Positions 1-64,000 of a stretch of 64,000 bases of DNA are shown piece after piece. Both the position numbers and the translations under genes were made by a program. The notes under the pieces are model-generated. The model made no database searches. It was not told where the DNA came from and saw nothing but the letters and a program-made list of their open reading frames with translations. The stretch spans positions 3,429,736-3,493,735 of the forward strand of contig JAWPML010000001.1 of NCBI GenBank assembly GCA_033344915.1, given 5' to 3'. The first letter of the stretch is position 1; each line of letters begins with the position of its first letter. Origin of the DNA: Acidimicrobiales bacterium (GTDB taxonomy: Bacteria; Actinomycetota; Acidimicrobiia; Acidimicrobiales; Aldehydirespiratoraceae).

Positions 1-452
1 CCACGATCTACGCCGGGGTCATGGCCTTCGTCCCGTCGGTCGTCATCATCTTCGGCGCCCTGGTGCTCCTGGACGTCGACATCAGCATGCAGCTGTTCTG
101 GTGGTTCCCGATCTTCGCGCTCCAGATGTGCATCTCCCTCGGGCTGGCGCTGATCATCTCCACCGCGGTCGTGTTCTTCGCCGACATCAAGAACCTCCTC
201 ACCTACATCACCCGCATCATCTTCTTCACGTCACCGGTGATCTATCCGGCCGAGTTCCTCACGCCGGAGATCATCAACGCGATCCGGTGGTCGCCGTTCT
301 TCGGCGTGTTCTTCAACTACCAGCGGATCATCAACGCCGCCCGCCCCGACTGGGGAATGATGACCATCTCGATCGGTTGGGCCGTCGCCAGCGTCATCCT
401 CGGGACCTGGCTGTTCCTGCGCTACGAGCGGGAGTTCGCCTCCCACGGCTGA
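1..452 (+). CDS. ABC-2 type polysaccharide export permease (3' part)
   Basis: The reading frame is open from the window edge (codons from base 3), so the N-terminus lies outside. The visible 149 residues are very hydrophobic, with about four membrane segments. They contain the FFADIKNLLTYITRIIFFTSPVIYP-type region that is typical of the C-terminal half of Wzm/TagG permeases, which export O-antigen or teichoic-acid type polymers with an ATPase partner. The gene ends with a short charged tail. It converges on the glycan operon that ends at 465, and this setting agrees with export of the glycan made by the neighbouring genes. The family assignment comes from pattern recognition; the exported polymer is inferred. 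Confidence 0.8.
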   Translation, partial: TIYAGVMAFVPSVVIIFGALVLLDVDISMQLFWWFPIFALQMCISLGLALIISTAVVFFADIKNLLTYITRIIFFTSPVIYPAEFLTPEIINAIRWSPFFGVFFNYQRIINAARPDWGMMTISIGWAVASVILGTWLFLRYEREFASHG

Positions 453-464
453 CCGAAGGCCCGG

Positions 465-1061
465 TCAGACCCGCGGCGGCTGCTTGCTCTTGTTGCTGTG
501 GGGGAACGCCTGCTCCGGTTCGGGCAGGTCCAGCAGCCGACAGAACGGGGCCCATCCGGCCCCCGCGGTGATGTCCACCTCGACGAAGTCGTCGCGGCCC
601 GCGAAGTACTCGCGCGCACCTGCGTAGTGACGCTCGTACTGGCGGCGCCACTTGTCCTCCTCGACCACGAGGAACGTGCCGTCGTACTCGCCGCGCGCCC
701 GGCGCTGCTGGTTGTTCTCGACATGACGCCGACGGCTGTCCAGCCACTTCTCCAGTGGACGGACGGTGAGCATGAAACGGCTGCCCGGGTACTGCTCGTC
801 CAGCAGGGCGTAGTTCTTCGCCAACACCTCGATGTCGGAGAAGCAGTCGATCGACTGGTCGAGGTTGGCGAGCAGGGGTTGGCCGGCGTCGCGGGCCGCC
901 TCGATCTGCATGCGGATCGGCGGGCCGCCCCAGTGGAGACTGTGAAAGCCGAGGACGGTCATGGCGTCGTGGAACGAGGTCGTGCCCGTCTTGTTGAGAC
1001 CGATGCCGAAGACCCGGGGCCGATCCGGCACGGCGCTGCCGGGCCGCGGCGCGTCAGCCAT
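465..1061 (-). CDS. sulfotransferase family protein
   Basis: This 198-residue protein starts with a proline-rich leader followed by FGIGLNKTGTTSFHDAM, a 5'-phosphosulfate (PAPS) binding loop typical of the Sulfotransfer_4-like group. A second conserved segment, LTVRPLEKWLDSRRRHV, fits the 3'-phosphate binding region. It would move a sulfate from PAPS to a glycan or other acceptor in the cytoplasm. The ATG at 1061 overlaps the end of the upstream sulfotransferase gene by 8 bases. It is the last gene of the minus-strand operon 9793 to 465. The acceptor cannot be told from sequence. Confidence 0.8.
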   Translation of the reverse strand: MADAPRPGSAVPDRPRVFGIGLNKTGTTSFHDAMTVLGFHSLHWGGPPIRMQIEAARDAGQPLLANLDQSIDCFSDIEVLAKNYALLDEQYPGSRFMLTVRPLEKWLDSRRRHVENNQQRRARGEYDGTFLVVEEDKWRRQYERHYAGAREYFAGRDDFVEVDITAGAGWAPFCRLLDLPEPEQAFPHSNKSKQPPRV

Positions 1062-1923
1062 CGATCCAGGCTTTCATCGAGTCGTGGTCGCCGTACCCGG
1101 CGCGGTCCATGGTGTCGGCTGCGACCGCGACGAACTCCTTGCGGCGCTTCTTGTCCCACTCGGACCAGTCGTCGTCGTCGGGACGCGTCGGGTCGAGCTT
1201 GAACGAGGAGCCGATGCGTTTCTTGTCGAAGAAGTTGCCGGGGCCCGGATGATGCCGGAGGTCGAGGAACTCGAGGATCGTGGCGAACTGGTCGTGCGGG
1301 TCGGCGGAGACCTTCTCGTTCCAGACCGTCAGACAGCGATCGGGTTGCGCTTCGGAGAAGTCGAGACCGGCCTCGACCCAGGTCGCCCACGTCTCGGCGC
1401 CCTTGCGGAGATCGTTGCTCCACTTGGGGATCTCGTTGGCCTTGGCGTTGGCGAGCAGTTCGTCGTCGAATTTGCGCTCGAAGTTGGTCATCGACCGCAC
1501 GACATGACGACCGTCGCGCACGATGTGGATGAACTTCGCGCCGGGGAACATCTTCGCGAGCGTGGGCGCCATCGGCGTGTAGAGCGGCGTCTGATCGATC
1601 CAGCGCAGGCCCTCGCTGCGCGACGAGAACAAGGCGTTGATGCCGAGGCCGACGAACGCCAGCCATTCATCGAGTTCGACGTCCTCGTGGTCGAGCCAGC
1701 ACGGCGTCGCCCGCCCCATCTGGTTCTCCCAGATCCGCTCGGCCCGGCCGTCCTTGAACAGGTCGGACAGGACATAGCTCTCCTTGCCGACCCGCAGGTC
1801 CGGGTGGCGGTTGAGCGATTGGGCCGTGGCGGTCGTGCCCGAGCGGGGTGACCCGATGACGAACACCGGATTCGGGCAGATGCCCTCCAGCCCGAGATAG
1901 GGCCGCACGTGTTCCATGCTCAC
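1054..1923 (-). CDS. sulfotransferase
   Basis: The P-loop VIGSPRSGTTATAQSL near residue 20 and the RDGRHVVRSM motif near residue 140 are the 5'- and 3'-phosphate sites of PAPS sulfotransferases. I chose the GTG at 1923 because it forms a GTGA overlap with the stop of the upstream glycosyltransferase (translational coupling). An ATG two codons in (1917) is equally possible. The frame stays open upstream, but that stretch is antisense to no clear start and encodes low-complexity sequence. The product is 289 residues and probably acts on the same glycan as its operon partners. Confidence 0.85.
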   Translation of the reverse strand: MSMEHVRPYLGLEGICPNPVFVIGSPRSGTTATAQSLNRHPDLRVGKESYVLSDLFKDGRAERIWENQMGRATPCWLDHEDVELDEWLAFVGLGINALFSSRSEGLRWIDQTPLYTPMAPTLAKMFPGAKFIHIVRDGRHVVRSMTNFERKFDDELLANAKANEIPKWSNDLRKGAETWATWVEAGLDFSEAQPDRCLTVWNEKVSADPHDQFATILEFLDLRHHPGPGNFFDKKRIGSSFKLDPTRPDDDDWSEWDKKRRKEFVAVAADTMDRAGYGDHDSMKAWIDG

Positions 1924-4900
1924 GACGGCACCTCGAACGAGCCGACGTAATCTTCGTACTTGCGGTTGTAGTACGGCGGAGCGGCCAACGGATCCACGCC
2001 GTGCTTCCAGCCGTACTTGTAGCGATGGCCGAGGAGCAGCCAGTCGACGTGGGGGGTGGTGCTCGCCGTGGTGCGGCGGGCGTGGACGACGTGGGCGGCC
2101 GGCACCGGCTCGAGGTCGATGCCCAGCTGCCAGGCCCGGTGCCAGTAATCGGTGTCCTCGCAGAAGGCCGGGTTGAACCACTCGTCGAAGACGCCGACTT
2201 CTTCGTAGATCGCCTTCGTCATCATGAAGCACCAGCCGGCGGTGCCGCCCTGGTCCGGCGTCGTGAAGCCCTGGCCGTCACAGTGATCGGTGTAGGGGAA
2301 CGCGATGCGGCGACCGTCGTTGGCGGCTTCGTAGAGCGCCTCGTCCCAGCCCGGCTCGACCATGCAGTCGCTGTTCATCACGACGAACGTCGCGGCGGTG
2401 GACAGGCGGATGCCGGTGTTCCAGCCGGTCGACACGCCCTTGTTCTCCGGATACCGGTAGACCTTCGCCTTGAGCTCGGACTCGAAGTCCGACCCGTTGT
2501 CGATGGCGACGACCTCGGTCGGGATCCGGCTCACTTCCCAGATGCGATCGACGGTCTTCTCGACCATCCGGGCGAGCTTCTCGCTGCGCGACCACACCGG
2601 CAGGGTGATGCTGAGCAGGGGTTCGTCGGACGCCTCGGGTGGGCTGGCGTCGTAGAGGAGGTCCGGGTCGGTGTCCTCGAACGGTTGCACCGTCGTCGGT
2701 TGGCGCGGCATGGCGTAGACCTTTCCCGTCGTCTCTGCGACGCCCTTGGCGTTCAGGATCCGGAAGGTGGAGCGATAGCAGTCGTGCAGCTCGGGCAGCA
2801 CGGATTCGTCGGTGGCGGACTGGATCTCCAGCTGGGCGACCCGGGTGCGCAGCTCCTCCTCCGCGAACCGGCTCTCCTCGTAGAGCGCCGTCGATTCGTC
2901 GAGCTTGAGCTGGGCCCCGATGTCGGTACCGGGGTGGAGCGAGGCGATGACCGCCATCGCCTTCCCCTTGGCCTGGGTGCGGTCGCAGAACCCGTCGAAA
3001 TCGAGCGGACGGGCCATCACGCTCACGGCCGTCGGGTCGTAGACGACGGTGAGCCCGTGGGGCATCAGCCGCCACGCCATCTCGATGTCGATCGAGTAGT
3101 TGAGCCGCTGGTCGTGCAGACCGTGGCGCATCAACAGCGACCGCTTGCACGAGATGCGGCCCTCCCAGAAGCCGCGCCAGTCGAGCTGCTGTCCGGCGTG
3201 GAGGCTGCCGTAGGAGAACATCAACCGATCGACGTCGGTGATGAAGTGCATGAGCGGCGTGATCTCGAGCTCGGGCGCCCAGGCGGTGTGTCCGAGGATG
3301 GCGACGCCCTCGTCGGGCCGCTCCTCGTGGCCGGCGAGATGGCGTTCGAGACAGTCCGGCGCGACCCGGTCGTCGTCGTCGAAGAACAGCACGATCGGGC
3401 TCCGGGCCAACAGCACGCACAGGTTCTTCGCCGCGCTGCGCCCGGCATGGCCGGCGCACACGCCGACGATCTGGATGCGGTCGGCGAACTCCCCCACGAC
3501 GTCGTGCACCGCGGACTCGGCGGATCCGTCGTCGACCAGCACGACCTCGTAGCGAGACGGATCGATCGTCTGATCGCAGAACGACTCGACGGCGGCGCGC
3601 AGCAGCTCCGGACGGTTGTAGGTCGAGATCAACACGCTGATCTCGGGCGGCGACGCCGGTTCGGGCCGCTCGTTCACCACGAGTCGACCCTCGTCGTCGC
3701 TGGTCCAGACCCGGCGGACGTGCGCGAACGAGTCGCCCAGGTCGGTGCACTCGATCGTCGCCCGCAGGCCGATCGGCACCGCGTCGGCCAGCACGGTCGG
3801 ACCGGTCGGCGCCGCCCCCGCCCGCACGGCGAGCACCGGCAGCGGGGTGACCTCGTCCACGAGTCGGGCGACGACCCCGCGGTGGCGTTCCGTCATCGGC
3901 GGACCGGCGAGCGGTCCGCTGTTGTGGCTGGGCTGGAGACGGTCGGCGTCGAGCGCCGCCTGCAGGCGCACCACGTCGTCCACGAACCCGCTCGGCAGGA
4001 CGGCGTTGTCGTGGATGTAGAGCACGACGTCAGCGCCGCTGTCGTCCACCTCGGCCGTGGCGTCCGGGTCGTCGTCGGCGCGCCAGATCTGCCGCACGTT
4101 CGCGTTCGACGCCTGGAGCTCCGCGGTGAGGTCGGGCGGCGGACCGCTGCGATCGGCGCTGAACGTGCCCGCCACGAACACCGACGTCGCGGCCACATCC
4201 GGCAGGTCGAGCGTCGTGTCGGCCCCGCCGAGGAGGTCGTAGATCGCCACCGTGCCGTCCTGGTAGAGGCGACGACCCTCGTCGTCGAGGAACGCGAACA
4301 GCTCGGGGAAGCGCTGACGCCAGCCGAAGGCGGCGCGCGGGACCACGAAGTACCGGGCCCCCCGCTGCATCTGCGCGTCGAGATGGTTGACCGCGGCGCG
4401 GCCGTTCACCGGGTCGAAACCGGCCCATCCGCCGTCTCGGGCCTCGGGAAAGTGCCAGCACGGATGCGATCCGATGTCGGCGAGCGAGTCGTCGCCCTGC
4501 GTCACCACGAGCACCGCCGCCCCCGGTTCGGCAATCGCCTGGATGCGCTCACGGATCGAGGCCGCGTCGGCGTTCGGCACATCCGCGTCGATTCCGTCGA
4601 CGCCCCGCGCCCGGGGCCGCAGCGGAGCCCGCATCACCTCGTCGACCAGCGCCTCGAAGGTGCAGCCGATCGCCTCGAGACCGTGGCGCCCGTCGACGTG
4701 GGCGGCACCTGCGTCGGCGAGACCGAGCCACAGGTCGTCATCGGTCAGCACCCGGGTGAGCGCGGCGGCCATGTCGGCGGCGTCGGCCGCGATGAGTGCG
4801 TGGCGGCCCTGTACCAGGTCGAGTCCCTCGGCGCCGACCGGGGTGGTGACCACCGGCGTGTACGCCATCATCGACTGGATCACCTTGCGCTTCACTCCGG

Positions 4901-5732
4901 CGCCGTGCAGGAGCGGCACGACCGTCACCCGGGACCGTTCGACATAGGGCTGCACGGACGGCACCCAGCCGACGAGGTTGAGTCCGGGCATGTCGGGGTC
5001 GACGTCGAGGGTGATCTGATCGAGATAGTTGCCGATGACCGTGAACGGATGCCGCTCGAGGAGTGCCGGATCGACGAGCGGCAGCACCTCGTTGGCCAGA
5101 TAGGCGACGGCGTCGCGGTTCGGCACGTGTCGGAAGTTGCCGACGAAGTACATACCGACCCGGTCGGCGAGGGACACGGTCGAACGGGCGATGCGCTCCG
5201 CGAGCGGAAGGGTGTGGACCCGGTCGTCGCCGACGAAGTCGCCGAGGAGCGCCCGTTCCTTGTCGGACACGGCGATCACGGCATCGGCCGCGTGGTACAC
5301 GTTCAGTTCGTCGGTGGCGGCCTTGCCGAATTTCTCGTCGACGGCACCGTCCTCACCGAACGCCTGACGGGCGTGGCGCAGGAAGTGGATGTCCATCGAG
5401 TTCACGACGACGCGGGTGGACGGGGAGTACTCGTGGATCACCGGTGTGACGGCGGCGGCGACCTCCCAGAACGCGACGATGGCGAGATCGAACTCGTAGG
5501 ACCGCAGCAACTTCGGAAGCCAGTCGAGCCCCGCGAAGGCGGCAACACCCATCTGGCGGAGACGGTTCGCGTGGCGATCCTCCGCCTCCGCCTCGGTCTC
5601 GCGGCACAGGAAGGTGACCTGCCAGCCCTGCTCGACGAGCCAACGGACGGTGTTGTCGATGTCCTGCGAACCGCTGTCGCGGTCGAACGCCGGCATGCGC
5701 GTGTGGACCACGAGGGCGTGACGCGTCTGCAT
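1920..5732 (-). CDS. tri-modular glycosyltransferase (GT4-GT2-GT2)
   Basis: This 1270-residue protein has at least three transferase modules. Residues 1-380 look like a GT4 (GT-B fold) enzyme, with FVGNFRHVPNRDA near 195 and a GVKRKVIQSM..YTPVVTT donor region. Residues 375-510 hold a linker domain ending in LFAFLDDEGRRLYQDGTVAIYDL. Residues about 690-1010 are a GT2 (GT-A fold) domain, with SVLISTYNRPELL, VVLVDDGS and the FFDDDDR metal motif. Residues about 1038-1270 are a second GT2 domain (SITLPVWSRSEKL, VAIDNGSDFE, FCEDTDYWHRA). The ATG at 5732 overlaps the upstream TGA as TGATG. An open stretch continues upstream to 6032, but it is arginine-rich shadow sequence of the next gene. Such mosaics build repeated or ordered linkages of surface glycans. 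Confidence 0.85.
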   Translation of the reverse strand: MQTRHALVVHTRMPAFDRDSGSQDIDNTVRWLVEQGWQVTFLCRETEAEAEDRHANRLRQMGVAAFAGLDWLPKLLRSYEFDLAIVAFWEVAAAVTPVIHEYSPSTRVVVNSMDIHFLRHARQAFGEDGAVDEKFGKAATDELNVYHAADAVIAVSDKERALLGDFVGDDRVHTLPLAERIARSTVSLADRVGMYFVGNFRHVPNRDAVAYLANEVLPLVDPALLERHPFTVIGNYLDQITLDVDPDMPGLNLVGWVPSVQPYVERSRVTVVPLLHGAGVKRKVIQSMMAYTPVVTTPVGAEGLDLVQGRHALIAADAADMAAALTRVLTDDDLWLGLADAGAAHVDGRHGLEAIGCTFEALVDEVMRAPLRPRARGVDGIDADVPNADAASIRERIQAIAEPGAAVLVVTQGDDSLADIGSHPCWHFPEARDGGWAGFDPVNGRAAVNHLDAQMQRGARYFVVPRAAFGWRQRFPELFAFLDDEGRRLYQDGTVAIYDLLGGADTTLDLPDVAATSVFVAGTFSADRSGPPPDLTAELQASNANVRQIWRADDDPDATAEVDDSGADVVLYIHDNAVLPSGFVDDVVRLQAALDADRLQPSHNSGPLAGPPMTERHRGVVARLVDEVTPLPVLAVRAGAAPTGPTVLADAVPIGLRATIECTDLGDSFAHVRRVWTSDDEGRLVVNERPEPASPPEISVLISTYNRPELLRAAVESFCDQTIDPSRYEVVLVDDGSAESAVHDVVGEFADRIQIVGVCAGHAGRSAAKNLCVLLARSPIVLFFDDDDRVAPDCLERHLAGHEERPDEGVAILGHTAWAPELEITPLMHFITDVDRLMFSYGSLHAGQQLDWRGFWEGRISCKRSLLMRHGLHDQRLNYSIDIEMAWRLMPHGLTVVYDPTAVSVMARPLDFDGFCDRTQAKGKAMAVIASLHPGTDIGAQLKLDESTALYEESRFAEEELRTRVAQLEIQSATDESVLPELHDCYRSTFRILNAKGVAETTGKVYAMPRQPTTVQPFEDTDPDLLYDASPPEASDEPLLSITLPVWSRSEKLARMVEKTVDRIWEVSRIPTEVVAIDNGSDFESELKAKVYRYPENKGVSTGWNTGIRLSTAATFVVMNSDCMVEPGWDEALYEAANDGRRIAFPYTDHCDGQGFTTPDQGGTAGWCFMMTKAIYEEVGVFDEWFNPAFCEDTDYWHRAWQLGIDLEPVPAAHVVHARRTTASTTPHVDWLLLGHRYKYGWKHGVDPLAAPPYYNRKYEDYVGSFEVPS

Positions 5733-8700
5733 CAGCCGGCCGTCCCGTCGGTGGCCGCAGCGAGCCGCTCGTTGGCGACCAGGTAGCGCCACGCGCCGTC
5801 GCCGAGTGAGCCCGGGCGGGTCGGCCGCGTCGTCCGCCGGTCGAGCCAGTAGCCCGTCGCGTCGGCGATGTCGGCGTCGTCGTCCGCCACCACGGTGCTG
5901 TCGGGCTGGTAGGCGACCGGTGTCCCGGCCTCCCACAAGCGGCCGCAGTACGGCGGGATCGACCCGGCGGCGGACCACGCCGCGGCATCGAAGCGGTCGG
6001 CGGCGACGGCGAGCATGCCGGCGCCCCAACACACGGGCCGGACGAACTCGTGCCAGGGGGCGCGAACGTCGAGCGAACCGGCCGCGATCCCGGCCGCGGA
6101 GCCATCGGCGAACACGAATCCACCGGCCGCGACGACACGTCCGTCCGAACCGAGCACCTTCGGGACCGCGGCCTGGGCCGGGTTGGTGGTCACGGCGGAG
6201 ACCAGCGCGTCGAGGGCCCCCGGCATGACGATCACCCCGGGGTCGACCAACACCACCACATCGGCGGCACCGACGGACGCCGCGTCGGCGACCACGCGAT
6301 AGCCCGCGTCCGTCGCTCGGGCGGTCGTGGTGGGACGGCCACCGGCGTCGATCACGGCGACGTCGACCGATTGTGTCGCGGTCGTCGCGGTGGGGCGGAC
6401 CTCGATGACGGTGTTGTCATCACCGACGACCACCACGCCGATCGAGGCGACCCGGTCGGCTGCGTCGAGATCGCGATCCGGTGTGGCGACGACGACGTCC
6501 ACGCTGCGATCGAAGTAGGGAAGCCGGTCGGGATCGGGCGGCGAGAACGTCGTGAAACCGGGCAGCTCGGCCGACACGTCGTCGGCGGTCCAGTCCAGCA
6601 CCGCCGGCCGGGTGTCGAGGCCCGTCGCCAGTCCGTTGATCTCGGCGAGCAACCCGCCGGGCGATCCCGCCGGAGGGGTCGTGAGGTCGAAGACGATGCC
6701 GGCGCCGGCGCGGTCCTCGACCACCGATGCCTGGGTGGCGAGATGGTCGCGGAGCTCGGGGTGCGAGTCGATCCAGGCCCGGGCTCCTTCCGGAACGACG
6801 AGCCGCTCGATCCCGCCGACCCGCATGGCCTCGACGACGGCGATCAGGGCCACCGCGTCGCTCGGTGGGGTCTCCCCGCCACCGGGGAACGGCACGGCAT
6901 CACGGCCACCGGCCCGCTCGACGCCGGCCTTGCAGCCAGGCGTCGCAACCGCGACCGCGGCACCGGTCGGCACGACCTCGGACACCATGCGCTCGTAGCT
7001 CTTCTGCCACTTGAACGCGGCGGGCCCCTTGGGCACCGCGGCGGCGCGGCCACGGGGGTTCGCCGTCGGTCGAGGCGCCGGTGCGGCCTTCTTGGTCGGG
7101 CGGGCGGCGCGACCGGCGGGCGCGGTCGACGACGCGCCACTCCTCTGGAGCGCAGTGCGAGCCCGACTCGGCAGGCGGCGTACCACCGCCCGGGCGACAC
7201 GCCGCGCCTTCGGCACGACCCCCGCGCGGTTCGCCGCCGCAACCCCCGACCGGGCCGCCCGCTGGGCCGGGGTCGGCAGCTTGTCCACGGCGCGGACGCC
7301 GCGTTCGCGCAGACGGTTGCCGGCCTGCCCGTCGGCCACGGCGCGGCGCACCCGGTGCACGTTGTGCTTCACCGGGGTCGGGAGGCGGCGGGCGGAAGCG
7401 CGCACGACCTTCTTCGCGGCCGGCACCCCCTTCCCCGCGGAGGTCCCTGCGAGACGGCGGCCGGGACGCACGATTCGACCGGCCAACCCACGCAGGCGAC
7501 GGGTGAGGGAACGTCGGGCGCGCACCTCGTCCTCGACGCTGCGGAGCTTCACGTGGACGGCCGCGAGGATGTCGTCCATGTGGGCGATGCGCTCGGTCGC
7601 GGCCTTGGTCCGGTCGTCGATCCGCTCGGTCGTGTCGACGTTCCGTTGGGCGAGCTCGGTGACGGTCTCGGTCAGATCGTGGAGCCGGCGGTTCTGCTCG
7701 GCCAGTTCCGCCTGGCCCGTGACGAGGGTGTCGAGGCGGTTCGCCACGGTGTTGCGCAGGTTCGCCAGCTCGTCGCGGAGCAGGACGATCTCGCGATCGC
7801 GCTTGTCAACGTCCCGCGTGCGGTTCGCGAGGTCGCGGCGGCGGCTCTCGGATTCCTGGCGGACCTCGGCCAGCTCGCCTCGGAGCTCGGCGAGCTTTGC
7901 GGTCGACTCCGCGAGTCGCTCCTCGAGCCGCGTGATGGCGACCTGACGCTGCTCGGCATGGCGGGCGGACACGGTGCCGTCGAGCACCAGCCGCCGCACC
8001 CGACCCTCGTCCGTCGCGATCGGACGCGGCGCGGCGACACCGGCCTCGTCGCACAGCTCCGCGTAGAGCTCGCGCAGCGCGGTCGACGCGCCCGCCTCGT
8101 CGAGGCTGACCCCGACGTCGTGGTGGCGGAGATCGGACCGCACATCGAGCGCCGCCGGCTCGAGACCGACGAAGTCACACACCCGGGCGAGCTCGCCGAC
8201 AGGGTCGAGGAAGTAGGCGTCGTAGTGGGTGACGATGCGCCGCTCCGCCGGAACGAGCTCGAGGACCGACGCGTAGTACCGCTCCCAGAGCGACAGCCCG
8301 AGCGAGTAGGAGTTCTGGTTCCGGCGCTTCAGGGACAGGGCAACCTCGAGGGGATTGCGAACGCAGATGACGAAGCGGAGGTCGGGCTGGAGGTCGAGCC
8401 AGAACGCTGCCGTGAGGCACAGCCGAGGATCCTTGAACCCCCACCGGTCGTTCTCGGCGAGTCCGGCGAGCGCCGCGGTCGCCGGCTCGACGACCTCGCC
8501 GACCCGAGGATCGTCGACTGCACGAGGCAGCAGCGCCGGCGGGTTGTCCCACGCGCCGCCGGTTGCCTCCAGCAGATCGTCGTTGCACGCAACGATCGCC
8601 TTGTTCTCCCAGAACCCCTCCGGATTGTCGTCGGCGGCCTCGAGAAGCGCGTCGGCCGCGCCGCCGATCAGGTGCAGACCCGACTCATGGAGTCCGCGGG

Positions 8701-8764
8701 TGATCATCGACGTGCCCGAGCGGTGCATGCCGGTGATCGCCACCGGGGAGAAAGCGTGTCGCAT
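5732..8764 (-). CDS. sulfotransferase / coiled-coil / glycosyltransferase-like fusion protein
   Basis: Three regions are visible in this 1010-residue protein. Residues 1-260 form a sulfotransferase with the P-loop GMHRSGTSMITRGL at 10-23 and a CVRNPLEVALSLKRR 3'-phosphate motif. Residues about 270-418 are a long charged heptad-like coiled coil. Residues 418-588 form an Arg/Ala/Pro-rich basic linker. A small alpha/beta module (about 585-700) ends in HLATQASVVEDRAGAGIVFDL, and about 740-950 resembles a GT2 fold (VVLVDPGVIVMPGALDALV; VCWGAGMLAVAADRFD). I chose ATG 8764, preceded by GGTGG, over an upstream ATG at 8818. The coil may hold together a glycan-modifying complex (inference). Confidence 0.75.
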   Translation of the reverse strand: MRHAFSPVAITGMHRSGTSMITRGLHESGLHLIGGAADALLEAADDNPEGFWENKAIVACNDDLLEATGGAWDNPPALLPRAVDDPRVGEVVEPATAALAGLAENDRWGFKDPRLCLTAAFWLDLQPDLRFVICVRNPLEVALSLKRRNQNSYSLGLSLWERYYASVLELVPAERRIVTHYDAYFLDPVGELARVCDFVGLEPAALDVRSDLRHHDVGVSLDEAGASTALRELYAELCDEAGVAAPRPIATDEGRVRRLVLDGTVSARHAEQRQVAITRLEERLAESTAKLAELRGELAEVRQESESRRRDLANRTRDVDKRDREIVLLRDELANLRNTVANRLDTLVTGQAELAEQNRRLHDLTETVTELAQRNVDTTERIDDRTKAATERIAHMDDILAAVHVKLRSVEDEVRARRSLTRRLRGLAGRIVRPGRRLAGTSAGKGVPAAKKVVRASARRLPTPVKHNVHRVRRAVADGQAGNRLRERGVRAVDKLPTPAQRAARSGVAAANRAGVVPKARRVARAVVRRLPSRARTALQRSGASSTAPAGRAARPTKKAAPAPRPTANPRGRAAAVPKGPAAFKWQKSYERMVSEVVPTGAAVAVATPGCKAGVERAGGRDAVPFPGGGETPPSDAVALIAVVEAMRVGGIERLVVPEGARAWIDSHPELRDHLATQASVVEDRAGAGIVFDLTTPPAGSPGGLLAEINGLATGLDTRPAVLDWTADDVSAELPGFTTFSPPDPDRLPYFDRSVDVVVATPDRDLDAADRVASIGVVVVGDDNTVIEVRPTATTATQSVDVAVIDAGGRPTTTARATDAGYRVVADAASVGAADVVVLVDPGVIVMPGALDALVSAVTTNPAQAAVPKVLGSDGRVVAAGGFVFADGSAAGIAAGSLDVRAPWHEFVRPVCWGAGMLAVAADRFDAAAWSAAGSIPPYCGRLWEAGTPVAYQPDSTVVADDDADIADATGYWLDRRTTRPTRPGSLGDGAWRYLVANERLAAATDGTAG

Positions 8765-8866
8765 CGGTCCACCAGTGTGGCGCGGTTTGTCCGGCGTCGA
8801 AAGAGGAGAACACCACATTGGGTCACATGACCCCCACCCAGCGCGGCAGGGGTCGGAGGACGACCG

Positions 8867-9793
8867 TCAGCCGTCGGCCGGCGCGAAGCAGTCGGGGTTC
8901 CGTTCCCGCCAGGCCCGTGACGCCTCCAAATGGTGGCGAGCCACCTCGGGGACCTCGCCGACGTAGCGCGGTTCGCGTCGCGGCGGCTCGTACGTGCGAC
9001 CGCGAATGGACGCGTACTCCTCCCAGAGCTCGTCGCGCACCGCGGTGCCGCCCGTGGCCGCGCCACCGTGGAACTGATGGAACGACGCCTCCCCGAGCAG
9101 CATCGCGAGATCCGTGTCGGGTGCCTCGAGGGCTCGCCGGTACAGGTCGTGGTTGACGAGCCCCCCGCCCGGCCGATCGAAGACCTCGCCGAACCCGCCG
9201 AGCTCGTCCCACAGCTCGCGGTGCATGAAGAGCGCGTTGCTCTCCCCCATGGGCCCGAACCAGCCCCGCGCCGACGACCCGGCGAAGGTGCTGATCCGGA
9301 AGAGCTCGTAGCCGTCCGAGCGCCAGTCCACCGACGCCAAGAGTCGGTCCTCGACCTGCTGGTCGTACCCCCGCGTGGCCGCCGCCATCTGTGGCTCGTC
9401 ACCGAGATGGAACGCGAGCGTCACCGCGATGACGCGGTCGTGCTCGTCGACCGCGGCCGCCGCGGCCTCGACGAGACCGGGGGTGACCATCCGGGCGCCG
9501 TCGATCAACACACCGACGATCCCACCCCGGGCGGCCGCGATGCCGGCGTTCGCGGCCCGTGCCGGCGACGGTGGGGCCGGATCCAGCCGCAGCAGGCGAC
9601 CGTTCGGCACGGCGTCGAGCAGCTGCGGGTCCACCGGTTCCGGCGATCCGTTGTCGACCACGATCACCTCGTAGTCGCGCCCGGTCGTCTGGTACTCGGC
9701 CGACAGTGTCGCCAGGGTGCGGGGCAGCTCGCGGGCCATGTCGTAGACGACGACCACGATGCTCACCGACACGGAGGAGGCGACCGATACCAC
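8867..9793 (-). CDS. GT2 family glycosyltransferase
   Basis: This 308-residue cytoplasmic GT-A enzyme has SIVVVVYDMARELPRTL at its start, the nucleotide-binding VIVVDNGSPEP, GVLIDGAR in place of a DXD metal motif, and a late GEASFHQFHGG signature. It starts at GTG 9793; further GTG codons a few residues in are alternatives. It is the first gene of the minus-strand glycan operon, separated from the next gene by 102 bases in which I see no clear element. Its sequence closely resembles the third domain of the 1088-residue protein at 19794-23060. The sugar donor is unknown. Confidence 0.85.
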   Translation of the reverse strand: MVSVASSVSVSIVVVVYDMARELPRTLATLSAEYQTTGRDYEVIVVDNGSPEPVDPQLLDAVPNGRLLRLDPAPPSPARAANAGIAAARGGIVGVLIDGARMVTPGLVEAAAAAVDEHDRVIAVTLAFHLGDEPQMAAATRGYDQQVEDRLLASVDWRSDGYELFRISTFAGSSARGWFGPMGESNALFMHRELWDELGGFGEVFDRPGGGLVNHDLYRRALEAPDTDLAMLLGEASFHQFHGGAATGGTAVRDELWEEYASIRGRTYEPPRREPRYVGEVPEVARHHLEASRAWRERNPDCFAPADG

Positions 9794-9850
9794 GCCGGAA
9801 CGCTAGCCCGACCCTTCCCACCCCCGGTTGCCGGTGGTACCAATGGTCAG

Positions 9851-10570
9851 ATGTCCGAACGCATCGAGGCCCTCCCCTGGGACAGCGAGTTCTTCGAGGT
9901 GAGCATCGGTGCCGTCGATCTCACGGGCGCCACGAAGGCCGACCTCGAGGAGATCGTCGCCGAGGCACAGGATCGTCGGTTCGACTGTGTGTACGGCACC
10001 CACACCCCCGAGGGAAGTCACACGTCGATCGCCGCGCAGGACGCGGGGTTCCGGCTCGTCGAGGTCAACCAGCTGATGCATCGCCGCGCCGGACCGCTCG
10101 AACACCGTCCCACCCCCTCGGTCGGTCGGATCGCGACCGCCGAGGATCTGGAGGCGGTCGACGAGTACCTCGACCTCCTCGCGCCCTGGAGTCGCTTCGG
10201 ATCCGACCCCCGCTTCGGGCGGCCGGCCGCGACCCGCATGCTTCGGGCCTGGATCCACCGGGCGGCCGAGGAGGACCACCGGCTCGTCACCATCTCGGCC
10301 GACGAGGACGGGATCACCGGCATCGGCACCCATGTGTTCGAGGACCTCCACCGCATCGACCTCCTGGCCCTGACCAAGCCGGGAACCGATGCGTCCTACC
10401 TCCATCTCGAGGAACTCGTCCGTTGGGCCGATGACGGACCGACGCTCGGCGGCCCGTGCGCGGCCCGGAACCTCGCTCCCCTGCGCTTTCTCGAGAAGGC
10501 CGGCTACATGCTGCACAGCGTCACCTACACCCATCACTGGTGGGCCGAGGGGCGGATGGTGCATGGCTGA
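9851..10570 (+). CDS. WecD/RffC-like TDP-fucosamine N-acetyltransferase
   Basis: The 239-residue protein begins MSERIEALPWDSEFFEVSIGAV. This N-terminal block (PWDSEFF, IG) is characteristic of TDP-4-amino-4,6-dideoxygalactose acetyltransferases of the WecD/RffC type. A GNAT-like C-terminal half (ARNLAPLRFLEKAGYMLHSVTYTHHWW) would bind acetyl-CoA. The ATG at 9851 is chosen because the conserved start begins there. The last 8 bases overlap the next gene, a WecE-type aminotransferase that would make its amino-sugar substrate. It probably supplies an N-acetylated dideoxy aminosugar nucleotide for the surface glycan. Confidence 0.75.
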   Translation: MSERIEALPWDSEFFEVSIGAVDLTGATKADLEEIVAEAQDRRFDCVYGTHTPEGSHTSIAAQDAGFRLVEVNQLMHRRAGPLEHRPTPSVGRIATAEDLEAVDEYLDLLAPWSRFGSDPRFGRPAATRMLRAWIHRAAEEDHRLVTISADEDGITGIGTHVFEDLHRIDLLALTKPGTDASYLHLEELVRWADDGPTLGGPCAARNLAPLRFLEKAGYMLHSVTYTHHWWAEGRMVHG

Positions 10571-11726
10571 GAACGAGATCCCCGACAACTTCATCCCGTT
10601 CAACCGGCCGAGCATCGAGGGCCGCGAGATCGAGTACATCCAGACGGCGGTCGAGCACGGCCACACGTCGGCCTCGGGCCCGTTCAGCCAGCTCGCGGTC
10701 GACGAGTTGAAGGAGGCGACCGGCGCGGCGGACGTGCTGCTCACCACATCGTGCACCGCCGCGCTCGAGATGGCCGCGATCCTGCTCGACCTCGAGCCCG
10801 GCGACACGATCGTCGTGCCCTCGTTCGGGTTCGTCACCACCGCCCTCTCCTTCGTCCGCCAGGGGGCCCGTGTCCTGTTCTGCGACATCGAGTCCGACAC
10901 GCTGGGCATCGACGCCGGCCGGCTCGCCGAGATCATGGACGACACGGTGCGGGCCGTGATCCCGATCCACTACGCCGGCATCGGCGGCCAGATCGACGAG
11001 ATCCGGGCCGTGCTCGACGAGTGGCCGAGGGCCGAACTCGTCGAGGACAACGCCCAGGGCCTCTTCGCGTCCTACAAGGGGGCGCCGCTCGGTTCCTTCG
11101 GTCGCTTCTCGGCGATCAGCTTCCACGAGACCAAGAACTTCATCTGCGGCGAGGGTGGTGCCTTCGTCGTCAACGACCGGGCCGATGCCGACCGCGCCCA
11201 CGTGATCTACGACAAGGGCACGAACCGGCGGGCGTTCCTGCACGGCCAGGTCGACAAGTACTCCTGGCAGGACCTCGGCTCCTCATTCGGTCTGGCGGAC
11301 GTCCTCGCCGCCTACCTCTACGGGCAGCTGAAGGAGAAGGAATCGATCCTGGCCAAACGCCGCCACGTGTTCGAGCACTATCGCGACGCGCTCGGCCCGC
11401 TGGTGGACAGCCACGGCATCCGCCTGCCGGTCATCCCCGACCACTGCGAGCAGTCGTACCACATGTTCTACGTGCTGCTTCCCGACGGCGAGGCCCGTAA
11501 CCAGGTGCTGAAGTCGATGAACGACGACGGCATCTACGCCACGTTCCACTATGTGCCGCTGCACAGCGCGCCCGGGGGCGTGGCCGTGGCCGCCCGTGAG
11601 CTGGCCTGCCCGGTGACCGACGACGTGAGCCGACGGTTGCTGCGGCTCCCGTTCTACACGAGCCTCGCCCAGGCCGACCTCGACCGGGTGACCGAGTCGT
11701 TCACCCGCGCCGTCGACCGCCTCTAG
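10563..11726 (+). CDS. wecE: dTDP-4-amino-4,6-dideoxygalactose transaminase (WecE type)
   Basis: This 387-residue PLP enzyme belongs to the DegT/DnrJ/EryC1/StrS family. It has IPFNRPSIEGREIEYIQTAV at the N-terminus, the SCTAALEMAA phosphate-binding region, VEDNAQG with the cofactor-binding Asp, and SFHETKNF with the Schiff-base lysine. The segments KGTNRRAFLHGQVDKYSWQD and FHYVPLHSAP are specific to the WecE/RffA group that aminates dTDP-4-keto-6-deoxyglucose. It starts at ATG 10563, inside the end of the acetyltransferase gene. The RmlA/RmlB enzymes that would make its substrate are not in the window. Confidence 0.88.
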   Translation: MAENEIPDNFIPFNRPSIEGREIEYIQTAVEHGHTSASGPFSQLAVDELKEATGAADVLLTTSCTAALEMAAILLDLEPGDTIVVPSFGFVTTALSFVRQGARVLFCDIESDTLGIDAGRLAEIMDDTVRAVIPIHYAGIGGQIDEIRAVLDEWPRAELVEDNAQGLFASYKGAPLGSFGRFSAISFHETKNFICGEGGAFVVNDRADADRAHVIYDKGTNRRAFLHGQVDKYSWQDLGSSFGLADVLAAYLYGQLKEKESILAKRRHVFEHYRDALGPLVDSHGIRLPVIPDHCEQSYHMFYVLLPDGEARNQVLKSMNDDGIYATFHYVPLHSAPGGVAVAARELACPVTDDVSRRLLRLPFYTSLAQADLDRVTESFTRAVDRL

Positions 11727-11752
11727 CCCGCCCGGGCCGGGGGTCGGCGGGC
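11727..11752 (+). terminator. possible terminator after wecE
   Basis: A 7-bp GC stem (gcccgcc / ggcgggc) with a 12-base loop begins right after the wecE stop. There is no T-tract, as is usual in high-GC actinomycetes. It could end the wecD-wecE transcript before the tRNA genes. Confidence 0.4.
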
Positions 11753-11810
11753 CCGACTGCGATACGCATGACGCGACCGCAGCGCCGCGGGATAACCTCA
11801 CGCGCTGTCA

Positions 11811-11899
11811 GGAGACGTGGCCGAGCCAGGTTGAAGGCGCTTCCCTGCTAAGGAAGTAACGTCGCAAGGCGTTCGTGGGTTCAAATCCCACCGTCTCCG
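11811..11899 (+). tRNA. tRNA-Ser (anticodon GCU)
   Basis: A complete cloverleaf can be drawn. The acceptor stem is ggagacg/cgtctcc with discriminator G. The anticodon stem is cttcc/ggaag around the loop CTGCTAA, with GCT at 11847-11849. There is a long variable arm (taacgtcgcaaggcgtt), as expected for a class II tRNA, and the T-arm gtgggTTCAAATcccac. CCA is not encoded. It reads AGC and AGU serine codons. Confidence 0.95.
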
Positions 11900-11917
11900 C
11901 TGAGGGGTAACCGGTGG

Positions 11918-11936
11918 CGCCTGCGCACAGCAGGCG
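11918..11936 (+). terminator. hairpin after tRNA-Ser
   Basis: A perfect 7-bp stem, cgcctgc / gcaggcg, with a 5-base loop lies 19 bases after the tRNA-Ser and before tRNA-Arg. It could be a terminator or a processing signal between the two tRNAs. Confidence 0.45.
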
Positions 11937-11953
11937 TACACTGGCTCCCCGTT

Positions 11954-12027
<74 letters not shown>

Positions 12028-12037
12028 CTGCGTACGG

Positions 12038-12054
12038 CCCCTGCTCCGCAGGGG
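12038..12054 (+). terminator. terminator after the tRNA pair
   Basis: A 7-bp stem, cccctgc / gcagggg, with a 3-base loop is followed by tcgtttcg. It sits 11 bases after tRNA-Arg and is the most terminator-like hairpin in this stretch. Confidence 0.6.
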
Positions 12055-12134
12055 TCGTTTCGCGTATTCGATGGAACATCGGCGCCGGACGCTGCATCCC
12101 ACCAGGTGAACCAAGCACCTGAAAGGGAACCACC

Positions 12135-14498
12135 ATGTCTCTCCGTCCGCTTCGCATCGCGCTGGTACTGGCGCTCCTCGGGACGCTCGTCGCGATCGCG
12201 CCGATCAGCACCCGACCGGCGGCCGCCATCGTGGGGCCGACGACCGTCCGGGTCAGCGTCAGCTCGTCCGGCGCCCAGGGGAACGGCGCGAGTACCGATC
12301 CCGCCATCGACGGCGACGGGTCGGCGATCGTCTTCACGTCCGCCGCCTCGAACCTCGCCGCGGATCCCAACAGTGTGCTGGACGTGTTCGTCCACGACCT
12401 GTCGACGGGCGTCACCGAGCGGGTGAGCCGGGCCCCGGGGGCGTGCCAGGCCGGCTGCACCCACGGCTCCATCGAGGACAGTGGCAATCGCATCGCGTAC
12501 CTCGACGGGATCTGGCAGACCGGGGTCGGCCGGGTGCGCTTCATGTACCGCAGCAACGGTCGCCAGATCCTGATCGAGGATCGCCGAACGCTCTGCGGGA
12601 CCTACTGCGAGGCGGGCGGCAACGACGGCTCGTTGAACTTCACCAACTCCATGCGGGCGCCGGAGATCTCCGGCGACGGGTCTCGGATCGTCTACGCGGT
12701 CGGCGCCTACGGGAACTACAACACGGCCTTCTGCGTCGTCGGCGGAGGCAACGCCATCCAGCGCGCCGTCGCCAGCTACGACGGCAACGTCGACCAGACG
12801 CTGATGCGTAGCTGCGGCACCCCGACGCAGATCCACGGCATGATGACGCCTTCGCCGTCCGACAACGCCGGGCGCGTCGCCTACGAGGCGCAGACCTATC
12901 AGACCACGAACAGCGGGACCTGCATCGGCCGGTCCGAGATCATGGTGGCGAACGGCCCCACGACGACCTGGGGCGGCACGTCGAGCCCCGGCACCTGCAT
13001 CAGCGACTGGGGTGCCGTCGACGACCCGATGATCTCGGGCAACGGCTCGTGGGTGGTGTTCACCAGCAATCGAGCGTCCTTCGTGTCCGACACCAACAAT
13101 GTCGACGACGTGTTCCGGATGCGCTACGACGGTGCCGCGATCAGCCGCATGTCGGTCAGCTCCGGCGGCTCCCAGGGCAACGGAGCGAGCTTCGATCCCG
13201 CGATCTCCGACGACGGCCGCATGGTCGCCTTCGCCTCCGACGCCAGCAATCTCGTGAGCGGTGACGACAACGGGGCGACGGACGTCTTCCTCAAGGACTG
13301 GACGACCGGCGCGATCGAGCGGATCTCGACGGCGGTCGGTGGCGGCGACGCCAACGGTGCGTCGACCGAGCCCGCGTTGAGCGACGACGGCTGCACGGTG
13401 ACCTTCACGTCCGCGGCGAGCAACCTGGTCAACGGCGACTCCAACGGCGTGACGGACATCTTCGTTCGTCGGTCGAGCCTCCCGGTCTGCAGCGCGGCGC
13501 CGACGGCCGGGGACGACGCGGCGGCGACGGTCGCCGACCAGCCGGTCACGATCCCCGTGGCCGCCAACGACACCGATCCGTACGGACCGGCGGCATCCGC
13601 CGACATCCACCTGGTGACCGGGCCGGCCGACGGTGTCGTGACCGACGGCCCCGGCGACGGCGAGATGACGTTCACACCGGATCCCGGGTTCGTCGGGGCC
13701 ACCAGCTTCACGTACGAGATCTGCAACCTGACCCTGCAGTGCGACCTCGCGACCGTCGCGGTGACCGTGCACGCCGTTCCGGTCGTCACCGGTGGCACCG
13801 CGACGATCCTCGAGGGGGACAGCGGCACCCGAACGGTGTCCGTCGACATCACACTCGACGTCGCACCTCTCCTCCCCGTCACCGTCGACTGGAGCGTCGG
13901 TGGTGGCCCGGGCGACGCCGTCGCCGGAGTCGACTACACCGCGGCCTCCGGCACCGTCACGTTCGCCCCGAGCGTCACGACCGCCTCGGTGGACGTCGAA
14001 ATTCACGGTGATCTCCTCGACGAGGGCGATCCCGACCGCGAGTACGGGACGGTCGTCCTCTCCGACCCGACCAACGCCGTGCTCGCTTCAGGCGCCGACG
14101 GGACGTTCTGGATCGATGACGACGACGCGGCGCCGGTGATGACGCCCGGCATCGTGCTCGTCACCGAAGGCGACAGCGGTCCGACCGTCGTGAGCGTGCC
14201 GGTCACGCTGTCGGCGCCGAGCGGGAAGACCATCGAGGCCAGCTGGGAGACGGTGGACACGCTGACCTACCTCGTCCCCGGCGTCGACTATGTGGCCGAC
14301 TCCGGCTCGGTCACCTTCCTCCCGGGCGAGACCAGCACCACGATCGAATTCACGGTCCTCGGCGACACCGTCGACGAACCGGGGATCTTGTTCGGAACCG
14401 AGTGGGCACTGGTCCGCTTCTTCGACGAGAGCAGCGTCGACTTCGCGCCCGGCCTCTTCGGCCGGTATGCGTCGATCTTCATTGCCGATGACGACTGA
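12135..14498 (+). CDS. secreted beta-propeller protein with Ig-like and two Calx-beta domains
   Basis: The 787-residue protein begins with a signal peptide (MSLRPLRIALVLALLGTLVA...RPAAA, cut near residue 35), and a tgaaaggga ribosome site lies 8 bases before the ATG. At least three similar TolB/WD40-like blades are visible. Each has GNGAS.DPAI..DG.....FTS.ASNL......DVFV.D, near residues 38-95, 335-390 and 391-450. Residues about 455-550 form a cadherin/Big_9-like domain (PVTIPVAANDTDP; TFTPDPGFVGATSFTYE). Two Calx-beta domains follow (about 555-665 and 670-787), with EGDSGTRTVSV and EGDSGPTVVSV. There is no membrane anchor. It is probably an extracellular or cell-wall protein; its binding partner is unknown. 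Confidence 0.8.
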   Translation: MSLRPLRIALVLALLGTLVAIAPISTRPAAAIVGPTTVRVSVSSSGAQGNGASTDPAIDGDGSAIVFTSAASNLAADPNSVLDVFVHDLSTGVTERVSRAPGACQAGCTHGSIEDSGNRIAYLDGIWQTGVGRVRFMYRSNGRQILIEDRRTLCGTYCEAGGNDGSLNFTNSMRAPEISGDGSRIVYAVGAYGNYNTAFCVVGGGNAIQRAVASYDGNVDQTLMRSCGTPTQIHGMMTPSPSDNAGRVAYEAQTYQTTNSGTCIGRSEIMVANGPTTTWGGTSSPGTCISDWGAVDDPMISGNGSWVVFTSNRASFVSDTNNVDDVFRMRYDGAAISRMSVSSGGSQGNGASFDPAISDDGRMVAFASDASNLVSGDDNGATDVFLKDWTTGAIERISTAVGGGDANGASTEPALSDDGCTVTFTSAASNLVNGDSNGVTDIFVRRSSLPVCSAAPTAGDDAAATVADQPVTIPVAANDTDPYGPAASADIHLVTGPADGVVTDGPGDGEMTFTPDPGFVGATSFTYEICNLTLQCDLATVAVTVHAVPVVTGGTATILEGDSGTRTVSVDITLDVAPLLPVTVDWSVGGGPGDAVAGVDYTAASGTVTFAPSVTTASVDVEIHGDLLDEGDPDREYGTVVLSDPTNAVLASGADGTFWIDDDDAAPVMTPGIVLVTEGDSGPTVVSVPVTLSAPSGKTIEASWETVDTLTYLVPGVDYVADSGSVTFLPGETSTTIEFTVLGDTVDEPGILFGTEWALVRFFDESSVDFAPGLFGRYASIFIADDD

Positions 14499-14517
14499 CG
14501 ATCACCTGACCAGGTGT

Positions 14518-15459
14518 TCAGCCGACCGCGTCGAGGATGGTCGTGCGCACGAGCGTCAGCTTCGCCGTCGTGTCGGGGTCGAGCCCGGCCGGCACCTCGG
14601 GGACCGGCTCGTGGTGCACGGCCGCCTTCAGCACGGCGGCGCTGAACTCGGCCACCTCGAGGCGGGCGGGGTTCCAGTTCTCCCGATCGACAGTACCGAG
14701 GTCCATGAGTCCGCCCTGACCGACGGTCTCCGGCGGCGAGAGATAGTGCGACATCCCGCCGATGTGCAGGAGGCTCGCGTGCTCCCGATGCTCGAGACGG
14801 TGACCCGACTCCTGCAGGAACACGTTCAGGAGCTTGCCGGTGTCGTAGAGCCAGTAGTTCTGCCCTGCGGCGGCCAGCACGGCGAGCGCCTCGTCGGAGA
14901 GACCGGCGCCGGACCCGAATCCGATGTCCCACCGTTCGCGCACCTCGAGGAGCGCGTCACGGCGATACATCGCGAAGTGGGGGCTGCCGAACAGGTAGCC
15001 GTCGGGGCCGTAGAAGTACTCGCCGTTGACGCCCGCGTGTCCCTCCGGGATCACGTCGGACTCGGACCAGATGCCCCGACCGGAGGTGATGCCGGCTGCC
15101 CCCGCGGCCAGGCGGTCGGCGAAGTCAGCGACGTAGGGGCCGGACGCGGCGATGTCGCTGTCCACGAGACAGAAGAACTCGCCGTCGTCGCGGGTGGTGA
15201 GGATCCGGTCGAGCGCCGCGCCGTGCGTGATCATCGCGTCGTCGGACACGACGATCATCTCCACGACACGACCGGGGTGGGCCTCGGCGAACGCCTCCAT
15301 GAGACCGATCTGGTCCGGAGCACAGGCGTTGAGGACGAAGCGGAACCGCGCGTCGCTCTGCGCGAGCTGGGTGGCGACGAGATGCGACAGGTACGGGAAG
15401 ACGATGCCCGTCCACACGATGTTGAAGACGAAGTCGCGATCGGGCGCTCGGTCGGTCAT
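14518..15459 (-). CDS. putative GT-A fold glycosyltransferase
   Basis: This 313-residue protein has no signal peptide. It begins with FVFNIVWTGIVFPYLSHLV and carries a VIVVSDDAM strand followed by FFCLVDSDIAASGPYV, whose DSD can act as the metal motif of GT-A enzymes. Later segments (FGSPHFAMYRRDALLEV, IGFGSGAGLSDEAL, LHIGGMSHYLS) fit an acceptor-side domain with a conserved HIGGMSHY. I do not recognise the exact family. The ATG at 15459 forms an ATGA overlap with the upstream sulfotransferase gene, so the two are co-translated and probably work on the same product. Confidence 0.6.
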   Translation of the reverse strand: MTDRAPDRDFVFNIVWTGIVFPYLSHLVATQLAQSDARFRFVLNACAPDQIGLMEAFAEAHPGRVVEMIVVSDDAMITHGAALDRILTTRDDGEFFCLVDSDIAASGPYVADFADRLAAGAAGITSGRGIWSESDVIPEGHAGVNGEYFYGPDGYLFGSPHFAMYRRDALLEVRERWDIGFGSGAGLSDEALAVLAAAGQNYWLYDTGKLLNVFLQESGHRLEHREHASLLHIGGMSHYLSPPETVGQGGLMDLGTVDRENWNPARLEVAEFSAAVLKAAVHHEPVPEVPAGLDPDTTAKLTLVRTTILDAVG

Positions 15460-16127
15460 CGGACCTGCACCGCCGGGAAGTCGGCGATCTCCCGCGCCAG
15501 TTCGCCGTACATGGCATCGAGCGGCTCTCGGACCTCGGCAGGGGTGCGACTCCAGTCACTGTGCCGGTCCTCGTAGCGCAGCGGCTCGAACCCGGCGGGG
15601 AGCCCGACGAAATCGGCCAGTTCGTCCCAGGCGTCCTCGATCAGGTCGAAACGCAGGAACATCACGGGATAGTCGCCCGGATGATCGAGCCAGCCCCTGA
15701 GGTGATCCGCCATGGCGAACTCGTCCACACCGGCCTCGAGGAAATCCGGCAGTGAACCGAGCGTCGGCGGCGGCTCGCCGAGACCCGTGGGCGTGACGTG
15801 CATCGCCTTCCAGTGGCCCACCTGATACGAGCGGCGGAACAACGACAGGACGGCATCGCGGGGGTCGCCGACCGGATACACGACCCGAAAGCCCTCCGGC
15901 ACCACGTCCGCGGCCGGTGGCCGGCGCAGGTGCTTGTGAGGCCACTGACCGGGTCCGCGCGGCAGGTCGAGATCGGCGTCGACGAACGCGCGAGTGAGCG
16001 AGGTCGTCCCGGATCCGCCGAACGACGTGACCTGCACGGTGTGGGGAAACGCGAACGGATCGCCGGCCGCCCGGTGTTCGAGGATGACGTTCTCCAGCGC
16101 GCGGGAGACGAACCTGTCGGAGTCCAC
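15456..16127 (-). CDS. sulfotransferase-like protein
   Basis: This 223-residue protein has a glycine-rich P-loop, TSFGGSGTTSLTRAF, near residue 35 and a VVYPVGDPRDAVLSLFRR segment that matches the 3'-phosphate region (GDPRDAV) of PAPS sulfotransferases. FLRFDLIEDAWDELADFVGL near the C-terminus is also typical. It is the first gene of a two-gene minus-strand operon and is divergent from the FkbM methyltransferase at 16217, with 89 bases between them. The substrate is not evident. Confidence 0.7.
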   Translation of the reverse strand: MDSDRFVSRALENVILEHRAAGDPFAFPHTVQVTSFGGSGTTSLTRAFVDADLDLPRGPGQWPHKHLRRPPAADVVPEGFRVVYPVGDPRDAVLSLFRRSYQVGHWKAMHVTPTGLGEPPPTLGSLPDFLEAGVDEFAMADHLRGWLDHPGDYPVMFLRFDLIEDAWDELADFVGLPAGFEPLRYEDRHSDWSRTPAEVREPLDAMYGELAREIADFPAVQVR

Positions 16128-16216
16128 GGCCGCGAGGGTACCGCCTGCCCTCGGCGTGAGATACGGCCGCGAGACCCATTCGCGCCCCGGGGCGCACGCC
16201 CTAAGCTTCGCGGGTT

Positions 16217-16939
16217 GTGAAGCTGACGATCGACGCCGACCCCCCGTTCGAGTTCGAGTGCGAGGACACGATCGCGTCGGCGTGGGTGTCCAAGGGGATC
16301 CTCGAGGACCAGACGTATCCGGTCCTTCCCTTCGTCGATGACGTCCGGATCGTCGTCGACGCCGGCGGCAACTGCGGGGCCACCGCGGTGCACTTCGCCC
16401 GGCACTACCCCGAGGCCGAGATCCACACGATCGAACCCGGAAGCCTCCAGCGGTCGATCCTCGAGCGCAACGCCGCCGCGTACCCGAACATCACGATCCA
16501 TCCGATCGCTCTCGCCGACGACGACGGCGAACTTCCGATCTACCAGGGGGCCGAGGACAGTGGCATGACGTCGCTCACCCCGAGCGAATGGACGGCGGAC
16601 GACCACGAGATGGTGTCCGTACGTCACGCCGGGCGGTGGGCGGCCGACACCGGTCTCGCCCGCATCGACATCCTGAAACTCGACGTCGAGGGATTCGAGG
16701 CAGCCGTGCTCGCGAGCCTCACCGCGTTGCTGCCGACGATCAAGGTGCTCTACGTCGAGTACGACTCGCGTGACGACCGCCGTCGCATCGATCACACCCT
16801 CGAGGCGACCCACGACCTCTATGCGGGGAAGGTCTTCCTGGACCAGGGGGAGGTCGTCTATCTCGCGAAGGCGATCGCCGACGATCCGGCGGCGACGAAC
16901 CATCTCCGTTCGCTCTTCGATCCCGGTCAACGGGCGTGA
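16217..16939 (+). CDS. FkbM family methyltransferase
   Basis: This 240-residue class I SAM-dependent methyltransferase shows motif I as RIVVDAGGNCGATAVHFAR, the acidic IHTIEPGSLQRSIL, and the FkbM block IDILKLDVEGFEAAVL. FkbM-type enzymes O-methylate sugars and polyketides, and in this setting a glycan hydroxyl is the likely target. The start is GTG at 16217. The last 4 bases (GTGA) overlap the next gene, a GT4 glycosyltransferase, so the pair forms a plus-strand operon. Confidence 0.85.
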   Translation: MKLTIDADPPFEFECEDTIASAWVSKGILEDQTYPVLPFVDDVRIVVDAGGNCGATAVHFARHYPEAEIHTIEPGSLQRSILERNAAAYPNITIHPIALADDDGELPIYQGAEDSGMTSLTPSEWTADDHEMVSVRHAGRWAADTGLARIDILKLDVEGFEAAVLASLTALLPTIKVLYVEYDSRDDRRRIDHTLEATHDLYAGKVFLDQGEVVYLAKAIADDPAATNHLRSLFDPGQRA

Positions 16940-17967
16940 AGCTCTCCTTTCCGGTTCCGAGCACTCGCCATCCGGTCGGCGGTGTCGCCATCACCTACGA
17001 GTTCGCCACCGCACTCGCCCACCGCGGTCACGACGTCACCCTCCTGCACCACGAACTGTTCGGTGACGACGCGGTTGCGTCACTCGATGAACTCCCCTGG
17101 TTCACGTTCGACGCTGCGGTGAACCACCAGTTCGTCGAGGGTGGCGTCGCGGACGTGTCCGCCCTCCCCGACGCCGACGTGTTCGTGGGGCACGCTCCCG
17201 CGGTCGACGAGAACCCACGGCTCGGGCTTCCGGTCAAGGTGATCCAGGGGTGGCGCATGTACCCCGAGGCGCACGAGATCGCCGCCTATCGGACCCGGGC
17301 GCCGAAGGCGTGCGTCGCCCGCTGGCTGCTGCGAATCGGCACCGAGCTCGGCGTCCCGGAGCACGAGCTGATCCACACCCCGATCGCCCTGCACCACGAT
17401 CGCTTCTCGCTGCGCGAACCGATCGAGGATCGCCGACCGCATGTCGTGTTCTGCTGGAACTCGCATCCGATGAAGGGCGGCGACCTCGCCATCGAGGTCC
17501 TCGGCCGCCTGCACGAGGAGCGTCCCGACGTGCGGCTCTCCGCGTTCGGCACCTGGGCTCCACCCGAGATCCCGACCTGGTTGACATATCACCGCGAGCC
17601 TGAACCGGACGTGCTCGTGGACGAGCTGTACAACACGGCGTCGGTGTTCCTCTGCTCCAGCGTGGTCGAGGGCTTCGGACTGACCAATCTGGAGGCCATG
17701 ACGTGCGGGGCCGCCCTCGTGACCACCGATTGCGGCGGCCCCGAGGACTACGCCGAGCAGGAGATCACCGCCCTGGTGAGCCCGACGATGGACGCCGACG
17801 CCCTGCTCGCCGCGACCCTGCGCGCAATCACCGACGACCCGCTGCGCACCGCAATCGCGCGGGCGGGACGCGATCGTGCCCTCGGGTTCACGTGGGACCG
17901 CAGTGGTGCGCTCATGGAGTCGTTCTTCGCCGACTACCTCGCCGATCCGGGCGCCTTCGGGCGCTGA
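16936..17967 (+). CDS. GT4 family glycosyltransferase
   Basis: This 343-residue GT-B fold enzyme has an N-terminal acceptor domain (PVGGVAITYEFATALAHRGHDV) and a C-terminal nucleotide-sugar domain (VVFCWNSHPMKGGDLAIEVL, then SSVVEGFGLTNLEAMTCGAA with the donor-binding EGFGLTNLE). It starts at GTG 16936, coupled to the methyltransferase. Its stop lies three bases from the end of a convergent paralogue (17971-19011), with which it shares CGAALVTTDCGG.EDYA. The donor sugar is unknown. Confidence 0.87.
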   Translation: MKLSFPVPSTRHPVGGVAITYEFATALAHRGHDVTLLHHELFGDDAVASLDELPWFTFDAAVNHQFVEGGVADVSALPDADVFVGHAPAVDENPRLGLPVKVIQGWRMYPEAHEIAAYRTRAPKACVARWLLRIGTELGVPEHELIHTPIALHHDRFSLREPIEDRRPHVVFCWNSHPMKGGDLAIEVLGRLHEERPDVRLSAFGTWAPPEIPTWLTYHREPEPDVLVDELYNTASVFLCSSVVEGFGLTNLEAMTCGAALVTTDCGGPEDYAEQEITALVSPTMDADALLAATLRAITDDPLRTAIARAGRDRALGFTWDRSGALMESFFADYLADPGAFGR

Positions 17968-17970
17968 CGT

Positions 17971-19011
17971 TCAGCGCAGTTCGGGCCGCTCGGGCCCCGG
18001 TTCGACGAGAAACGGTGCGGGATCGGCAACGTACGCGCCGATGGCTGTCTCCAGCCTCGCCCCCACGTCGTCCCAGTCGAACGTGCGGGCGTGCGCCGTC
18101 GCGGCCTGCGCGTAGGCAAGCCGACGCGGCTCGTCGTCGTGCAGTGAGATCACGGCTCGTGCGACCGCTGGAGCGTCGTCGATTGCGACGACGTCGGCCG
18201 TGCGCCCCGGGAGGGCGTAGTCCTCCGAGCCGCCGCAGTCGGTGGTGACCAGCGCCGCGCCGCACGCCATCGCTTCGAGCGGGGTGAGCCCGAAGCCCTC
18301 GTTGCGGCTGGTCTGCACGAAGATCCGGGTGTCGCTGTAGATCTCCGTGGCGAGCTGCTGGTGATCCGGTGAGTCGATGAACGCGACACCCGCGGGCAGG
18401 TCGTCGGGCACCCGTCGACCGAAGACGGTGCCGCGGATGTCGGGCCGCTGCGCCCGGAGCTGTTCCAGCATCGCCCTCGCCGTGGGCCAGCCCTTCTCGC
18501 GGAATGGGTGGTGCAGCACCGTCACGTCGATCGACCGATCCGTGAGCGGCCGATGGGGACGGAACACGTCGTGATCGAGCCCCGGTGGCACATGGACCAT
18601 GCGCTCGCGGGGCACGCCATAGCTCTCACCGATCCGGAGCAGCCACGCCGCCACGCAGACCTTCAGACCCGGCGAGCGGAAGGCATCGGCCTCCCACTGC
18701 TCCGAGAGCATCCGATGACCCTGCACGACAGTGACGGGCAGACCGAGACGCTCCGGAGCGGCCGAGTGGAAGACCACATCGGACGCCGGCACGGCCGGGT
18801 CGTCGAGCGCGTCGACGAGATGGTGGACCACGTCCGCCTGCCGGCAGACCGCGGGGATGTCGTCGAGCGAGGAGACCCGATCCGGCCACGCCGGACCGTG
18901 AAGGAAGTGCACCTCCACGCCGCGGCGGCTCAACGCGTTCGCGAACTCGTAGAGCACCGCCTCGCCGCCCGTGACGTTGCCCGTCGACGGGTAGACGAAC
19001 GTGGCGATCAT
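17971..19011 (-). CDS. GT4 family glycosyltransferase
   Basis: This 346-residue GT-B enzyme is similar along its length to the neighbour at 16936-17967 (GGEAVLYEFANALSRRGVEV; VCVAAWLLRIGESYGVP; SRNEGFGLTPLEAMACGAA). Its ATG at 19011 overlaps the stop of the acetyltransferase gene by four bases. The two glycosyltransferases converge tail to tail, so they probably arose by duplication and inversion and may add successive sugars. Confidence 0.87.
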   Translation of the reverse strand: MIATFVYPSTGNVTGGEAVLYEFANALSRRGVEVHFLHGPAWPDRVSSLDDIPAVCRQADVVHHLVDALDDPAVPASDVVFHSAAPERLGLPVTVVQGHRMLSEQWEADAFRSPGLKVCVAAWLLRIGESYGVPRERMVHVPPGLDHDVFRPHRPLTDRSIDVTVLHHPFREKGWPTARAMLEQLRAQRPDIRGTVFGRRVPDDLPAGVAFIDSPDHQQLATEIYSDTRIFVQTSRNEGFGLTPLEAMACGAALVTTDCGGSEDYALPGRTADVVAIDDAPAVARAVISLHDDEPRRLAYAQAATAHARTFDWDDVGARLETAIGAYVADPAPFLVEPGPERPELR

Positions 19012-19640
19012 CCGTCGCCCGAGCCGAGGACACGCGCCGGGATCCCGACGACCACGGCGCCCGGCGCGACATCGCGGGTGACAACGGCGTTGGCGCCGAC
19101 CTCGGCGCCGGCGCCGATCTCGTGGTCACCGAGCACGCGGGCGCCCGTGCCGATCCGGGCACCCTCACGCACGACCGGCCCGTGGAATGCACCGGCCTGC
19201 AGACCGATCGTGGTGAACGGTGCGATCACGACCCTCGTTTCGATGACGGTGATGCCATCGATGACCACCTGGCCGTGAGGGAGGTAGACCCCCGGCGCCA
19301 TCTCGACGGGATCGCCGATACAGATCTGGCCCCGGGAGATCGAGAGGAGGTGCAGCAACCGGGGAAGCACGGGCACCCGCCGGACCCGCAGGGCGACGCG
19401 GGCGCGGTACAGCACCTGCGCCAGGAAGGCGTCGGCGGTGAAGCACAGACGGACCACGAGCACGATGGCGTCGAGGGCCCCGTCGACCTCGTCGATCTCA
19501 CCGCGGTTGCGGGCGGCCATGCGGGCATCGGCCATGACGGCCTCGCGGAACCCCGGCTGACGAGCGCGCCACTCGGCCCAGAACTCCTCGCGCCCCGGGG
19601 TGTTCTCGACCCCGATCCAACGCTCGCGACGTGTGGCCAT
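19008..19640 (-). CDS. serine-acetyltransferase-like hexapeptide O-acetyltransferase
   Basis: The protein has 210 residues from ATG 19640; an upstream start at 19679 would add 13 residues with no conserved features. The C-terminal half is a left-handed beta-helix of hexapeptide repeats (IVIAPFTTIGLQAG, VREGARIGTGARVLGDHEIG, VGANAVVTRDVAPGAVVVGIPARV), the usual acetyl-CoA fold of CysE and sugar O-acetyltransferases. An N-terminal helical region of about 100 residues is serine-acetyltransferase-like. In a glycan locus, O-acetylation of a sugar is more likely than cysteine synthesis (inference). Confidence 0.7.
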   Translation of the reverse strand: MATRRERWIGVENTPGREEFWAEWRARQPGFREAVMADARMAARNRGEIDEVDGALDAIVLVVRLCFTADAFLAQVLYRARVALRVRRVPVLPRLLHLLSISRGQICIGDPVEMAPGVYLPHGQVVIDGITVIETRVVIAPFTTIGLQAGAFHGPVVREGARIGTGARVLGDHEIGAGAEVGANAVVTRDVAPGAVVVGIPARVLGSGDG

Positions 19641-19708
19641 GACCCGCAGAGGGTACACGGCGTGGACTGGGCCTAACATTGGTCCCCGAGCTGGGCCGGG
19701 TGGTCCCC

Positions 19709-19738
19709 TTGACCGCTTCAGGTGGTCGGCTCCACACT
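19709..19738 (+). promoter_or_regulatory. possible promoter of the 1088-aa gene
   Basis: TTGACC (19709-19714) and CACACT (19733-19738), 18 bases apart, resemble a weak sigma-70 promoter. They lie 56 bases before the ATG at 19794, which is preceded by a gagga ribosome site. Confidence 0.3.
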
Positions 19739-19793
19739 ATCCGTGGTCCACTCGCCGCCGCGACCCCTGACTCTCCGCACCTGAGGAACCTGC

Positions 19794-22700
19794 ATGTATC
19801 CGTTCTGGGACACCGTCATCAATCCGCTCGTGCTCATCGCGGATGCCCGCCGCATCGTCGAGATCGGGGCGCTGCGGGGTGAGACGACGGCGAAGATGCT
19901 CGATGACCTCCGCCCCGACGCGGAGCTGCACGTCATCGATCCGCTGCCCCAGTTCGACCCGAGCGCCCACGAGGCCGCCTTCCCCGGTCGCTACATCTTC
20001 CACAAGTCGCTCAGCCTCGAGGTGCTTTCCGACCTCCCCGCGTTCGACCTCGCCCTGATCGACGGCGACCACAACTGGTACACCGTCTACAACGAGTGCC
20101 GCGAGCTCGCCGCCGGGGCCAAACGGGCCGGCGAGCCGCTGCCACTGATGATCCTCCACGACGTCGGGTGGCCCTACGGTCGCCGCGACCTCTACTACAA
20201 CCCCTCCGACATCCCACAGGAGCACCGCCAGCCCCACGAGCGCAAGGGCATGATGCCCGGGCGAACCAAGCTGCTCCCGGCCGGCGGCATGAACATCACG
20301 CTGGAGAACGCGGTCGAGGAAGGCGGGCCCCGCAACGGCGTGCGCACCGGCCTGGACGACTTCATCGCCGAGCACGACAAGCCGATCCGGCAGGTCATCC
20401 TCCCGATCTACTTCGGGCTCGCGATCGTCGCCGACGAGGAGTACCTCGCCGCCCATCCCGACGTCGTGGCGTTCCTCGACCGGCTCGAATCCCACGAGGG
20501 CACCCAGGAACTCCTGGAGCTCTCCGAACAGATCCGCCTCGAAGGGGTCGTCTTCGAGCACAACATCGACCGGATGCGCAACGAGCGCCTCGGTCGGGCG
20601 ACGGACCGCTACATCGACCTGCTGAAGGGCAGCCTCCTCGACGAGCACTATCTGGAGAACGAAGAGCGCATCGACTACCTGCTCGCCTGCCTGCGCAGCG
20701 GCCGCGACCTGAACGAGGAGGAGCTGCGCGACCCCGTCAAGGCCCGAGCCCGGAACATGCGCGAGCGCCGCGCCGCTCGCGAGTCCGGCGCGCCCGGCGC
20801 CACCGACCGCCCCGGTCACTTCGCGTACGCGGACATGGGCCGCGAACGCCTCGACCAGCTCGAGGCCGCACTGCGCCGGGCCGACGACGACGGCGTGGAT
20901 GGCGACATCGTCGACGTCGGCGTCGGCCGCGGCGGCTCGTCGATGTTCATGAAGGGCCTGCTCGACATCCTGGAGACGCCGAACCGTGCGATGTGGGTGG
21001 TCGACGAGTTCCGGGCCTCCCCGCCTGACGGAGCCCGGTCCTGGCGGGAGGCCGGCACGGCCGACCTGCTGTCGGACCTCAACCAGGTGCGCGACGGGTT
21101 CGCCCGTTTCGACCTGCTCGACGACGACGTGCGCTTCCTCCAGGGCAAGCCCTCCAACACGCTCCCGGACGCCGACATCTCGTCGATCGCCGTGCTGCGC
21201 CTCGGCCCCGGCCTCGGCGCCGAGGCCGGTGCCGCCCTCGAGGCGCTCTACGACCGGGTGGCACCCGGCGGCATCGTCGTGGTCGAGGACGAGCACGACC
21301 CGCAGACTGCGGCCGCGGTGCAGGCGTTCCGCACCGAGCGCGGCATCGACGACTTCGATCGCATCGCGTGGACCGGTACGGCGTGGATCAAGGCCGACGA
21401 GACCGTTCCCGCGGCTTCGACGTCGGTGGTCCGCGACCGCGCCCCGCTGGCGCCCACCGTCGGGGGACGACCCACCGACCGGCTGGATCTGTCGATCGTC
21501 GTCGTGTTCCACAACATGCGCCGCGAGGCCGAACGCACGTTGCACTCGCTCACGCGCGGCTACCAGCGCGGCATCGACGACCTCCACTACGAGGTCATCG
21601 TCGTCGACAACGGATCCGACCCCGACCAGGCCCTCGACGCCGCGTTCGTGGAGAGCTTCGGCGCGGAGTTCCGTCTGCTCGACATGGGGGCCGATGCGCC
21701 GCCGTCGCCGACCCACGGCCTGAACGAGGGCATCGCGGCCACGACCGGCACGAACGTCGCGCTGATGATCGACGGCGCCCACGTGCTCACGCCCGGCGTG
21801 CTCCGTCACGGCATGACGGCCCTCGACGCCTACAGCCCGACCGTGGTCGCCACCCAACAGTGGTACGTCGGCCCCGGCCAGCAGCCCGACCTCGCCGAGG
21901 AGTACACGCAGTCCGACGAGGACGCTCTGTTCACGGGGATCGAATGGCCCTCGGACGGGTACCGGCTCTTCGAGATCGGCCACTTCATCGGCAGCCGCGA
22001 CTGGTTCGACGGCATCCTCGAGAGCAACTGCCTCTTCGCCCCCCGGGAGCTCCTCGAGCAGGTCGGTGGCTTCGACGACAGCTTCTCGATGCCGGGTGGC
22101 GGCTACGCGAACCTCGAGATCTACGAACGGCTCGCCTCGCATCCCGACGTCACCCTGTCGAGCATCATCGGCGAAGGCTCGTTCCACCAGGTCCACGGCG
22201 GCACGACCACGAACGACACGGAGGTCGAAGGGCGTCGGGCCAAGACCTTCGGCTACGGCGAGGACTATGCGTCACGGACGGGCCGCACGATGCGAGGACC
22301 GGCTCGGACGGTCCGCTACGTGGGTGGGTTCGAGTCGGTGGCGTCGAACCGCACCCGCAGCCGCCGACTGACGGCCTCCTCGTTCGGCCGGGGCCGCGTC
22401 GACACCGGGGTCGACGGCCTCCCCGAGCGGGCCCACCCGATGCCCGACGAGCTGGTCACCTCGTTCGTCGACGCCTACTGGCACAGCCTCGCCTGGCAGG
22501 ACTCCACCTGGCGGGGCCAGCCCCTCGTCAACGCGCCGAGCGACCTCCTCGTCTACCAGGAGCTGCTCGACCGGATCCGCCCCGACCATGTCGTCGTCAC
22601 CACGGTGCCGGGCGCCGGCACCGCCCACTATCTGGCGACCGTCTGCGCTGTGCTCGGCCACGGCGAGGTCATCGCGGTGGGTCGTCACGGATCGGACCCG

Positions 22701-23060
22701 GCGAACCATCCCCGCCTCACGAAGGTGCGGGGCGTGCCCTCGGACGAGGAAACGATCGCCGAGGTCCGTGCCCTGGTCGGCGACGACCCCCACGCTCTCG
22801 TCGTGATCAGCTCCGGCGCGCCGGCGCCCACGCTCCAGACCGAGTTCGCGGCCTACTCGCCGATGGTCCGGCCGGGGAGCTACGTCATCATGGAGAACAC
22901 CATCTACGGCGGTCACCCGGTCTGGCCGGCCTACGGCCCGTCACCGCTCAACGCAGTCCGCCGGATTCTCGTCGAGCACGGCGACTTCATGCAGGACACG
23001 CGGGTGGAGAAGCACGGACTCACGTTCAACCCGGGCGGGTTCCTGCGCCGTAGCGAGTGA
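19794..23060 (+). CDS. four-domain methyltransferase-TylF-GT2-CmcI fusion protein
   Basis: This 1088-residue multidomain protein begins at ATG 19794. Residues 1-270 form a class I methyltransferase (RRIVEIGALRGETTAKML; LALIDGDHNWYTVYNE). Residues 342-545 match TylF-type macrocin O-methyltransferases (GDIVDVGVGRGGSSMFMKGL; VRFLQGKPSNTLPD). Residues 564-845 form a GT2 domain (LSIVVVFHNMRREAERTL; VIVVDNGSDPD; GEGSFHQVHGG). Residues 882-1088 resemble CmcI/rhamnosyl O-methyltransferase (NAPSDLLVYQELLDRIRPD; VIMENTIYGGHPVWPAYGP), although the usual ETGTAHGGS loop is VPGAGTAHY, so activity is uncertain. It overlaps the next gene by GTGA. It probably adds and methylates sugars in one polypeptide. Confidence 0.85.
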   Translation: MYPFWDTVINPLVLIADARRIVEIGALRGETTAKMLDDLRPDAELHVIDPLPQFDPSAHEAAFPGRYIFHKSLSLEVLSDLPAFDLALIDGDHNWYTVYNECRELAAGAKRAGEPLPLMILHDVGWPYGRRDLYYNPSDIPQEHRQPHERKGMMPGRTKLLPAGGMNITLENAVEEGGPRNGVRTGLDDFIAEHDKPIRQVILPIYFGLAIVADEEYLAAHPDVVAFLDRLESHEGTQELLELSEQIRLEGVVFEHNIDRMRNERLGRATDRYIDLLKGSLLDEHYLENEERIDYLLACLRSGRDLNEEELRDPVKARARNMRERRAARESGAPGATDRPGHFAYADMGRERLDQLEAALRRADDDGVDGDIVDVGVGRGGSSMFMKGLLDILETPNRAMWVVDEFRASPPDGARSWREAGTADLLSDLNQVRDGFARFDLLDDDVRFLQGKPSNTLPDADISSIAVLRLGPGLGAEAGAALEALYDRVAPGGIVVVEDEHDPQTAAAVQAFRTERGIDDFDRIAWTGTAWIKADETVPAASTSVVRDRAPLAPTVGGRPTDRLDLSIVVVFHNMRREAERTLHSLTRGYQRGIDDLHYEVIVVDNGSDPDQALDAAFVESFGAEFRLLDMGADAPPSPTHGLNEGIAATTGTNVALMIDGAHVLTPGVLRHGMTALDAYSPTVVATQQWYVGPGQQPDLAEEYTQSDEDALFTGIEWPSDGYRLFEIGHFIGSRDWFDGILESNCLFAPRELLEQVGGFDDSFSMPGGGYANLEIYERLASHPDVTLSSIIGEGSFHQVHGGTTTNDTEVEGRRAKTFGYGEDYASRTGRTMRGPARTVRYVGGFESVASNRTRSRRLTASSFGRGRVDTGVDGLPERAHPMPDELVTSFVDAYWHSLAWQDSTWRGQPLVNAPSDLLVYQELLDRIRPDHVVVTTVPGAGTAHYLATVCAVLGHGEVIAVGRHGSDPANHPRLTKVRGVPSDEETIAEVRALVGDDPHALVVISSGAPAPTLQTEFAAYSPMVRPGSYVIMENTIYGGHPVWPAYGPSPLNAVRRILVEHGDFMQDTRVEKHGLTFNPGGFLRRSE

Positions 23061-23755
23061 CCGTGGCCGACCGCTTCTTCTTCCTGCACATGCAGAAGAC
23101 CGCGGGCACGTCGCTGTGGCAACGCCTCAACGAGGCGTTCCCCCGCGAGCAGCTCTATCCGGGCGAACACGACGGCCAGAAGCCCGACGTCACCATCCTG
23201 CCCGAAGCCGCGATCGCGGCAGTCGAGGCGCGCGGCGACGAGATCCGGGTCGTCACCGGCCACTTCCCGTTGTGCACCACGGAACTGCTCGGCGGCGGGT
23301 TCCGCACGTTCACCGTGCTCCGTCATCCGGTCGAGCGCACCCTGTCGAGCCTTCGGCACTATCGCGAGAAGACGCCGGGGATGGAGGACGTCCCGCTCGC
23401 CGAGCTGTACGAGGACCCGTGGCGGCGGCTCGTCATCCGGAACCACATGGTGAAGATGCTCAGCCTCACCGTCGAGGAGATGACCGGCGGGATGCTCACC
23501 GAGGTGGACTTCACCCCGGCGCGCCTCCAGCAGGCGAAGGACGCCCTCGACACGATCGACGTCGTCGGGATCCAGACCCGGTTCGAGCCGTTCTGCGACG
23601 AACTGGCCCGGCGGTTCGGATGGGACCTCGGGCCGCCCCGCTATGCGAATCGCACGAGTCGAACCGAAGCCCCGGAGGACCTCGTCGCCCGGATCGTGGA
23701 GGACCAGGCGGACGACATCGCGCTCTTCGAGTACGGCTGCTCGATCGCCGTCTGA
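23057..23755 (+). CDS. Sulfotransfer_2-type sulfotransferase
   Basis: This 232-residue protein starts at GTG 23057, overlapping the upstream fusion gene. FFFLHMQKTAGTSLWQRL is the PAPS P-loop of the heparan/chondroitin-type Sulfotransfer_2 family, GDEIRVVTGHFPL a conserved core strand, and VLRHPVERTLSSLRHYRE the 3'-phosphate motif. Such enzymes sulfate sugars in polysaccharides. It is a paralogue of the protein at 25873-26604, with the same GDEIRVV.GHFPL and ERTLS.LRH blocks. Confidence 0.87.
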   Translation: MTVADRFFFLHMQKTAGTSLWQRLNEAFPREQLYPGEHDGQKPDVTILPEAAIAAVEARGDEIRVVTGHFPLCTTELLGGGFRTFTVLRHPVERTLSSLRHYREKTPGMEDVPLAELYEDPWRRLVIRNHMVKMLSLTVEEMTGGMLTEVDFTPARLQQAKDALDTIDVVGIQTRFEPFCDELARRFGWDLGPPRYANRTSRTEAPEDLVARIVEDQADDIALFEYGCSIAV

Positions 23756-23773
23756 GCCGCGCCCGTCAGCCGC

Positions 23774-24778
23774 TCAGAGCAGGATCGGAATCTGCCCGTC
23801 GGGGTACGACGACGGGGCGAAGAACCATGATTCGATCGCGTGCCGTTCACTGGTCATGCCCTCGCTCACGCCGGTGCGGTGCAGGAACAGGTGGTCGAAG
23901 AAGAGGGCGTCGCCGGCCTCGAATGTCGGGCGGACCACGGCCACGTCGCCCGCAGCCTCCGCGACCTTGTCCGGGGCGACGGACCAGTCGAACATCGCGC
24001 CCGGCGTGCCCGTCTCCACGATCCGGTCGAGGCGTCGGGGCACGAGATCGAGTGCCGGTGCGTCGACACCGCAGGGGCCCAGCGCCAGCCAGAGGTTGAG
24101 CGAGCGCACCTCCCGCCCCAGGAAGGCACCGTCCTGGTGCCAGTTCGTCTGGGTGTCGACCGGCACGCGGCGCAGGTTGCACTTGTTGGCCGACAGCGCC
24201 GGCCGCTCGCCGAGATAGTCGGCGACGAGGTCGCCCAGTCCGTGACGTTCGATCAGCTCGGTGAGGACGAACATCATGCGGGGCGAGTCAACGGTCCAGA
24301 CGCCGCCGCTCTCCCGCATGAACTTCCGGCCGCCGATGCGATAGTCGCCGACCGACGGCGTGAACGGCGTGAACCATGGCGCATCGTCCGGGTCGCGGTG
24401 GCCGGCCTGGCGATCGTCGAACGCGGCGAACGTCCGATCGATGCCGTCACGGAGCTCGCCGGCCTCGGACTCGTCGATGAGTCCGCGCACCAGCACACAG
24501 CCGTGGGTGGCGATGCCGTCGCGCAGCGCGTCGGCCGTCAGTTCGTCTCTCGCCAACTCGGGCAGGTCCGCCCCGGATCGGGGACGCGGCGGCTCCGGCT
24601 CGACCGCGACCGGGACGGGGGGCGCGGCCTGGAAGAACGCCTCGTGTCGCAGCTCGACGAGCAGCGACTCGAGCGCCGGGTCCGCGCCGCCACGCAGCGC
24701 CTCGATCGCGGCATCGAGCGCCGCGACGGGGTCACCCGCGTCGCGCAGGGCGTCGATGCGGTCCCGCACCGGGGTCAC
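23774..24778 (-). CDS. PhyH-family non-haem iron dioxygenase
   Basis: The protein has 334 residues from GTG 24778, chosen because it forms a GTGA overlap with the stop of the upstream gene; the longer open frame has no conserved sequence. An N-terminal helical segment of about 50 residues (RDRIDALRDAGDPVAALDAA) precedes a phytanoyl-CoA-dioxygenase-like double-stranded beta helix. Iron ligands are visible as NWHQDGAFLG (H..D) and the distal LFLHRTGVSEGMTSERHAIE, with an Arg for 2-oxoglutarate. It resembles the protein at 26601-27623 over its whole length. It would hydroxylate a small molecule or a sugar or lipid part of the glycan. Confidence 0.82.
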   Translation of the reverse strand: MTPVRDRIDALRDAGDPVAALDAAIEALRGGADPALESLLVELRHEAFFQAAPPVPVAVEPEPPRPRSGADLPELARDELTADALRDGIATHGCVLVRGLIDESEAGELRDGIDRTFAAFDDRQAGHRDPDDAPWFTPFTPSVGDYRIGGRKFMRESGGVWTVDSPRMMFVLTELIERHGLGDLVADYLGERPALSANKCNLRRVPVDTQTNWHQDGAFLGREVRSLNLWLALGPCGVDAPALDLVPRRLDRIVETGTPGAMFDWSVAPDKVAEAAGDVAVVRPTFEAGDALFFDHLFLHRTGVSEGMTSERHAIESWFFAPSSYPDGQIPILL

Positions 24779-25764
24779 GACGTCACCGGAGGGCGTTGCC
24801 CCTGGCGGGCGGCGGTCCGGGCCTGCTGCTGCAGGAACTCCGCGATCAACTCGTCCTCGCTCAGCGTCTCGACGATCTCGAGCTCCTGGAAGGGCACGAC
24901 GTCGTAGTCCAGATCCCGCCAGTAGTACTGGAACTCGTCGCTCCTCCACTGTTCGTAGATCTCGTCCCAGCTGAGCCGGCCGAAGTGGGGTTCGAGGCAC
25001 CCGGCCGTGAGCGCCTCACCCTCGAGTTGCCACCGGAAGTCGATCGACAGCCGGAAGAACATGCCCGAGAGGTTGTGGAGGGCGGCGTGCACGGTGAGGG
25101 ACGGGAAGACGAGGACGTCGCCCGCCTCGAAGCGCGTGGTGACCCACCGGCACTCCTCGAGCATCTCCGGCGGGAGCATCGCGCACCGGTTGCCGGCCCC
25201 CAGATGGTTGGTCAGGGGCAACGGGCCCCACTTGTGCGATCCGCGCAGGATCGCGAGCCCGCCGAGCTCGGCCGCCATGTCGCCGAGCGGGATCCAGGTC
25301 GCCGTCAGCTTCTCCGTCCCCTGATTGTTGGGATAGTCCTGGTGGGGCGGCGTGCTGATCGCCTCGAAGTCGGGGAACACCAGCCGCGCGATCTTGAGTG
25401 GATGGGGGAAGGCCGACTCGCCCAGGGCCGCTCGCATCGCGGCGACCAGTGCCGGCTGGTGGGCGAGCGTGTGGAACGACTCGAGCTTCTGCACGCGATC
25501 GAGCGCGTCGAAGAACGCCGGATCGCCCTCGCGGGCGGGTTCGATGCCGACGCGCCCGGCCATCGGCAGCGCTTCCGGGTCCGTCCAGCCGGCCTCGCCG
25601 AGGGCGCGCAGCACGTCGCGACGCACCGCCAGGACGTCGTCGCGGTCCAGGAGTTTCGGCAGGTAGAGGTAGCCGTCCTCCTCCAACCGGGCGCGCAGCG
25701 CGACGGGGTCGTCGACGATCGAGGTCGACTCGCTCATCGGCAGGAATGCCCAGTCGTACGTCAT
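24775..25764 (-). CDS. PhyH-family non-haem iron dioxygenase
   Basis: From ATG 25764 the protein has 329 residues. A second ATG at 25737 (MSESTS) is possible, and neither has a strong ribosome site. The 2-His-1-Asp facial triad is visible in STPPHQDYPNNQG and LVFPSLTVHAALHN, and FFRLSIDFRWQ carries the 2-oxoglutarate-binding Arg. The C-terminal tail is rich in Gln and Asp. It differs from the two other PhyH proteins nearby. The gene is divergent from the sulfotransferase at 25873, with a shared 108-base upstream region. The substrate is unknown. Confidence 0.8.
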   Translation of the reverse strand: MTYDWAFLPMSESTSIVDDPVALRARLEEDGYLYLPKLLDRDDVLAVRRDVLRALGEAGWTDPEALPMAGRVGIEPAREGDPAFFDALDRVQKLESFHTLAHQPALVAAMRAALGESAFPHPLKIARLVFPDFEAISTPPHQDYPNNQGTEKLTATWIPLGDMAAELGGLAILRGSHKWGPLPLTNHLGAGNRCAMLPPEMLEECRWVTTRFEAGDVLVFPSLTVHAALHNLSGMFFRLSIDFRWQLEGEALTAGCLEPHFGRLSWDEIYEQWRSDEFQYYWRDLDYDVVPFQELEIVETLSEDELIAEFLQQQARTAARQGQRPPVTS

Positions 25765-25872
25765 CGCGAAACGTCCATCGCGCAGCTGAGGGTAGCAGCC
25801 GGATCGACCACGAAGAAGGGTCAGAGCGCCGCTCTCGGTGGCAGAACCAACGCCTGCTACTCTCATCCTCCT

Positions 25873-26604
25873 GTGAGTGAAGACCCCACGCGATTCTTCG
25901 TCGTCCACCTCCAGAAGACGGCCGGCACGACCGTGCGCGACCGGTTCCGGGCGACCTTCCCCGACGAAGCGATCTACCCCAACGCCACGGACGGCACCGA
26001 CAAGCGCCTGTCCGTCATCTCCCTCACCCACCTCCTCGATCGTTGGGCCGTCCGCGGCGACGAGATCCGCGTCGTCGCCGGCCACTTCCCCCTCTCGGTG
26101 GTGGAACTGCTCGACGCGCCCTTCGTGACGCTGAGCGTGCTGCGCCCACCGATCGAGCGGACCCTGTCGTACCTGCGCCACCAGAAGCGCATCAACACGG
26201 CCGACCGGGAGAAATCACTCGAGGAGCTCTACGACGACCCGTTCCGGTTCGCCGGCCTGATCCGCAACCACATGACCCGCATGTTCGCGATCAAGTCCGA
26301 CGAGATGGGCCCGGGTGACGGGGTGCTCACCGACGTCGACGACACGCCCGCTCGCCTCGACGACGCGAAGGCCGGGGTGGCGTCGCTCGACGCGTTCGGC
26401 CTCCAACCCCTCCTGGACGAGTTCTGGAACGACCTCGCGGCGCGCTACGGACTCGTCGGCGATCAGCAGATCGTGTCGAACACGACCGAACCCGAGGAGG
26501 CGCCCGACCACCTCATCGAGCGCATCGCCCACGACAATGCGCTGGACCTGGCGCTCTACGATTTCGCCGAGACGCTGTACCACGACCGGCAGGCGGTCCG
26601 ATGA
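25873..26604 (+). CDS. Sulfotransfer_2-type sulfotransferase
   Basis: The 243-residue protein starts at GTG 25873 (VSEDPTRFFVVHLQKTAGTT). The P-loop HLQKTAGTTVRDRF and core GDEIRVVAGHFPLS match the paralogue at 23057. The 3'-phosphate motif reads VLRPPIERTLSYLRH, where the usual RHP has become RPP. The gene is the first of a six-gene plus-strand run and is linked by ATGA to a PhyH dioxygenase. A sulfated sugar is the probable product. Confidence 0.85.
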   Translation: MSEDPTRFFVVHLQKTAGTTVRDRFRATFPDEAIYPNATDGTDKRLSVISLTHLLDRWAVRGDEIRVVAGHFPLSVVELLDAPFVTLSVLRPPIERTLSYLRHQKRINTADREKSLEELYDDPFRFAGLIRNHMTRMFAIKSDEMGPGDGVLTDVDDTPARLDDAKAGVASLDAFGLQPLLDEFWNDLAARYGLVGDQQIVSNTTEPEEAPDHLIERIAHDNALDLALYDFAETLYHDRQAVR

Positions 26605-27623
26605 CCACCGACATCCTCGAGGACGCCGAGCGACTGAGCGCGGCCGGGGCGTGGGACGAAGCAATCGACCTCCTGACCGTCGCGAACCGGGCCAGCCGGG
26701 ACGACCAGATCGAACGCAAGATCACCGATCTCCGCCACCGCAGCTGGGTCGCCCTCACCTCGGCCGTGCCGGACCCACCCGTGCCGGCCGACCCGGCGGC
26801 GCCGCCCATCGGTGCATCCGGCCTGCCGGAGATCTCGCTCCAGGAGATGACCGCCGGCGCCGTCCGTGCGGCCCTCGAGTCCCACGGCGCCCTCTATGTC
26901 CCCGCCGCGCTGGACCAGACCGCGGTCCAGTCGCTCATCGGCACCATCGAGCGGGCGCTCGCCCAGGTGACGGACCCGGACGACCTCGACGACCGCGGCG
27001 ACAGCACCTACTACCCGCTGAAGGCGGACCGGCTCGCCCTCGACACCCTGCCCGAACGACCCCAGGCCCTCCGGCGCCGGTTCATCACCGAAGCCGGCGG
27101 TGTGCTGCTGGCCGACAGTCCCCGCGGCATGTTCGAACTCCTCGAGCTCTACGGCTCGCTCGGGCTCCACGACGTGGTGCAGGACTTCCTCGGCGACCGC
27201 CCGGTCATGTCGGCGAACAAGTGCACGATGCGCCGGGTCGAGCCCGACAAGATCGGTGGCTGGCATCAGGACGGCGCCTTCCTGGGCGACCACATCCGGG
27301 CGATCAACATCTGGCTGGCGTTGACGGACTGCGGCGTCGACGCGCCCGGGCTCGACCTCGTCGCCGACCGCATGGACCACATCGTCGAGACCGGCACCGA
27401 GGGCTCCTTCTTCGATTGGGCCGTCGGCGACCCGGTCATCGAGCGCCTGAACGCGCCGATCGTCCGCCCCCAGATCACGGCGGGCGACATCGTGATCTTC
27501 GACGAGATGAACCTGCACCGCACGGCGACCGCGCCCGGCATGACCGTCCACCGTCACGCCATCGAGTTCTGGTGCTTCGCCGCGTCGACCTACCCGAAGG
27601 GTCACATCCCGCTGGTCTGGTGA
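26601..27623 (+). CDS. PhyH-family non-haem iron dioxygenase
   Basis: This 340-residue protein has an N-terminal helical segment (AERLSAAGAWDEAIDLLTVA) followed by a PhyH-like domain. The iron and cosubstrate residues are in GGWHQDGAFLGDHIRAINIW and MNLHRTATAPGMTVHRHAIE. The long shared blocks (SANKC..RRV, WHQDGAFLG, CGVDAPGLDLV, DRIVETGT-like) show recent common origin with 23774-24778. Its start overlaps the sulfotransferase stop as ATGA. A hydroxylation linked to the sulfation step is a reasonable guess. Confidence 0.82.
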   Translation: MTTDILEDAERLSAAGAWDEAIDLLTVANRASRDDQIERKITDLRHRSWVALTSAVPDPPVPADPAAPPIGASGLPEISLQEMTAGAVRAALESHGALYVPAALDQTAVQSLIGTIERALAQVTDPDDLDDRGDSTYYPLKADRLALDTLPERPQALRRRFITEAGGVLLADSPRGMFELLELYGSLGLHDVVQDFLGDRPVMSANKCTMRRVEPDKIGGWHQDGAFLGDHIRAINIWLALTDCGVDAPGLDLVADRMDHIVETGTEGSFFDWAVGDPVIERLNAPIVRPQITAGDIVIFDEMNLHRTATAPGMTVHRHAIEFWCFAASTYPKGHIPLVW

Positions 27624-27652
27624 CCCGGCGCGGCACGGTTTAGCGTCGGCCC

Positions 27653-28615
27653 ATGGATCTCGTCCCGACCGTCGACATCAGCGACCCGACGGCGACCTCG
27701 CTGGCCGCACTCGACACCGCCTGCGCCGACCACGGGTTCTTCCTCCTGACCGGCCACGGCCTCGACGACTTGATCGATCGGACCTGGCGCGCGACCGAGG
27801 CGTTCTTCGCGTCCGACCCGGCGAACAAGGAGGCCATCCGCCGCAGTCCCGAGGCGATGCTCGGCTGGTACGACCGCGAGCTCACGAAACAGAAGCGCGA
27901 CAGCAAGGAGGTCTTCGACTTCATCGATCCGGAGATCCCCGCCGAACACAATCCGAACCGCTGGCCGGCCGGTCCGGACGGGTTCCGTCAGACGATGACC
28001 GACTTCTTCGACGGTTTCGCCCGGCTCGCGGCGCGCACGCTCGACCTGGTGCAGCGCACCCTCGAACTCGATCCGGCGCTCGCCGCGACGCACACCACGG
28101 CCCGCACCACGAGCACGGTCCGGCTCAACCACTATCCGGTCGGTGACCCCGTCCCGGCGGACGAGCGGGACGGCCTCAACCCGCTCGGCGATGTCGCGCT
28201 CGGCCACCACACCGACCCGGGGGTGCTCACCCTGCTCCTCCAGGACGACACCGGCGGGCTCCAGGCCGAGTCGTCCGAACACGGCTGGATCGACGTCGAG
28301 CCCCGGCCGGGCACCATCGTCGTCAACCTCGCCGACACCCTCCAGGTCTGGACCAACGACCGCTACAAGGCGGCCGTGCACCGGGTCGTGCCGATGACCG
28401 ACCGCAGCCGTTACTCCATCCCCTTCTTCTCGAACCCGCCCCGGGACTGCGTGATCGAGCCCATCGGCGAGCTCGCGGCCACCGGCCCCCGCTACCGGCC
28501 GTTCACCTGGCGGGAGTTCATCCGGGGCCGGGCCGAGGACAACTTCGCCGACTATGGCGCCGAGGACATCCAGATCTCCCACTTCGCCATCGACCCGGCG
28601 GGCGCCTCGGCGTGA
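27653..28615 (+). CDS. isopenicillin-N-synthase-like 2-oxoglutarate/Fe(II) oxygenase
   Basis: This 320-residue protein belongs to the IPNS/flavanone-hydroxylase family. It has an N-terminal DIOX_N part (VPTVDISDPTATS; CADHGFFLLTGHGLDDLI) and a 2OG-FeII_Oxy core with LGHHTDPGVLTLLLQDD (H..D), KAAVHRVV (third iron ligand) and SRYSIPFFSNP (2-oxoglutarate-binding Arg and Ser). GTIVVNLADTLQVWTND is also typical. It lies 29 bases after the PhyH gene and overlaps the next gene by GTGA. Related enzymes modify gibberellins, ethylene precursors and lactams; the substrate here is unknown. Confidence 0.85.
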   Translation: MDLVPTVDISDPTATSLAALDTACADHGFFLLTGHGLDDLIDRTWRATEAFFASDPANKEAIRRSPEAMLGWYDRELTKQKRDSKEVFDFIDPEIPAEHNPNRWPAGPDGFRQTMTDFFDGFARLAARTLDLVQRTLELDPALAATHTTARTTSTVRLNHYPVGDPVPADERDGLNPLGDVALGHHTDPGVLTLLLQDDTGGLQAESSEHGWIDVEPRPGTIVVNLADTLQVWTNDRYKAAVHRVVPMTDRSRYSIPFFSNPPRDCVIEPIGELAATGPRYRPFTWREFIRGRAEDNFADYGAEDIQISHFAIDPAGASA

Positions 28616-29376
28616 CCGAGATCCTCCTCGGAACGATCGCGATCGAGCCGGGGCGGTGGGCGTGGTTCGCGCCGGACGCGGCACCGCCGATGGCGATCTC
28701 ACCGTGGCTCGACCGCATCGCCGACGCCGGCTTCGACGGCATCGAGCTCTGGGAACACCATGTGCGCACCGCACCGAAAGACGAGGTCGACGCGGTCTTC
28801 GGCCACCCGCTCGGCGTGGGCGTGTTCAACACCTATGTCGGCTTCGACGATCCCGACGACGCCGAACGGGACGAGGCCGCGTCGTGGATCCGCCGCTCCG
28901 GCGCGAGGAAGGCCAAGTGGAACACCGGGCCCGAGCGAGACGACGACGCCCGCGCCGCGTACCGCGACCGGCTCTCGCGGTTCGCCGCCGCGCTCCCCGG
29001 CGTGGAGCTGGTGTGCGAGTGCCACGACGGCTCCGCGATGGACGACCCGGCCTTCGCCGCCGAGGTCCTGCCGGCCGGGAGCCGTGCCCTGTTCCACACC
29101 CACGACGATCTCGACACGATCCGGGCCAAGTTCGCCTCCTACGGCGACCGGATGAGCCACGTGCACGTCAACCATCTGTTCACCGGATCCCCGAAGCTTG
29201 CCGACATCCGCGACGAGCTGGCCGAGAAGATCGCCGTCGCCACGTCGCTCGGGTTCGACGGCACGTGGACGCTCGAGTTCGTCCACGGCACCGGCGAACC
29301 CGACCTCGACCAACCGGAGCTGCTGTTCGCCCAGGCCGTCGACGATCTCGCGGTGCTCCGCGAGCTGCTCGGCTGA
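28612..29376 (+). CDS. sugar phosphate isomerase/epimerase-like TIM barrel protein
   Basis: The 254-residue protein fits the AP-endonuclease-2/xylose-isomerase-like TIM-barrel family, with FDGIELWEHHVR after the first strands, LVCECHDGSAMDD, ALFHTHDDLDTI, HVHVNHLF and DGTWTLEFVHGTGEP carrying metal-binding Glu, His and Asp residues. It starts at GTG 28612 in a GTGA overlap with the oxygenase. It may isomerise a sugar or a ring-opened product of the oxygenases. The substrate is not indicated. Confidence 0.75.
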   Translation: MTEILLGTIAIEPGRWAWFAPDAAPPMAISPWLDRIADAGFDGIELWEHHVRTAPKDEVDAVFGHPLGVGVFNTYVGFDDPDDAERDEAASWIRRSGARKAKWNTGPERDDDARAAYRDRLSRFAAALPGVELVCECHDGSAMDDPAFAAEVLPAGSRALFHTHDDLDTIRAKFASYGDRMSHVHVNHLFTGSPKLADIRDELAEKIAVATSLGFDGTWTLEFVHGTGEPDLDQPELLFAQAVDDLAVLRELLG

Positions 29377-29383
29377 CGCCGCC

Positions 29384-30004
29384 GTGGACGCGACCCGAGC
29401 CCTGCTCCACCTCGTGCCCGCGGGCGGGCATGACCTCGGGCCCGCGCTCGCCTCGGTGGGTCCTGCGCTCACCGTGCTCCGGCGGGACCCAGCCTGCTTC
29501 CACGGCGCCGCGTCGCCCCAGACCGCGGCCGTCGAGGCCGCAGGCGACGCGATCGACGCCCTCGTGGACGTCGCCACCGAGCTCGGGCCGCTGATCGACG
29601 CCGCGCGTTCGATGGCGATCGTCGGCCGCGACCGGGTCTTCATCGAACCGGCAGCGCCGGCCTCGGTCCGCTATCAGTACCTCATGCATCGGCGGGCCGA
29701 CTTCACCCACGACGAGTACCTCCACCGCTACGAGACGGTCCACGTCGAGTTCGGCCTGCGCACGCCCAACCTCGAGGGCTACGTCCAGCTCCATGTCGAC
29801 TTCGACGCCTCCGCGGCGTTGGGCGAGTCGACCGGGCTGCGGGCCGAGCCGTGCGACTCGATGTCCGAGCTGCACCTGCGATCGGTGGAACACTTCCTCG
29901 AGGGCATCGTCGCCCACCCGGACGTGGGTCGGGAGGCCACCGAGGACGAGGAGCGCTTCGTCGACCGCGGTCGTTCATTCGGCTTCGCCCACCGCGTCGT
30001 GTAA
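29384..30004 (+). CDS. EthD-domain protein
   Basis: The 206-residue protein starts at GTG 29384, seven bases after the isomerase stop. Its middle contains VRYQYLMHRRADFTHDEYLHRYETVHVEFGLR, an EthD-like ferredoxin-fold segment (FTHDEYLHRYETVH). EthD-like domains often act as small dimeric accessory or decarboxylase-type proteins. The first 100 residues are an Ala-rich segment of unknown fold. The operon position suggests a helper role for the neighbouring oxygenases. Confidence 0.6.
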   Translation: MDATRALLHLVPAGGHDLGPALASVGPALTVLRRDPACFHGAASPQTAAVEAAGDAIDALVDVATELGPLIDAARSMAIVGRDRVFIEPAAPASVRYQYLMHRRADFTHDEYLHRYETVHVEFGLRTPNLEGYVQLHVDFDASAALGESTGLRAEPCDSMSELHLRSVEHFLEGIVAHPDVGREATEDEERFVDRGRSFGFAHRVV

Positions 30005-30014
30005 GTCTCCCTCG

Positions 30015-30971
30015 ATGTTCATCCTGCGCTTCGATTTCCGGCTCGCTCCCCACTCGCCCGCGTCGATGGGCGAGCTCTACGCGGCCGCGCTCGAGATGTG
30101 CGAATGGGGCGAGGCGAACGGCGCGATGCTCGGCCTTTTCTCCGAGCACCATTCGTCGAGCGACGGCTATCTGCCGTCACCGCTCGTGATGGCCGGCGCC
30201 GCGGCCGCCCGCACGTCGACGCTGCCGATCAACGTCGGCGCGCTGCTCGCCCTGATGTACGACCCCGTGAAGCTCGCCGAGGACATGGTGGTCCTCGACC
30301 ACCTCAGCCAGGGGCGGGTGACCTACACGGTCGGGCTGGGCTACCGCGACGCCGAGTTCGCGATGTTCGGCGTGGATCCGCGGCGCCGCGGCGCCCTCAT
30401 GGACGAGCGGCTCGAGGTGCTGACCCGAGCGCTGCGGGGCGAGCGCTTCGAGTGGGACGGCCGCACCATCGAGGTGACACCGGCGCCGTTCACGGCGGGC
30501 GGCCCCACCGTCATGTACGGCGGTGGCAGTGCGGCGGCGGCCCGTCGGGCCGGCCGGCTCGGGATGATGTTCGTGCCCCAGCATGCGGACCCGGCGTTGG
30601 CCGACGCCTACGACGCCGCCGCGATCGAGGCGGGCAATCCGCCGGGGCTGTGCATGGCTCCCGGCGACGGTTCACCGACGTCGCTGTTCGTCGCCGACGA
30701 CCCCGACGCCGCCTGGGCCGAGATCGGCGAGTACCTGCTCCACGACGCCGTGACCTATGCCGAATGGACGGGCGACGCCGCCGCCCTGTCCGTCAGCCGG
30801 GCCACCAGCGTCGACGAGCTCCGCGCCGAGAACGGGGCGTACCGCATCGTCACCACCGACGAAGCCCGCACCCTGCGCGACCGCTACGGCACCCTCGCCC
30901 TCCAGCCCCTCTGCGGCGGCATCCCGCCCACCCTCGCCTGGCCCTACCTCCACACCCTCGCCACCCTCTAG
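30015..30971 (+). CDS. LLM class flavin/F420-dependent oxidoreductase
   Basis: From ATG 30015 the protein has 318 residues. It is a luciferase-like TIM barrel with MFILRFDFRL, MLGLFSEHHSSSDGYLPSPLVMAG, VGALLALMYDPVKLAEDMVVLDHLSQGRVTYTVGLGYRDAEF and PTVMYGGGSAAAARRAGR. These segments make up the FMN/F420-binding core of the bacterial luciferase-like monooxygenase family. It is the last gene of the plus-strand run that starts at 25873. Whether it uses FMN or F420 cannot be decided from sequence alone. Confidence 0.85.
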   Translation: MFILRFDFRLAPHSPASMGELYAAALEMCEWGEANGAMLGLFSEHHSSSDGYLPSPLVMAGAAAARTSTLPINVGALLALMYDPVKLAEDMVVLDHLSQGRVTYTVGLGYRDAEFAMFGVDPRRRGALMDERLEVLTRALRGERFEWDGRTIEVTPAPFTAGGPTVMYGGGSAAAARRAGRLGMMFVPQHADPALADAYDAAAIEAGNPPGLCMAPGDGSPTSLFVADDPDAAWAEIGEYLLHDAVTYAEWTGDAAALSVSRATSVDELRAENGAYRIVTTDEARTLRDRYGTLALQPLCGGIPPTLAWPYLHTLATL

Positions 30972-30997
30972 ACCCGCCCCCCCGCCCGCACACAGCA

Positions 30998-31022
30998 GCA
31001 ATCTCTGGTCACCAAAGGGTCG
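30998..31022 (+). repeat. intergenic repeat family R1, copy 1
   Basis: This 25-base element begins gcaatctctggtcacc and ends aaagggtcg. It faces an inverted copy at 31082-31106 with two mismatches and has a direct partial copy at 31050-31074. The set lies between convergent genes (LLM oxidoreductase and glnS). Confidence 0.85.
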
Positions 31023-31049
31023 CTCTGACCGCCGAATCTCTCCCACCGA

Positions 31050-31074
31050 GCGATCTGTGGTCACCAAAGGGTCG
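31050..31074 (+). repeat. intergenic repeat family R1, copy 2
   Basis: The copy starts gcgatctgtggtcacc and ends aaagggtcg. It differs from copy 1 at two positions in its left part. Together with 31082-31106 it can form a stem with only a 7-base loop. Confidence 0.85.
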
Positions 31075-31081
31075 CCCACAC

Positions 31082-31106
31082 CGACCCTTTCATGACCAGA
31101 GATTGC
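31082..31106 (-). repeat. intergenic repeat family R1, inverted copy; likely bidirectional terminator
   Basis: The reverse complement begins gcaatctctggtcatg and ends aaagggtcg. It can pair with copy 1 or copy 2, giving two alternative hairpins between the convergent LLM and glnS genes. Two short gagattg(c) remnants follow at about 31120 and 31137. Confidence 0.8.
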
Positions 31107-31158
31107 GGGGGTGGGGCAGAGATTGGGGGTGGGGGCGAGATTGCGGGGTGGGGGTGGG

Positions 31159-32817
31159 TCAGGGCTTCGACTGGCGCTTCTGGATGTTGGCCCATTCGTC
31201 GCGGAGGCCGACGGTGCGGTGGAACACGAGGGGCGTGTCGAGATCGTGGGCGAAGTAGCCCAGCCGTTCGAACTGCACGACCTCGCCGAGCGGGGTGTCG
31301 GCCAGCGCCGGCTCGAGCTTGCAGCCGGTGCGGACCTCGCGCGACGCCGGGTTGAGTGACGCCAGCGGGTCTTCGCCGTCCGCGCCAGGGTGCTCGGCGG
31401 TGAACAGGCGGTCGTAGAGCCGCACCTCGGCGTCGACCGCATGCTCGGCGGAGACCCAGTGGATCGTCGCCTTCACCTTGCGCCCGTCGGGGGCCTGCCC
31501 GCCGGCCGTCTCCGGGTCGTAGGTGCACCGCAGGCGGGTGACGTTGCCATCGGCGTCGGTCTCCACGTCGTCGCACGTGATGAAGTAGCCGGCCCGCAAC
31601 CGGACTTCACGCCCGGGGGCGAGCCGGAAGAACTTCTTCGGCGGGTCGACCATGAAGTCGTCGCGTTCGATGAACAACCGGCCGCTGAACGGAACCTCAC
31701 GGGTGCCGTCCGCCTCGTTCTCCGGATTGTTGACCGCTTCCCGCACGTCCACGAGACCCTCGGGCCAGTTCGTGATGACGACCTCGATCGGATCGAGGAC
31801 GGCCATGCGCCGCTGGGCGTGCGTGTTGAGGTGGGTCCGCACGAACGACTCGAGCAGCTCGATCTCGTGGGTGCCGTTGACGCGGGCGATCCCGATGTGC
31901 GACGCGAACTCGCGGATCGCCTCCGGCGGGTAGCCGCGCCGCCGCAGGCCTCGAAGCGTCGGCATGCGGGGGTCGTCCCACCCGTCGACATGGCCCTCGT
32001 CGACCAGCTGACGGAGCTTGCGCTTCGACAGCACCGTGTGGGTCAGGTTGAGCCGGGCGAACTCGGTCTGACGGGGGCGATCCCCGTCGAGCTCGAGTTG
32101 CTCCATGAACCAGTCGTAGAGCGGCCGATGGGTGTCGAACTCGAGCGTGCACAGCGAGTGCGTGGTGCCCTCTATGGCATCGCTCTGCCCGTGGGCCCAG
32201 TCGTAGGTGGGATACACCTTCCACTCGTCGCCGGTGCGGAAGTGGTGGGTGTGGCGGATGCGGTACATCACGGGATCACGCATCTGCATGTTCTCGTGGT
32301 TCATGTCGATCTTGGCCCGCAGGACCTTCTCGCCCTCGCCGAACTCGCCCGCCGTCATCCGGGCGAAGAGGTCGAGGTTCTCCTCGATGGAGCGGTCCCG
32401 CCATGGTGAATCGGTACCGGGGGTGGTGAACCCACCGCGGTTCAGCGAGATGGTCTCGGCGTCCTGGTCGTCGACATAGGCGAGCCCCTTCTCGATCAGC
32501 TGCACCGCCCACTCGTGGAGCTGGCGGAAGTAGTCCGACGCGAAGGCGGGCTCCCCGGGCTCGAAACCGAGCCAGCGCACGTCGTCCTGGATCGCCTCGA
32601 CGAACCGGCTGTCCTCGGTGTCGGGATTGGTGTCGTCGAATCGAAGGACGCACGTCCCGTCGAACTCGTCGGCCACGCTGAAGTTGAGCGTGATCGACTT
32701 GGCGTGACCGATGTGGAGGAACCCGTTCGGCTCCGGCGGGAAGCGCGTCTGCACCCGGCCGCCGTAGGGCCCGTCGGAACAGTCAGCGGCGATCTTCTCG
32801 CGAATGAAGTCGGTCAC
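31159..32817 (-). CDS. glnS: glutaminyl-tRNA synthetase
   Basis: The 552-residue length matches E. coli GlnRS (about 554). The class I signature is [18 protein letters not shown] (HIGH) and the KMSKS equivalent is [12 protein letters not shown]. The GlnRS-specific stretches [32 protein letters not shown] and [16 protein letters not shown] are present, and the C-terminal beta-barrel anticodon-binding domain (about 340-552) is complete. It charges tRNA-Gln directly with glutamine. Most actinomycetes instead use GluRS plus the GatCAB amidotransferase, so the gene may have been acquired. Confidence 0.95.
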
Positions 32818-32826
32818 CGGGCAAGC

Positions 32827-33846
32827 CTACGCAGGCGGGCGCTTCAGGCCGTCCACGATCTCGGCGAAGTGGCGCGGATCCGGCGCCCGATTGTTGACGA
32901 GGCTGACGTGGTCGCTGATGCCGGCGAGCCGCTCGCGGATCTTCGGCGCGATCTCGTGGGGCTCGCCGACGACCGCGATGGTCTCGATGAGCTCGTCGTC
33001 GATCAGCGCCGGCATCTCGTCCCACCGGTTCTCCTTCGCCATCGCGTTGAGCACCGGATGCAGGTCGCCGTAGCCGTGGAGCTCGAACACGGGCAGGTAG
33101 GCGGGCGTCGTCGCGTAGAAGGCGAGCTGTCCGCGCACGCCGGCGCGCGAGCGTTCGTACTCCTCCTCGGTGCGGCCGGTGACGATCGTCGTGACGCAGA
33201 CGACCTCCACATCCGCCGGATCCCTCCCCGCTCGGTTCGCGCCGGTCGCGATCGCCGGCAGCGTCAGCTCCTGCAGCGAGCGCCGGCTGTTGACCGGGTG
33301 GACGAGGAAGCCGTCCGCCACCTCGCCCGCGACCGCTGTCGACCGTGGCCCGAACCCGGCGGTGAAGATCGGCGGCGGACCGAACGGGTTCGGCCCGGGA
33401 TCGAACGCCGGGATCATCCGCGTGTGCGTGTAGAACTCGCCCTCGAAACGGAGTCGCTCCCCCGTCTCCCATGCCTGCCAGATCGCCCGGATGCCCTGCA
33501 CCATCTCCCGCATACGGGCGGCCGGCTTCGACCAGGGCATCGAGTAGCGCTGCTCGATGTGGGGCTTGATCTGCGAGCCGAGACCGAGCACGAAACGTCC
33601 GCCGGTGGTGGCCTGAAGGTCCCAACCGGTGTTGGCGAGCGTCATCGGGGTGCGGGCGAACGCGATCGCGATCGCAGTGCCCAGCTCGATCCGGCTGGTG
33701 TGCTCGCCGGCGACCGCGAGCGCCAGGAACGGATCGTGCTTCGCCTCGAAGCTGAACGCCCGGTCGTAGCCGATCGCTTCGAGCTCCGGATAGATCGTCC
33801 GGGCGTCGCGGGGATCCTCGGTCGGGACGGTGATGCTCACGTGCAC
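32827..33846 (-). CDS. LLM class F420-dependent oxidoreductase
   Basis: This 339-residue luciferase-like protein has RDARTIYPELEAIGYDRAFSFEAKHDPF at the start, TPMTLANTGWDLQATTGGRFVLGLGSQIKPHI in the core and MREMVQGIRAIWQAWETG. These fit the actinobacterial F420-dependent LLM group (TIGR03617-like). It starts at GTG 33846. The gene is divergent from the ArsR regulator at 33922, with a palindrome between them. It lies nine bases upstream of glnS on the same strand. Confidence 0.82.
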   Translation of the reverse strand: MHVSITVPTEDPRDARTIYPELEAIGYDRAFSFEAKHDPFLALAVAGEHTSRIELGTAIAIAFARTPMTLANTGWDLQATTGGRFVLGLGSQIKPHIEQRYSMPWSKPAARMREMVQGIRAIWQAWETGERLRFEGEFYTHTRMIPAFDPGPNPFGPPPIFTAGFGPRSTAVAGEVADGFLVHPVNSRRSLQELTLPAIATGANRAGRDPADVEVVCVTTIVTGRTEEEYERSRAGVRGQLAFYATTPAYLPVFELHGYGDLHPVLNAMAKENRWDEMPALIDDELIETIAVVGEPHEIAPKIRERLAGISDHVSLVNNRAPDPRHFAEIVDGLKRPPA

Positions 33847-33900
33847 GTCCGAGACTCTGCCAGATCGACGCCCGCAGGGTTGACCGATTCATTCGCCTCT

Positions 33901-33913
33901 GCTTATGATAAGC
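33901..33913. promoter_or_regulatory. candidate ArsR operator
   Basis: The AT-rich sequence gcttatgataagc is a perfect 6+1+6 palindrome in a GC-rich genome. It sits 9 bases before the ArsR start codon, between the ArsR gene and the divergent LLM gene, which is the usual place for an ArsR-family operator. Confidence 0.5.
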
Positions 33914-33921
33914 ACCTCCTT

Positions 33922-34233
33922 ATGTCTACGGCAGCCCGGGCGCTCGGCGCCCTCCACGATCCGACCCGCCGGCGGGTGCTCGAGCTGATGCGATCCGGCG
34001 AACGCAGCGTGCGGGAGCTGACCGACGAGCTCGACATCTCCCAGCCCGCCGTCTCGCAGCACCTGCGAGTGCTCCGCGAAGCCGACCTCGTCGCCGTGCG
34101 CCCCCAGGGAGCGCGCCGGCTCTACCGGATCGACCCCGACGGCCTCAGCGCGGTGCGGGCCTGGGTCGACTCGTTCTGGGACGACGCCCTCGGCGCGTTC
34201 GCCGAACACGCCTCGAAGGAGACGTCGCCATGA
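33922..34233 (+). CDS. ArsR family transcriptional regulator
   Basis: This 103-residue winged-helix protein has ALHDPTRRRVLELMRSGERSVRELTDELDISQPAVSQHLRVLREADLVAVR, the classic ArsR helix-turn-helix. It lacks the metal-binding cysteines of ArsR and SmtB. It overlaps by ATGA with an SRPBCC gene, a common pairing in actinomycetes. It probably represses its own operon through the palindrome at 33901. Confidence 0.9.
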   Translation: MSTAARALGALHDPTRRRVLELMRSGERSVRELTDELDISQPAVSQHLRVLREADLVAVRPQGARRLYRIDPDGLSAVRAWVDSFWDDALGAFAEHASKETSP

Positions 34234-35153
34234 CCACACCCCCGCCCGTTGTTCGCGCCGCCTGGGTCCCCCGCACGCCGGACGACGCGTTCCGGATCTT
34301 CACCGAGGAGATCGGCGCGTGGTGGCCGCTCCCGACCCACGGCATCTTCGGCGACGAGTCCGGGGGCGTCGTGTTCGCCGACGATCGCGTGGTCGAACGT
34401 TCGCTCAGCGGCGAGGAGTCGGTGTGGGCCGAAGTTCGGGTCTGGGAGCCGCCGGCGCGGCTCGTTCTCTCGTGGCATCCGGGCCGCGACCACGACGACG
34501 CGTCCGAGGTGGAGGTGAACTTCCACGCCGACGAAGACGGCACGCGCGTCGTGCTCGAGCATCGAGGCTGGGAGACGTTCGGTGCCGATGCCATGGGTCG
34601 GCGTCGGTCCTACGTCGGGCCCAACGCGTGGGGCCACGCCCTCGACCACTTCGCCGACGGTGCCGAGTCGCCGGCCGACCGGTCCGAACTCGAAGCACTC
34701 GATGCCGCGTACGCGATGTTCTTCGCCGAAGCCGAGACCGGCGGCTTCGGTCCCGCGCCGGCCGGCGAGTGGACCGCCGCGGAGGTCATCGCCCACGTCG
34801 CCCTCAACGACCTCGCGATGATCGGCGTCTGCCAGGCGATCGTCCACGGTCGCACGACCACCTTCGCCAACGAGCGCTGTCAGGACCCGGCCGTCCTCGC
34901 GCGGTGGACCACGGCGGCCGGCGATCAAACCGGGCTGATCGATCGGGGCCGAGCGACCTCCCGTCAGGTGGTCGCGGCCCTCGCCCGGTTGACGCCCGAA
35001 CAGCTGGCCGCCGAGGTGCACTGCCGGCTGCTCCATGCCGGTGCGGTGATGCTCGACGGTCCCCGGCCGTGGGGTGGCGTCGCCATCGAGACCCAGGCCG
35101 AGATGCACCTGCCGGCCCACGTGGGCCAGTTGCGCGCCCTCCGGCCGGCCTGA
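34230..35153 (+). CDS. SRPBCC (AHSA1-like) and DinB-like fusion protein
   Basis: Residues 1-150 form an SRPBCC/AHSA1 hydrophobic-pocket domain (RTPDDAFRIFTEEIGAWWPL; SWHPGRDHDDASEVEVNFHADEDGTRVVLEHRGWETFG). Residues 165-307 are a DinB/maleylpyruvate-isomerase-like four-helix bundle (EWTAAEVIAHVALNDLAM; HLPAHVGQLRALRP). The 307-residue length is that of two domains fused. It is coupled by ATGA to the ArsR gene. The ligand is unknown. Confidence 0.72.
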   Translation: MTTPPPVVRAAWVPRTPDDAFRIFTEEIGAWWPLPTHGIFGDESGGVVFADDRVVERSLSGEESVWAEVRVWEPPARLVLSWHPGRDHDDASEVEVNFHADEDGTRVVLEHRGWETFGADAMGRRRSYVGPNAWGHALDHFADGAESPADRSELEALDAAYAMFFAEAETGGFGPAPAGEWTAAEVIAHVALNDLAMIGVCQAIVHGRTTTFANERCQDPAVLARWTTAAGDQTGLIDRGRATSRQVVAALARLTPEQLAAEVHCRLLHAGAVMLDGPRPWGGVAIETQAEMHLPAHVGQLRALRPA

Positions 35154-35213
35154 GCGGGCACGGTCGGCACCCCGATACCGCGCAAGGGGCCGCGTCTCTG
35201 CCAGATTGCGGGG

Positions 35214-36392
35214 GTGACCAACGCACCCACTCCCCTCGCCGGGATACGCGTGATCGACTTCTCCCGCGTGCTCGCCGGCCCGCTCGTCACCCAGAACCTC
35301 GCCGACCTCGGGGCGGACGTCATCAAGATCGAACGGCCCGGCCACGGCGACGACACCCGCACGTGGGGGCCACCCTGGTTCCGCGCACCGGATGACGACG
35401 AGCAACTCGACCGGGCGACCTACTACGAGTCGCTCAACCGGGGGAAGCGTTCGATCGTGCTCGACCTCTTCGACGAGTCCGAGGACGGCGATCTCGCGTT
35501 CGCGCGAGCGCTGGCCCGCACCGGCGACGTCGTCGTCGACAACTTCCGCCCGGGTTTCATGGCCGGGCGTGGTCTGGACCGGGAGACGCTCGCCGCCGAC
35601 AACCCGGCTGTCGTCACCTGCACGGTGACCGCCTTCGGCGAGACCGGCCCGGCGGCCCAGCTCGCGGGCTACGACCTCGTCGCCCAGGCGATGGGCGGCC
35701 TCATGCACATGACCGGCCAGGCCGACGGACCGCCCACCCGGGTCGGCGTGCCGATCGTCGACATGACGACCGGTCTCTACGCCACGATCGGCGTGCTCGC
35801 CGCGCTCACCGAACGGGCGACGACCGGGGTCGGCCGTCATGTCGAGGTGAGCCTCTTCGACACCGCCGTCGCCACCCTCACCAACCACGGAACGGGCACG
35901 CTGATGGGCGGTGCCGATCCGATCCGCAACGGGTCCCGCCACCCGTCCATCGCGCCCTACGAGGCCTACGACGCGAGCGACGGCCAGCTCATCATCGCCG
36001 CCGCGAACAACAAGCTGTTCGCCCTCGTCGCCGAGGCGCTCGACCGGCCCGACCTCCTCGACGATCCCCGGTTCGTCGACAACCCGACCCGCCGGGCCCA
36101 CATCGACGAGCTCGCCGACGAGCTCAACCGCACCCTGGCCGGCGGGACCCGCGACGAGTGGGTCGAGCGCCTGCGCGCCCGCGACGTGCCCTGCGGCCCG
36201 ATCAACTCGATCCCGGAAGCGATCGGGTGGAGCGAGTCGATGGGCCTCGATCCCACCGTCGCGGCCGACGGCTATGTCGGCGTCCGTTCACCCGTACGGA
36301 TCGACGGCATCCCGGCGGGCACGTCATCGGTCCGTCGGCCGCCCCGTCTCGGTGAACACGACGCCGAGGTGCGAGCCGAGCTGGAACCGTGA
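35214..36392 (+). CDS. CaiB/BaiF (family III) CoA-transferase
   Basis: This 392-residue protein starts at GTG 35214. PLAGIRVIDFSRVLAGPLVTQNLADLGADVIKIERPGHGDDTR is the conserved N-terminus, and AGYDLVAQAMGGLM carries the catalytic Asp at about residue 154 that forms the acyl-enzyme. Further markers are LNRGKRSIVLDL and NFRPGFMAGRGL. It moves CoA between carboxylic acids. A small VOC gene overlaps it by GTGA and may act in the same pathway. Confidence 0.92.
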   Translation: MTNAPTPLAGIRVIDFSRVLAGPLVTQNLADLGADVIKIERPGHGDDTRTWGPPWFRAPDDDEQLDRATYYESLNRGKRSIVLDLFDESEDGDLAFARALARTGDVVVDNFRPGFMAGRGLDRETLAADNPAVVTCTVTAFGETGPAAQLAGYDLVAQAMGGLMHMTGQADGPPTRVGVPIVDMTTGLYATIGVLAALTERATTGVGRHVEVSLFDTAVATLTNHGTGTLMGGADPIRNGSRHPSIAPYEAYDASDGQLIIAAANNKLFALVAEALDRPDLLDDPRFVDNPTRRAHIDELADELNRTLAGGTRDEWVERLRARDVPCGPINSIPEAIGWSESMGLDPTVAADGYVGVRSPVRIDGIPAGTSSVRRPPRLGEHDAEVRAELEP

Positions 36393-36772
36393 GCCGCGTC
36401 GCCCTCGTCTCCCTGCTCGTGCCCGACTACGACGAGGCCATCGCGTTCTTCATCGACGTCCTCGGCTTCGAGCTCGTGGAGGACCGAGACGAGGGCCGCA
36501 AGCGCTGGGTCGTCGTGCGTCCCGTCGGGGCCGAGACCGGGATCGTGCTCGCCCGCGCCGACGGTCCCGACCAGCAGGCCGCCGTCGGGAACCAGCTCGG
36601 CGGCCGGGTCGGGTTCTTCCTCCACACCGACGACTTCACCCGCGACCACGCCCGCATGACGGCCGCCGGCGTTCGCTTCCACGAGGAGCCGCGACGGGAG
36701 CCCTACGGCATCGTCGCCGTCTGGGAGGATCCGTGGGGCAACCCCTGGGACCTCCTCCAGCCGACCCCCTGA
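36389..36772 (+). CDS. VOC family (glyoxalase-like) protein
   Basis: This 127-residue single VOC module has the beta-alpha-beta repeats SLLVPDYDEAIAFFIDVLGFELVED and FFLHTDDFTRDHARMTAAGV, and ends with REPYGIVAVWEDPWGNPWDLLQP. Metal-binding His and Glu are plausible, as in glyoxalase I or ring-cleavage dioxygenases, but the substrate is unclear. It starts at GTG 36389 overlapping the CoA-transferase stop. Confidence 0.85.
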   Translation: MSRVALVSLLVPDYDEAIAFFIDVLGFELVEDRDEGRKRWVVVRPVGAETGIVLARADGPDQQAAVGNQLGGRVGFFLHTDDFTRDHARMTAAGVRFHEEPRREPYGIVAVWEDPWGNPWDLLQPTP

Positions 36773-36789
36773 GTTCCCCCCCACGTGGG

Positions 36790-36811
36790 ATCTCTGGACA
36801 CGAAAGGGTCG
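36790..36811 (+). repeat. intergenic repeat family R1, left arm of second locus
   Basis: The sequence begins atctctggacacg and ends aaagggtcg. It is the same family as at 31 kb, with one difference inside the ggtcacg core, and it pairs with 36829-36853. Confidence 0.85.
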
Positions 36812-36828
36812 TTCTCGGCCGAATTCGT

Positions 36829-36853
36829 CGACCCTTTCGTGACCAGAGATTGC
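36829..36853 (-). repeat. intergenic repeat family R1, right arm of second locus; likely terminator
   Basis: The reverse complement begins gcaatctctggtcacg and ends aaagggtcg. It pairs with 36790-36811 across a 17-base loop, lies between the VOC and SDR genes, and is followed by a short gagattgc copy near 36863. Confidence 0.8.
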
Positions 36854-36900
36854 ATGGCGGGCGAGATTGCATGGGGACGCGGTGAGGTAGGTTCCGCTGC

Positions 36901-37641
36901 ATGTTCGATCTGGGGACGAAGACCGCGTTGGTGACCGGGGCGGGTCAGAACATGGGGGCCGGGATCGCTCGGAGTCTGGCGAGCCAGGGCGCCCATGTGC
37001 TCGTGAACGATCTGGTCGCGGACCGGGCCGACGAGGTGGCCGCGGACATCGAGGCGGCGGGCGGCCGGGCGACCGGCGTCGCGTTCGACGTCACGGACAT
37101 CGACGCCGTCGTGGCGGCCGTCGATGCCCACTCGCCGATCGACATCGTCGTGAACAATGCGGGCAACGGCGGTGCGGCGGGCATGGTGCCCACGCCGTTC
37201 GCGGCGATGGACCCGGCCGAGTGGGACGGCCCCATCGAGGTGAACCTGCGCGGCGTGATGAACACGGCCCACGCCGTGATCAACGGCATGGTCGAGCGGG
37301 GATGGGGCCGGATCATCACCATCTCGTCGGGCGCGGGCAACGCCGGTGTCGGCATCGGCGTCACGCCCTACAGCGCGGGAAAGGGCGGCGGTCTCGGCTT
37401 CATGCGATCCCTGGCGCTGGAGGTCGCGTCGACCGGCGTCACCTGCAACAGCGTGGCCCTCGGGCTGATGAACAATGTCGGCAACAGCGACGTCACCGCC
37501 CATCTCGCGAAGGGCGTGCCGGTGAAACGCCTCGGCTCCCCCGAGGACGTCGGCGCGATGTGCGTCTATCTCGCCTCGGAGGAGGCGGGGTGGGTGACCG
37601 CCCAGACCTACAACCTGAACGGCGGCTCGATCACCAGCTGA
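36901..37641 (+). CDS. SDR family oxidoreductase
   Basis: This 246-residue short-chain dehydrogenase has the cofactor motif LVTGAGQNMGAGIARSLA, DIVVNNAGNGG, the serine region ITISSGAGN, and PYSAGKGGGLGFMRSLALE with the Tyr and Lys of the catalytic triad. It ends in an AQTYNLNGGSIT C-terminus. It uses NAD(P)H for alcohol/ketone oxidoreduction. It begins 48 bases after the R1 inverted repeat and is probably transcribed on its own. Confidence 0.9.
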   Translation: MFDLGTKTALVTGAGQNMGAGIARSLASQGAHVLVNDLVADRADEVAADIEAAGGRATGVAFDVTDIDAVVAAVDAHSPIDIVVNNAGNGGAAGMVPTPFAAMDPAEWDGPIEVNLRGVMNTAHAVINGMVERGWGRIITISSGAGNAGVGIGVTPYSAGKGGGLGFMRSLALEVASTGVTCNSVALGLMNNVGNSDVTAHLAKGVPVKRLGSPEDVGAMCVYLASEEAGWVTAQTYNLNGGSITS

Positions 37642-37699
37642 GTGGCGTCCGACCGAGCGGCCGGTCGGTCGCCGCACGCCAGCCCGTAGCCTTCTCGCC

Positions 37700-39127
37700 A
37701 TGTCCGAGTGGGGTGCCCGAATACTCGTGTTCTGCACGTCGGCGGCGGTGCTCGTGCTGGAGATCCTCGCCGGCCGGCTGATGGCGCCCTACGTCGGTGT
37801 GTCGCTCGAGACGTTCACCGCGATCATCGGCGTGATCCTCGCCGGCATCGCCCTCGGCACCGCGGCCGGCGGACGACTGGCCGACCGCACCGACCCGGCC
37901 CGGCTCATCGGTCCGGCCCTCGCCATCGGCGGCGCCCTCGCCTGGTGGTCGCTCTGGCTCGTCGCCGTCCTCGGACCCGAGCTCGGCAGCGAACCGCCGG
38001 CGATCGTCATCCTCGCGACGGTCGCGTTCTTCGCGCCGGCCGCCGTGCTCAGCGCCATCAGCCCGATCGCCACGAAACTCCGCCTCCACACGCTCGACGA
38101 GACTGGCACGGTCGTCGGCAGCCTCTCGGCTTGGGGCACGGCCGGTGCGCTGTTCGGCACGTTCATCACCGGGTTCGTCCTCATCGCGGCGATCGCGACG
38201 CGGCCGATCGTGCTCGGGCTCGGCGCCGCGCTCGTCATCGCCGGGATCGTCTTCATGCTGCGCCACACCCGGACCGTGCCGAACGCGGCGATGGTCGTCG
38301 TGCTCGCCGCGTCGCTGCTGGTCGGTGCGACCGCCGACTCACCCTGCGAGTTCGAGTCGGCCTACTTCTGTGGCCGGGTCGTGACGGATGCCGACAACCC
38401 CTCACTGCGGTTCCTGTGGCTCGACACCCTGCGTCACGGCGCCGTCGATCTGGAGGACCCGACCCATCTCGAGTTCCGTTACATCCGCCTGATCGCCGAC
38501 GTGATCGACTCGACCACGACGGGCCCGATCGACGCGCTCCATCTCGGTGGTGGCGCGTTCTCCGTTCCGATGTGGGTCGAGGCCACCCGGCCGGGCAGCG
38601 ACAACCACGTCCTCGAGATCGACGATGTCCTCCTCGACGTCGCCCGCGACGAGCTCGGTTTCGTCACCGGGCCACGCATGGAGGTGACGATCGGCGACGG
38701 GCGGCTGGCACTCGACGACTTCGCCACCGATTCGTTCGACGTCATGGTCGGCGACGCCTTCGGCGGGCTCGCCGTGCCGTGGCACCTCACCACCACCGAG
38801 TTCGTCGCTCAGATCGACCGGGTCCTGCGCGACGACGGCGTCTACGTGATGAACGTGATCGACGGGGACCAGAACCGATTCGCCGAATGGGAGCTGCGCA
38901 CCCTCCAGGAGCACTTCGACCATGTCGCGGCGATCGTGCACCCCGACGGCATCGACAGCCGGGTACGCAACCAGATCCTCATCGCCTCGGACGCGCCGCT
39001 GCCCCCGATCGACTTCGCCGCCGACGACGGCCTCTGGATCGACGACATCGACGCCTTCATCGGCGACGGCCAGATCCTGCGCGACGACTTCGCCCCGGTC
39101 GAACAGCTCGCCGCCAACCCCCACTGA
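37700..39127 (+). CDS. fused membrane / spermidine-synthase-like protein
   Basis: This 475-residue protein has about seven N-terminal membrane helices (1-215; GARILVFCTSAAVLVLEILAGRLMAPYVGVSLETF) and a cytoplasmic Rossmann domain (about 255-430) of the spermidine-synthase type (IDALHLGGGAFSVPMWVEATRPG; NHVLEIDDVLLDVAR; DVMVGDAFGG). In this fused family polyamine activity is usually unproven; a PAPT or SAM-like ligand is possible. The gene stands alone before a strong inverted repeat. Confidence 0.8.
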   Translation: MSEWGARILVFCTSAAVLVLEILAGRLMAPYVGVSLETFTAIIGVILAGIALGTAAGGRLADRTDPARLIGPALAIGGALAWWSLWLVAVLGPELGSEPPAIVILATVAFFAPAAVLSAISPIATKLRLHTLDETGTVVGSLSAWGTAGALFGTFITGFVLIAAIATRPIVLGLGAALVIAGIVFMLRHTRTVPNAAMVVVLAASLLVGATADSPCEFESAYFCGRVVTDADNPSLRFLWLDTLRHGAVDLEDPTHLEFRYIRLIADVIDSTTTGPIDALHLGGGAFSVPMWVEATRPGSDNHVLEIDDVLLDVARDELGFVTGPRMEVTIGDGRLALDDFATDSFDVMVGDAFGGLAVPWHLTTTEFVAQIDRVLRDDGVYVMNVIDGDQNRFAEWELRTLQEHFDHVAAIVHPDGIDSRVRNQILIASDAPLPPIDFAADDGLWIDDIDAFIGDGQILRDDFAPVEQLAANPH

Positions 39128-39169
39128 CGTCCCCCTCGCCAGGGACCCCCGCTCTCCCCCGGTCTCCCC

Positions 39170-39220
39170 CGTTCTGGTGGGAACTGATCGGGCGAAACCA
39201 GATCAGTTCCCACCAGAACG
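39170..39220. terminator. perfect 20-bp inverted repeat, bidirectional terminator
   Basis: The arms are 39170-39189 and 39201-39220, perfectly complementary over 20 bp with an 11-base loop gggcgaaacca. The repeat lies between the convergent genes ending at 39127 and 39264. There is no T-tract. Confidence 0.75.
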
Positions 39221-39263
39221 TCGGGTTGGGGGGTGGAGGTGGAGGTGGGGGGAACGGACGGGG

Positions 39264-41411
39264 TCAGTCGGGGATGGTCAGGGCACCGTTGAGCTGGGGA
39301 TGCTCGATGAAGATCCACGTGTAGTCACCGGGCGGCGTCCCCGCGGGGACGTGCAGCGATGCCGTGTCGGCCGGGACGTACCGATCCGTCACGATCGGGG
39401 CGGGCGGACCGGCCGTGGGATCGCCCCACACGCCGGTCACCTGGATCTGGATACTCGGATCGTCGACCGACTGGATCATCACGTCGTCGCCGAGGCCCGT
39501 CAGCGTGTCCGCCACCACCCGGGCCACCGGTACCCCGACGTTCTGGCCGGCCGCGGCCACGACGTTCGAAGGTTCGGCGGCCCGGACCGTCCGATCACCC
39601 AACGGCGCATCGAGCAGGAAATGCGCCTCATCCGGCGGCAGGCAGGGAAGCCGGCTCGGGCCGAAGTAGGGCGCCGCCACCCAGCTGATCAGCACCTCGT
39701 CGTCGGTCTCGACCACGGCCGGCGGAAGCATCGACGTCTCGACCAGCCCGCAGTTCTGATCGAGTTGGATCGTGAGCTCGCTGGAGCCGGCAGCGGAGTC
39801 GAGGACAACCCAGTCCAGGCTTTCGGGCGGCGCCGTGAACACGCCGGGGGGTGCGTAGAAGAGGAGACAGACGTCCTCCGGCTCGACACGGTCGGCGATC
39901 CAGTCGATGGTCGGGCCGTAGCGGCGGTTCATGCCGATCTCGATGACGGACCCGATGCTCGTCGTCGACAGGAACTCCTGGTCGAAGAGACCTTCGGCCT
40001 GGAGTTCGTCGCGGAGGTCTGCCAGCTCGGCCCGGCGCTCGTCAGGGGCGTCGCCGAACAGCTGGTCCTCGGTGCACTCGGGCAGCGCGATGTCGATCGC
40101 CTCGACGTGGATGTCGCTCAGCTGGCCGTCGGCCACGAGCACGCCGTTGGCCGGATCGAACGGTTCGCTCGGATCCGGGATCGGGACCGCATCTTCGACG
40201 ACGAGCCTGCCGTTGAGCTCGGGATGATCGAGGAATTGGATCGTGTACGTCCCCGCGGGGACGTCGGCGGGGACACGAATCGTGCCGGCGTCGCCCGTCA
40301 TCGGGTGTTGATCCTGGGCGACGGCGCGGGGACGACCGGCAATCGGGTCGGCAAACACGTCGGACACCTGGAACCGCACCGTCGGGTCGTCGACCAGACG
40401 GGCGAGCAGGTCGTCGCCGATGAGGTCGATCCCGGCTCGGTTGGTGTCGGAGACGGCGAACGTTGTGGTCGAGCCGGCCGCAACCGGACCGTCGACCTGG
40501 AGGTGCCGCTCCGTCGCGATGACGAGATCTCGGCCCGCGAGCGGGCTCGGGAGCTCCACCGTGTACTCCGCGGGCGGCGGGCAGTCGTCGTTGAACCCCG
40601 CGTTGGCCTCGCTCCATGCCTGGATGCCGATCTCGACGCGGTCGTCGTACTCGTGCACCCACGTGTCGACGTGCTGAGCCTTCGTCGCGCAGTTCGTCAG
40701 CTCCACCACGGTGACCGTGGCATCGTCGGCCCCGACGGAGACGAGCTCCCACGGCACGTCGACGGGGACCGGGGGCACCGCGCCCGCCGACGGCAGACCG
40801 ACGCACATCTCACCCGGGTCGAAGAACTCGAGGAGGCGGTCGAACGTGTCCTTGTCCGGCCGGGTGAGATCCACGCTCGGCATGCCCCAGATCGATTCCG
40901 GGCTTCCGAAGCCGGTGACGTAGGGCCACTCGGCGGGCGAGAACTGTTCGCTGAACGCCTGCCACATCGCCTCCTGCGCGGCATAGCGCTCGCCCTCGGC
41001 CGGTCCGTCACGCGGGACCGTCTCACACAGCGGGAACGGTGATTCGGCGACGAGATGATCCGTCGACGTCACGCCCGTCGAGCCATCGGCGCCCACCGGA
41101 TCTTCGAGCACCTCGTCGACCGACACCGTGTCGTCGATCGGATCCGGCTCGCCACCATCGCCGCCATCGGAGGTTCCGTCGTCGCCGTCGTCATCGCCGC
41201 CGTCATCGCCCGCGACGTCGAGGTCGGGCGCGTCGTCGCCCGCCAGCGCGGTCAGGCCGACGCCCACACCGGCGACGATCGCGACCGCGGCAAGGGCAGT
41301 CCCGGCACGACGTCGACGGCGTCGACGGATGACCCGCGCGCCCACGTCGTCGGCTCCGAATCCGGCTTCGGCCCGGACGGCCGCGGCCAGTCGATCTTCG
41401 ATCTCGTTCAT
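39264..41411 (-). CDS. membrane-anchored sigma-factor partner (putative anti-sigma) with duplicated ectodomain
   Basis: This 715-residue protein has a 33-residue cytoplasmic start (MNEIEDRLAAAVRAEAGFGADDVGARV), the charged run RRRRRRR and one membrane helix (TALAAVAIVAGVGVGLTALA). An acidic Asp/Gly-rich stretch follows and then a large extracellular part. Two homologous halves are visible: CPPPAEYTVELPSPL...VPAGTYTIQFLDHPELNGRL and CLPPDEAHFLLDAPL...PPGDYTWIFIEHPQLNGAL. It overlaps the ECF sigma factor gene by ATGA, suggesting a regulator or sensor. The exact family is unknown to me. Confidence 0.65.
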   Translation of the reverse strand: MNEIEDRLAAAVRAEAGFGADDVGARVIRRRRRRRAGTALAAVAIVAGVGVGLTALAGDDAPDLDVAGDDGGDDDGDDGTSDGGDGGEPDPIDDTVSVDEVLEDPVGADGSTGVTSTDHLVAESPFPLCETVPRDGPAEGERYAAQEAMWQAFSEQFSPAEWPYVTGFGSPESIWGMPSVDLTRPDKDTFDRLLEFFDPGEMCVGLPSAGAVPPVPVDVPWELVSVGADDATVTVVELTNCATKAQHVDTWVHEYDDRVEIGIQAWSEANAGFNDDCPPPAEYTVELPSPLAGRDLVIATERHLQVDGPVAAGSTTTFAVSDTNRAGIDLIGDDLLARLVDDPTVRFQVSDVFADPIAGRPRAVAQDQHPMTGDAGTIRVPADVPAGTYTIQFLDHPELNGRLVVEDAVPIPDPSEPFDPANGVLVADGQLSDIHVEAIDIALPECTEDQLFGDAPDERRAELADLRDELQAEGLFDQEFLSTTSIGSVIEIGMNRRYGPTIDWIADRVEPEDVCLLFYAPPGVFTAPPESLDWVVLDSAAGSSELTIQLDQNCGLVETSMLPPAVVETDDEVLISWVAAPYFGPSRLPCLPPDEAHFLLDAPLGDRTVRAAEPSNVVAAAGQNVGVPVARVVADTLTGLGDDVMIQSVDDPSIQIQVTGVWGDPTAGPPAPIVTDRYVPADTASLHVPAGTPPGDYTWIFIEHPQLNGALTIPD

Positions 41412-41902
41412 GACGCAGTCCCTTCGACAGCGGTCTCGTCGACGAATCCCGCAGATCGCAGCCGGTCGAGCGCCTGGCTCGTCGCCGCCTTGACCGTGCC
41501 CTCGGCACAGTCGAGATGGAGAGCGGTCTCGGCGACCGACAGTCCGAGGTAGAACCGGGCGACGATCGTCGCCCGCTGGCGTTCGGGCAGCCGGGCCACG
41601 GCTTCGCGCAGCGCCACGGCCTCGGCGGGATCCGCCACGGTGTCCGCTCGACTGCCGGCGCGGGCTCGCCGCTCGATCGCCCGGCGCCGCCAGCGCGACA
41701 CCGCGAGGTTGCGCGCCGTGCGGAACACCCAGCCCTCGGGCGACGCCATGGCGCCAACCCGGTCCCAGTGTTCCCAGGCCCGAGCGAGCGCTTCCTGTGC
41801 GAGCTCCTCGGCGACATCACGATCACCCGTGTACAGCGTGAGCGCGGCCGTCAGACGGCCGCTCACCTGTCCACAGAACGCTTCGGGATCCTCGGGATTC
41901 AT
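41408..41902 (-). CDS. SigE-type ECF RNA polymerase sigma factor
   Basis: This 164-residue ECF sigma factor has region 2 as LTLYTGDRDVAEELAQEALARAWEHWDRV...PEGWVFRTARNLAVSRWRRR. Region 4 is AVARLPERQRATIVARFYLGLSVAETALHLDCAEGTVKAATSQALDRLR. It is followed at once (ATGA overlap) by a membrane protein with a short cytoplasmic N-terminus, a typical sigma/anti-sigma arrangement. The operon is probably autoregulated; I did not find a clear -35 motif in the 51 bases upstream. Confidence 0.92.
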   Translation of the reverse strand: MNPEDPEAFCGQVSGRLTAALTLYTGDRDVAEELAQEALARAWEHWDRVGAMASPEGWVFRTARNLAVSRWRRRAIERRARAGSRADTVADPAEAVALREAVARLPERQRATIVARFYLGLSVAETALHLDCAEGTVKAATSQALDRLRSAGFVDETAVEGTAS

Positions 41903-41953
41903 CGCCCCATGAACGCTTTCCTCCGCCGATCGGTTTAGTCGGCCGAGGAGAAT

Positions 41954-42883
41954 TCAGCGCAGCGCGGCGATGACGGGGGCGAACGCGTCGATCGCAGTCT
42001 GGTCGGGACACCGCACGACATAGGTCGTGATCCCCCACCGGTCACGACCGACACGGAAGTGGGCGGCGATCTCGTCGACGGTGCCGACCGCGACGTACGG
42101 CGCCGTGTCGGCGACCTCGGCCGTCAACCCGATCTCGTCGTCGATGACGGCAGCGAGGGCGGCGGCGCGATCGTCGGTCACCTCGCACACCTGCACCAGC
42201 GCACTCAGATCGAGCCGCCGATCGTGTCCCACCGCACCCTCACGGACGTGGGCGACCTGTTGATCGAGTCGGTCGGTCGCCCAGCTCACCGTGTGTCGGT
42301 GACCGTCCGGCAGCGTCCGCCCCAGTCCCATCAGGCCGATGCCGTCGGCGTGCTCGCCCGCGTGGCGAAGCATGGCGGCGCCCTGGCTCCCGACGAGGAT
42401 CGGCAGCCGTTCCTGCATCGCCGGGATCACCGACGCGGCTTCGATCCGATAGTGCGCACCCTCGAAGTCGACGGTCTCACCGTCGAGCAGCGGGCGGATG
42501 ATCTCCACGGCTTCGCGCAGCCGCGCCTTGCGCATACCGGGCGGGTCGAGAGCGATCCCGACCTCGGCGTACTCGTGCGGGGTGTGGCCCGCGCCGAGCC
42601 CGAGCTCGAAGCGGCCGCCACTCAGCCGATCGAGCGTCGCCGCCTCCCACGCGAGCTGCACCGGATGGCGCATGTCGTTGTTGAGGACATACGTACCGAG
42701 CCGGATCCGCTCCGTCGCGGCGGCGATCGCGGTCAGGTTGACCAGCGGCGCGTGTCGCGTGGCGCCGATGTGATCGGCGACCAGCACCACGTCGAATCCG
42801 GCATCCTCCGCGGCCCGCGCCGCCGGCACCGGATCGAGGACCTGGTCGCCGATCAGCTGGAGGCCGACACGAATCGTGTTCAA
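41954..42883 (-). CDS. LLM class F420-dependent oxidoreductase
   Basis: This 309-residue TIM-barrel protein of the luciferase-like family (TIGR03621-like) has VGLQLIGDQVLDPVPAARAAEDAGFDVVLVADHIG, LGTYVLNNDMRHPVQLAWEAATLDRLSGGRFELGLGAGH and MQERLPILVGSQGAAML. It begins six bases after the amidohydrolase stop and so is the second gene of a TetR-controlled operon. It may act on the product or precursor of the amidohydrolase. Confidence 0.85.
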   Translation of the reverse strand: MNTIRVGLQLIGDQVLDPVPAARAAEDAGFDVVLVADHIGATRHAPLVNLTAIAAATERIRLGTYVLNNDMRHPVQLAWEAATLDRLSGGRFELGLGAGHTPHEYAEVGIALDPPGMRKARLREAVEIIRPLLDGETVDFEGAHYRIEAASVIPAMQERLPILVGSQGAAMLRHAGEHADGIGLMGLGRTLPDGHRHTVSWATDRLDQQVAHVREGAVGHDRRLDLSALVQVCEVTDDRAAALAAVIDDEIGLTAEVADTAPYVAVGTVDEIAAHFRVGRDRWGITTYVVRCPDQTAIDAFAPVIAALR

Positions 42884-42889
42884 GCGGGA

Positions 42890-44191
42890 CTACTCGTCGT
42901 CGCCGGGCCAGGGGATGTTGTAGTCGTCGAACCAGAAGCGGGCTTCGCGCACCGCGTTCGGCGGCGTGCGCCGCGACAGGTCCTGGTTGAGCTGCTCGGG
43001 CGTGGGCCCGATGTCCGCCGCGATCTTGGTGAGCCCGTCGACGTCCAGGTCGTAGCAACGCACGGCGTTGAGACCGAGAATGAGCCGCGTCTCCTCGACG
43101 GGGATCTCCTGGAAGTCGGTCTCGAGCCGCTCCACCGTGTTGGGCCACGAGCCCTCGGGGTGCGGATAGTCGGTGCCCCACATCAGGGCGTCCAGACCGT
43201 TGACGTAGCGGCGCCGCAGCTCCACCTTGCTCATGGTGGACGCACCGATGAACACATTGTCGCCGATGTACTCGGATGGCAGACGCTCGATGAGGTTCTT
43301 GGTGCGGGAGGCCATCTTCTTGACCTTCCAATTGCGCCCACCGAACACCGCGTCGGTCTTGAACAGCAGGTCGCCGAGCCACCAGGAGCCGCACTCGACG
43401 GGGGCGTACTTGAGGTTCGGGAACTTGTCGAACTTGCCGGAGAGCAGCAGCTGCCACAGGGGTCGGTGTGTCCAGAACGCCACCTCGAGCATGTACTGGG
43501 CCATGTTCTCGTTGTACGCGGGACTGTCCGCCTCGCCGGAGTGGGTGTGGACGACGAGACCGGCTTCGGCGCAGGCGGCCCACACCGGGTCGTAGCTCTC
43601 GTGGCCGTACGACGGGTTGTCGTGCCACATCGTCGGGATCATGATCCCCTTCACACCGGGCTTGCCGGCGAGCTGCTCGATCTCCTTGACCGACTCCTCG
43701 ATGCCGTGGGTGATCGGCACGAGGGCGACGCCGGCGCGACGGGGCGGGTTGGTCGCGCAGAACTCCTCGAGCCAACGATTGTGGGCACGAGCGCCGGCCC
43801 ACGCGAGCCGGGGATCGGTGATCATGCCGGCCGACAGACCGGCCCCGAACGGAGGCGATTCCATGCCGGTGACCGCATCGCCGTCGGCGAAGATGATCTC
43901 GCCGGCCACGCCGTCGGCGTCGAGTGTCTTGTCGCGGATCGCCGGGTCGTAGGCACCCTTGAGACCGATCTCGTTCTCGCGCTCCCACTGTTCGACATAC
44001 TCGCCGTTCATCTCCTCGACCATGGCGCGATGCTCGTGGCGGGTGGCGAGCCAGGTGTCGAACTCCTCGTGGACCGAGGAGTCGAGATACTCGCGGTACT
44101 CCTCGACGAACAGACCGGCGTGGGTGTCGGACGACACGATGATGTACGGGTTGTTGCTCTGGTCGATGCCGTCGGTGGGGTTGTAGCCCAT
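42890..44191 (-). CDS. amidohydrolase-2 family metal-dependent hydrolase
   Basis: From ATG 44191, with ggag ten bases upstream, the protein has 433 residues; an open frame 57 bases longer lacks support. IIVSSDTHAGLFVEEYREY supplies the metal-binding region of the PF04909 fold. HEHRAMVEEMNGEYVEQWERE, GIMIPTMWHDNPSYGHESYDPVW, VVHTHSGEADSPAYNENMAQYMLEV and LMWGTDYPHPEGSWPNT contain the His, Asp and Glu ligands. Members decarboxylate or hydrolyse aromatic and other substrates. The substrate is unknown here. Confidence 0.85.
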   Translation of the reverse strand: MGYNPTDGIDQSNNPYIIVSSDTHAGLFVEEYREYLDSSVHEEFDTWLATRHEHRAMVEEMNGEYVEQWERENEIGLKGAYDPAIRDKTLDADGVAGEIIFADGDAVTGMESPPFGAGLSAGMITDPRLAWAGARAHNRWLEEFCATNPPRRAGVALVPITHGIEESVKEIEQLAGKPGVKGIMIPTMWHDNPSYGHESYDPVWAACAEAGLVVHTHSGEADSPAYNENMAQYMLEVAFWTHRPLWQLLLSGKFDKFPNLKYAPVECGSWWLGDLLFKTDAVFGGRNWKVKKMASRTKNLIERLPSEYIGDNVFIGASTMSKVELRRRYVNGLDALMWGTDYPHPEGSWPNTVERLETDFQEIPVEETRLILGLNAVRCYDLDVDGLTKIAADIGPTPEQLNQDLSRRTPPNAVREARFWFDDYNIPWPGDDE

Positions 44192-44240
44192 GGCTGCTCG
44201 CTCCGTTCTCGCCGGCGGCGACCGCCGGACCGTTGCGTCT

Positions 44241-44280
44241 ACTTGCACACTGTTCTAGTGTTACTTGCACAGTGTTCCAG
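44241..44280. promoter_or_regulatory. two 18-bp direct repeats, candidate TetR operator
   Basis: acttgcacactgttctag (44241-44258) and acttgcacagtgttccag (44263-44280) differ at two positions and lie exactly 22 bases apart, two helical turns. They are in the 148-base gap between the divergent amidohydrolase and TetR genes. On the minus strand the second repeat covers a possible -10 (aacact) that pairs with ttgacg at 44295-44300. Confidence 0.6.
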
Positions 44281-44339
44281 AACCCCTCCCCGAACGTCAA
44301 GCGCGTGATCCGATCCGCCGTCCGACCCGCCCCACAACG

Positions 44340-44978
44340 ATGAGCAAGGCCGTCACCAACACCGGCCGTCGGGCCGGGCTCGATCGAGACGACATGGTCG
44401 CCGCCGCGATCGCCCTCGTGGAAGCGGAGGGCGTGGACGCACTCACCATGCGCCGGCTCGCCGGTGCGCTGGGGGTCACCACCAACACCGTCTACTGGCA
44501 CGTCGGCAACCGCGACGAGCTGATCCTCGAGATCATCCGGGCCAACGCCGAGCGGGTCGCGGCCGTACCCATCGACGGCGCCACCCCGCGCGAGCGGGTG
44601 TTCTCCGCGGCCCGCCACCTGTGGGACATCGCCATGCAGAACCGCGCGGTCACCTCGCTCGCTCACCAGACCGGCAACGCGGCGGCCCAGGTCCACCCCG
44701 TCGAAGTGACCCTCGCCCGCGAGCTGGAGGCTGCCGGGCTGCGGGGCGACGACCTCGCCCGGGCCCAGCGGGCGATCCAGATCACCGTCGGCGGATTCCT
44801 CCTCAGCGCCCTGCGCCGCGACGCCGCCGAGACGGCCGCCACCCGACCCCGCGCCCAGATGCTCTCCACCGATGACGGACTCGAGCCGGAGACCGTCGAA
44901 GCGCTCGCCGCCCCGCCCGACTACGAAGCCGTCCTCGACGACACCCTCCGCACCATCATCGCCCGCCACGTCCCCTGA
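44340..44978 (+). CDS. TetR family transcriptional regulator
   Basis: The 212-residue protein has the TetR helix-turn-helix: AALALVEAEGVDALTMRRLAGALGVTTNTVYWHVGNRDELILEIIRANAE. The rest is the helical ligand-binding domain. I chose ATG 44340; a GTG upstream at 44265 lies inside the repeats. It is divergent from the amidohydrolase operon and probably controls it through the two direct repeats. Confidence 0.88.
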   Translation: MSKAVTNTGRRAGLDRDDMVAAAIALVEAEGVDALTMRRLAGALGVTTNTVYWHVGNRDELILEIIRANAERVAAVPIDGATPRERVFSAARHLWDIAMQNRAVTSLAHQTGNAAAQVHPVEVTLARELEAAGLRGDDLARAQRAIQITVGGFLLSALRRDAAETAATRPRAQMLSTDDGLEPETVEALAAPPDYEAVLDDTLRTIIARHVP

Positions 44979-45009
44979 CCGACGACGTGGGTTTCGACCC
45001 GCCAACACC

Positions 45010-45033
45010 CGACGTGGCACCATCGCCACGTCG
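45010..45033. terminator. hairpin between TetR and acetoacetate-decarboxylase-like genes
   Basis: The arms cgacgtggc and gccacgtcg (9 bp, perfect) with a 6-base loop lie in the 84-base gap. They could end the TetR transcript; the next gene has a good aaggag ribosome site at about 45050. Confidence 0.4.
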
Positions 45034-45062
45034 ACTCACCCCGACAACCAAGGAGTTCCATC

Positions 45063-45824
45063 GTGTCCGACGCACCCATGTCCCGACCCGGCGAGACCGC
45101 CGGCTGGCCCAAGCTCGTCGTGAAGTACTCGACCGACGCGGGAAACATCGCGCCACTGCTGCCTCCCGGGCTCCAGGCGGGTGAGCCGATCGTGACCGTC
45201 GGTGTCTACTGCGTCCCGATTCTCGGCGAACCGGAGTACGGCATCAGCGTCAAGGTCGAGGCGTCGTGGCAGGGCGTCGCCGGCCAGTACAACCTCGGCA
45301 TGGGCATCGACCAGGAAGCCGCGGTCCACATCAGCGCCGAACTCAACGGCCAGCCCAAGTTCCTCTGTGACATCGACTACTTCCGGCTCGGCGACCAGAT
45401 CGGCGCGCGGGCGACCCACCAGGGCTACACCTTCGTCGAGTACGAGGGCACCGTCACCGGCGAGGCGCCGATCGAGAACGAGCCGTTCACCGAGCACGAG
45501 TGGTGGACGAAGTACTCGCGGGCGATCGGTGGCGCGGAGAAGGAGTACGACTTCGCGCCCCACGTCGTCGACGTCGCCACCACGTTCCAGCAGGTCCACG
45601 CCGAGACGCTCGACGGTGAGCTGCTGCTGCGCGACAGCCCGTGGGATCCCGTCGCCCGCTACCTGCCGGTCGACGAGGTGGTCTCCGCCCAACTGGTCAC
45701 CCATCAGGCGACAGCCCGCAACATCACCAATGCCGGACCGCTCGATCCCGATGCCTTCTGGCCCCACGCCGACGTCATCGGCGGGAGCCGCTGGCCGGGC
45801 GACCGTGGTGGTCCCAAGCGGTAG
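45063..45824 (+). CDS. acetoacetate-decarboxylase family protein
   Basis: This 253-residue protein starts at GTG 45063 with aaggag seven bases before it. LVVKYSTDAGNIAPLLPPGLQAGEPIVTVGVYCVP and YGISVKVEASWQGVAGQYNLGMG fit the ADC-like cone fold. The conserved catalytic lysine could be in GQPKFLCDIDYF, but I cannot assign it with certainty. Members of this family decarboxylate beta-keto acids or perform aldol-type steps. The gene seems to be monocistronic. Confidence 0.75.
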   Translation: MSDAPMSRPGETAGWPKLVVKYSTDAGNIAPLLPPGLQAGEPIVTVGVYCVPILGEPEYGISVKVEASWQGVAGQYNLGMGIDQEAAVHISAELNGQPKFLCDIDYFRLGDQIGARATHQGYTFVEYEGTVTGEAPIENEPFTEHEWWTKYSRAIGGAEKEYDFAPHVVDVATTFQQVHAETLDGELLLRDSPWDPVARYLPVDEVVSAQLVTHQATARNITNAGPLDPDAFWPHADVIGGSRWPGDRGGPKR

Positions 45825-45885
45825 GGCTCCTCTCCGGGGAGAAGGGAGCCCTCACCTCACCGGAGGGGCTTCCGGTGAGGTGAGG
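45824..45885. terminator. twin hairpins after the acetoacetate-decarboxylase-like gene
   Basis: A 7-bp hairpin (gggctcc / ggagccc, 45824-45851) is followed by a perfect 15-bp hairpin with arms at 45850-45864 and 45871-45885 and a 6-base loop. The two overlap by two bases and so are partly exclusive. They lie between this gene and a small minus-strand frame. Confidence 0.65.
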
Positions 45886-46042
45886 TGGGGAGCGCCGTCC
45901 GCACGGAGTTCGAGATCCACCCGGTGTTCGACGATCGTCCGCCGGAACCGCTGTCTGACCGGAATCGGTCATCCCGCACTGCATCCGCCGCTCGTGTCGC
46001 CGCGGTGTCCTGGTCGTCGTCAGGGTGGAACTCGGAACTCAT
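45857..46042 (-). CDS. possible small protein, 61 aa
   Basis: The frame starts at ATG 46042 with a gggag ribosome site eight bases upstream and a ttgaca at 46059-46064. The peptide is polar and low in hydrophobic residues (MSSEFHPDDDQDTAATRAAD...), with no signal or membrane segment. Its last codons run through the 15-bp hairpin at 45850-45885. I do not recognise it. The good ribosome site argues for translation; the lower third-position GC argues against. The rest of 45886-46159 shows nothing else. Confidence 0.35.
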   Translation of the reverse strand: MSSEFHPDDDQDTAATRAADAVRDDRFRSDSGSGGRSSNTGWISNSVRTALPTSPHRKPLR

Positions 46043-46159
46043 AACGTCACTCCCAGGGTGTCAATCGGGGGTGTGACCGCGGCGCAAACCCAACTGGGCC
46101 GAACGACCCATGAGGTTGTGACGGTGGTCCGTATGGCCCACCGCGCTGCGTCGACGAAA

Positions 46160-46630
46160 TCAGTCCGCGAAGCCGTTCTTGGTGAGGTTCAGGCCTTCGA
46201 CCGACGCCCGGGGCCACATCTCCTCGTAGATCCGCCGGTACCCGGTTTCCGCGATGCGCCAGCCGTCGTCCGTCTTCACGTAGCGGTCGTGGTAGTGGGC
46301 GGCGCCGTTCAGGCTCAAACCGTGGTCGGTCATGATGACCTGGTCCTCGAGGCGCCAGATCCCCGATGCGGTGCCGTCCCCGTCGAGCGTGATCTCGGGA
46401 TGGTGCACCGAGTGGCTGGACAGGAACTCGGGCTTGTCCATCGACTCCTTCAGGAAGCCGATGATCGCCTCGACACCGTCGAAGCTGTAGTCACCGTCGC
46501 CGTAGCGGGCGATGGCATCGTCGGTGAGCACGCTGCGCATCTCGTCGAACTGATGCAGGTCGAGCAGCCGTTGGTACTTGTACTTCAGCTGCTTGATGAG
46601 CTCGATCTCGACCAGGTCCTCGGGAGTCAT
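46160..46630 (-). CDS. SnoaL-like (NTF2-fold) protein
   Basis: The protein has 156 residues from ATG 46630. A TTG at 46642 that overlaps the upstream stop is an alternative. It is a SnoaL-like (PF13577-type) cone: LVEIELIKQLKYKYQRLLDLHQFDEMRSVLTDDAIARYGDGDYSFDG, then HSVHHPEITLDGDGTASGIWRLEDQV and YHDRYVKTDDGWRIAETGYRRIYEE. Such folds act as cyclases, isomerases or dehydratases, or bind ligands. It follows the ABC exporter genes directly and is probably co-transcribed. Confidence 0.82.
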   Translation of the reverse strand: MTPEDLVEIELIKQLKYKYQRLLDLHQFDEMRSVLTDDAIARYGDGDYSFDGVEAIIGFLKESMDKPEFLSSHSVHHPEITLDGDGTASGIWRLEDQVIMTDHGLSLNGAAHYHDRYVKTDDGWRIAETGYRRIYEEMWPRASVEGLNLTKNGFAD

Positions 46631-46638
46631 CGCCCCAT

Positions 46639-48432
46639 TCAACTCGCTTCGCCGAGGCCGCGCACCCAGGCCTCGTAGAGCTCGGCGTAGTGGCCGCCGG
46701 ACGCCACGAGTTCGTCGTGCCCGCCGAGCTCGGCGAGCCGGCCATCGGCGATGACCGCCACCCGATCGCAGCGTTCGCTGGTCGACAGCCGGTGGGCGAT
46801 CGCGATCACGGTGCGGCCGTCCATCAGTGTCTCCATGGCCGTCTCGACCATCGCCTCGGTCCCGGGGTCGACGGAGGACGTGGCCTCGTCGAGGATCAGC
46901 ACCGCCGGGTCGGCGAGCGCGGCCCGGGCCAGTGACACCAGCTGCTTCTCGCCGGCCGACAGGCGGCTGCCCCGCTCCTGCACCTCGGTGGCGAGTCCCT
47001 CGGGCAACGTCTCGAACCGCGGCAGCACCCCGATGCGGTCGAGCGCATCGCGGACGTCGGCGTCGGTCGCCTCGGGGCGGGCGACGCGGATGTTGTCGGC
47101 CACCGTCCCGGAGAACAGATAGCCCTCCTGGGGCACGACGACGATCCCGTCACGCAACGAGCGGATCGAGGCGTCGCGCAGGTCGGTCTCACCGAGCCGG
47201 ATCGTGCCGGCGGTGGGGTCGTAGAAGCGGGCGATGAGCTTGGCGAGCGTCGACTTGCCCGCACCCGTCGGTCCGACGAAGGCCACCCGCTCCCCGGCCG
47301 CGATCTCCAGGTCGACGTCCGACAACACCGGGTCACCGTCGCCGTAGGCGAACGAGACGCCGGTGAGCGTGATCGGCACCCGGGGGTCGAGCTCGACCGC
47401 GTCGGGCCGTTCGTCGATGTCGACCGGTTCGTCGAGCAGTCCGTAGAGCTTGTTGAGCGACGCCGTGGCCGACTGCACCATGTTGAAGAGCTGGCTCAGC
47501 TGCTGGACCGGCTCGAACATCGTCGACAGCAGCAGGATGAAGGCGACCACGGTGCCCAACGTGAGCTGCTCGTCGCGCACCATCCAACCGCCGACACCGA
47601 GGGCGAGGGCGGTGGTGGCGACACCGGCGAACTCGACGATCGGCAGGTACCAGCACTGGATCTTCACCGACGCCATGTGGGTGCGGTAGAGGTCCTGGTT
47701 GGCGACGGAGAACTTGTCGGACTCGACCTCCTCGCGGGCGAACGCCTGCACGACCCGCACACCACTGATCCCCTCCTGGAGCCCGGAGAGCGTGTCGGCG
47801 ATGCGGTCCCGAACGAGCAGATAGGCCCGGTTGGAGTCGCGCTGGAACTTCACGCTCGCCAGCCCGACGATCGGCATCGAGACGAGGCAGAGCAGCATCA
47901 GCTGCCACGACAGCAGCGTGAGCAGCACGGCGCTGCCCACCAGCAGGAACGCCGCACTGGTGAACATGATCAGACCGAACTGGACGAGCTCCTGGAGCGA
48001 GTCGACGTCGGACGTCATCCGGCTCACGAGCACGCCGGCCTTCTCCCGGTCGTAGAACGCCATCGACTGGTGCAGGAGGCGGGCGAAGACCCGGTTGCGC
48101 ATGTCGCGCAGGAAGTGTTCGCCCACGCGGGCGAGCAGGATGATCGCGAAGCGGAAGCACACATAGCTCAGCAGGGCGACGCCGACATAGAGACCGATCG
48201 CCAGGTTCAGCTGGGAAACGTCCTTCTTGGCGATGCCCTCGTCGATACCGCGGCGCACGAGCAGGGGGCCGGCCAGCAGCGTGAGGGTCCAGCCGAGGAG
48301 CAGGGCGACCGCGCCCGCCCCGCCCCGCCGGTAGGGGCGGGCGTAGGAGGCGGTTCGCCGGAGGACGGCGCCGGTACCGGCCACGCCGAGCTTGTCGTCG
48401 GCGGAGGTCCCGTGGCCCATCGACCACCCCAT
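46639..48432 (-). CDS. ABC exporter subunit, canonical Walker B
   Basis: This 597-residue half-transporter has six membrane helices (about 25-330) and an ATPase domain (340-597). The Walker A GPTGAGKST is at about 387, the signature is the altered LSAGEKQ near 491 and the Walker B is VLILDEATSSVD near 511. It begins at ATG 48432 in a TGATG overlap with its partner. The catalytic Glu is present but the signature is degenerate, the mirror image of the partner. The two therefore form a heterodimer with one active ATP site. It probably exports a lipid, peptide or drug. Confidence 0.9.
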   Translation of the reverse strand: MGWSMGHGTSADDKLGVAGTGAVLRRTASYARPYRRGGAGAVALLLGWTLTLLAGPLLVRRGIDEGIAKKDVSQLNLAIGLYVGVALLSYVCFRFAIILLARVGEHFLRDMRNRVFARLLHQSMAFYDREKAGVLVSRMTSDVDSLQELVQFGLIMFTSAAFLLVGSAVLLTLLSWQLMLLCLVSMPIVGLASVKFQRDSNRAYLLVRDRIADTLSGLQEGISGVRVVQAFAREEVESDKFSVANQDLYRTHMASVKIQCWYLPIVEFAGVATTALALGVGGWMVRDEQLTLGTVVAFILLLSTMFEPVQQLSQLFNMVQSATASLNKLYGLLDEPVDIDERPDAVELDPRVPITLTGVSFAYGDGDPVLSDVDLEIAAGERVAFVGPTGAGKSTLAKLIARFYDPTAGTIRLGETDLRDASIRSLRDGIVVVPQEGYLFSGTVADNIRVARPEATDADVRDALDRIGVLPRFETLPEGLATEVQERGSRLSAGEKQLVSLARAALADPAVLILDEATSSVDPGTEAMVETAMETLMDGRTVIAIAHRLSTSERCDRVAVIADGRLAELGGHDELVASGGHYAELYEAWVRGLGEAS

Positions 48433-50258
48433 CAGCCGGTCTCCTCGTCGCGATCGGCAGCGAGCACCTCGCGGTAGCGCTCGCTCGAGGCGAGGAGCTC
48501 GTCGTGCGTACCGCTGGCGACGATGCGCCCCTCGTCGAGCAGCACCACCCGGTCGGCGAGCGCGATCGTCGCTGGCCGATGGGCGATGACGATCGTCGTC
48601 CGCCGCTCCATCACCTCGCCGAGCGCGTCGCGGATCTCGTGTTCCTTGGTGGGGTCCACGGCGCTGGTGGCGTCGTCGAGGATCAGCACCCGGGGGTCCG
48701 CCAGGATCGCGCGGGCGATTGCGATGCGTTGCCGCTGTCCGCCGGAGAGCGAGTAGCCCCGCTCCCCGATCTCGGTGTCGTAGCCCTCCGGGAGCTCACG
48801 GATGAACTCGTCGGCCCCGGCGAGCACGGCCGCCCGGACGACCGTCTCGTGGTCGGCCTCGGGGTCGGCGAAGGCGATGTTGTCGCGGATCGACGACGAG
48901 AACAGGAAGGTCTCCTCGAACACGATGCCGACGGCCTTGCGCAGCTCCTGGCGGCGGATGTCACGCACGTCGATGCCGTCGAGCAGCACCGTGCCACCGT
49001 CGACCTCGTAGAACCGGGGCAGCAGTCGGGCGATGGTCGACTTGCCCGAGCCGGTGGATCCGACCAGGGCGACCGATTCGCCTGGTTCGATCGTGAGCGA
49101 GAGTCCCCGCAGTACCCCGGCACCGGTGTTCTCGTGGTAGTCGAAGTCGACGTCGCGGAACTCGACCCGGCCGAGGTCCTCACCCGTCGGCAGCGCGACG
49201 GGCGCGTCGACGTCGACGATCTGGGGCGCGGTACCGAGCACCTCGCTGATCCGGACACCCGCGGCGGCGGCTCGCTGTCCGTTCGCGACGATCATCCCCA
49301 GCATGCGCAGCGGCTGCACGAGCATGATCACGTAGATGTTGAAGCTGACCAGTTCGCCGACGGTCATCTGCCCGTCGAGCACCAGGTGACCGCCGTAGCC
49401 GAGCACGGTGATCAGGCCGATGTTGGGGAGGAGCTCCATCCCGGGCAGGTACCGGGCCCGGATGGTCGAGGACCAGATGCCGGCGTCGAAGACGTCGTCG
49501 GCTTCAGCCGAGAGCTTCTCGGCCTGGACCGGTTCGGATCCGAACCCTTTCACGACGCGCACACCGGAAACCGACTCCTCGACGACCGCGGCGAGTTGGG
49601 CGGACTCCTGTTGGACGCGCAGCACCGCCGGGTTGAGCTCCTGGGCGAACCGCTTGCCGAGCACGTTGACGAGCGGCAACGACACCAGGGCGAGCAGCGC
49701 CAGCAGGGGCTGGAGGATCAGCATGATCACGGTGACCGACGCGACGATCAGGAAGTTCGCGAACGTGAGCGGGACCAGCACGATGAAGTTCTGGAAGTGC
49801 TGGAGATCGGTGTTGCCCCGGCTCATCAGCTCGCCCGTGGCGTTGGCGTCGTGGAACGAGAAGTGGAGACGCTGGATGTGGGCGAAGATCCGGTCGCGGA
49901 GCCGGGCCTCGATGATCCGGGCGTTGCGGAACGCGATGTAGCGGCGGACACCGAGGAAGACCGCGGAGACGAGGCCGGCGCCGGTGATCGCGAGTGACCA
50001 CGGCAACAGGGAACCCCCGTCGCGAACCCCTCGGTCCAGTCCGAGCTGCACGAGGAGGGGGACGGCCACCCGACCGGCCGTCCACAACAATCCGGCGACC
50101 ATGCCGAAGGCGATCCAACGCGATTCCTCCCGGGCGGTGGATCCGATGAGCGCCCAGCCGGCGCGGCTCGATGAGTCGGTGGTGTCGCCGGTCGAGCGCA
50201 GTCGGTCGCCCGTCCCCTCCGGCGCGGTGGCAGTCAGCTCGAATCCCTCCCCACCCAC
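48432..50258 (-). CDS. ABC exporter subunit, Walker B with Asp replacing Glu
   Basis: This 608-residue half-transporter has six helices and a C-terminal ATPase domain. The Walker A GSTGSGKST is at about 399, the signature LSGGQRQ is canonical, but the Walker B is VLILDDATSAVD, with Asp in place of the catalytic Glu. It pairs with the downstream subunit as a heterodimer. The only reasonable start is GTG 50258, which begins two bases from the end of the hairpin at 50260. The first 40 residues are polar and poorly conserved. Confidence 0.88.
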   Translation of the reverse strand: MGGEGFELTATAPEGTGDRLRSTGDTTDSSSRAGWALIGSTAREESRWIAFGMVAGLLWTAGRVAVPLLVQLGLDRGVRDGGSLLPWSLAITGAGLVSAVFLGVRRYIAFRNARIIEARLRDRIFAHIQRLHFSFHDANATGELMSRGNTDLQHFQNFIVLVPLTFANFLIVASVTVIMLILQPLLALLALVSLPLVNVLGKRFAQELNPAVLRVQQESAQLAAVVEESVSGVRVVKGFGSEPVQAEKLSAEADDVFDAGIWSSTIRARYLPGMELLPNIGLITVLGYGGHLVLDGQMTVGELVSFNIYVIMLVQPLRMLGMIVANGQRAAAAGVRISEVLGTAPQIVDVDAPVALPTGEDLGRVEFRDVDFDYHENTGAGVLRGLSLTIEPGESVALVGSTGSGKSTIARLLPRFYEVDGGTVLLDGIDVRDIRRQELRKAVGIVFEETFLFSSSIRDNIAFADPEADHETVVRAAVLAGADEFIRELPEGYDTEIGERGYSLSGGQRQRIAIARAILADPRVLILDDATSAVDPTKEHEIRDALGEVMERRTTIVIAHRPATIALADRVVLLDEGRIVASGTHDELLASSERYREVLAADRDEETG

Positions 50259-50259
50259 C

Positions 50260-50293
50260 AGAATGGACAGGGGGTCAGACCCCTGTCCATTCT
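50260..50293. terminator. hairpin between glutathione peroxidase and ABC genes
   Basis: The inverted repeat agaatggacaggggg...cccctgtccattct has a tca-type loop and lies between the stop at 50305 and the GTG at 50258. Its centre, ggggtcagacccc, recurs inverted at 59429-59441. It may end the peroxidase transcript. Confidence 0.6.
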
Positions 50294-50304
50294 CGGAGGT
50301 GTCG

Positions 50305-50781
50305 TCAGCCCAACAGTGCCGGGATCTGTTCGGCGATCTCCTCGGGGGTCACCATCGGCGAGAAGCGGGCGACCACGTCGCCGTCCGAGTTCACGAGGAA
50401 CTTCTCGAAGTTCCAGGTGATGTCGGGGGTCTCTCCCTCGCCGGGCTGCTCCTCCTTGAGCCACTTGTAGAGGTCGGCGGCACCGTCGCCGTTGACCTCG
50501 ATCTTGGCGAACAGCGGGAAGTCGATGTCGTAGTTCTCGCTGGTGAACGCCCGGATCTCCTCGGCCGAGCCGGGCTCCTGGGCGCCGAACTGGTTGCACG
50601 GGAAGCCGAGCACCGAGACGCCGTTGTCGTCATGATGAAGCGTACGCAGACCTGCGTACTGAGGCGTGAGGCCTCAAGCGGAGGCGACGTTGACGATGAG
50701 GCAGGCGCCGTCGGCGAAATCGCTGAACGACACCTGATCACCCTCGAGCGACGCCATTTCGAACTCGTGGAACCGAGCCAT
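50305..50781 (-). CDS. selenocysteine-containing glutathione peroxidase (in-frame UGA)
   Basis: The gene starts at ATG 50781, with aaggag five bases upstream. The frame runs through a TGA (50676-50674, codon 36) and continues to a stop at 50305, giving 158 residues. On both sides the match to glutathione peroxidases is unbroken: ACLIVNVASA-U-GLTPQYAGLRTL, then VLGFPCNQFGAQEPGSAEE and ITWNFEKFLVN. The UGA stands exactly where the catalytic Sec or Cys lies. The tetrad partners Gln68, Trp123 and Asn124 are intact. A SECIS-like hairpin follows (50642-50659). The enzyme reduces peroxides with a thiol donor in the cytoplasm. A reader that stops at TGA would split it into two pieces. Confidence 0.9.
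50642..50676 (-). promoter_or_regulatory. bacterial SECIS-like element for UGA recoding
   Basis: On the coding strand the UGA begins a small stem (tgaggc / gcctca, loop ctcac). It is followed at once by the stem gtacgca / tgcgtac closed by the tetraloop GGTC (50642-50659). The apical part gcaGGTCtgc is the same as in the E. coli fdhF SECIS. The loop starts 21 bases after the UGA, within the bacterial range. Confidence 0.8.
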
Positions 50782-50853
50782 GGGTCTCCTTGTCAGGCTC
50801 CGGGACCGTCCCGGCGAGCCGACTGTACCGTCCCGACTCCCGCCATCCGCGTT

Positions 50854-50882
50854 GAGTTGTGGTCGTGTGGCAACCACAACTC
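50854..50882 (-). terminator. hairpin after the molybdenum hydroxylase operon
   Basis: The arms gagttgtggt and accacaactc are perfect over 10 bp with a 9-base loop. The hairpin lies between the end of the MoaD-like gene (50895) and the peroxidase start (50781), so it fits a terminator. Confidence 0.6.
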
Positions 50883-50894
50883 GGTTAAGAACGA

Positions 50895-51143
50895 CTAGCC
50901 GCCGGTGATGGGGATCAGGAAGTGGACGTCGGCGTCGGGGGGGACGGGGGCGAAGAAGGTGCCGCGAGGCTGGAGCTCGCCGTTGACCGCGAAGGACGAA
51001 CCCTCGCGCAGGAGAGGGCCGAGACCGGGGTGGGCGGCCTCGAGCGCGTCGATCACCTGACTGATGGTGGCGCCGTCCACATCCAGGACCTTCTCGCCGT
51101 CGGTGAAACGGGTGTGGCTGTCCTGGAGATGAACGGTTGCCAT
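50895..51143 (-). CDS. MoaD/ThiS-like sulfur carrier protein
   Basis: This 82-residue ubiquitin-fold protein ends in HFLIPITGG, the double glycine needed for adenylation and thiocarboxylation. FAVNGELQPRGTFFAPV is also typical of MoaD-like carriers. It follows the three molybdenum-hydroxylase genes by 16 bases and probably supplies sulfur for the molybdopterin or for the enzyme's sulfido ligand. A ThiS-like role is less likely in this context. Confidence 0.85.
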   Translation of the reverse strand: MATVHLQDSHTRFTDGEKVLDVDGATISQVIDALEAAHPGLGPLLREGSSFAVNGELQPRGTFFAPVPPDADVHFLIPITGG

Positions 51144-51159
51144 CGGATCGGGCCGGGCG

Positions 51160-53391
51160 TCAGCCCTTGGCGTCGGTGATCGCCTTCAACACGTTCGGCG
51201 GCGACATCGGCAGGTTGTACATCCGCACCCCGGTCGCGTCGCTCACCGCGTTGGCGAGCGTGTTCAACGGCGGGACGATGCCGGTCTCGCCGACGCCGCG
51301 CACGCCGTAGGGATGGCTCGGGTTCGGCACCTCGACGATGATCGTCTCGATCATCGGCAGATCCGACGCCACGGGCATGCGGTAGTCGAGGAACGAGGCG
51401 TTCTGCAGCACGCCGTCGTCGTCGAAGACGTATTCCTCGTTGAGCGCCCAGCCGATGCCCTGCACCGAACCGCCCTGCATCTGCCCCTCGACATACGACG
51501 GGTGGATCGCCGTGCCGGCGTCCTGGGCCGCGGTGTAGCGCAGGATCTCGACCTCGCCGGTCTCCTCGTCGACGCGCACGTCGGCGAGATGGGCGGCGAA
51601 CGACGGACCCGCACCCGCGGCGTTGAGCGACGCCGTGGCCGTGAGCGGCCCACCGGTCATCTTCGCCTGGGCGGTGATCTCCGGGATCGTCAGCGGATCG
51701 TGGCCGTCCACGACCGCTGCGCCGTCGACCCACTCGACGTCGTCGACCGACACGCCGCGGATGACCGCGGCCCGTTCCTTCATCTGGTCGATGAGCGCGA
51801 GACAGGCATTGGTGACGGCCATACCGGTCGCGAACGTCGCCCGTGAGCCCTCGGTGATGTCGGTGAAGCCGACCGACTCGGTGTCGGCGACGATCGGCGT
51901 GATCCGCATCGGGTCCAACCCGAGCGTCTCCGCCGCCATCAGCGCCATCGACGCCCGGGAACCGCCGATGTCGGGGCTGCCGGTGATGACGGTGGCCGTG
52001 CCGTCCTCGTTGAGGTTGACCGTGGCCGACGACTGTTCGCCGATGTTGAACCAGAAGCCGGTGCCGAAGCCGCGGCCCGCGCCCTCGGGGACGGGCGACT
52101 TGTAGTGCTCGCTGTCCTTGATGGCCTGGAGCGTCTCGACGAAGCCGATCTTCGGATGGGGAGCGCCCATCGCGGTGAGATCACCCTCGACGACCGCGTT
52201 CTTCAGACGGAGCTCGATCGGGTCCATCTCGATCTGCTTGGCGATCTCGTCGACGAGCGACTCGACGGCGAACGCCGCCTGCGGCGCCGAGGGGGCCCGA
52301 TAGGCGGCGACCCGCGGCGTGTTGTTCACGGAGCCGAAGGTCTCGATCGAGAGGTTCGGCAGCTTGTACGACGCCGTCGACATCGCGCCGAGCATCGCGG
52401 CGTAGCCCTTGGCGGCGCCGTTGCTGTACTTCATCGTCGCCTGCATCGTCGTGATCTCACCGTCGTTGGTGGCACCGAGCTTGCAGGTGATCTCCGCGGC
52501 AGGGGCCGGCCCGGTCGCCCGCAGGACCTCCTCACGGGTCATGACGAGCTTCACGGGACGTGCGGCCTTCTGGGACAGCAGGATCGCGAGCGGCTCGAGA
52601 TAGATGGTGGTCTTGCCGCCGAAGCCGCCGCCGATCTCGGCCGGCGTCACCTTGATCCGATCGGTGGACCACCCGAGGATCTCGGCGCTCTTGGACCGCA
52701 TCGCGAAGTGGCCCTGCGAGGAGCCCCACACGCTGGCCTTGCCGTCCTGGCCGACGTCGGCGACGCAGCCGTGCGGCTCGATGTAGCCCTGATGGACGAA
52801 CTTGGTCGTGAAGTGACCCTCGACCACCACGTCGGCGTCCGCGAAGCCCTGCTCCACGTCGCCCCGCGAGAACGGCGCGTAGGACGCCAGGTTGGTCTCG
52901 TCGTCGCTGCCCATGAAGAGGGTGCGGTTCTTCGTGTTGACGATCGTGGCGCCCTCGGCGAGCGCGCCCTCGATGTCGAGCACCGGTTCGATGACGTCGT
53001 AGTCGACGACGACGGCCGCGGCAGCGGCGCGGGCCTCGTCCATGGTCGTGGCGGCGACGGCGGCGACCGCGTGCCCGTGGTACAGCGCCTCGTCACGGGC
53101 GATGACGTTGATGGCTTCGTCGAAGATCGGGTCGTTGATGTCGATCTCCGGATAGTCCGCGCCGGTGACGACGGACTTCACCCCCGGCATCGCCTCGGCC
53201 GCGCTCGTGTCGATCGAGCGGATCTTGGCGTGGGCGTGGGGCGATCGAACGACGACGGCGCGCAACTGGCCCGGCAGGTTCAGGTCCGCGGCGAAGCGAG
53301 CCTTGCCGACGACCTTGTCGAGACCGTCGTGGCGGATCGGCCGGGTGCCGACGTACTTGTACTTCGTGGGCGGATTCTCGGTGGCGGTCAC
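51160..53391 (-). CDS. molybdopterin-binding (large) subunit of a xanthine-dehydrogenase-family hydroxylase
   Basis: The 743-residue protein starts at GTG 53391, a GTGA overlap with the iron-sulfur gene; the longer open frame is shadow sequence. VGTRPIRHDGLDKVVGKARFAADLNLPG, GGGFGGKT (cofactor loop), AAYRAPSAPQAAFAVE (active-site region) and GVRGVGETGIVPP with the catalytic Glu mark the family. The active-site loop AYRAPS is neither the CO-dehydrogenase AYXCSFR nor the usual AYRGAGR. The substrate is therefore not CO; an aromatic or purine-like compound is possible. Confidence 0.9.
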   Translation of the reverse strand: MTATENPPTKYKYVGTRPIRHDGLDKVVGKARFAADLNLPGQLRAVVVRSPHAHAKIRSIDTSAAEAMPGVKSVVTGADYPEIDINDPIFDEAINVIARDEALYHGHAVAAVAATTMDEARAAAAAVVVDYDVIEPVLDIEGALAEGATIVNTKNRTLFMGSDDETNLASYAPFSRGDVEQGFADADVVVEGHFTTKFVHQGYIEPHGCVADVGQDGKASVWGSSQGHFAMRSKSAEILGWSTDRIKVTPAEIGGGFGGKTTIYLEPLAILLSQKAARPVKLVMTREEVLRATGPAPAAEITCKLGATNDGEITTMQATMKYSNGAAKGYAAMLGAMSTASYKLPNLSIETFGSVNNTPRVAAYRAPSAPQAAFAVESLVDEIAKQIEMDPIELRLKNAVVEGDLTAMGAPHPKIGFVETLQAIKDSEHYKSPVPEGAGRGFGTGFWFNIGEQSSATVNLNEDGTATVITGSPDIGGSRASMALMAAETLGLDPMRITPIVADTESVGFTDITEGSRATFATGMAVTNACLALIDQMKERAAVIRGVSVDDVEWVDGAAVVDGHDPLTIPEITAQAKMTGGPLTATASLNAAGAGPSFAAHLADVRVDEETGEVEILRYTAAQDAGTAIHPSYVEGQMQGGSVQGIGWALNEEYVFDDDGVLQNASFLDYRMPVASDLPMIETIIVEVPNPSHPYGVRGVGETGIVPPLNTLANAVSDATGVRMYNLPMSPPNVLKAITDAKG

Positions 53392-53876
53392 TTGCCGGCT
53401 CCAGTTGTCGAGAGTTGTACGGCGGCTTCCTGGACGGAACGGATGATCTTGTCGTAGCCCGTGCACCGGCAGAGGTTGCCGGCCAGGGCGTAGCGGATCT
53501 CGGTCTCGGTGGGCGACGGGTTCTCGTCGAGCAGCACCTTGGCCGCCACGAGGAACCCGGGGGTGCAGACGCCGCACTGGAGGGCGGCGCCCTCGAGGAA
53601 GGTCTGCTGAAGCGGGTGGAGCTGGTCGCCGTCGGCGATGCCCTCCACCGTGGTGATCTCGGTGCCTTCCGCCTCGGCGGCGAACATCAGACACGAGCAG
53701 TTGAGCTTGCCGTCGACGATGATCGAACAGGCGCCACAGTCGCCGGTGCCACATCCCTCCTTCGCTCCGGTCAGGTCGAGCTCGTCGCGCAGGGCGTCGA
53801 GCAGCGACGTGGAATCGCTGGCGAGGAAGTCGACGGCGTCGCCGTTGACCGTGCAGTTCACATGGGTGCGACTCAC
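53388..53876 (-). CDS. (2Fe-2S) small subunit of molybdenum hydroxylase
   Basis: This 162-residue protein carries two [2Fe-2S] clusters. The plant-type cluster is in EGCGTGDCGACSIIVDG...NCSC and the second in ALQCGVCTPGF...GNLCRCTGY. The length and cysteine pattern match CoxS/XdhC-type subunits. It passes electrons between the molybdopterin and FAD subunits encoded on either side, and both junctions overlap by four bases. Confidence 0.95.
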   Translation of the reverse strand: MSRTHVNCTVNGDAVDFLASDSTSLLDALRDELDLTGAKEGCGTGDCGACSIIVDGKLNCSCLMFAAEAEGTEITTVEGIADGDQLHPLQQTFLEGAALQCGVCTPGFLVAAKVLLDENPSPTETEIRYALAGNLCRCTGYDKIIRSVQEAAVQLSTTGAGK

Positions 53877-54724
53877 GAGTTCGCCCTTTCTGCCGCGATC
53901 TTCGCAGCACGCTTGGCCAACACCCCGGCCACCTGGGTGCGGTACTCGATGGTGCCGCGCTTGTCGTCGATCGGGTTGCAGGCGGCCGACGCTGCCGCGG
54001 CGACGGCGTCCAACGCCGCATCGTCGAGGGTCGAGCCCACCAGGGCGGCCTCGGCGTCCGGGACCCGCACCGCGGTGGGGGCGACCGCACCGAGCACCAC
54101 GGAAGCGTCGGTGCAGGTGTCGCCGTCCATCGTCACGCGCACGGCGGCGCCGACGACGGCGATGTCCATCTCCGTGCGGGGAATCAGGCGCAGGTAGGCG
54201 TCGGCCGTGTTGGCCGGCGGCGTGTCGACCTCGAACTCGACGATGAACTCGTCGGCCGCGAGGGACGTCTGACCGGGGCCGGTGACAACCTCGTCGATGG
54301 CGACCGTGCGCTCACCACCGCTGCCGGCCACGACTGCTCGCGCGTCGTTGACGAACAGGGCGGGTACCGAATCCGCGGCGGGCGAGGCGTTGCACAGGTT
54401 GCCGCCCCAGCTCGACCGGTTCTGGATCTGGTCCGACCCGATGAGCCCGCTGGCCTCCGACAATCCCGGGAACGCCGCGGTGAACGCCGCGTCGTGGGTG
54501 AGGGTGGACGTGGGCGTCGCCGCCCCGACCGTCCACGTGCCCCCGGACTCGGCGACGCCGACGAGCCGATCGATCTTCTTGAGGTCGACGAGCACGGAGG
54601 GCTCCGGTCGACCCGAACGGATCTGCGGGATCAGGTCGGTGGCTCCGGCGAAGACCCGGGCGTCGGCGTCGCCCGCCAGGACCCCGACCGCCTCGTCCAC
54701 CGTGGTTGGTGCGGCATATTTCAT
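53873..54724 (-). CDS. FAD-binding (medium) subunit of molybdenum hydroxylase
   Basis: This 283-residue protein of the CoxM type begins MKYAAPTTVDEAVGVLAGDADARVFAGATDLIPQIRSG and contains IQNRSSWGGNLCNASPAADSVPAL, the FAD-binding stretch, and a C-terminal CO_deh_flav_C domain. It is first in the operon medium-small-large-MoaD. The promoter should be in the 122-base gap with the TauD gene, which contains a 21-bp inverted repeat. Confidence 0.93.
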   Translation of the reverse strand: MKYAAPTTVDEAVGVLAGDADARVFAGATDLIPQIRSGRPEPSVLVDLKKIDRLVGVAESGGTWTVGAATPTSTLTHDAAFTAAFPGLSEASGLIGSDQIQNRSSWGGNLCNASPAADSVPALFVNDARAVVAGSGGERTVAIDEVVTGPGQTSLAADEFIVEFEVDTPPANTADAYLRLIPRTEMDIAVVGAAVRVTMDGDTCTDASVVLGAVAPTAVRVPDAEAALVGSTLDDAALDAVAAAASAACNPIDDKRGTIEYRTQVAGVLAKRAAKIAAERANS

Positions 54725-54780
54725 GCGCCGGAACCTAACGCGGTTCGCCCCACCGGGGAAGCTCAGCCCACCCGGCCCCT

Positions 54781-54845
54781 CCCCTCCCGTTCTGGGTGAA
54801 CGGGGGCGCGGTTTCCAGCCCTATGTTCACCCAGAACGGGAGGGG
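54781..54845. terminator. perfect 21-bp inverted repeat after the TauD-family gene
   Basis: The arms are 54781-54801 and 54825-54845, perfect over 21 bp with a 23-base loop. The right arm ends two bases from the TauD stop (54847). It can end that operon before the divergently spaced molybdenum-hydroxylase promoter. Confidence 0.7.
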
Positions 54846-54846
54846 G

Positions 54847-55881
54847 TCAGGCCTTGGTGCGCTTCGCGCTCCAGTGCGACGTCGCTCCCGCGGCCTGGAA
54901 CCGGTCGGGGCGGTCCTCGGGTCCGAGGATCTCGGTCGCCAGCCAGAGCCGCTTGAGCCAGCGGACGCGACCGGCTTCGGGATCGTCCTCGTAGGCCTTG
55001 CGCCCGTGGAGCACGTGGTAGTTGTTCACGAATTGCATGTCGCCCGGCTCGAAGGTCATCTCGACCCGATTGTCGCGGTCGTAGATGTGTGCGTCGTAGG
55101 CATCCATCGCCGCTCGCTGGCGGTCGCTGAGCCGGGGGGCATCGTCATGGCGCTGCGACGCCTCGATGTAGGGGCGGATGTAGCGGACGAACAGTCGGTC
55201 GCCGTGCTCGGAGAAGACCGGCACGTGGTAGAAGGGCGTGCCGCCCTCCGCCTGTTCGCCGCGGAAGTCGTAGGGAAGCCCCGCGAACAGCTCGCCGGCG
55301 AGCTCCGGGTCCTCGTCCACCAGCTTGTTGTAGGCGCCGACCGCGTTCGCGACGAGGCTCTCACCGCCGGACACGCCGGGGTCGAGGCACATGAGTCCGA
55401 CCAGGTCGGAACCGTCGGAGTGGAACGCCTGGGCGACGCCACCGAGTTCGTTGCCGCGGGCCGTGGGGTCGTCGAGCCGCTTGCCCTGATCCTTCACATC
55501 ACCGAGGAGGTGGCCCTTCACGTTCTGGGGCCACGGCACACCGAGGTGCAGACCGATGCCCCAGTACATCCACGAGGCGTCCTCGAAGCCCACCCGCTCG
55601 ACCGGCAGGGCGGAGATGCGCTGGAAGCCGCGGCCGTTGATCAGCTCCTCGGCGAGACCGGCGAGGACCGGCGACAACGTCGGCAGCGGGAAGTGCTCCT
55701 TGCGGACATCGAGCACCTCGTCGGTGTGGGTCCGCGCGACCGCGAGCGCGTCCTCGAGCTCGGCGATCTCCGCGGCGGACAGCCGATACGTCCACGCTTC
55801 GGCATCGGCGATGTCGGCGGCGGTCCAGTTGGCGTGGGTCTCGAGCGGGCGGACCTCGTCGGCGGTGAGAGTGGTGGACAT
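54847..55881 (-). CDS. TauD/TfdA-family 2-oxoglutarate dioxygenase
   Basis: This 344-residue protein has AFHSDGSDLVGLMCL, with the HxD iron ligands, FVNNYHVLHGRKAYED, with the distal His, and GRVRWLKRLWLATE, with the 2-oxoglutarate Arg. FQRISALPVERVGFEDASWMYWGIGLHLG is the usual N-terminal part. It begins nine bases after the deacylase stop, so the two are co-transcribed. Taurine is not necessarily the substrate, as the family is broad. Confidence 0.9.
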   Translation of the reverse strand: MSTTLTADEVRPLETHANWTAADIADAEAWTYRLSAAEIAELEDALAVARTHTDEVLDVRKEHFPLPTLSPVLAGLAEELINGRGFQRISALPVERVGFEDASWMYWGIGLHLGVPWPQNVKGHLLGDVKDQGKRLDDPTARGNELGGVAQAFHSDGSDLVGLMCLDPGVSGGESLVANAVGAYNKLVDEDPELAGELFAGLPYDFRGEQAEGGTPFYHVPVFSEHGDRLFVRYIRPYIEASQRHDDAPRLSDRQRAAMDAYDAHIYDRDNRVEMTFEPGDMQFVNNYHVLHGRKAYEDDPEAGRVRWLKRLWLATEILGPEDRPDRFQAAGATSHWSAKRTKA

Positions 55882-55890
55882 CGTGGGCTC

Positions 55891-57609
55891 CTAGGCGGGG
55901 GCGGGTTGGGCGCCGCGGATCAGGCGACCGGGAAGCGCCCCGGTCTCCTCGCCGGAGGCGTAGGTCTCGATGCCGGCGACGATCGTGTGCAGGTAGCCGT
56001 CGGCCCGCTGGAGGACTCGCCGACCACCCGCCGGCAGGTCGTAGGCGAGCTCGGGACCGCGAGCGGACAGGTTCTCGAAGTCGATCACGTTGAGGTCGGC
56101 GCGATAGCCGGGAGCGAGCACGCCGCGGTCGTGCAGGCCGACCGTGCGCGCGGTGTCGCGGGCCTGGCGCTGCACGAGGAACTCGACCGGGATGCGCCCG
56201 TCGGGGCGCTCACGGCCCCAGTGCTGCAGCAGCGTCGTCGGGAACGAGCCGTCGCAGATCGTGCCGACATGGGCACCGCCGTCGCTCAGCGCGGGCACCG
56301 TGAAGTCGTGGGTGAGCAGCTCGCGGGTGCCGTCGAGGTTCATCTGGCCGTAGTTGGTGAACGGCAGCCACAGCATGTTCGTGCCGCCGTGCTTGCACAG
56401 CAGGTCGAGGGCGAACTCCTGGGCCGTGACGCCCGCTTCGGCGGCGCGACGCACGACCGTCTGGTCGGCGGGCGGCTCGTAGTAGGGCCGCTCCCCCATC
56501 TCGAACATGATCTCGAACTTCTCGATCAGGCCGCCGCCGACGAGGTTCTTGTCGGTGCCACCGGCGCTCTCGAGCAGGCGGGCCCGCCGATCGGGATCCT
56601 GGAGGGCGGCAACCCGTTCGGCCGGCGCGAGGTCGGCGACCTCCCGCCACACCGGGTTGCGCATGAACGGATTCAGCGTGCACTCGAAGCCGAGGAGGAC
56701 ACCGATGGGTCGCACCGGGCACTGGCCCGTGATCTGCAGACCGTCGGACCGAGCCGCTTCGATCTTGCCGAGCAGATCCTGGTGGAAGTCGCCGGACTTC
56801 GGGCTCTCGACGATCGTGAAGGAGAGAGGCCGGCCGGACACCGAGCACATGTCGCGGAACATCTGGAACTCGCGGTCACGGTCGACGAAGTCGCTGACGA
56901 GCTGGAAGACGCCCGTGCCCGTCGTGCCGACCGCTTCGGCGATCCCGACGAGCTCCTCGGCGGCGGCGGTGAGCGTCGGCGTGAAGTCGCCGGTCGACGT
57001 CTTGTGGTTCGACGTACGACTGGTCGAGAAGCCGAGGGCGCCGGCCTGGATCGCCTCGGCGGCGAGGCGGCCCATCTCACCGATGTCGTCGGCCGTCGCG
57101 TCCTCGCGGTTCGCGCCCCGCTCCCCCATCACGTGGAGACGGAGCGCGCCGTGGGGAACCTGCGTCGCGATGTCCATGTCCTTGGGGCCGTCGCACGCCT
57201 CGAGATAGTCGGCGAAGGAGTTCCAGCCCCACTGGAGTCCTTCGTGCAGCGCCGCGCCCGGGATGTCCTCCACCCCCTCCATCAGCTCGACGAGCTTGTT
57301 GTGGTCGGCGTTGTGCACCGGCGCGAACCCGACGCCGCAGTTGCCGAACACCACCGTGGTCACGCCGTGCCAGCTGGACGGCTGCATGCGGCTGTCCCAC
57401 GTGGCCTGACCGTCGTAGTGGGTGTGGATGTCGACGAAGCCCGGCGCGACGAGGGCGCCGTCCGCGTCGATCTCGCGGGTGGCCGAGCCGCTGACCGAGC
57501 CGACCTCGGTGACCACGCCGTCGCGCACGGCGACGTCCGCGGTGCGCAGCGGTGCGCCCGTGCCGTCGGCAACAGTGCCGCCCCGGATGATGAGATCGTG
57601 ATCGGCCAT
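55891..57609 (-). CDS. N-acyl-D-amino-acid deacylase-family amidohydrolase
   Basis: From ATG 57609 (gggg upstream) the protein has 572 residues; 58 further open codons upstream are not conserved. GFVDIHTHYDGQATWD holds His62 and His64 and GNCGVGFAP holds Cys91, the metal ligands typical of D-aminoacylases. LSDGGAHVGTICDGSFPTTLLQHWGR carries the C-terminal His and Asp. The closing PGYRADLNVIDFENL is usual in the family. It hydrolyses N-acylated D-amino acids or related amides. Confidence 0.9.
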   Translation of the reverse strand: MADHDLIIRGGTVADGTGAPLRTADVAVRDGVVTEVGSVSGSATREIDADGALVAPGFVDIHTHYDGQATWDSRMQPSSWHGVTTVVFGNCGVGFAPVHNADHNKLVELMEGVEDIPGAALHEGLQWGWNSFADYLEACDGPKDMDIATQVPHGALRLHVMGERGANREDATADDIGEMGRLAAEAIQAGALGFSTSRTSNHKTSTGDFTPTLTAAAEELVGIAEAVGTTGTGVFQLVSDFVDRDREFQMFRDMCSVSGRPLSFTIVESPKSGDFHQDLLGKIEAARSDGLQITGQCPVRPIGVLLGFECTLNPFMRNPVWREVADLAPAERVAALQDPDRRARLLESAGGTDKNLVGGGLIEKFEIMFEMGERPYYEPPADQTVVRRAAEAGVTAQEFALDLLCKHGGTNMLWLPFTNYGQMNLDGTRELLTHDFTVPALSDGGAHVGTICDGSFPTTLLQHWGRERPDGRIPVEFLVQRQARDTARTVGLHDRGVLAPGYRADLNVIDFENLSARGPELAYDLPAGGRRVLQRADGYLHTIVAGIETYASGEETGALPGRLIRGAQPAPA

Positions 57610-57752
57610 GGCGGTCCCCCTGGGTTCGGTGACCATGATGGCAGCCACGGGCGGTCCCGCCCAGACCGCCCCCGCGGGCGGCTCGCGAGGTGCTTGACTG
57701 GGACGCGCGGGCATGACTGAAGATCGGTGTCGAACACGCCGATCAGGGAGCT

Positions 57753-59405
57753 GTGGGAGCACACACCAGCCGCCGCGGGTCACGCCGGATCGTCAGCGCC
57801 GTCATCGCGCTCGCCGCGATCGCGGCACTGATCGCGCCCGCCGCGGCCTACCGCGGTGCCCCGTGGTTCGAGCCGGGCGAGCCGTACGACCAGAACTTCG
57901 CGGACCCGGCGATCATCGAGGTCGACGGCACGTTCTACGCCTACGCCACGACCACCGGCGGCGCTTCGATGCCGGTCATGACCTCGCCGGACCTCGAGAC
58001 GTGGACGGCCCACGGCGACGCGCTCGGCACCGGCCCGTCATGGTCACCCACGACCGATGTCGGTTGGAGCGTGTGGGCGCCGTCGGTCGTGGAGCTCCCG
58101 ACCGGTGACTTCCTCGCCGCGTTCGCCGCCCAGACGCACACCGCCGGCCGCCGCTGCATCGCGCTCGCCACCGCCGACTCGCCCCTCGGCCCGTTCACCG
58201 TGTTCGGCACGTCTCCCTTCGTGTGCGAGCCGGACCCGAACGGGGCGCTCGATCCGTTCCTGATCGTCGACGAGCAGGACGTGCCCTGGCTGATCTGGAA
58301 GAACGAGGGCGTGCCGGTCGGCCATCCCACGCTCGCCTCGCGCCGCACGGGCTTCTGGTCCCGCCAGCTGACCGACGACGGCACCGCGTGGCGGTCCGGG
58401 TCCACCGTCCACTTCCTGCTCGAGACCACCGAGGTCGAACGGCCCTGGCAGGGCACCGTCATCGAGAACCCGTCGATGACCGCATGGGACGACGGCTACT
58501 TCCTGGCCTATTCCGCCAACCGCTACGACTCCACGAGCTACGCGACCGGATGGGCCACCTGCGCCTCCCCCGGCGGGCCGTGCACCGAACACTCGGTCCA
58601 CCCGCTCCTGTCGACGAACGACGACCGGATCGGCCCCGGTGGCCCCGCCCCCTTCGTGCACGACGGCGTGCTCCACCTCGGGTACCACGGCTGGAACCCG
58701 CCGTTCCACGACTATCCGTCGTATCCCTCCTGCGACACGGACGGCGACGGCGAATGCCCCGAGGCCCAGCGCTTCCTGTTCATCGACACGATCTGCGTGG
58801 CGGGCGACCGGGCCTGGGTCTACGAACCCCACGGCGGCCCGTTCTGCGACGTCGAGGCCGGGCAGTACTACACCGAGCCCGTGGCGTGGCTCGCCGCGAA
58901 CGGGATCACGACCGGTATCACGCCCTCGGCCTACGGCGGCCACCAGTCGGTGAGCCGCGGCCAGATGGCCACCTTCCTGTGGCGACTGATGGGTGAGCCG
59001 GTCGCCGCCTCGTCGGCGAACTTCACCGACGTGGACGACGGGCGCTTCTACTCGGACGCCGTCGCGTGGCTCGCCGCCGAGGGCGTGACGACAGGCGTCT
59101 CGCTCACCGCGTTCGACCCCGACGGCGTCGTCACCCGGGGCCAGATGGCCACCTTCCTCTGGCGCCTGATGGACGAGCCCACCGGACCCGCGTCGTCGGG
59201 TTTCTCCGACGTGCCCTCCGGGCAGTTCTTCAGCGAGGCCGTCGCCTGGCTGGCCGACGAGGCCATCACGACCGGCGTCGGCGGCGGCCGCTTCGATCCG
59301 GACGGCGACGTCACCCGGGCCCAGATGGCGGCCTTCCTCTGCCGCCTGGCCGACACGCCGATCTACGCGGCCGGCGACGCCCCGACCCCCGCCTGCACCG
59401 ACTGA
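57753..59405 (+). CDS. secreted GH43 glycoside hydrolase with three SLH repeats
   Basis: The 550-residue protein starts at GTG 57753 with a signal peptide (RRIVSAVIALAAIAALIAPAAA, cut near 33). Residues 45-365 form a five-bladed GH43-like propeller: DQNFADPAIIEVDG with the catalytic base Asp51, ALDPFLIVDEQDVPW and VIENPSMTAWDDG with the acid Glu. Three SLH-type repeats (about 369-430, 431-490, 491-550; each has VTRGQMATFLWRLM) would anchor it to the cell envelope. It probably trims arabinose or xylose containing polymers, or a surface glycan. Confidence 0.87.
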   Translation: MGAHTSRRGSRRIVSAVIALAAIAALIAPAAAYRGAPWFEPGEPYDQNFADPAIIEVDGTFYAYATTTGGASMPVMTSPDLETWTAHGDALGTGPSWSPTTDVGWSVWAPSVVELPTGDFLAAFAAQTHTAGRRCIALATADSPLGPFTVFGTSPFVCEPDPNGALDPFLIVDEQDVPWLIWKNEGVPVGHPTLASRRTGFWSRQLTDDGTAWRSGSTVHFLLETTEVERPWQGTVIENPSMTAWDDGYFLAYSANRYDSTSYATGWATCASPGGPCTEHSVHPLLSTNDDRIGPGGPAPFVHDGVLHLGYHGWNPPFHDYPSYPSCDTDGDGECPEAQRFLFIDTICVAGDRAWVYEPHGGPFCDVEAGQYYTEPVAWLAANGITTGITPSAYGGHQSVSRGQMATFLWRLMGEPVAASSANFTDVDDGRFYSDAVAWLAAEGVTTGVSLTAFDPDGVVTRGQMATFLWRLMDEPTGPASSGFSDVPSGQFFSEAVAWLADEAITTGVGGGRFDPDGDVTRAQMAAFLCRLADTPIYAAGDAPTPACTD

Positions 59406-59428
59406 GCCGGCACCGGGGAGAACGTACG

Positions 59429-59441
59429 GGGGTCTGACCCC
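59429..59441. repeat. 13-bp palindromic element ggggtctgacccc
   Basis: It is the reverse complement of the loop part of the hairpin at 50260-50293 (ggggtcagacccc). It lies in the 87-base gap between two co-oriented genes and could be a small terminator or a repeat remnant. Confidence 0.5.
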
Positions 59442-59492
59442 AGAAGGTATGGCCCTTGCCACGGTGGCCGAGTCGCGCCAACCTGACGCGCG

Positions 59493-60149
59493 ATGCTCGT
59501 GCGACTGGGACCGAACGACGAGGTGGACGGCCATCCGATCACCGACCTCGACCACTACGAGGGCGACATCGCGCTGCTGAATTATCTGCTCCAGGACCTG
59601 CGCGCCCTGATCCGCCAGGCCGGCCGCGACGACACCATCTTCGAGCCCCGGCAGGTCATCACCTGGGAGGTCCACGGGCTCGCCCGCCGCACCGTCATCT
59701 GCGACCCGGCCGGGCTCGCCGACTCGGCCGACGTGCACATGGTCGGCTTCTTCGGCGACCGCCGCGCCGACGCCGACCAGCCCGCCATCGACACGAGCGA
59801 GATGGCGCTCATCAACGAGTTCGCCGACTACCCCGGCATCCTCAGCTACAGCTCCGTCGAGCTCGTCGACGGCTACTGGGCCAACCTCGTCGTGCACCGC
59901 GAACCCCAGGACCGCGAAGCCTGGCGAGGCAGCCCCGTGCACCAGGACGCCGTCGAACGCATCGCCCCGACGGCGTACCACGGCGTGCGGATCCACAACG
60001 GCTGCATCATGGGCGGCGTCGTCGGCCAGCACACCGTCGTCATCGAGATCACCAAGTACTGGGACTACGACGTGTCACCGACCTGGCACGCCATCCGGGT
60101 CCTGCCCGGCGGCGAGTCCGTCGAGTTGACCGGACCCATCGACACCTGA
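59493..60149 (+). CDS. conserved protein of unknown function (dimeric alpha/beta-barrel-like)
   Basis: I do not recognise this 218-residue protein. It has no signal peptide or membrane segment. HREPQDREAWRGSPVHQDAVERIAPTAYHGVRIHNG resembles the second half of antibiotic-biosynthesis-monooxygenase/EthD-like barrels only loosely. Conserved-looking features are LDHYEGDIALLNYLLQDLRAL and EPRQVITWEVHGLARRTVICDP. It precedes an FAD oxidoreductase by 16 bases and is probably co-transcribed with it. Confidence 0.55.
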   Translation: MLVRLGPNDEVDGHPITDLDHYEGDIALLNYLLQDLRALIRQAGRDDTIFEPRQVITWEVHGLARRTVICDPAGLADSADVHMVGFFGDRRADADQPAIDTSEMALINEFADYPGILSYSSVELVDGYWANLVVHREPQDREAWRGSPVHQDAVERIAPTAYHGVRIHNGCIMGGVVGQHTVVIEITKYWDYDVSPTWHAIRVLPGGESVELTGPIDT

Positions 60150-60165
60150 ACGGAAGAACCGACCG

Positions 60166-61626
60166 ATGCCCGACATCCCGAACCCCTCGAAGCACAACCA
60201 GTGGTACCCCTTCCTCGATCGGCCCACGCCGACCGAGGTCGACGGCGTCATGCAGAACCCGGCCGTCATCCCCGTCACCGACGCCGATCCGCTTCCCGCG
60301 TCCGCGAAGTACGTCGTGGTCGGCGCCGGCATCCACGGCATGTCGACCGCGTACCACCTCGCCAAGAAGCTGGTGACGACCGGCGCCGGTACCGGCCGCG
60401 ACGTCGTGCTGATCGACAAGCAGGGCCCGGGCGCCGGCGCGACCGGGCTGGCCTGCGGCTGCGTCCGCAACCTCTACATGACGGGGCCGCTGCACTCGAT
60501 CCTGCGAGCCAGCGTCGAGGTCTGGGAGGACGATCCGATCAACTTCGGGTTCCAGCAGGTCGGCTACGTGTCGATCGGCGAGGCCAACCAGGAGGAGGAC
60601 TATGTCGCCCTCAACCAGAGCCAGATCGAGGCCGGCTACCCGTCCGATCTCTACACCGGCGCCGACGCCCACCGCTTCCTGAAGGGTCTCTGGCCGGACT
60701 TCAAGACCACGAACTGTGACGTCGTGCTCCACGAGCACCGCTCCGGCTACGCCGGCACCCACCTGGCGATGTGGGGACTCGACCAGAAGTGTCGCCAGTG
60801 GGGGGTGCAGCGCTGCTTCGGCGTGTCGGTGAAGGGCTACGCCCTCGACGCGAGCGGCAGTGTGACCGCGGTCGAGACCGACCACGGGCCCATCTCGTGT
60901 GACGAGGTCGTGGTGGGCGCCGGCGCGTGGACGCCCCAACACTGGGAGTGGCTCGGCGGCCCGTCGGCGCTCGACGTGCGCTACCCGGACGGCCATCTCG
61001 AGACCGGCATGGACATGTGGACCTACTGGCGCCTGCTCGAGGGCGAGGTGTACCTCCCCGACGGCGTCGACTTCCGGACCGCGGACGGCAAGGACTCGCC
61101 GGTGCTGCACGTCGAACTCATGAACACGCCCGTCCACGGCGAGAACGGCGCCATGCTCCAGGACCACGTCTACACATACCTGCGCTACGCGGCGGAGCGG
61201 GTCGGGGCGCCGGGCATCCAGGGCGGCACGATCCCGATCCAGCTCGGCCCGAAGGCCGACGTCGAGCCCTACGGCCACCTGAGCGATGCGTACCAGGCCG
61301 ACGACTGGTTCGAGGAGTACTACTGCGCCACCCTCGGGATGCTGTTCGAGCGGTTCGAGAACATCCGGCCCCACTTCAAGCAGCGCCGCAACGGCGGTAT
61401 CGGTGCCTTCACCCCGGACAATGTCCCGATCTTCGACCATGTGGCCGACAACGCGTTCGTCATCGCCGACTCGAACCACGGGTTCAAGATGATCGGGGTG
61501 GGCAAGCTCACCGCCGAGATGCTGGTCACCGGCGAGAAGCCGTGGGAACTGGAGCCCTTCTCCTTCGACCGCTACGCCGCCGGCACCACCTTCGGCGACC
61601 GCAACTCCAACTGCCCCTGGGTATGA
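60166..61626 (+). CDS. FAD-dependent oxidoreductase (DAO/sarcosine-oxidase-like)
   Basis: This 486-residue protein has an ADP-binding Rossmann fold after about 45 residues (KYVVVGAGIHGMSTAYHLAKKL), DVVLIDKQGPGAGATGLACGCVRN for the ribose/FAD contact, CDEVVVGAGAWTP, and a C-terminal NAFVIADSNHGFKMIGVGKLTAEML that closes the FAD site. It fits the DAO family, near sarcosine and dimethylglycine oxidases. The N-terminal 45-residue extension is unusual. It oxidises an amine or amino acid; the substrate is not clear. Confidence 0.85.
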   Translation: MPDIPNPSKHNQWYPFLDRPTPTEVDGVMQNPAVIPVTDADPLPASAKYVVVGAGIHGMSTAYHLAKKLVTTGAGTGRDVVLIDKQGPGAGATGLACGCVRNLYMTGPLHSILRASVEVWEDDPINFGFQQVGYVSIGEANQEEDYVALNQSQIEAGYPSDLYTGADAHRFLKGLWPDFKTTNCDVVLHEHRSGYAGTHLAMWGLDQKCRQWGVQRCFGVSVKGYALDASGSVTAVETDHGPISCDEVVVGAGAWTPQHWEWLGGPSALDVRYPDGHLETGMDMWTYWRLLEGEVYLPDGVDFRTADGKDSPVLHVELMNTPVHGENGAMLQDHVYTYLRYAAERVGAPGIQGGTIPIQLGPKADVEPYGHLSDAYQADDWFEEYYCATLGMLFERFENIRPHFKQRRNGGIGAFTPDNVPIFDHVADNAFVIADSNHGFKMIGVGKLTAEMLVTGEKPWELEPFSFDRYAAGTTFGDRNSNCPWV

Positions 61627-62279
61627 GCTACGGCGGGAGCTGTCTGCTCGCCGAGAACGCGGTCGAGTTCTTCACCGCCCTACGGGCGTTCTTGGAGACC
61701 CGGGGCATCGAGCTCGAGCCGACCGCGGCGACCACACCCGACGTGGTGTTCGCGTGCGGACTGCTCACCCGCGAGCGGATCGCCGCGGGCGAGCCCGTCG
61801 TGGTGGTGGCGGCGCCCGTCTTCCCGGGGGAGACCACGGCCGTGTACCGGTCGGTGGTCGTCAGCCGGACCGACGGCCCGGCGGACCTCGCGTCGGCCCA
61901 GGAGGGCACGCTGGCGGTCAACGAGTACGGGTCGTGGTCGGGCTGGCACGGATACGTGGACGACCTCGCCGGTCACGGGCTGCCCGTCCCCCACCGGCGG
62001 GTGGTCACCGGGGGGCACCGGGCGTCGGTGGGCGCCGTGCGTCACGGCGACGCGGCGGTCGCCGCGATCGACTCGTCATTGTGGCGGTGGCTCCCCGGCG
62101 ATGAGCGCGACGGTCTGCGGGTGATCCACGAGACGGTCGACTGGCCCGCGCCACCGCTGTCGGTACGGGCGGGCACCGACGATGCGGTCGTCGACTCGCT
62201 GGTTTCCGCCCCGGCGACGCGCCCGGCCACGAGGGCCGACTACGACTTCATGCTCGCGGCCCGCACGCCACTCAGCTGA
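61623..62279 (+). CDS. PhnD-like periplasmic-binding-protein fold protein, without signal peptide
   Basis: From ATG 61623 (ATGA overlap with the oxidoreductase) the protein has 218 residues. The type-2 PBP fold is seen in DVVFACGLLTRERIAAG, VVVAAPVFPG, LAVNEYGSWSGWHGYVDDLAGHGLPVP and HRRVVTGGHRASVGAVRHGDAAVAAIDSSLWRW, which match PhnD-like phosphonate-binding proteins. It lacks a signal peptide and the permease genes, so it may be a cytoplasmic enzyme or sensor rather than a transporter part. Confidence 0.6.
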   Translation: MSYGGSCLLAENAVEFFTALRAFLETRGIELEPTAATTPDVVFACGLLTRERIAAGEPVVVVAAPVFPGETTAVYRSVVVSRTDGPADLASAQEGTLAVNEYGSWSGWHGYVDDLAGHGLPVPHRRVVTGGHRASVGAVRHGDAAVAAIDSSLWRWLPGDERDGLRVIHETVDWPAPPLSVRAGTDDAVVDSLVSAPATRPATRADYDFMLAARTPLS

Positions 62280-62766
62280 AGTCACCGTTGGCTTCGCGGA
62301 ACGCCGCGAGCTCGCGATGGACCGTCCGCCGCGACGACGGAGGAAGGCCGCCCACGCCGAACTCGATCTCCGCCAACACCGCGGCCGCGTCGTCCACCAC
62401 GGCGCGGCCGGCCGGAAGCAGTCGAGCCAGCACCGCCCGCCCGTCATCGGGGTGGGCGGTGCGTTCGACGAACCCGCTCGCTTCGAGCCGTTGGATGGTG
62501 TTGGTGACGCTCGCCGCGTGCACCTGGAGCCGGTCACCGATCTTGCCCATGGGCAGCTCGCCGAGCCGGGTGAAGCGGAGCAGTGCGAGCACCTCGAAGC
62601 GGCTGAAGTTCAGATCGAGAGGGGCGAGGGCGGCATCGATACGTGACTGGACGATCTGCTGGGCCCGGGTGATCGACGTCGCCGCCTTCATCGCCGCGGT
62701 CGCCCCCCAGGCGGCCTGATCCCAGTTCCGGCCCGCTTCCTCGATGGGGTCGAACTCCAGTGCCAT
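62272..62766 (-). CDS. MarR family transcriptional regulator
   Basis: From ATG 62766 the protein has 164 residues; ATG 62808 lies within the palindrome and is not preferred. LNFSRFEVLALLRFTRLGELPMGKIGDRLQVHAASVTNTIQRLEASGFVERTAHPDDGRAVLARLLPAG is the winged-helix MarR core. It is divergent from the acyl-CoA mutase gene and probably regulates both through the site at 62788-62805. Its stop overlaps the end of the PhnD-like gene by 8 bases on the other strand. Confidence 0.9.
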   Translation of the reverse strand: MALEFDPIEEAGRNWDQAAWGATAAMKAATSITRAQQIVQSRIDAALAPLDLNFSRFEVLALLRFTRLGELPMGKIGDRLQVHAASVTNTIQRLEASGFVERTAHPDDGRAVLARLLPAGRAVVDDAAAVLAEIEFGVGGLPPSSRRTVHRELAAFREANGDFS

Positions 62767-62787
62767 TGCGGGATAGCCTAGAGGAAA

Positions 62788-62805
62788 TACTTTGATGTCC
62801 AAGTA
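62788..62805. promoter_or_regulatory. candidate MarR operator
   Basis: tactttgatgtccaagta is an imperfect palindrome (7 of 9 positions pair, outer arms tactt/aagta). It lies between the MarR start (62766) and the mutase start (62826), the right place to control both genes. Confidence 0.55.
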
Positions 62806-62825
62806 CATCGGCCGATCGGATGATC

Positions 62826-64000
<1,175 letters not shown>

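Follow-up and report, generated by a model that had tools for sequence, protein, structure and literature searches.

A probable selenocysteine-containing glutathione peroxidase with a near-invariant coding-region hairpin and no resolving cysteine in Acidimicrobiia

Introduction

Bacterial glutathione peroxidases (GPx) that contain selenocysteine (Sec) are already known. According to the accessible portions of the sources, they have been in print since 2005, when five bacterial Sec-GPx sequences were reported from the Sargasso Sea (PMC1088965), followed in 2006 by one from Treponema denticola (PMC1794560) and in 2008 by 40 entries in the GOS table (PMC2398784), and they are covered by reviews of 2022 (PMC9312934) and 2026 (PMC13188914). 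In the same portions, these proteins resemble the one described here in belonging to PF00255, in their UxxT motif (here U36-G-L-T39) with a peroxidatic Sec, and in having the SECIS element within the coding region. They are attributed there to T. denticola or to unassigned marine sequences, while Acidimicrobiia, an invariant hairpin and loss of the resolving cysteine are not mentioned; the GOS marine sequences may well include members of the clade described below. No report of an Acidimicrobiia Sec-GPx branch, and no mention of a clade-wide loss of the resolving cysteine or of a Sec mycothiol peroxidase, was found in the literature search, which is weak evidence given that subscription literature lay mostly outside its range and that sources were accessible in part.

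Other described enzymes invite comparison with this locus. Mammalian GPX4 (Sec46) shares the GPx fold, with TM scores by query length of 0.86-0.90 for the GPX4 chains among the best 50 structural matches of the predicted window protein. We take GPX4 to have the same Sec-Gln-Trp-Asn site, to lack a resolving Cys at the corresponding place and to rely on an outside thiol for reduction of its oxidised Sec. It differs from the window enzyme in that the SECIS of the latter lies in the coding region rather than the 3' UTR and would be served by the bacterial SelA/SelB route, and in that the bacterial host seems to use mycothiol. For Cys-containing GPx, a 2021 study states, in its accessible part, that bacterial GPx possess both cysteines (PMC8614756), unlike the Sec clade described here, which lacks the resolving one. 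Similarly, the accessible part of another study describes actinobacterial GPx that function as mycothiol peroxidases (MPx; PMC9241694), and the MPx of Corynebacterium glutamicum and Streptomyces olindensis are likewise GPx-family proteins of actinobacterial hosts with a mycothione reductase. The S. olindensis enzyme carries a peroxidatic and further cysteines (C38, C66 and C84; PMC9241694), whereas the window enzyme has Sec36, C27 and C62. It departs from the MPx cysteine pattern in that its peroxidatic residue is Sec36 and in that Thr80 stands at the place of the resolving Cys of Cys-GPx. It may work like an MPx, though it is not classed as one.

The gene and its product

The window, meaning the whole 64,000-nucleotide stretch of DNA that was analysed, belongs to a genome assembled as a single 4.48 Mb contig. 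The Sec-containing GPx gene occupies positions 50305..50781 on the minus strand, from an ATG at 50781..50779 to a TGA stop at 50307..50305 (158 codons plus stop); a first-pass annotation of the sequence had given the correct coordinates and left the strand unstated. A putative Shine-Dalgarno-like AAGGAG, read from the sequence, lies 4 nt 5' of the ATG (50786..50791, minus). With the in-frame TGA of codon 36 (50674..50676, minus) read as U, the frame yields MARFHEFEMASLEGDQVSFSDFADGACLIVNVASA-U36-GLTPQYAG...LLG, a product of 158 residues followed by the TGA stop. That this is one frame broken by a single TGA, as the annotation had proposed, is supported by the match to the Pfam GSHPx profile (PF00255), which spans the codon and reaches 124.5 bits (cut-off 27) over profile positions 1-108 of 108. 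A chance frame was excluded on the strength of this score across the UGA codon and of the single TGA being codon 36 in 17/17 loci of the class. The truncated 102-residue reading that the annotation had foreseen does appear, as a GTG-started ORF at 50305-50613, in the mechanical ORF list (which is not gene-caller output); mechanical ORF calling truncates the Sec-GPx gene, and the active site is lost.

Membership of the read-through product in the glutathione peroxidase family is confirmed, as far as sequence can do so, by profile, active-site tetrad and predicted fold. Solved GPx-family structures cover residues 1-157 (best E 3.2e-38), and the PDB search returned 41 distinct sequences at E <=0.001, whose names are those of GPx, GPx-like proteins, GPX4-based designs or Hyr1. 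The AlphaFold2 prediction of the window protein (pLDDT 91.1, pTM 0.89) has GPx-family entries or designs as its best 50 PDB matches, with TM scores by query length of up to 0.92. The Sec/Cys-Gln-Trp-Asn tetrad was positioned according to what we take to be the GPX4 site; U36, Q68, W123 and N124 are all present, as the annotation had held, and are invariant across the 17 aligned Sec-GPx. Its placement of codon 36 at the Sec/Cys position of the family also holds, as 17/17 TGA loci and 30/30 Cys loci align there. Besides U36, the only cysteines of the window enzyme are C27 and C62.

The codon that precedes the UGA also has a bias. Codon 35 (window 50677-50679, minus) mostly encodes Ala or Tyr and ends in T in the Sec loci (GCT in 8/17, TAT in 4/17), and the residue before the catalytic position in the Cys relatives is mostly Lys (24/30). 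The bias at codon 35 is possibly a context effect on read-through.

A SECIS-like hairpin behind the UGA

A SECIS-like hairpin, GUACGCA-GGUC-UGCGUAC, lies at 50642..50659 (minus) and is supported by its fold, the alignment of the 17 loci, invariance at synonymous sites and a wider set of loci. It starts 14 nt after the UGA and forms a 7-bp stem with a GGUC loop, at a UGA-to-loop distance of 21 nt, with a folding energy of -9.75 for the consensus and -18.9 kcal/mol over 45 nt for the single sequence. The bSECIS rules, as given in the accessible part of the 2026 review, specify a loop of 3-9 nt, an upper stem of 4-16 bp, a minimum free energy of -7.5 or lower, G at the first two positions of the loop and a distance of 16-37 nt from the UGA (PMC13188914). 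Compared by hand rather than with bSECISearch, the loop, stem, spacing and energy all agree with these published values, in keeping with the hairpin that the first-pass annotation had noticed. The 18-nt hairpin occurs exactly once in the window, with 0 occurrences expected in shuffles, and its own complement is the second listed window match, with 2 mismatches.

Conservation of the hairpin is visible at synonymous sites. The codons CAG TAC GCA GGT CTG, encoding QYAGL, are identical in 17/17 Sec loci, and their mean third-position entropy is 0.0 in these loci versus 1.04 in 30 Cys-GPx loci, which had been chosen for their top scores in the class search and not at random; over the remaining stretch the values are 1.19 and 1.32, respectively. 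Part of this contrast arises because codon +7 specifies Ala in the Sec set and, in most of the Cys set, Glu or Thr, and because the Cys loci span more families. A wider set was obtained by scanning genome contigs for the pattern TGA + G-x-T-P-Q-Y-[A/E/D]-G-[L/F], which returned at least 120 stretches. Letters within codons +1 to +9 are set by this pattern, but third positions are unconstrained in codons +7 to +10. When the 17 loci were combined with the first 80 pattern loci, without L092 (91 unique stretches), third-letter entropies at codons +7 to +10 were 0.5, 0.5, 0 and 0.21, versus mostly 1.3-1.9 around them.

Across the 7 pairs of the 17 loci there were no both-sided changes, a U-A pair changed to U-G in 6 sequences, and one pair was broken in 2/17. 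Among 124 unique hairpin regions drawn from 135 loci, with L092 and L194 left out, all 7 pairs were kept in 103 and one pair was broken in 21, of which 13 belong to a second core type; the sole compensatory change (C-G to U-A) was in L102. Covariation is weak because the hairpin hardly varies, and its conservation is enough for it to be used as a probe for further Sec-GPx genes. The second core type has CGGGUU (CGGGCU in one case) instead of AGGUCU and was seen in 13 Sec-GPx genes from proteobacterial records (L097, L100, L127, L130, L134, L142, L148, L150, L153, L158, L177, L189 and L191), as if there were two SECIS forms within one protein clade.

A search of Rfam with the 2 kb that surround the gene gave 6 matches, none above its gathering score, and no SECIS at E values up to 10. 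A model built on the GPx hairpin recovered the GPx gene itself from its own genome at E 9.9e-20, with the next match at E 0.197. The selD hairpin of the same genome, described below, was absent from the 11 genome matches of this model, which is therefore no general selenoprotein finder. A point of comparison for the core itself is the fdhF gene of E. coli K-12, which has an identical 10-nt core, GCAGGUCUGC, behind its UGA. The UGA-to-GGUC spacing is 18 nt in fdhF and 21 nt in the GPx gene. The two elements also differ in architecture, since the GPx hairpin consists of a simple stem of 7 bp and the fdhF SECIS has a longer lower stem and bulges, and the encoded proteins differ as well. The GPx hairpin lacks a bulged U that we take to be important for the SECIS of fdhF.

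Selenocysteine machinery

The first-pass annotation had implied that the organism possesses the Sec machinery and had proposed a search of the genome for selA, selB, selC and selD. All four were found in the same genome, each above its curated cut-off. In the profile search, selB was identified at 3836293-3837348 (minus) with 275.7 bits against a cut-off of 242.25; the whole SelB protein scored 289.0 bits and contains the SelB winged-helix domain (PF09107, at 50.5 bits) as well as the beta-barrel of SelB (at 28.2 bits). Seven more matches to the selB model in this genome fell below the cut-off and are presumably other GTPases. Adjoining selB is selA at 3837374-3838474 (minus), with 384.8 bits against a cut-off of 267.9. 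A tRNA-Sec gene at 3858804-3858895 (minus) scored 64 bits, the sole one of 8 matches above the gathering score of 47, and ARAGORN called the same locus as tRNA-SeC with anticodon tca. In the control genomes, matches above threshold were obtained in 5/14 for the tRNA-Sec model, 2/14 for selB and 1/14 for selA, so the tRNA-Sec threshold is not a strict one. Finally, selD lies at 1225971-1226897 (minus; 359.8 bits) and has an in-frame TGA of its own (HGAGUGCKLAPGEL). The selD gene of this genome is itself a selenoprotein gene, and shows a hairpin with a GGUCG loop, 32 nt from UGA to loop.

With these components, SelB carrying Sec-tRNA-Sec would bind the GGUC hairpin behind UGA36, and Sec would be inserted at this codon in place of termination. 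UGA read-through occurs in some bacteria, and the codon might instead be read as another amino acid, either as Trp through a code change or by near-cognate read-through. However, the GPx gene itself stops at TGA and the neighbouring genes encode full-length families under table 11, the tRNA with the UCA anticodon scores as tRNA-Sec and is accompanied by selA, selB and selD, and the codon falls at the Sec/Cys position of the family, all of which makes decoding as another amino acid very improbable. Decoding of UGA36 as Sec, giving a GPx-type enzyme, is the reading that we hold with high confidence.

Distribution among relatives

A GPx match above the cut-off was found in 128/296 genomes of the class, and in 17/128 of these, the present genome included, the match contained one TGA. 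This was the catalytic codon in 17/17 loci, and all five searched genomes of the organism's own family were among the 17 carriers. The comparison of relatives at this codon, which the annotation had recommended, returned either TGA or Cys. Its statement that Cys is the residue of most bacterial relatives agrees with the picture in this class, where the TGA form occurs in 17 of the 128 GPx-bearing genomes. All 17 TGA genomes had a selA match at E 3.9e-111 or better; among the matches listed, selA was above the cut-off in the present genome and 14 others of the 17, and in 200/296 class genomes overall. The co-occurrence of selA with the TGA-containing GPx has a hypergeometric probability of 0.001 when genomes are treated as independent, relatedness being ignored. 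In a search of 396 genomes of the phylum, 90 had an above-cut-off GPx and 6 had the TGA form, all in the same class; it was found in 0/60 of the above-cut-off genomes outside this class.

The pattern scan extended this range. When the loci were read, 118 of the at least 120 were GPx frames of the same Sec kind, five of them cut by stretch ends, and at least 5 of the 118 came from genomes already among the 17. By title, the records were from Acidimicrobiia, other Actinomycetota, Gammaproteobacteria, Myxococcota/Deltaproteobacteria and one 'Spirochaeta' bin, and they include a cultured relative with the TGA gene, Ilumatobacter nonamiensis (L095). A maximum-likelihood tree started from 127 rows, made up of the 17 Sec loci, 30 Cys loci and the first 80 of the at least 120 pattern loci. 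Eight rows were dropped: L092 as divergent, L112 and L155 as cut by stretch ends, and 5 as duplicates of the 17. In the resulting tree of 119 rows, one branch splits 89 Sec from 30 Cys proteins (97/94; 96% of 200 bootstrap trees), to be read with the tree midpoint-rooted, the bootstrap unsettled and the Cys rows drawn from the organism's own class alone. The Cys proteins nearest to the Sec group are L022, L023 and L025, and the window protein groups among those of Acidimicrobiia. As a phylogeny, this fits a single origin of Sec-GPx with later spread between phyla, and the occurrence in the class searches places Sec-GPx firmly in Acidimicrobiia.

These comparisons also bear on whether the TGA could be a lesion, that is, a TGC or TGT Cys codon mutated or misread in a gene that is dead or truncated. 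A single substitution from TGT or TGC gives a lone TGA, and Cys relatives are many. Against this stand the same TGA in 16 other class genomes, which refutes the explanation for the group, and the 118 of at least 120 pattern loci that are of the same Sec-GPx kind (at least 5 of them repeating genomes of the 17). In addition, the frame is conserved past the TGA, the hairpin is kept at synonymous sites, the resolving Cys has been lost along with the catalytic one and the Sec genes are intact. The chance that the window gene is a pseudogene or a sequencing error is close to negligible, and Sec decoding is retained as the preferred reading.

Two further groups of TGA-bearing sequences were seen at the margins of these searches. 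L092, from a Byssovorax bin, and L194, from Polyangium sp. y55x31, are the two pattern loci outside the 118 and represent a second, diverged myxobacterial GPx type with the TGA at the same place (VNTAA-U-GYTPQYAGLQ), without FPCNQ and without QEP, and by eye both have a different GGUC hairpin about 29 nt after the UGA. L092 was considered as a decayed gene, and the second copy in L194 speaks against this. PF00255 matches too weak to reach the cut-off, each containing a single in-frame TGA, were seen in the related genomes G153, G036, G091, G223, G020 and G617; these are perhaps peroxiredoxin- or thioredoxin-like selenoproteins.

Resolving cysteine and reductant

The Sec and Cys enzymes differ in a second residue. 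The resolving Cys (in F-C-x-x-x-Y) is present in 30/30 Cys-GPx and in 0/17 Sec-GPx, by alignment and recount, and the window enzyme has Thr80 where the Cys-GPx hold it. Among the at least 120 pattern loci it was found in 0/117 scorable proteins, L092, L155 and L194 being unscorable. The product would be a GPX4-like peroxidase whose Sec36-Gln68-Trp123-Asn124 site acts on hydroperoxides and passes through a state with oxidised selenium. As the resolving Cys is absent, return of this selenium to the reduced state should depend on an external reductant, for which a low-molecular-weight thiol is the likeliest candidate. In this organism the thiol would probably be mycothiol, with mycothione reductase to recycle it. 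Because the Sec clade has lost the resolving Cys together with the catalytic one, sister enzymes can be compared to test the trade-off between Sec and Cys in this family.

Candidate thiol genes were sought with models for MshC, mycothione reductase and glutathione synthetase. The mycothione reductase of the present genome scored 650.6 bits with NF005884 (cut-off 501) and 610.8 bits with TIGR03452, under the cut-off of 635.65. Across the Sec genomes, the best TIGR03452 matches were at 490-611 bits in 17/17, with 0/17 above the cut-off and the next group at <=268, and the best MshC-like matches were at 405-434 bits in 17/17, none of them reaching the cut-off of 485.1, and a lower group scored <=311. 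Because the MshC and TIGR03452 models gave matches at E 0.001 in 14/14 control genomes (above the cut-off in 1), only the score gaps are informative for these two models. The present genome encodes two MshC-like proteins, with 408 and 432 bits for the MshC model versus 333 and 359 for the cysS model; one of them also passes the cysS cut-off (359.1 versus 340) and is a candidate cysteine-tRNA ligase. An apparent in-frame TGA in the MshC-like match of G002 was rejected, as it lies just before the start codon. Glutathione synthetase (TIGR01380) gave matches in 8/17 Sec genomes, above the cut-off in one, G248, which is of the organism's own family; the present genome reached 74.2 bits, far under the cut-off of 299.05.

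Mycothiol is favoured as the likely physiological reductant because a mycothione reductase is present. Reduction by thioredoxin, another redoxin or glutathione has points in its favour: in the accessible part of the MPx study, actinobacterial Cys-GPx use thioredoxin as well as mycoredoxin/mycothiol (PMC9241694), the Sec clade extends to records of proteobacteria and myxobacteria, so that its donor may not be tied to mycothiol, and G248 has a glutathione synthetase above the cut-off. However, the resolving Cys of redoxin-linked GPx, as described in the accessible part of PMC8614756, is missing in 17/17 Sec proteins, the mycothione reductase of the present genome is above one of its two curated cut-offs, and the sole glutathione synthetase model searched stayed at 74.2 bits there. 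A Sec peroxidase with one of these other donors is on this evidence somewhat improbable, though a serious contender. The fuller reading, a Sec mycothiol peroxidase that is a GPX4-like enzyme with one selenium and no resolving Cys, reduced directly by mycothiol through a selenyl-mycothiol intermediate in a host apparently without glutathione, is put forward tentatively; it is weakened because one of the MshC-like proteins passes the cysS cut-off and because, of the glutathione genes, the search covered glutathione synthetase alone. If true, such an enzyme would be a non-glutathione counterpart of GPX4, in a clade whose records, from Acidimicrobiia, Gammaproteobacteria and Myxococcota, share a single near-invariant SECIS. 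A Sec-GPx in a cell that apparently uses mycothiol would also offer a direct test of how Sec-GPx work.

Gene neighbourhood

Upstream of the GPx gene, on the same strand, are an 82-residue ThiS-like ORF and a molybdopterin hydroxylase set (MoCoBD, Fer2 and FAD-binding subunits), and downstream lies an ABC transporter gene (48432-50258), followed by a second ABC-like ORF at 46639-48432, read from the ORF list. No operon that includes the GPx gene was evident from the neighbouring genes at the locus. An inverted repeat (GAATGGACAGG...CCTGTCCATTC; 50261..50292, no strand assigned) lies directly beyond the GPx stop, at a distance of 12 nt, and has no T run; its full sequence is GAATGGACAGGGGGTCAGACCCCTGTCCATTC, and the arm GAATGGACAGG is unique within the window. 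Promoter and terminator scanning of 50100-51000 called nothing, the inverted repeat included, and from its sequence the repeat is a possible end-of-transcript hairpin. Elsewhere in the window, long ORFs lie opposite likely genes, for example one of 974 aa at 54796-57720 (plus), and these look like the shadow frames of GC-rich DNA.
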